DNA from: Anaerolineae bacterium
Lineage (GTDB): Bacteria; Chloroflexota; Anaerolineae; B4-G1
Assembly (NCBI GenBank): GCA_030612585.1
Contig: JAUWNP010000108.1
Coordinates: 1-14,876 of the forward strand
Length of the DNA: 14,876 nucleotides
Reading direction: 5' to 3'
The notes under the pieces are model-generated. The model saw only the letters and a list, made by a program, of their open reading frames with translations, made no database searches and was not told the origin of the DNA. Numbering within the stretch: the first letter of the stretch is position 1; each line of letters begins with the position of its first letter. A program made the translations under genes and the position numbers. Below, piece after piece: positions 1-14,876 of the stretch.

Positions 1-55
1 GGAGCCGCCCGATGCGCCCCGCTCCAATAAGTCCAACGTTCACTTTAGAAGACAC
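1..55 (-). CDS. Gfo/Idh/MocA-type NAD(P)-dependent oxidoreductase, N-terminus only
   Basis: Only the first 18 codons lie in the window; the gene runs off the left edge. They start with GTG at 55 and read MSSKVNVGLIGAGRIGRL. This is a beta strand followed by a GxGxxG dinucleotide-binding loop (GAGRIG), the typical start of Gfo/Idh/MocA sugar or inositol dehydrogenases. An AAGGAG Shine-Dalgarno lies seven bases before the GTG. The gene follows the ParB-like/hydrolase gene by about 20 bp, with a palindrome between them, so it could be the next operon member or the first of a new one. The Rossmann start is clear, but the substrate and even the exact family cannot be fixed from so few residues; another Rossmann-fold dehydrogenase is possible. 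Confidence 0.7.
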   Translation of the reverse strand, partial: MSSKVNVGLIGAGRIGRL

Positions 56-74
56 GTCTTTTCTCCTTGTCTAT

Positions 75-2069
75 TTAGAAACCAGGTTTTTTCCGAAAAA
101 CCTGGTTTCTTGCTAACCACCGGCGAAACCAACTAATAGCCAGTTGACGGTCAAAGTAATGCCCCATTTCCTCCGGCTCGATCAGTTTGGCGCGCTGGGT
201 TACGCCCAGGAACCGGTACACCTGCCGCACGATGGCGAAACTCCCCCGTGCCGCAGGGCTGGTGGCCGGGTCGCGCTGGCCGCTGACGAACATCACCGGC
301 CGCGGTCCGATGAGAGCGGCCACGTCTCCCATTTCGGCGTAGCGCAGGATGCCGGGGATATCGTTGCAGGGGCAGTGTTCTTCGTCCAGGCAGGTGACGA
401 CGTACTTGCCGAGGTAACTGTTGACCAATGCCACCTTCACCCGGTCGTCCAGGGCCGTCGTGTACATGGTCAGCGCGCCACCAGCGCCGATGCCGGTCGC
501 GCCGATGCGGGCCGGATCTACCTCCGGGCGAGTGAGGAGATAGTCTATGGCGCGCATCCCGTCCTGGACCAGCAGGCCGTACCAGGTGCGGCCTATCAGC
601 CGGGCGGCCGCGTCAATCTGCAAGTGGCCCATTGCGCCCAGCCTGCCGAACCCGCGCAGTTCCATGGTCAGTGTGACGAAGCCAGCGCGGGCCAGTTCCA
701 ATGCGTTGGCCCGCTGATATGACTTTTCCAGTCCGGCTGTCTGGGCGATGGTGCCGTGGCCGGGGAAGACGACGACGGCTGGTCGTGGCTCGTTGGCTTC
801 CGCCGGTAGGAACAGGTAGACGGGCACGCGCAGGCTTCGCTGTGAGCGATCAGCCGAATGGTCTTCGTCGGTGTTCAACCAGATGAGTTCACGCCAGAGA
901 CCATCAATCTGGGTTCGTTCCTCGATCTCGGCCTTCAGTTCGTCCGGGCCATAAGGTTGCCAGGGGCGGTCGCCGACGCCCAATAGGTCCCACAGCCGCT
1001 CGCGGAATTCGGTGTGCCACGTTTTCCATTCGGCCTGAGTCGTCCCCCGGAAGCGATACGGCGGCGTGGTTGTGGCGACACGGCGGATAGGGGCCAGCAG
1101 CGCGGCGGCCAGAGCGTCATCCTCTTGCGCCTGAGCGCCCGGCGCGATGCTTTCCATCAGCCGGCCGCCCAGTTCGCCCACGCCTTCCGCCAGCCGTTCG
1201 ACCGCTTTTTTGATCTGGCGGGCTGGCGTGGGCTTCTCGCCGAACCGTTTCGCCAGGTCGGCGGCGGCCTCCTCTAGCAGGACTCTATGGCCGTATCGCG
1301 CTTCCAGTTCCTCGTGGTTGCGGCGCAGCCAGAGATACAGGTCGGCCTCCGTGCGGCCAGGGAACTCCTGGAGGATACCACGCTGCCGGATGATCTGGAT
1401 GATGGGGGTGTAGTGCATCTCGCACCACAGCGCCACCGCCTCTTCGAAACCCACCTCCCGCTCATCTATTATGGAGACACTTTGTTGGAAGGTCTCAATT
1501 TCGTATAGCAAGTCCTCGTACCCATCTGGCTGGGTGAGTTCGATGTGCAGGTCGGGGCAGAGATGATCTACGTTGGTGCGCTCCAGGAACGCGGCGTGGG
1601 CGGCCTTGCTCAACAGATCATCTATGTCGGTGTCCGGCTCCAGGGGGACACGGGTTTCATATTCCCAGACGTAGGCCTGCATGGTGGGAGTGTTGTGCTG
1701 GCGTGCCACCGAGACGCGGTGGTTCCCGTCGCGGACGAAGTAGACCTGGCCGACTTTATAAAGTTCGACGGGAGGGAGACCGCCGCCAGTGGAGACCAGC
1801 CTGTCCACTCGCCGCCACCGCTCTCCCATGCCCTCCTGCCGGGGGAAGAAGGCGCGGGTGAAATCCTGATAGCGGCCCACGCTGCCCACGATGTGATCCA
1901 AGGGTACATCCTGAAGCCCCAGGTAGCGCTGGTTGTGCAGTTGCAGCCTCCGGCGCACCTCTTCAAACGGCAGGAGGTCGGCCGGGCGCTGCGTGAAAGC
2001 GGTCAGGATATCCTGGGCAAAGGCGGCTTGCCGGGCCTGTTTCCACTCTTGAGTCTCTATCGCGCTCAT
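75..2069 (-). CDS. ParB-like/DUF4032 protein fused to an alpha/beta hydrolase lacking the nucleophile Ser
   Basis: 664 residues from ATG 2069. I prefer this start to an upstream one at 2114 because a GAGG site sits six bases before it and the previous stop is one base away. Residues about 55-130 form a ParB-like fold with the signature FVRDGNHRVSVAR (112-124). Residues about 160-310 are a helical region with FPGRTEADLYLW (236-247), as in DUF4032/ParB-like proteins of unknown function. Residues about 340-655 are an alpha/beta hydrolase of the acetyl-xylan-esterase/dienelactone-hydrolase type: oxyanion segment FPGHG (435-439), Asp in GQRDP (D600) and His in MGHYF (H637). The nucleophile elbow reads GIGAGG (526-531), with Gly528 where Ser is expected, so classical ester hydrolysis is doubtful. 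The last ten residues come from a palindromic repeat. The fusion suggests a regulatory or ligand-sensing role, which is inference. Confidence 0.85.
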   Translation of the reverse strand: MSAIETQEWKQARQAAFAQDILTAFTQRPADLLPFEEVRRRLQLHNQRYLGLQDVPLDHIVGSVGRYQDFTRAFFPRQEGMGERWRRVDRLVSTGGGLPPVELYKVGQVYFVRDGNHRVSVARQHNTPTMQAYVWEYETRVPLEPDTDIDDLLSKAAHAAFLERTNVDHLCPDLHIELTQPDGYEDLLYEIETFQQSVSIIDEREVGFEEAVALWCEMHYTPIIQIIRQRGILQEFPGRTEADLYLWLRRNHEELEARYGHRVLLEEAAADLAKRFGEKPTPARQIKKAVERLAEGVGELGGRLMESIAPGAQAQEDDALAAALLAPIRRVATTTPPYRFRGTTQAEWKTWHTEFRERLWDLLGVGDRPWQPYGPDELKAEIEERTQIDGLWRELIWLNTDEDHSADRSQRSLRVPVYLFLPAEANEPRPAVVVFPGHGTIAQTAGLEKSYQRANALELARAGFVTLTMELRGFGRLGAMGHLQIDAAARLIGRTWYGLLVQDGMRAIDYLLTRPEVDPARIGATGIGAGGALTMYTTALDDRVKVALVNSYLGKYVVTCLDEEHCPCNDIPGILRYAEMGDVAALIGPRPVMFVSGQRDPATSPAARGSFAIVRQVYRFLGVTQRAKLIEPEEMGHYFDRQLAISWFRRWLARNQVFRKKPGF
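77..110. repeat. Perfect 15-bp inverted repeat, REP-like, overlapping the 3' end of the hydrolase gene
   Basis: Arms 77-91 and 96-110 are exact reverse complements with a four-base loop (tccg). The hairpin contains the last codons (QVFRKKPGF) and the first base of the stop codon of the hydrolase gene. There is no T-run after it on either strand, so I call it a repeat rather than a classical terminator. It could still stabilise the 3' end or weaken read-through into the oxidoreductase that starts about 20 bp further on. Confidence 0.85.
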
Positions 2070-2070
2070 T

Positions 2071-2835
2071 TCAGACCTCAATCTCCAGGCCATCATAGGC
2101 CACTGTGACTCCATCCAACCCTTTGGCCCACTCTTCCAGTTCGTCGTGAGGCCGGTTATGGTGATTGCAATGCGTCAAGACCAAACGGTTGGCCCCCATC
2201 CGCTCTTTCAACTCGACCGCTTCAGTTGAGGTGATGTGGTCTTCCTTCGGTGGAGAAAAGGTAGGGGTATTGACAATCAGTAGATCCGCCCCGTCCATCA
2301 GGCTGTAGGCGTAGTGACTGAACCAATTGCGGGTATCGGAGGTGTAGACGATCTTGTGATCGTTCTCGTAGATGGCCAGACCGAAGCATGGAACCGGGTG
2401 ACTGACGGCGAAAGGGGTGAAGAAGAAGCCATCGAAGCGCACGGCCATTCCTGGGTGGAAAGGGCAGTGAAAGGCGATGTCGGGCAGCGTGTCGCCCCAT
2501 TCCTCTCGCCGCAGAGATTCGTATACATCCGGCTCGACGAAGAGGTCCAGGTCCCTTTTCCAGTAAAGGAATTCCTCCAGTCCGCCGGTGTGATCGTAGT
2601 GGGCGTGGGTGAGAAAGATGCCATCTATCCGCAGAACCTTACTCTGGGCCAACGACGCCCGGATGTCTGGCGGGGTATCAAGCAATAACTCGTAGCCCGG
2701 CAGAGAGAAGAGAACGGCGTTCCTGCGCTTCACCAGTTTTCCGCTTTCCTTTCTGGCTCTGACGCAATGGGGACAGTCGCATCCGATGGCCGGAATCCCC
2801 TCTGCCGAGCCGGTGCCCAGAAACTGGATCTTCAA
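2071..2835 (-). CDS. PhnP-like MBL-fold metallo-hydrolase (copy 3 of a tandem trio, intact active site)
   Basis: 254 residues from TTG 2835, chosen because a GAGGT site overlaps the previous stop and the alignment with its paralogues starts here. The metallo-beta-lactamase fold is complete: HAHYDH (H77, H79, D81, H82), H146 in AVSHPVPC, D167 in YTSDT and H222 in LTHCNHH. It also has the PhnP-type structural zinc site, C19-x-C21-x2-C24 plus H225. PhnP cleaves cyclic phosphoribosyl phosphate in phosphonate breakdown, but no C-P lyase genes are nearby, so the substrate here is open; a phosphodiesterase acting on a small cyclic or linear diester is the best guess. It is closest to the next copy upstream (same length, no gaps through most of the protein). 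It is translationally coupled to both neighbours: 2 bp from the previous stop, 1 bp to the next start. Confidence 0.9.
   Translation of the reverse strand: MKIQFLGTGSAEGIPAIGCDCPHCVRARKESGKLVKRRNAVLFSLPGYELLLDTPPDIRASLAQSKVLRIDGIFLTHAHYDHTGGLEEFLYWKRDLDLFVEPDVYESLRREEWGDTLPDIAFHCPFHPGMAVRFDGFFFTPFAVSHPVPCFGLAIYENDHKIVYTSDTRNWFSHYAYSLMDGADLLIVNTPTFSPPKEDHITSTEAVELKERMGANRLVLTHCNHHNRPHDELEEWAKGLDGVTVAYDGLEIEV
2075..2079 (-). promoter_or_regulatory. Shine-Dalgarno (GAGGT) embedded in the end of the MBL gene
   Basis: The final codons GAG GTC TGA (Glu-Val-stop) of the upstream MBL gene form the ribosome binding site for the ATG at 2069. This decides the start of the downstream gene and implies translational coupling. 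Confidence 0.7.
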
Positions 2836-2837
2836 GA

Positions 2838-3602
2838 TTACACCTCTAGTGTCATGCCGTCGTAGGCCACGCTCACTCCTTCGACCTGGTGCACGAACTC
2901 TTCCAACTCGTCGTGGGGTCTGTTTCCGTGATTGATGTAGGTCAAGATCATCTTCCTGGCCTCCACTCGGTCTTTGAGTTCAATAGCCTCAAGGACATTG
3001 ATGTGGTTCTCGAGGACTGTGTCGAAGGTGGGGGTATTGACGATCAGCAGGTCGCACTCCCACATGACGCGCCGGGCATAGTTGGTCAGGCGGGCGGGGG
3101 TATCCGAGGTATAGACGACCCGGGTCTGGTTTTCCTTCACCGAGATGCCAAAGATGGGCCGCTGCCGGCGGGCGGCGAAAGGGACGATCGAAAAGTTATT
3201 AAAGTAGAGGGAGGCCCCCGGATAGTAAGGGATGTGAAACATAACGGCGTCGAGCGCCTCTGTCCAGTGCTCCCGTTTGATGGTCTCGAAGAGAGTGTCC
3301 TCGGCCAGGAAATCCAACCGTCCCGGCCACCACTCGAATTCCTTGATGCCGCCGATGTGGTCGTAGCGCGATCGGGTAGCCAGAATGCCATCCAATTTGG
3401 TGATCTGATACTTGTTGACCAGCCCTCTGATGTCGGGGGCGCAGTCAACCAACAGTTCGTAATCGGGCAGGGAGAACAGAATGGCGTTTCGCTCGCGGAC
3501 CAACTTCCCGCCCTCGTTTCTGGCCCTGGTGCAATGGGCACAATCGCAGCCGAGGGCCGGGATGCCCTCGGCCGCGCCGGTGCCCAGGAAATGGATATTC
3601 AC
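2838..3602 (-). CDS. PhnP-like MBL-fold protein with a degenerate catalytic metal site (copy 2, probable pseudoenzyme)
   Basis: 254 residues from GTG 3602, with GGAGG seven bases upstream. The fold and length match the two flanking copies, and the structural zinc site is kept (C19, C21, C24, H225). The dinuclear active site is not: HxHxDH has become TRSRYDH (R77, R79; D81 and H82 kept), the third-strand His is R146 (AARRQRP), and the last metal His is Y222 (LTYINH). D167 in YTSDT remains. Four of seven metal ligands are therefore replaced, three by Arg and one by Tyr, while the reading frame and the rest of the sequence (LDGI, VNTPTF, RPHDELEE, VAYDGM) are well preserved. This suggests selection for a non-hydrolytic role, such as ligand binding or pairing with the active copies, rather than decay. 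The Arg residues could suit an anionic ligand. That role is inference. Confidence 0.88.
   Translation of the reverse strand: MNIHFLGTGAAEGIPALGCDCAHCTRARNEGGKLVRERNAILFSLPDYELLVDCAPDIRGLVNKYQITKLDGILATRSRYDHIGGIKEFEWWPGRLDFLAEDTLFETIKREHWTEALDAVMFHIPYYPGASLYFNNFSIVPFAARRQRPIFGISVKENQTRVVYTSDTPARLTNYARRVMWECDLLIVNTPTFDTVLENHINVLEAIELKDRVEARKMILTYINHGNRPHDELEEFVHQVEGVSVAYDGMTLEV
2842..2846 (-). promoter_or_regulatory. Shine-Dalgarno (GAGGT) embedded in the end of MBL copy 2
   Basis: CTA GAG GTG TAA (Leu-Glu-Val-stop) supplies the GAGGT site for the TTG start at 2835. The rare TTG start makes this site the main evidence for that start. Confidence 0.65.
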
Positions 3603-3604
3603 GG

Positions 3605-4354
3605 TCAGACCTCCAACGTCAGGCCATCGTAGGCCACTGTGATCCTGTGTGGAGCAGTCTTCTCCACCAACTCTGCGTGCAAGAGATTGTCGTGGTTGAT
3701 GTGGGTGATGACTACCCGTTGGATGGGATAGTCCTGCACCAGGGAGATGAGTTCCTGAACGCCGATGTGACTGCGGTGCGGCTCAAAGGTGGGGGTGTGA
3801 AAAATGGCCACATCGGCCCCTTCCATCAGATGGCGGTGGAGATCGCCCAACTCGGGGCCGGAGTCACTGAAGTGCAGCACCCGCGTCCCCGCTTCCTCGA
3901 AAGCGAAGCCGTAACAGGGGACGTGGTGGATGACCTTGAAGGGCATCACGCTCAGGTCGCCGAAATGCAGCCGTGTGTGAGGATAGAAGCCGGAAAGGAG
4001 CGCCCGTTCTTCCAGGCGCGGGGTCAGCCGGAGTTTGGGCAGCACATCGTAGCCAGCGAAGATAGGCAGCACCCTGTTCCAGTACTCGAACGCGATCAGC
4101 CCGCCGATGTGGTCAAAGTGTTCGTGGCTCAGGAGAATGGCCGACAGGTCAAAAACCTCGGCCTGGTTCAGCATTGAGTTGATCTCTGGCGGCGTGTCGA
4201 GCAGGATACGATGTCCGGCGGCCTCGATCAATACAGAGGCCCGTTGCCGGACGTTGGGGCCTCCTTCTTTTCGGGCCACCTGACAGCGCTGACAGGTGCA
4301 GCCAAAACTGGGGATGCCCTCGGCTGCCCCGGTGCCCAGGAATTGGATCTTCAT
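3605..4354 (-). CDS. PhnP-like MBL-fold metallo-hydrolase (copy 1, intact active site)
   Basis: 249 residues from ATG 4354, six bases after the stop of the phosphatase-like gene, whose end supplies GAGG. Metal ligands are complete: SHEHFDH (H77, H79, D81, H82), H143 in VIHHVPCYG, D164 in FSDSG and H218 in ITHINH. Structural zinc residues are C19, C21, C24 and H221. This is the most diverged of the three copies in its middle part (about residues 95-135) but shares the start (KIQFLGTGAAEGIP) and the end (VAYDGLTLEV). A predicted cytosolic metal-dependent phosphodiesterase of the PhnP group; the substrate is unknown. Placement right after an alkaline-phosphatase-superfamily hydrolase suggests that both act on phosphate esters, which is inference. 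Confidence 0.9.
   Translation of the reverse strand: MKIQFLGTGAAEGIPSFGCTCQRCQVARKEGGPNVRQRASVLIEAAGHRILLDTPPEINSMLNQAEVFDLSAILLSHEHFDHIGGLIAFEYWNRVLPIFAGYDVLPKLRLTPRLEERALLSGFYPHTRLHFGDLSVMPFKVIHHVPCYGFAFEEAGTRVLHFSDSGPELGDLHRHLMEGADVAIFHTPTFEPHRSHIGVQELISLVQDYPIQRVVITHINHDNLLHAELVEKTAPHRITVAYDGLTLEV
3609..3614 (-). promoter_or_regulatory. Shine-Dalgarno (GGAGGT) embedded in the end of MBL copy 1
   Basis: TTG GAG GTC TGA (Leu-Glu-Val-stop) provides GGAGGT seven bases before the GTG start at 3602, the third use of the same coding/RBS overlap in this trio. Confidence 0.7.
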
Positions 4355-4360
4355 CGTGTT

Positions 4361-5875
4361 TTACCTCGCTGAAGCATGAAACATCTCACAGGATCCAAAC
4401 AGCAGGTCCGCATCGGGCCGATGGCGTGGCGGCCGGCGATAGAGAATCCGGCGCAGGCTATTATACAACTGACCGATAGATCCGCAAGCGATCTGCCCGC
4501 CATAGCGGATACCTGCCTCCGGGTCCTCTGGGCCGACGGCCAGCAGGCTGGTGCCCACCTCGTCGCGTGAAGGGCCTCCGTGGGTGGTGATAACCCAGGG
4601 CTTGTCCCATAAGAAGGCATACCTGTCAACCACGATCATGATGTCCCCACAACAGGGAGCCTGCAAGAGTTCCATCCACTGTGAGGGATAGGGGAAAGGC
4701 TTGTCGTACGTTTTCTCCAACATCTCCCTGGCCGAGATCACCCGGCCCTCGACCTCGTCCAGGCCCAGCGGGTCTTTCCCCCAGGCCATCCGGTACAGGA
4801 ATCCTCCATCCGCTGCAGAGAGCGTGGCCTCGCCCTCGGCAGACAGGATGGCGATGCCCCCCTCCTCCCGATTGCAGACCACAAAGGCCGTCTCTGGTTG
4901 GTCGGCGATGGCTGCCAGGATGTCCTGCCCATGGTAGTCCCTCAACTGCCGGTAGGCAGTCCTGCGCCAGGCCGTTTTGTCGTCGAGGTTTCCAACGTAC
5001 AGATACAGCGAGCCCCGGCCGTTGGAGACGACGGCTGCGTTTGCTGCCCTCACCCCTCCCCCCGGCCCCCTCCCCTCTCCCGAAGCCAGGAGAGGGGAGG
5101 GGGTGCCCTCGCCGGCAAAGATCAGCCCCTCGACACCAGCAAGAAACTCCTCGGGCTTGAGGTGACCCTGGACGGGTCTGGGGCCGTGGTCGGAGAACAT
5201 AATGAACGTGGGGTCTTTCGCCTGCTCAGCGAGCCCTTCGATCAAAGCCGGGAATTCCTCATCCAGCCTTTTCATAAACGCCGCCTGCCCGGCCAACCCC
5301 TCGTCGTGCACGATGCTGTCGCCGGAGATGTTCAGGAGATACAGGTCTGCCTCGTAGTCTTGCATAGCCCGCAGTAGAGCCTGGATTCGCAGCGGGATGA
5401 TGTCATACGAGGCGGTGGCCTCCAACCGTATCGCCTCCTCGCTCTCCAACGAGATCACGCGGCCGGCGCCTACCTGTCCCAGTTTCCAGCCGATCTGACA
5501 GATGGTGAAGCCCAGGTTGGGGATGAGCCGTTCGGCCAGCGCCGGGCTCACGAAGTCCGCCAGCCTGGGCGCTCCCTCGACCGGGGTGACCGTCCCGGTT
5601 TCCCGGTCAAAATCCGTCTGTTTCAGGTTGAAGTGGCGCTGGGTGGCCCGATCGAACGTCACCTCGCCCAGCACCGGCAGCCAGTCGAGGCCGCAGCCTG
5701 CCTTGACCACCACTTCGGCCGACTCGGTGACCGAGGGCACAGCGCTGATCAGGTGGCGAACGGCAGTGCCATCCTCGAAAGCAGCAGCGATGTTGGTCAG
5801 TCCCAACTCACTGATAAGCGGGTAGAAAAGGCCCAGGTTATCAAGCCATAAGATGATCAGGGGGTTTTCTCTCAC
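4361..5875 (-). CDS. Alkaline-phosphatase-superfamily phosphodiesterase/phosphohydrolase
   Basis: 504 residues from GTG 5875. The ORF can be extended to 5902, but a GAGGAGGAG site lies just before the GTG and inside that extension. Residues matching the superfamily metal centres are D12 (WLDNLG), the likely nucleophile T50 or S48 (PSVTES), D186 and H190 (GDSIVHDEG), D229-H230 (FSDHG) and H432 (THGG). The spacing resembles nucleotide pyrophosphatase/phosphodiesterases and related phosphatases. No signal peptide is visible, so it should act in the cytosol. Residues about 256-276 (Gly/Pro/Ser-rich) are encoded by a C/G-rich palindrome and probably form a surface loop. It is followed at six bases by the MBL trio, so the four genes may process related phosphate esters. 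The substrate cannot be told from the sequence; phosphonoacetate-, nucleotide- or sugar-phosphate-directed activity are all possible. Confidence 0.8.
   Translation of the reverse strand: MRENPLIILWLDNLGLFYPLISELGLTNIAAAFEDGTAVRHLISAVPSVTESAEVVVKAGCGLDWLPVLGEVTFDRATQRHFNLKQTDFDRETGTVTPVEGAPRLADFVSPALAERLIPNLGFTICQIGWKLGQVGAGRVISLESEEAIRLEATASYDIIPLRIQALLRAMQDYEADLYLLNISGDSIVHDEGLAGQAAFMKRLDEEFPALIEGLAEQAKDPTFIMFSDHGPRPVQGHLKPEEFLAGVEGLIFAGEGTPSPLLASGEGRGPGGGVRAANAAVVSNGRGSLYLYVGNLDDKTAWRRTAYRQLRDYHGQDILAAIADQPETAFVVCNREEGGIAILSAEGEATLSAADGGFLYRMAWGKDPLGLDEVEGRVISAREMLEKTYDKPFPYPSQWMELLQAPCCGDIMIVVDRYAFLWDKPWVITTHGGPSRDEVGTSLLAVGPEDPEAGIRYGGQIACGSIGQLYNSLRRILYRRPPRHRPDADLLFGSCEMFHASAR
5066..5103. 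repeat. C/G-rich perfect inverted repeat inserted in frame in the phosphodiesterase gene
   Basis: Arms 5066-5080 and 5089-5103 are perfect 15-bp reverse complements with an eight-base loop. The surrounding stretch (about 5047-5104) codes for the Gly/Pro/Ser-rich segment at residues 256-276, between the FSDHG motif region and the following YLYVG strand. This kind of C-rich/G-rich palindrome is common as an interspersed element in G+C-rich genomes. Its length keeps the frame open. Confidence 0.8.
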
Positions 5876-5878
5876 TGG

Positions 5879-5887
5879 CTCCTCCTC
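5879..5887 (-). promoter_or_regulatory. Shine-Dalgarno (GAGGAGGAG) deciding the GTG start at 5875
   Basis: Three GAG triplets end three bases before the GTG. They would be codons if translation started at the TTG at 5902, so the GTG is the better start. Confidence 0.65.
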
Positions 5888-5940
5888 ATGCCTTGAGCGC
5901 AATCTGCGTACGGCTACTCACTCTCTCCCTCCCATACAAT

Positions 5941-6729
5941 TCATACACCAGCACGTCGATCTGCGCGGCGGATAGAAAGCGGATAAGCGGTGCCTTCGCC
6001 TGCCTTGAGGCGGGTCAGTAAATAATCAATTCGCTGCGGAATCCACCCACCTAGCATGGGCCAGGGGATCAAGAGGTCAGCGGTGACGTCGAAAACCTTG
6101 TTCCACTCGAAGGCGGGTTCAAAGGCACGCGACTTCAAATAAGATTGAATGAGGGCATCGTTTTCTTCCGTCTTGAGCGCAGCCAGATCGTCTTCAAAGA
6201 TGCCGGTCACCAGTAAGCCGTCGGCACCAGCGTCTTCATTGCAGCACTCGCGCACGTAGTTAGCTATGATTTGGAACATGTGCACACTCGCTGTAAAGCC
6301 GTGCTTGCCCGGCTGAACATAGGCGACAGGATGTGTTCCATCGTGGAGCGGGGTGTGGCCGAAGTTATGCCACTGTCTCAACCCCTGGAAGTCAGCGTGC
6401 CAGCTGGCTTCGCTGCACACGACGTCCCCCTCAGTGCCGACGAAGGTCCAGACATGCTCCAACTCGTAGAGGTGGGTAATGTCCCAATCCCACCAGATGG
6501 CATATTCGATAGCCAAGGCGGCCGGTTGGCGGCCGCGAGGCGTAAGGCCAATACATCGAGGGAAGGAGGGGGAGTAGCCATCGGCGCGGAAGATCGTATA
6601 CCCCACCACCAGGGGTAAGAACGGATCTTCTTGATCCAAGAAGATGCGCGGCGCGTAGCAGGCGGCCAGAGCCAGTTCGGCAGGGTCTCTATTTGCCTGT
6701 GGCGGGCGTGTGCCTGGGTGATCGACCAT
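5941..6729 (-). CDS. Conserved hypothetical protein, Vps62/DUF946-like, cytosolic
   Basis: 262 residues from ATG 6729, with GAGG eight bases upstream. No signal peptide or membrane segment. I do not recognise a named function. Visible elements: ACYAPRIF near the start (23-30), an aromatic block EYAIWWDWDITHLYELEHVW (75-94), and HPVAYVQPGKHGFTA (133-147). The last one closely matches HPIVYVETYGHGIYA in the lipoprotein encoded just upstream, and both proteins start their domain with a YAP motif, so the two are probably distant paralogues. The pattern of an early YAP, an internal H/E/D-rich strand and a (V/A)YV...HG segment recalls Vps62/DUF946-like beta-rich proteins. Conserved His, Asp and Glu could bind a metal or sugar, which is speculation. 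There is a 65-bp gap to the lipoprotein gene and a similar gap to the next gene. Confidence 0.7.
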   Translation of the reverse strand: MVDHPGTRPPQANRDPAELALAACYAPRIFLDQEDPFLPLVVGYTIFRADGYSPSFPRCIGLTPRGRQPAALAIEYAIWWDWDITHLYELEHVWTFVGTEGDVVCSEASWHADFQGLRQWHNFGHTPLHDGTHPVAYVQPGKHGFTASVHMFQIIANYVRECCNEDAGADGLLVTGIFEDDLAALKTEENDALIQSYLKSRAFEPAFEWNKVFDVTADLLIPWPMLGGWIPQRIDYLLTRLKAGEGTAYPLSIRRADRRAGV

Positions 6730-6752
6730 AATCGGGGCCTCGCTTTTTTCGG

Positions 6753-6758
6753 ATCATA
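6753..6758 (-). promoter_or_regulatory. Possible -10 box (TATGAT) upstream of the Vps62-like gene
   Basis: TATGAT matches five of six bases of the sigma70 -10 consensus in the 65-bp intergenic gap, about 24 bases before the start codon. No convincing -35 hexamer lies at the right distance, so this is weak. Confidence 0.2.
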
Positions 6759-6794
6759 GAAACTGCTATAGGGTGAGCGATTTGGCTATTTGGA

Positions 6795-7835
6795 TCATGG
6801 CGTTGTATTCAGGCCAAGATCGACCTGGTAGGCATTGGAAAGATACGTCAGTGAGAAATCGCCGCTGAAACTGGCGTGATAGGCCAACGCCCTGGCCGGA
6901 TCCAGGAAAAAGTCTCCCCGCGACAGCGTATCGCCGGTCTCCTGGTTGTAACCCCAGGGGGTGTTGGCCTTGTCCGTGCCGTAATCGTCGCCGTCAATAG
7001 CCGCCGGCAAAATGTGGCCCCGGTAGTCGAAAGGTTTGTCGAAAGCCTGTCCAGGGCCAATCTTTTCCCGGTGTGCCCAGAGGGTCTCGTAGATGGGGAC
7101 AAGTTGGTACGATACGTCGTCGTCTTTGAGGCTCTCCGGTACCTCGGCCCGCTCTCCCACGCGATAGACGACGACGTGTGGCACAAGGATCTTACGGTTG
7201 GCGTAGATGCCGTGACCATACGTCTCCACGTACACGATGGGGTGATTCCCTTCCAGCCGAACTGACCCTACGACCACAAGAAAGTTCCCTTCCACCGACC
7301 GATCTGTGGTGTAGAGGTAGATGTGGCTGTGGGCCAGTGTCTCAACTACCTGCAATCGACCATACGGGGTGCCGTCTTTGGCGACGACAACTTGAATGGA
7401 CTCCATGTCGTTCTCGTGGCAGCCTTCCGATTCCTCGCACGGGTCGCGGGTGTAGTCGCGGGGGTGAAAGAGGGCGTAGAAAAGGAACCAGTGCGTCTCC
7501 GTCTCCACCACCGAATAGTAGGCGTAGGCCGAGAGGTCGCCCGTGGGCTGGTTTTCCCAGTTGTTGTTGCCGACCCAGTCGCCGTCGAAATCCACGGCGG
7601 TGATGAAATCCTGGTCCGAGGCGACGCCCTGGTGGATGACCGGCGCGTAGTGATAGGCCAACTCCTGGTGGGAAGCCTTCCCCTCTTCCCCTCCCATCGG
7701 GGAGGCAGTCGTCGGTGTGGGTGACGCACAACCGCTGAACGCCAAGGCCACCAGGATTGTCAGGCTCAGCCTTAAGAGCGCTTCGTGGTTCAGGCTTCGA
7801 CGACTTCGACGACGGGGAAAGTGATTGCTTATCAT
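6795..7835 (-). CDS. Vps62/DUF946-like lipoprotein
   Basis: 346 residues from ATG 7835, which overlaps the previous stop as ATGA; a longer ORF from 7889 would bury the signal peptide. Arg-rich n-region (RRRSRR, 8-13), hydrophobic core LRLSLTILVALAFSGC and lipobox Cys36 predict a lipoprotein, probably on the outer face of the membrane. A Thr/Ser/Pro/Gly-rich linker (37-55) follows. The domain begins with YHYAPVIHQG (61-70) and contains ETHWFLFYALFHPRDY (113-128), HENDMESIQVVV (140-151), HPIVYVETYGHG (198-209) and a C-terminal Asp-rich stretch DGDDYGTD (281-288). WF.FYA.FHPRD and HEND.E are typical of Vps62/DUF946-like proteins. No enzymatic role is known to me; the acidic and His motifs hint at metal binding. 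C133 and C139 flank an acidic loop and could form a disulfide outside the cell. Confidence 0.78.
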   Translation of the reverse strand: MISNHFPRRRSRRSLNHEALLRLSLTILVALAFSGCASPTPTTASPMGGEEGKASHQELAYHYAPVIHQGVASDQDFITAVDFDGDWVGNNNWENQPTGDLSAYAYYSVVETETHWFLFYALFHPRDYTRDPCEESEGCHENDMESIQVVVAKDGTPYGRLQVVETLAHSHIYLYTTDRSVEGNFLVVVGSVRLEGNHPIVYVETYGHGIYANRKILVPHVVVYRVGERAEVPESLKDDDVSYQLVPIYETLWAHREKIGPGQAFDKPFDYRGHILPAAIDGDDYGTDKANTPWGYNQETGDTLSRGDFFLDPARALAYHASFSGDFSLTYLSNAYQVDLGLNTTP

Positions 7836-8308
7836 TTCTCTCTCAGCCACTGGCGGACCCACTCGTGATGGGCGCTCCACGTCTCCCATACCGACCTCGC
7901 CCAGCGATGGACATACTCGGCGTGTTCGTCCGGACTTGCGCCATGCACATCTACGATAGTCATCTTGCCCCGATCCACAGGGGGTTCCAGGAACGGAAGG
8001 TTACCGTTGATCTGTGCTTGAAGCCACCGCAGATTCTGGCCTATTCCTGGGTCACCATCATGTTCCAAAAGCATGCACAGGCGAATCAAGTGGAAAGCGT
8101 TCGACCTTGGGCCGTGGTCCTCGGAATGTTGGAGCGCATGGGCATCAACAGTCAGGATGTGGACTGCGCCGTAGGCAGGGTCGCTGTATTCCAGCGCGAG
8201 GATTTGTTCGAAGAGCGCGCGGCATCCTGCGATGCCTCCGGGCACAATCCCCCCGCAACGATCGCATGGGGCAGGGGTTTTAGAATGGTCAATCGAGGGA
8301 TCAGGCAC
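7832..8308 (-). CDS. DUF5946 family protein
   Basis: 158 residues from GTG 8308, with a modest GAGAG site upstream. It begins with CDRCGG (15-20) and a further Cys in AGCRALFEQ (C29), suggesting a small zinc-binding start. The next hallmark is VHILTVDAHALQHSED (49-64), the VH.LTVDAYALQHP signature of DUF5946. The rest is helical, with a His/Trp-rich C-terminus (HRWARSVWETWSAHHEWV). Function unknown. The stop overlaps the start of the lipoprotein gene (ATGA), so the two are translationally coupled although their cell locations differ. It follows the Mth938 gene by 12 bp, so it may be co-transcribed with the polyP module by position alone. Confidence 0.8.
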   Translation of the reverse strand: MPDPSIDHSKTPAPCDRCGGIVPGGIAGCRALFEQILALEYSDPAYGAVHILTVDAHALQHSEDHGPRSNAFHLIRLCMLLEHDGDPGIGQNLRWLQAQINGNLPFLEPPVDRGKMTIVDVHGASPDEHAEYVHRWARSVWETWSAHHEWVRQWLREK

Positions 8309-8320
8309 TTTACGCTCTCG

Positions 8321-8683
8321 TTAGCAGGTCACATGGAACAGCCCGATGACCCTGCCCTGGGCCTTGTTCCATAAGCGGATGGCGTCGGGCGTGGCTGCCA
8401 GTTTCGTCTGACAGTTGTGCTTCTGCAAGTATGCCTGGGCCTCTTCCGAAAGGCACACCAGGTCATACTGTCCTGTTCCAATGATGAACAGTTCCGCCCC
8501 CTTTTCGTATACATACTTAACCTCGTCCAACGAAATCGTATGAGAGGTGCCGTAGATTCTCTTGGACAGTTTTTTTCTGCGCTTCTTGACCGAACCGTCC
8601 AATCTCACTATGACGTCGTTTCTGATTTTCCGACCGTCAATAGTGATAGAGCCGAAGGTCGTGGCCTCGATTTTTAGTTTCAT
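8321..8683 (-). CDS. Stand-alone Mth938 domain protein (DUF498 family)
   Basis: 120 residues from ATG 8683, with GAGG upstream. A longer ORF to 8743 would read through a palindromic repeat and is rejected. Family marks: TTFGSITIDG at the start (8-17), NDVIVRLDG (22-30), LFIIGTGQYD (65-74) and the characteristic end GRVIGLFHVTC (110-120). The Mth938 fold is a small alpha/beta domain also found in human AAMDC and NDUFAF3; its biochemical role in bacteria is not established. It lies two genes downstream of a PPK2 that carries the same domain as a fusion; the two share the FG.I.IDG start and the LFH(V/I)TC-type end. A basic patch KKRRKKLSKR (33-42) replaces the acidic/Trp stretch of the fused copy and could bind an anion such as polyP or nucleotide, which is inference. 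Confidence 0.85.
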   Translation of the reverse strand: MKLKIEATTFGSITIDGRKIRNDVIVRLDGSVKKRRKKLSKRIYGTSHTISLDEVKYVYEKGAELFIIGTGQYDLVCLSEEAQAYLQKHNCQTKLAATPDAIRLWNKAQGRVIGLFHVTC

Positions 8684-8707
8684 CCACGTCACCTCACTCC
8701 AGGGAGC

Positions 8708-8750
8708 GTAGGACAAGTAGGACAAGTTGCCAACTTGTCCCACGTCCTAC
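8708..8750. repeat. REP-like palindrome between adk and the Mth938 gene
   Basis: An inner palindrome (8720-8729 with 8731-8740, ggacaagttg/caacttgtcc) is flanked by an outer pair gtagga (8708-8713) and tcctac (8745-8750). The left side also has gtaggacaa twice in tandem. The adk stop codon lies within the right arm. It has no T-run. It may work as a 3' end stabiliser or be an interspersed repeat. Confidence 0.75.
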
Positions 8751-9400
8751 TTCGCCAGGTTGCGGGCTGCCGCCAGCAGGGCTGCGCTGACGGTGTCTAT
8801 GTCTCCTGTCCCGTCCGTCTCCACCAGCAGGCCTGCCTGGCGGTAGTAGTCAATGAGGGGCGATGTTTGCTGGTGATAGACCTTGAGGCGCGCTCGCACT
8901 GTCTCTGGCTTGTCGTCATCCCGCTGGTATAACTCCCCACCGCAACCGTCGCATACTCCTTCCTTGGCTGGCGGGCTGAAGATGGTGTGATAGGGCGTCT
9001 GGCACTGGCGGCAGATCCAGCGGCCTGACAGACGGCTCACCAACTCTTCATCAGGGACGGCGATGTAAAGCACACCGTCCAACCTCCGCCCCATATCGGC
9101 GAGCAGCCTGTCCAGGCTTTGGGCCTGGGCCTGGGTACGGGGGAAGCCGTCGAGGATAGCGCCCTGGTCACAATCGGGTCGTTGCAGTCGTTCCTGCACC
9201 ATGGCGATGGTCACGTCGTCGGGCACCAGATTGCCCTTGTCCATGTATCCCTTGGCCAGTAGACCGAGTTCTGTCTCGTTCTTCAAGTTCTCGCGGAACA
9301 GGTCGCCGCTGGCTACGTGCGGCAGATGCAGTTCTTTCTCCAATCGCTCCGCCTGGGTGCCTTTTCCAGCGCCGGGCGGGCCAAGCAAGATAAGGTACAT
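8747..9400 (-). CDS. adk: Adenylate kinase
   Basis: 217 residues from ATG 9400, with GGAGG six bases upstream. It catalyses ATP + AMP = 2 ADP. Motifs in order: P-loop GPPGAGKGT (7-15), ASGDLFREN (31-39, NMP-binding), LDGFPRT (84-90, AMP contact), LSGRWICRQC starting the LID with a C-x2-C and a second C-x2-C (CDGCGG), as in long zinc-binding adenylate kinases, and RARLKVYHQQTSPLIDYY. The length is normal for the long bacterial form. The usual neighbours of a housekeeping adk (secY, map, infA) are absent; here it follows two PPK2 genes. A polyP:AMP phosphotransferase coupled with Adk is a known route to ATP from AMP and polyP, so this copy may be a dedicated partner. Whether the genome has a second adk cannot be seen here. 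Confidence 0.97.
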   Translation of the reverse strand: MYLILLGPPGAGKGTQAERLEKELHLPHVASGDLFRENLKNETELGLLAKGYMDKGNLVPDDVTIAMVQERLQRPDCDQGAILDGFPRTQAQAQSLDRLLADMGRRLDGVLYIAVPDEELVSRLSGRWICRQCQTPYHTIFSPPAKEGVCDGCGGELYQRDDDKPETVRARLKVYHQQTSPLIDYYRQAGLLVETDGTGDIDTVSAALLAAARNLAK

Positions 9401-9401
9401 T

Positions 9402-9425
9402 GTGATCCTCCGAGTGATCCTCCGA
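9402..9425. repeat. 12-bp tandem duplication containing the adk ribosome binding site
   Basis: gtgatcctccga occurs twice, head to tail and exact (9402-9413, 9414-9425). Read on the minus strand, each copy carries GGAGG, so adk has two stacked Shine-Dalgarno sites; only the proximal one is at the right distance. Confidence 0.85.
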
Positions 9426-9479
9426 TATCAGACACACATAAGAATCGGGAGAGAGCGTCACCGCTGTGGCAGGCGTGAT

Positions 9480-9530
9480 GCGTGAAACGTGATGAAACAT
9501 CAGCGTTTGACTCATTCTCACGTTTCACGC
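9480..9530. repeat. 13-bp perfect inverted repeat in the gap upstream of adk
   Basis: Arms 9480-9492 (gcgtgaaacgtga) and 9518-9530 are exact reverse complements with a 25-base loop. It lies in the 194-bp gap between the Lys-rich microprotein and adk. Without a T-run it is not a standard terminator. It could be an interspersed repeat, an operator or an mRNA structure affecting adk. Apart from this and the 12-bp duplication I see nothing else in the gap. Confidence 0.75.
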
Positions 9531-9594
9531 TTCACGTGCGCTTGTGTGATAGCGCTCTCCCTGATTGTCTGGTCAGCGCGTGGCCGAAGTCGGG

Positions 9595-9663
9595 TTACTT
9601 TCCCTTCTTCTTTCCCTTTTTCTTGCCCTTATCCTTCTTCTTGTCCTTTTTCTTCTTTGCCAT
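9595..9663 (-). CDS. Lysine-rich 22-residue microprotein
   Basis: ATG at 9663 is preceded by AAGGAG six bases upstream, a strong Shine-Dalgarno. The 22 codons end in TAA at 9595. The peptide starts MAKKKKDKKKD and continues as GKKK repeats; 15 of 22 residues are Lys, the rest Asp, Gly, Ala and Met. It lies 62 bp after the PPK2-Mth938 gene, whose linker (KGGKKKGKKKKKSKK) is almost the same in composition. A highly basic peptide among polyP enzymes could bind polyP directly or carry lysine polyphosphorylation. It might instead be a leader peptide whose translation affects adk, or a duplicated fragment of the PPK2 linker with no function. The ORF and its RBS are seen directly; the roles are inference. 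Confidence 0.6.
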   Translation of the reverse strand: MAKKKKDKKKDKGKKKGKKKGK

Positions 9664-9701
9664 TGGAATCTCCTTTTCTGTTGTTCGAGCGGTCGGTTTC
9701 A

Positions 9702-9729
9702 ATAAGACCGCCAGTCGGCCCCCTGTCAA
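9702..9729 (-). promoter_or_regulatory. Possible internal promoter upstream of the Lys-rich microprotein and adk
   Basis: On the minus strand an exact TTGACA (9729-9724) overlaps the PPK2 stop codon. After 16 bases comes TCTTAT (9707-9702), four of six matches to a -10 box. A six-base stem (9689-9694 with 9706-9711) overlaps the -10. The -35 is good and the -10 weak. Confidence 0.3.
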
Positions 9730-10895
9730 CAGGTGATGTGCAGGATGGCCGCCACCTTGCGCTGGGTTCGCAGTTCCTTGTAGGTCTCACAGGCTTTGTT
9801 GGTTCTGTGGACCATGACCTCGATCCCCGCCTCCTGGAGACATTTCTCTGCCTTGGGGCGCATCTTCACGTTGCCCACAGTGCCCAGGCCGATGATTACC
9901 ACTTCCGGCCTGCCCTCGATGACCTTCTTCACGTCCGTGGGACGCAACGCGTGCTCGTCCTTGTGCTCCCAGCGTTCCACTGCACCATCAGGGAAAATGA
10001 TCACGTCTGACTCGTAGGTCTGGCCATCAATCACGATGGTGCCGTACTCGAACTGGTCAATCATGGGCAACGGCGTCTCCGATAGGCTCGTTGCTTCGGT
10101 CATCTCTGTCTTCTTGCTTTTTTTCTTCTTTTTTCCCTTTTTCTTCCCTCCTTTCTCAGTGTCCGTTGGTATCTCGGCAAGTGGGGTGCAGTTCAGTTCA
10201 TGACTGAGTCCGTCCACCAACGTCTTGAGCACTTTGATGCGGGCGTACCATTTGCAGTTTCCTTCGACTATTGTCCAGGGGGCGGTCAAGGTGCTGGTTT
10301 TGAGCAGCATCTCATCTACCGCTTGCTGGTACTGGTCCCACTTTTCTCGATTGCGCCAATCTTCGTCGGTCAGTTTCCAGGCTTTGTAGTCTATATCTTT
10401 CCTGCCCTCAAAACGTCGCAGTTGCTCGTCTCTGCCGATGTGAATCCAGAACTTGAAGAGGATGGTGCCGAAGTCCACCAACTGGCGCTCGAAGTGGTTG
10501 ATCTCGCGGTAGGCCCTTTTCCACTCCTCTTCGGTGCAGAAGCCCTCGATCCGCTCCACCATCACCCGGCCATACCAACTGCGGTCGAAGATGGCGATCT
10601 GTCCCTTCTCCGGCAACCGCCGCAAGAAGCGCCACAGGTAGTGATGGGTCTTGTCCTCCCCCTTGGGGGCGGCAATGGGGTAGACCACATAGCCCCGTGG
10701 GTCGAGTTTCTCCGTCACCCGCTTGATGGCCCCCCCTTTGCCACCGGCGTCCCACCCCTCGTAGACCATGATCACCGGCCGCCGCTGCACGTAAACCTGA
10801 TACCCCAGGGCATGCAATGCTACCTGATACCGGATCAGGTCCCTGGCATACCCTTCTTTGGTCAAGGATTTGTTCAGGTCAATTGTCTCCAACAT
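9726..10895 (-). CDS. PPK2 polyphosphate kinase fused through a Lys-rich linker to an Mth938 domain
   Basis: 389 residues from ATG 10895. An upstream extension to 10970 lies inside the previous gene and is rejected; the stop of that gene is 7 bp away. PPK2 domain, about residues 1-235: Walker A EGWDAGGKGG (46-55), LDPRGY (64-69), HHYLWRFLRRLP (84-95), Walker B/lid DRSWYGRV (104-111), ERIEGF (114-119). These enzymes transfer phosphate between polyP and nucleoside mono- or diphosphates. The sequence resembles the catalytic half of two-domain polyP:AMP phosphotransferases. Residues 248-262 are a Lys-rich linker. Residues 282-389 are a complete Mth938 domain (FEYGTIVIDG, SDVIIFPDG, VVIIGLGTVG, AAILHITC). 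The fusion is not a standard PPK2 architecture to my knowledge. The linker could hold polyP near the active site or attract the acidic tail of the neighbouring PPK2; both are inference. Confidence 0.93.
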   Translation of the reverse strand: MLETIDLNKSLTKEGYARDLIRYQVALHALGYQVYVQRRPVIMVYEGWDAGGKGGAIKRVTEKLDPRGYVVYPIAAPKGEDKTHHYLWRFLRRLPEKGQIAIFDRSWYGRVMVERIEGFCTEEEWKRAYREINHFERQLVDFGTILFKFWIHIGRDEQLRRFEGRKDIDYKAWKLTDEDWRNREKWDQYQQAVDEMLLKTSTLTAPWTIVEGNCKWYARIKVLKTLVDGLSHELNCTPLAEIPTDTEKGGKKKGKKKKKSKKTEMTEATSLSETPLPMIDQFEYGTIVIDGQTYESDVIIFPDGAVERWEHKDEHALRPTDVKKVIEGRPEVVIIGLGTVGNVKMRPKAEKCLQEAGIEVMVHRTNKACETYKELRTQRKVAAILHITC

Positions 10896-10902
10896 GATTA
10901 CC

Positions 10903-11739
10903 CTATCCTTTCCCTTCCTCAGCAGCGCCTGCTTCTGGCTCCGCCAATTCGGCCTCTGCCTCCGCCTCAAGTTCTACCTCTTCGGCGAAATCCTCGTCTT
11001 CTCCGGCGAGGGCCTCGGGCAACGCCCCCACCGCCTCCAGCCGCTCGGCCAGTCCGTTGATGATGGTGTTGAAGACCTTGACTCGCGCCCACCAGCGGCT
11101 AGTAGCCTCGACGATGGTCCACGGCCCCCACTCGGTCTCCGTCCGCTCCAGCATCTCCTCCACCGCCAGCAGATACTTGTCGTACTTGCGGTGGTGCTCC
11201 CAATCCTCCTCTGTTACCTGCCAGGATTTCAGTGGGGCTTTCTCCAGAAGTTTGAAGCGTCGCCGCTGCTCCTTCTTACTGATGTGCAGCCAGAACTTGA
11301 CCAAGACGTATCCGTCGGCGGTGATGGTCTGCTCGAAATCCACGATGTCCCGGTATGCCTTTCGCCACTCCCGCTTCGGCGTCAGGCCCTCGACCCGTTC
11401 GACCAGCACCCGGCCGCACCAACTGCGGTCGAAGATGGCCATCTCGCCGTAGTTGGGCAGTTTCAACCAGAAGCGCCACAGCCAGGGATGCATCTTCTCG
11501 TAGGTGCGTGCCCCACGGATAGGATAGAGTTTGAAGCCCCGGGGGTCGAGGCGCTGGGTCAGAGTGGCGATGGTCGTGCCCTTACCCGCCGCGTCCCAGC
11601 CCTCAAAGAGGATAATGCTGGGGATGCCCGCCTTCCAGGCCGCTGTCTCCAGATCGTACAGCCTGCGCTGGAGTTTGGGCAATTGCTGCCTATACTCCTT
11701 CTTGCTTAATTTCTTGTTGAGGTCTATTTTCTCTAACAC
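10903..11739 (-). CDS. PPK2 polyphosphate kinase with acidic C-terminal tail
   Basis: 278 residues from GTG 11739, with AAAGGAGG nine bases upstream. Walker A EGWDAAGKGT (46-55), LDPRGF (64-69), PWLWRFWLKLP (85-95), DRSWCGRV (104-111), ERVEGL (114-119) and TEEDWEHHRKYDKY (176-189) identify a complete PPK2 domain. In DRSWCGR a Cys stands where the neighbouring copy has Tyr. It starts like its tandem paralogue (MLEKIDLNK versus MLETIDLNK), with which it aligns along the whole domain. Residues about 246-278 form a low-complexity Glu/Ala tail (EDEDFAEEVELEAEAEAE), strongly acidic, unlike the basic surface usually needed for polyP. Tail and the Lys-rich linker of the other PPK2 are opposite in charge. 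Two-domain PPK2 proteins exist as fusions elsewhere; here the two halves are separate adjacent genes, both with intact nucleotide-binding motifs. Nucleotide preference is not deducible. Confidence 0.93.
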   Translation of the reverse strand: MLEKIDLNKKLSKKEYRQQLPKLQRRLYDLETAAWKAGIPSIILFEGWDAAGKGTTIATLTQRLDPRGFKLYPIRGARTYEKMHPWLWRFWLKLPNYGEMAIFDRSWCGRVLVERVEGLTPKREWRKAYRDIVDFEQTITADGYVLVKFWLHISKKEQRRRFKLLEKAPLKSWQVTEEDWEHHRKYDKYLLAVEEMLERTETEWGPWTIVEATSRWWARVKVFNTIINGLAERLEAVGALPEALAGEDEDFAEEVELEAEAEAELAEPEAGAAEEGKG

Positions 11740-11767
11740 CTGGAACTACCTCCTTTCGTGGGTCCTA

Positions 11768-13687
11768 TCACAGCGCCGAGACAGCCAGGGCCAGTTGCCG
11801 GCGCATCTCGGGACGGTTGAAGTGGCGCCACGTTTCGGGGAACGAATCCACCAGGACACGCAAATCGTACTGCTTGGCCACCAGGTAACGCGTCACCCCG
11901 CTGATGTTGATCCGTTCCCGCCGCTCCTGCCTGCTCCACTGATCCAGGAATCCGATCAATAGATGGCAGGCTACGTCAGCATCGTGCAGATTGCCCAGGT
12001 GGTCCTGCACAATCACCACCTCTTCGACCACTTCCTCCACCTCCGGGCCCAGCACCTCCCGGAAGAACTCCAGAGCATAGCGCAACCGCTTGCAGTCAAT
12101 GCGCAGGGCGTGGAGTGTCTCCAGCGACGCGTTTTCGATCACCGGCTCGTAGCCGCGCACCACCTCGTAGCGGGTGTAGATCAGGGCTGGCACCATCTGA
12201 TATACCTGCTGGGGCACCGGCCTGCCAGGGGGAGGCGGCAGAGCACCGGCCCCTTCCGTGACCAGGAACTGGCCGAATCCCTGCACGAAACGCTGGTATT
12301 GCTTGCTGTCCAGGTAGGCCAGCATCTTCGCCCGCGCCGCCTCTCGCTGTCCCCGCCAGTCCTCCAGCAGTCCATCGAGGTCCGAGCACTCGTGGGGGTG
12401 GGGCGACTCCGACTGTACTTCCGCCGCCGCCAGGTAGTTCTGGGCCTTTTCCATAAAGACGTCGAGGTCGCGCACGCGGCCCAGGGCACGGCCGGTGCGT
12501 CGCAGTCTCTTGAGGAGGCGCCGGAGGGCGTCGGGGTCGAAGTAGGGGGCAAAGACGCGGAAGGCGGAACGCATGCGGCGGGTGGCGACGCGCATGTCGT
12601 GCAGTTCCTCAATATCCTCCCCCAACCGTGTGCCCGGCTCGTGTTCCAGCATGCGCACGAAGTGGAAGAGTAACGCCTTACGCCCGGCCTCGCTCATAGG
12701 ATCGTCGGGCAGGACGCCGGGTGCCTTCATCTTCCTGGGGCGCGCGGTCTTGGGTTCCGTACTCTCCGGCTGAACCCAGATCCCAGGCTCCCCTTCGACT
12801 ACAAAGTGCAACTCGACCTCGAACAGGTGACGCCACAGGTCGGCTTTCTGCCGGGCGCGGGTTGCGTCCTCCCCGGCGAAGGGGCCAAGCACCGGCAGCA
12901 CGATGGCCTGGAGGGAAGGTTGTGCCTTGCCCAGGAGGGTGGTCTGGCTCTGGGAGTAATCAAGGCCATCGGCCAAACGGAGGAGGGCCGCTAGTGCCAG
13001 CGTCTCGTCCCGCACATCGTCCGGCAGGGCGAGGAAGGAGGGCTCTTTATCGAACCGCTTGGGCTTAAACCGCTTGCGATGGAAGGCGGTGGTGCAGGCC
13101 ACCATCTGCTGCTCGACTTCCTCCAGTTCGACCAGCCTGTGTTTGAGGATGATATCCCGGCCGGCGGTGTGGTGTTTTTCGGGGTAGAAGGCGAAGCCCA
13201 CGTTGTGCAGGATGGCTGCCGTCTCCAGCAGGTCACGCCGTTCTGAGGGCAGGCCGTGTACCTCGGCTGTGACGTCGAACAGAGCCAGGGCCAGGTCGGC
13301 CACGTGCCTGGCGTGGGCCATGTCCACCTCGTAGTGCTGGCACAACTCCTCTACGGTGGTTTCTGGCCGTTCAGGGCGGGGAGACCCCGCTTCTACGACT
13401 GCCTCCCCCCCCTCGTCCCCTCCAATGGGGGGGAAAGAGGGGGGGGCGGCCGGTTTTGCCGCCGCCAACAAGTCGGCCGGGAAGACGTCCATCCGCCTTT
13501 CCCTGAAGGCTCGCAGCCAATAATACACCCGCCCGTCCGACAATTCCACCCGTGGGCCGATCTCCGTGGGGGGGAGACCCTGGTCCCGGAGCAACAACAG
13601 GTGTGCCCGGCGCACGTGCGCTGGGTTGCCCTGGCTGGCAATTCTCTCCAGGATGGCTCGCTCGCTAGTCGTCAACTCATAAGTCAT
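11768..13687 (-). CDS. HTH + Ppx/GppA-type HD + CHAD three-domain protein
   Basis: 639 residues from ATG 13687, three bases after the CYTH stop, with GGGAGG upstream. Residues 1-70 form a helix-turn-helix of the transposase/regulator type (HLLLLRDQGLPPTEIGPRV, then RVYYWLRAFRER). A low-complexity linker (about 78-108) is partly encoded by a C/G palindrome. Residues about 110-295 match the C-terminal HD domain of Ppx/GppA exopolyphosphatases: H126, LHNVG (160-164), EKHHTAG (170-176), AFHRKRF (201-207) and LRLADGLDY (236-244); the ASKHA catalytic part of Ppx is absent. Residues about 335-635 are a CHAD domain with the two signature helices ELHDMRVATRRMRS (361-374) and TLHALRIDCKRLRYALEFF (524-542). 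CHAD binds polyP. The protein may be a polyP- or ppGpp-responsive factor that binds DNA or a partner; this is inference, and the HD activity is untested. Confidence 0.9.
   Translation of the reverse strand: MTYELTTSERAILERIASQGNPAHVRRAHLLLLRDQGLPPTEIGPRVELSDGRVYYWLRAFRERRMDVFPADLLAAAKPAAPPSFPPIGGDEGGEAVVEAGSPRPERPETTVEELCQHYEVDMAHARHVADLALALFDVTAEVHGLPSERRDLLETAAILHNVGFAFYPEKHHTAGRDIILKHRLVELEEVEQQMVACTTAFHRKRFKPKRFDKEPSFLALPDDVRDETLALAALLRLADGLDYSQSQTTLLGKAQPSLQAIVLPVLGPFAGEDATRARQKADLWRHLFEVELHFVVEGEPGIWVQPESTEPKTARPRKMKAPGVLPDDPMSEAGRKALLFHFVRMLEHEPGTRLGEDIEELHDMRVATRRMRSAFRVFAPYFDPDALRRLLKRLRRTGRALGRVRDLDVFMEKAQNYLAAAEVQSESPHPHECSDLDGLLEDWRGQREAARAKMLAYLDSKQYQRFVQGFGQFLVTEGAGALPPPPGRPVPQQVYQMVPALIYTRYEVVRGYEPVIENASLETLHALRIDCKRLRYALEFFREVLGPEVEEVVEEVVIVQDHLGNLHDADVACHLLIGFLDQWSRQERRERINISGVTRYLVAKQYDLRVLVDSFPETWRHFNRPEMRRQLALAVSAL
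13405..13446. repeat. C/G-rich inverted repeat within the linker of the HTH-HD-CHAD gene
   Basis: Arms 13405-13414 (eight C then tc) and 13437-13446 (ga then eight G) are exact reverse complements; the 22-base loop contains a second cccctcca/tgggg pairing. It encodes the Pro/Gly-rich linker between HTH and HD. A similar but weaker element lies in the linker of the lipoprotein gene (about 7680-7710), giving a related PMGGEEG peptide. Confidence 0.7.
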
Positions 13688-13690
13688 GGG

Positions 13691-14326
13691 CTAACCTCCC
13701 GCATTCAGAGCCGCCAGCCCCCGCTCGAATTTGGAACGGGTCTGGGACTGCAATCGCCACTTGTCCTGCAGGTCTGCCACCATCAGAGCCAGGTCATCCG
13801 GCGTGCCAGTTGGCAAGAGTTCCACCTCGACCTCGAAAGTGGTCTTCACCTCGTCGCCGGTGTGCATCTTGACCACATCCAGACTCAACTCAGCCACCAG
13901 CCGGTCGTCTGCCCACACGATGCGCGTGTGGCGTTGCTGGGACAGGCTGAGAATCTCGGTCAGAGGTTCACCCTGGCTCAGGGTCAGCGCCAGGGCGCGT
14001 GCTGGGCTGGTGGGCCAGTCTACGGGAGACTCGCCGGCATCCAGGGTTACCTCGTACTCTGCCCGCTCGTGGATGACGCCCTCTGCTCTGCCCAAACCCT
14101 TCAGCGTCGCGATTTGTCCAGCTCCCTTGCGGCGGATGCGGCAGGCAAATCCTCCCCGGTAAATGGCCCGATCCGCCGTGTCACGATAAGAATCGCTCAC
14201 TTGCTCTGTGGGACCTGGTTCCAACCGGAATCCACCCAACTCCCGCGCTCCCAGAAGCCGCTGCAATGTCGGTTCGTCTGGAACGATGAACTTGGCTTCG
14301 ATTTCCACTGTTCGCTTTCCAGTCAC
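13691..14326 (-). CDS. CYTH-domain triphosphate tunnel metalloenzyme
   Basis: 211 residues from GTG 14326; the ribosome site is weak, so the exact start is less sure, but the family signature begins at once: VEIEAKF (ExExK, E8/E10/K12). It continues with CRIRRKG and ATLKG basic strands, ERAEYEV (acidic strand), RHTRIVW, AELSLD and FEVEVELL, the alternating Glu/Arg/Lys strands that line the tunnel. C-terminal SKFERGL is also typical. CYTH proteins hydrolyse inorganic triphosphate or other triphosphates with Mg or Mn. In many bacteria CYTH and CHAD form one protein; here they are neighbouring genes three bases apart, so they likely work together on short-chain polyP. Cytosolic. Adenylate cyclase (class IV) activity is possible in this superfamily but less likely given the context. 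Confidence 0.92.
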   Translation of the reverse strand: MTGKRTVEIEAKFIVPDEPTLQRLLGARELGGFRLEPGPTEQVSDSYRDTADRAIYRGGFACRIRRKGAGQIATLKGLGRAEGVIHERAEYEVTLDAGESPVDWPTSPARALALTLSQGEPLTEILSLSQQRHTRIVWADDRLVAELSLDVVKMHTGDEVKTTFEVEVELLPTGTPDDLALMVADLQDKWRLQSQTRSKFERGLAALNAGG

Positions 14327-14404
14327 AGTTCCAACATCTCATAGGCGCACGCGGGCGCGGCACACTTGCTGTTCTGACCATTTGAGGCCAGAGCGGATAA
14401 CTGG

Positions 14405-14716
14405 TCATTGTTCATCTTTTGGAGATGCTGCATTGCTGTGGAGCACTCTCAATTCGTGCTCGAGTAGGTAGTTGAGTATGGTGCGCAGCGCGATGAGGGC
14501 CGCCAGCAGCAGGATGTCGTTCCAAGTAGGGGCTAGAGCGGTCTTGAGAATGTCGGCTGCCACCAGAAACTCCAGCCCTATCACCATGCTTTGTCCTAAC
14601 CGCATACGCAGAGTTGTCAATTGCACTGGACGGAGTCCAAAGAATGCGATGACATACTGTACAGTCGTGCGAATAACTTCTAGCATGATAGCCAAAGCGC
14701 CGCATGCCTCTACCAA
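14405..14716 (-). CDS. DUF1622 small membrane protein
   Basis: About 103 residues from a TTG at 14716. No clear Shine-Dalgarno precedes it, and the frame stays open a further 13 codons to a TGA at 14758, so the start is uncertain. Three hydrophobic segments: roughly 5-27 (ALAIMLEVIRTTVQYVIAFF), 43-62 (QSMVIGLEFLVAADILKTAL) and 67-85 (DILLLAALIALRTILNYLL). The signature GLEFLVAADILKT followed by LRTILNYLLEHEL is typical of DUF1622, integral membrane proteins of unknown function. It ends 78 bp before the CYTH gene, a larger gap than between the following genes, so it may or may not belong to the polyP operon. A TGACCA/TGGTCA pair (14375-14380, 14402-14407) with a 21-base spacer lies in that gap. 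Confidence 0.82.
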   Translation of the reverse strand: MVEACGALAIMLEVIRTTVQYVIAFFGLRPVQLTTLRMRLGQSMVIGLEFLVAADILKTALAPTWNDILLLAALIALRTILNYLLEHELRVLHSNAASPKDEQ

Positions 14717-14876
14717 CGGTACTATGAAGCTAATAATGACTCTACTGAAAAAAGGTCACTCGCCACCAGTTGGTGGGGAAAACCAGGCCAAAAAGCACCG
14801 TTTTTGATGATGCCGTCCCTAAATTTGGCCGTTTTCAGGGCAAAAGTGGGGCGCTGTCCCTATTGAGTCCTCCGAT
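14717..14876. other. No gene seen at the right edge; short palindromes only
   Basis: No convincing reading frame on either strand. There is a 14-bp palindrome ccaccagttggtgg at 14763-14776 and a weak caaaaa/tttttg stem at 14789-14806. Read on the minus strand, the first is followed about ten bases later by TTTTTT, too far for a standard terminator. The segment may hold the promoter of the array, but I cannot pick boxes with confidence. Confidence 0.5.

Follow-up and report, generated by a model that had tools for sequence, protein, structure and literature searches.

A group of polyphosphate (polyP) genes in the window, the whole stretch of DNA of 14,876 nucleotides that was analysed, contains a very short lysine-rich open reading frame. 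The locus raises the question of whether this frame is a gene and, if so, whether its product acts on polyP. The frame and its start signals are the following.

9595..9663, minus strand: Lys-rich microprotein ORF, encoding MAKKKKDKKKDKGKKKGKKKGK (22 aa, 15 Lys)
9670..9675, minus strand: Shine-Dalgarno AAGGAG, six bases (ATTCCA) ahead of the microprotein ATG
9595..9729, minus strand: 44-aa TTG-start extension of the same frame, overlapping the PPK2 stop; this is the form present in the database

The ATG is at 9663-9661 and the TAA stop at 9597-9595. The 22 codons, the 15 Lys and the AAGGAG at six bases, which a sequence-only reading had described, were all confirmed on the minus strand, and ORF, ribosome-binding site (RBS) and composition can be read directly from the letters. 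The GKKK-like repeats of that reading are present as repeats of the KKKG/KKKD kind. Lys is encoded by 13 AAG and 2 AAA codons; the 13 other genes of the window (PPK2 fusion excluded) have 83 AAG and 52 AAA.

We compared this Lys density with 300 first-order Markov sequences that had the length and dinucleotide make-up of the window, scanning 20-codon segments in six frames. The densest segment held at most 6 Lys in the simulated sequences, as against 15 in the microprotein, and the density is far above chance. The microprotein site also matches the start pattern GGAG-N3-10-ATGGCNAARAARAAR. A set of 48 genomes from a single order (perhaps not that of the window) contained this pattern at 34 sites, as against 0 for the backwards control. 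When 30 of these sites were retrieved, 29 were open frames of at least 54 aa (L11, L33, GyrB and CO-dehydrogenase-like frames among them, read by eye, without a family search), and one was another Lys-rich microprotein.

The frame had been placed between a polyP kinase and adenylate kinase (Adk), and Pfam agreed with this, giving a PPK2-DUF498 fusion before it and Adk after it. The gene order on the minus strand is CYTH, CHAD with a Ppx-like domain, PPK2, PPK2-DUF498, microprotein, Adk and DUF498. The nearest genes are as follows.

10903..11739, minus strand: second PPK2, start codon GTG
9726..10895, minus strand: PPK2 (residues 11-232) fused to DUF498 (residues 279-386), by Pfam, with an FDRSWYG motif
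10110..10154, minus strand: Lys-rich linker KGGKKKGKKKKKSKK between PPK2 and DUF498
8747..9400, minus strand: adenylate kinase, the next gene downstream of the microprotein

The microprotein lies 62 nt from the PPK2 stop (9726) and 194 nt from the Adk start (9400). A promoter scan of 8600-9900 gave no promoter-like site on the minus strand, and we therefore assume that the microprotein would be co-transcribed with PPK2. Both PPK2 of the window contain FDRSW-Y/C-G. According to PMC8776046, class II PPK2 phosphorylate nucleoside monophosphates and have Gly at the defining position, and 3CZP, the best PDB match of the PPK2-DUF498 fusion, is named there as class II. Both window PPK2 are putatively class II, with Gly at what is presumably that position. 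Class II PPK2 and Adk would together form a polyP-to-ATP set, a coupling that rests on known enzymology. In the structure model of PPK2-DUF498 (mean pLDDT 64.7), linker residues 241-273 had pLDDT under 50; this is weak evidence for an unstructured linker, parts of the PPK2 domain being equally low.

Some further features of this neighbourhood were seen. Two DUF498 copies lie around adk (8321-8683 alone, 9726-10895 fused to PPK2) and are 29% identical. The protein at 11768-13687, which adjoins the CYTH gene, combines HTH, HD/Ppx-GppA domain III and CHAD. At 2071-4354 there are three tandem metallo-beta-lactamase-fold genes that are alike at their start (M.I.FLGTG.AEGIP).

We also looked for relatives in protein databases. 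With the 44-aa TTG form as the query, two of 74 candidates were within E 10, P0121 (44 aa) and P0122 (43 aa); they are 89% and 86% identical, respectively. A profile of these three sequences gave seven proteins at E up to 10 (3611 candidates) and, besides the first two, found P0123 (E 2.6e-5; AARTIKKEIPMAKKKGKKKGGGKKKGKGKKGK), apparently a diverged relative from the same position. P0124-P0127 (E 0.011 to 0.95) have little in common beyond the Lys part and are statistically weak. Viral contigs yielded no relative, and a plasmid search with 321 bp no match. The sequence-only reading had made much of whether frame and RBS are kept in close relatives, and at the protein level they are: P0121-P0123 keep the start, the composition and KEIPM, the residues encoded by the RBS and spacer. 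As the rest of the upstream frame is also conserved in P0121 and P0122, the KEIPM conservation shows kinship more than selection. P0122 has a one-codon in-frame gap, and residues change to D, G or K only; both points are compatible with a coding constraint. The frame had also been called an uncalled one. This is right only in part, since the relative P0121 was named hypothetical protein (44 aa) by JGI, called from an upstream codon that overlaps the PPK2 stop. The TTG start of the 44-aa form is probably the wrong start.

Free-standing MAKKK-type microproteins with a strong Shine-Dalgarno were found in three other genomes (G400, G547 and G587), and a longer form in a fourth.

G400, loci L098/L125: MAKKKDKKDKKDKKGKKA
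G547, locus L164: MAKKKGKKKDKKDKKGKKNK, whose longer frame is P0127
G587, loci L160 and L165: two microproteins, MAKKKSKKKDKKKGKKKKKKK and MAKKKGKKKGKKKGKKKGK
G056: a form of 41 aa, acidic and then Lys

In every one of these, GGAG lies 6 to 9 bases upstream of the start codon ATG. The features of the class are a strong Shine-Dalgarno, an MA-KKK start, over half Lys and a length of 18-22 aa, and the window microprotein fits them. In an alignment of ten such peptides (P0124 and the G056 form left out), M, A, KKK, K and KKGK were invariant; with sequences of such low complexity, common descent is a possibility only. The G547 gene (L164:6461-6523) and the first G587 gene (L160:2459-2524, contig C215), both on the plus strand, are syntenic before a DUF885 gene and have a Shine-Dalgarno site and a terminator in common, the latter a hairpin with a T-run behind each gene. 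Between these two sequences, the only ones compared, one pair of the terminator stem changes from T-A to C-G with the pairing kept. The window PPK2, PPK2b, CHAD, CYTH and Adk, together with a PPK1, had no match at E 1e-3 in five microprotein stretches (4 to 13 kb; one of them from G056). The microproteins in other genomes lend credibility to the window ORF as a gene; they also weaken a polyP-only reading of it.

We further scored the polyP kinases of the clade for Lys-rich segments, the mark being 9 or more Lys within any 20 residues, in ORFs of at least 100 aa. The sample was 50 Chloroflexota loci, comprising 7 of the 43 loci of the r220 scan and 43 genome-search loci (L052-L094), with the duplicates L044-L051 left out. 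We observed that 22 of 116 polyP kinases were Lys-rich as against 1 of 128 other ORFs (Fisher p 4.7e-7, an optimistic value since related genomes are not independent; the loci were picked by PPK2 similarity, not by tail). By kinase, these were 16/49 window-type PPK2, 5/46 other PPK2 and 1/21 PPK1. Among the best 120 of 7995 scored PPK2 relatives, 9 Lys per 20 at any place in the protein was reached by 62 of the 93 at 360-410 aa (PPK2-DUF498) and by 10 of the 27 over 450 aa.

A KKKxKKK-coding pattern was present in 17 of 32 genomes (31 with a PPK2 match), at 58 overlapping places. Its backwards control gave sites in 13 of the 32, because a Lys run made up of A/G codons alone matches in either direction. 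The distinct frames behind the 58 places were six PPK2 tails, two PPK1 N-termini, eight NusA-type tails, four microproteins and two others; the remaining places were homopurine repeats on four contigs, with three overlapping places (G569 C87 8788-8814) assigned from their letters to that contig's repeats. The NusA-type tails were assigned by a Pfam run for L161 and by similar C-termini for the others. Dense Lys is therefore not peculiar to the fusion or to polyP, since the longer PPK2 and the NusA-type proteins have such runs as well. At their C-terminal end, the NusA-type proteins themselves (L126-L130, L135, L161, L163) are first acidic and then carry Lys runs and an FVEMEYDPDKD-like motif. 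PPK1 starts with MGKKKKKKKK in G005, MPKKKKKKKK in G123 and MAKKK in L005, and the others listed are without Lys runs; the first two N-termini were seen at L156:1647-3848 (minus strand) and L140.

In the genome searches the PPK2-DUF498 fusion was itself rarely met. The r220 scan of 43 loci contained none, and overlapping draws of 7, 396, 60, 48, 376, 2, 201, 400 and 400 genomes (the 376-genome draw largely repeats the 396-genome draw) turned up the fusion in a single genome, G402. Apart from the window, DNA was available for one fusion locus, L076, which is 68% identical; its linker is not Lys-rich, with no more than 4 Lys per 20, and the 78 bp that follow the fusion stop contain no such ORF. 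A search for short Lys-rich ORFs after PPK2 genes in relatives had been suggested, and MAKKK-like ones were absent behind PPK2 in 85 other loci (86 including L076; two Chloroflexota loci have less than 150 nt there). At three of the 86 loci (L026, L034 and L093; duplicates left out), a short frame of 13-20 aa with at least 30% Lys starts downstream of the PPK2 stop in the same orientation.

For the binding of polyP, the known systems give some guidance. In PMC12077175, two proteins with 9 Lys per 20 residues bound polyP and two with 5 and 7 did not, and PMC12345225 suggests that the number of Lys matters rather than their position. Set beside the KPM composition mark of about 9 Lys per 20, which comes from those four proteins, the microprotein has 15 per 20, and at this density it should bind polyP in the test tube. 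It resembles the KPM targets EngA and SrmB of Pseudomonas aeruginosa (PMC12077175) in its dense Lys, 9 per 20 there and 15 here. In EngA and SrmB, however, this is the C-terminal region of a large protein, whereas the microprotein is the Lys stretch entire and its binding is predicted. By the PASK rule (at least 75% D/E/S/K in 20 residues and a Lys; PMC12345225) the microprotein reaches 85%, but unlike PASK motifs it has no Ser or Glu and does so only because Lys counts; PASK motifs sit inside larger proteins and, as that source describes them, are rare in the bacteria examined. AlgP, an H1-like polyP granule protein linked to polyP, is likewise basic and repetitive, but PMC9239181 describes it as a large protein with a helical N-domain and a 154-aa KPAA repeat region, while the microprotein has 22 aa and no Pro. 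The same source tells that in Ralstonia eutropha only polyP kinases of basic isoelectric point were found at the granules, and that in P. aeruginosa a basic isoelectric point is an imperfect predictor of granule location. The Lys-rich C-terminal tails of PPK2 and the poly-Lys N-termini of some PPK1, in genomes taken as Anaerolineae-type from the class and order sampled, have the same composition and occur at the same kind of locus; these are covalently part of an enzyme, whereas the microprotein is free. Searches of the open-licence literature returned only haloarchaeal sRNA work for polyphosphate kinase with microprotein, and only work on histones, the Fur protein and epigenetics (by title) for PPK2 with a Lys-rich tail or linker.

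Our leading reading, to which we give a probability of about 0.42, is that a real, translated, polyP-binding microprotein is encoded in a class II PPK2/adenylate kinase operon and acts in trans like the kinase tails. It would be an unstructured polycation that binds polyP non-covalently, and as a free molecule it would do what the Lys-rich linkers and tails of polyP kinases are proposed to do in cis. PolyP would thereby be kept near the enzymes, or be condensed and capped, while the energy route would run from polyP + AMP to ADP (PPK2) and from 2 ADP to ATP + AMP (Adk). Supply in trans of what the tails may supply in cis would be the most economical reading; for a free cation, RNA or DNA could be an equally good ligand. 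A rather unlikely extension is a dedicated counter-ion or local tether peptide for polyP, encoded and made with PPK2 and Adk and belonging to a wider MAKKK family of protein-made polyamines. The non-covalently polyP-binding Lys-rich stretches described in the available parts of PMC12077175, PMC12345225 and PMC9239181 are parts of larger proteins. If the leading reading is true, the free microprotein and the recurring kinase tails would be a sign that bacterial genomes code for dedicated handles on polyP, and a class of genes of under 30 residues would have been overlooked or wrongly started in databases.

The idea of a polyP ligand draws indirect support from a Lys density over that of two proven binders, from the polyP-enzyme neighbours and from the kinase tails; a role specific to polyP fares less well, given similar microproteins with no polyP gene in the stretches searched and none behind PPK2 in the other loci. 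The same facts leave room for a doubtful but quite conceivable alternative, in which the ORF belongs to a general Lys-rich MAKKK class (KKGK near the end) directed at nucleic acid, ribosomes or any polyanion, and the proximity of PPK2 is incidental. The free-standing microproteins of G400, G547 and G587, the five stretches without a polyP-gene match, the synteny, common Shine-Dalgarno and kept stem pairing of the G547 and G587 C215 copies, the invariant residues of the ten peptides and the Lys runs in NusA-type proteins of the same genomes all fit it. It is opposed by the enrichment of Lys runs in polyP kinases over neighbouring ORFs, and its own evidence is tempered by low complexity and by the shortness of the stretches searched. 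That the ORF is a remnant, translated yet functionless, whether of a ppk1 now lost (its 5' end) or of a kinase tail that became detached, seems to us improbable. Of the 50 Chloroflexota loci, 18 show a PPK1 N-terminal end, which in 17 cases follows PPK2 immediately and in the same orientation, and the poly-Lys starts of some PPK1 (G005, G123, L005) would suit such an origin. However, no PPK1 similarity was found behind the ORF, where matches were at chance level (E 0.3 and up) with none in 9401-9594, and P0121-P0123 have kept the start, the RBS-coding residues and the composition.

The sequence-only reading had also suggested a leader peptide, with the inverted repeat downstream as the responding structure. 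Lys runs can slow ribosomes, and stalling on the Lys codons or a shortage of Lys would then switch an RNA structure that controls adk. The region concerned contains the following feature.

9441..9566, no strand: palindrome of about 126 nt that lies between microprotein and adk and includes the 13-bp inverted repeat

The 13-bp repeat is exact (9480-9492 / 9518-9530), the palindrome arms are 42 nt at 71%, and 9401-9600, leading up to adk, folds strongly (z -4.62), which would favour a leader. However, the next gene is adk rather than one for lysine, all three terminator-like sites of 8600-9900 are on the plus strand with no stem and T-run on the coding strand, the single long palindrome has no evident alternative terminator arm, and Rfam gave no match at the gathering score. 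We conclude that a leader peptide is very improbable here. By its look, the palindrome is nearer to a mobile palindromic element, MITE- or REP-like, than to a regulator; none of 165 loci contained an exact copy of its core 12-mer CGTGAAACGTGA. Close to adk, at 9402-9425, a 12-bp unit with GGAGG (minus strand) is present as an exact tandem copy, giving two Shine-Dalgarno-like sites for adk.
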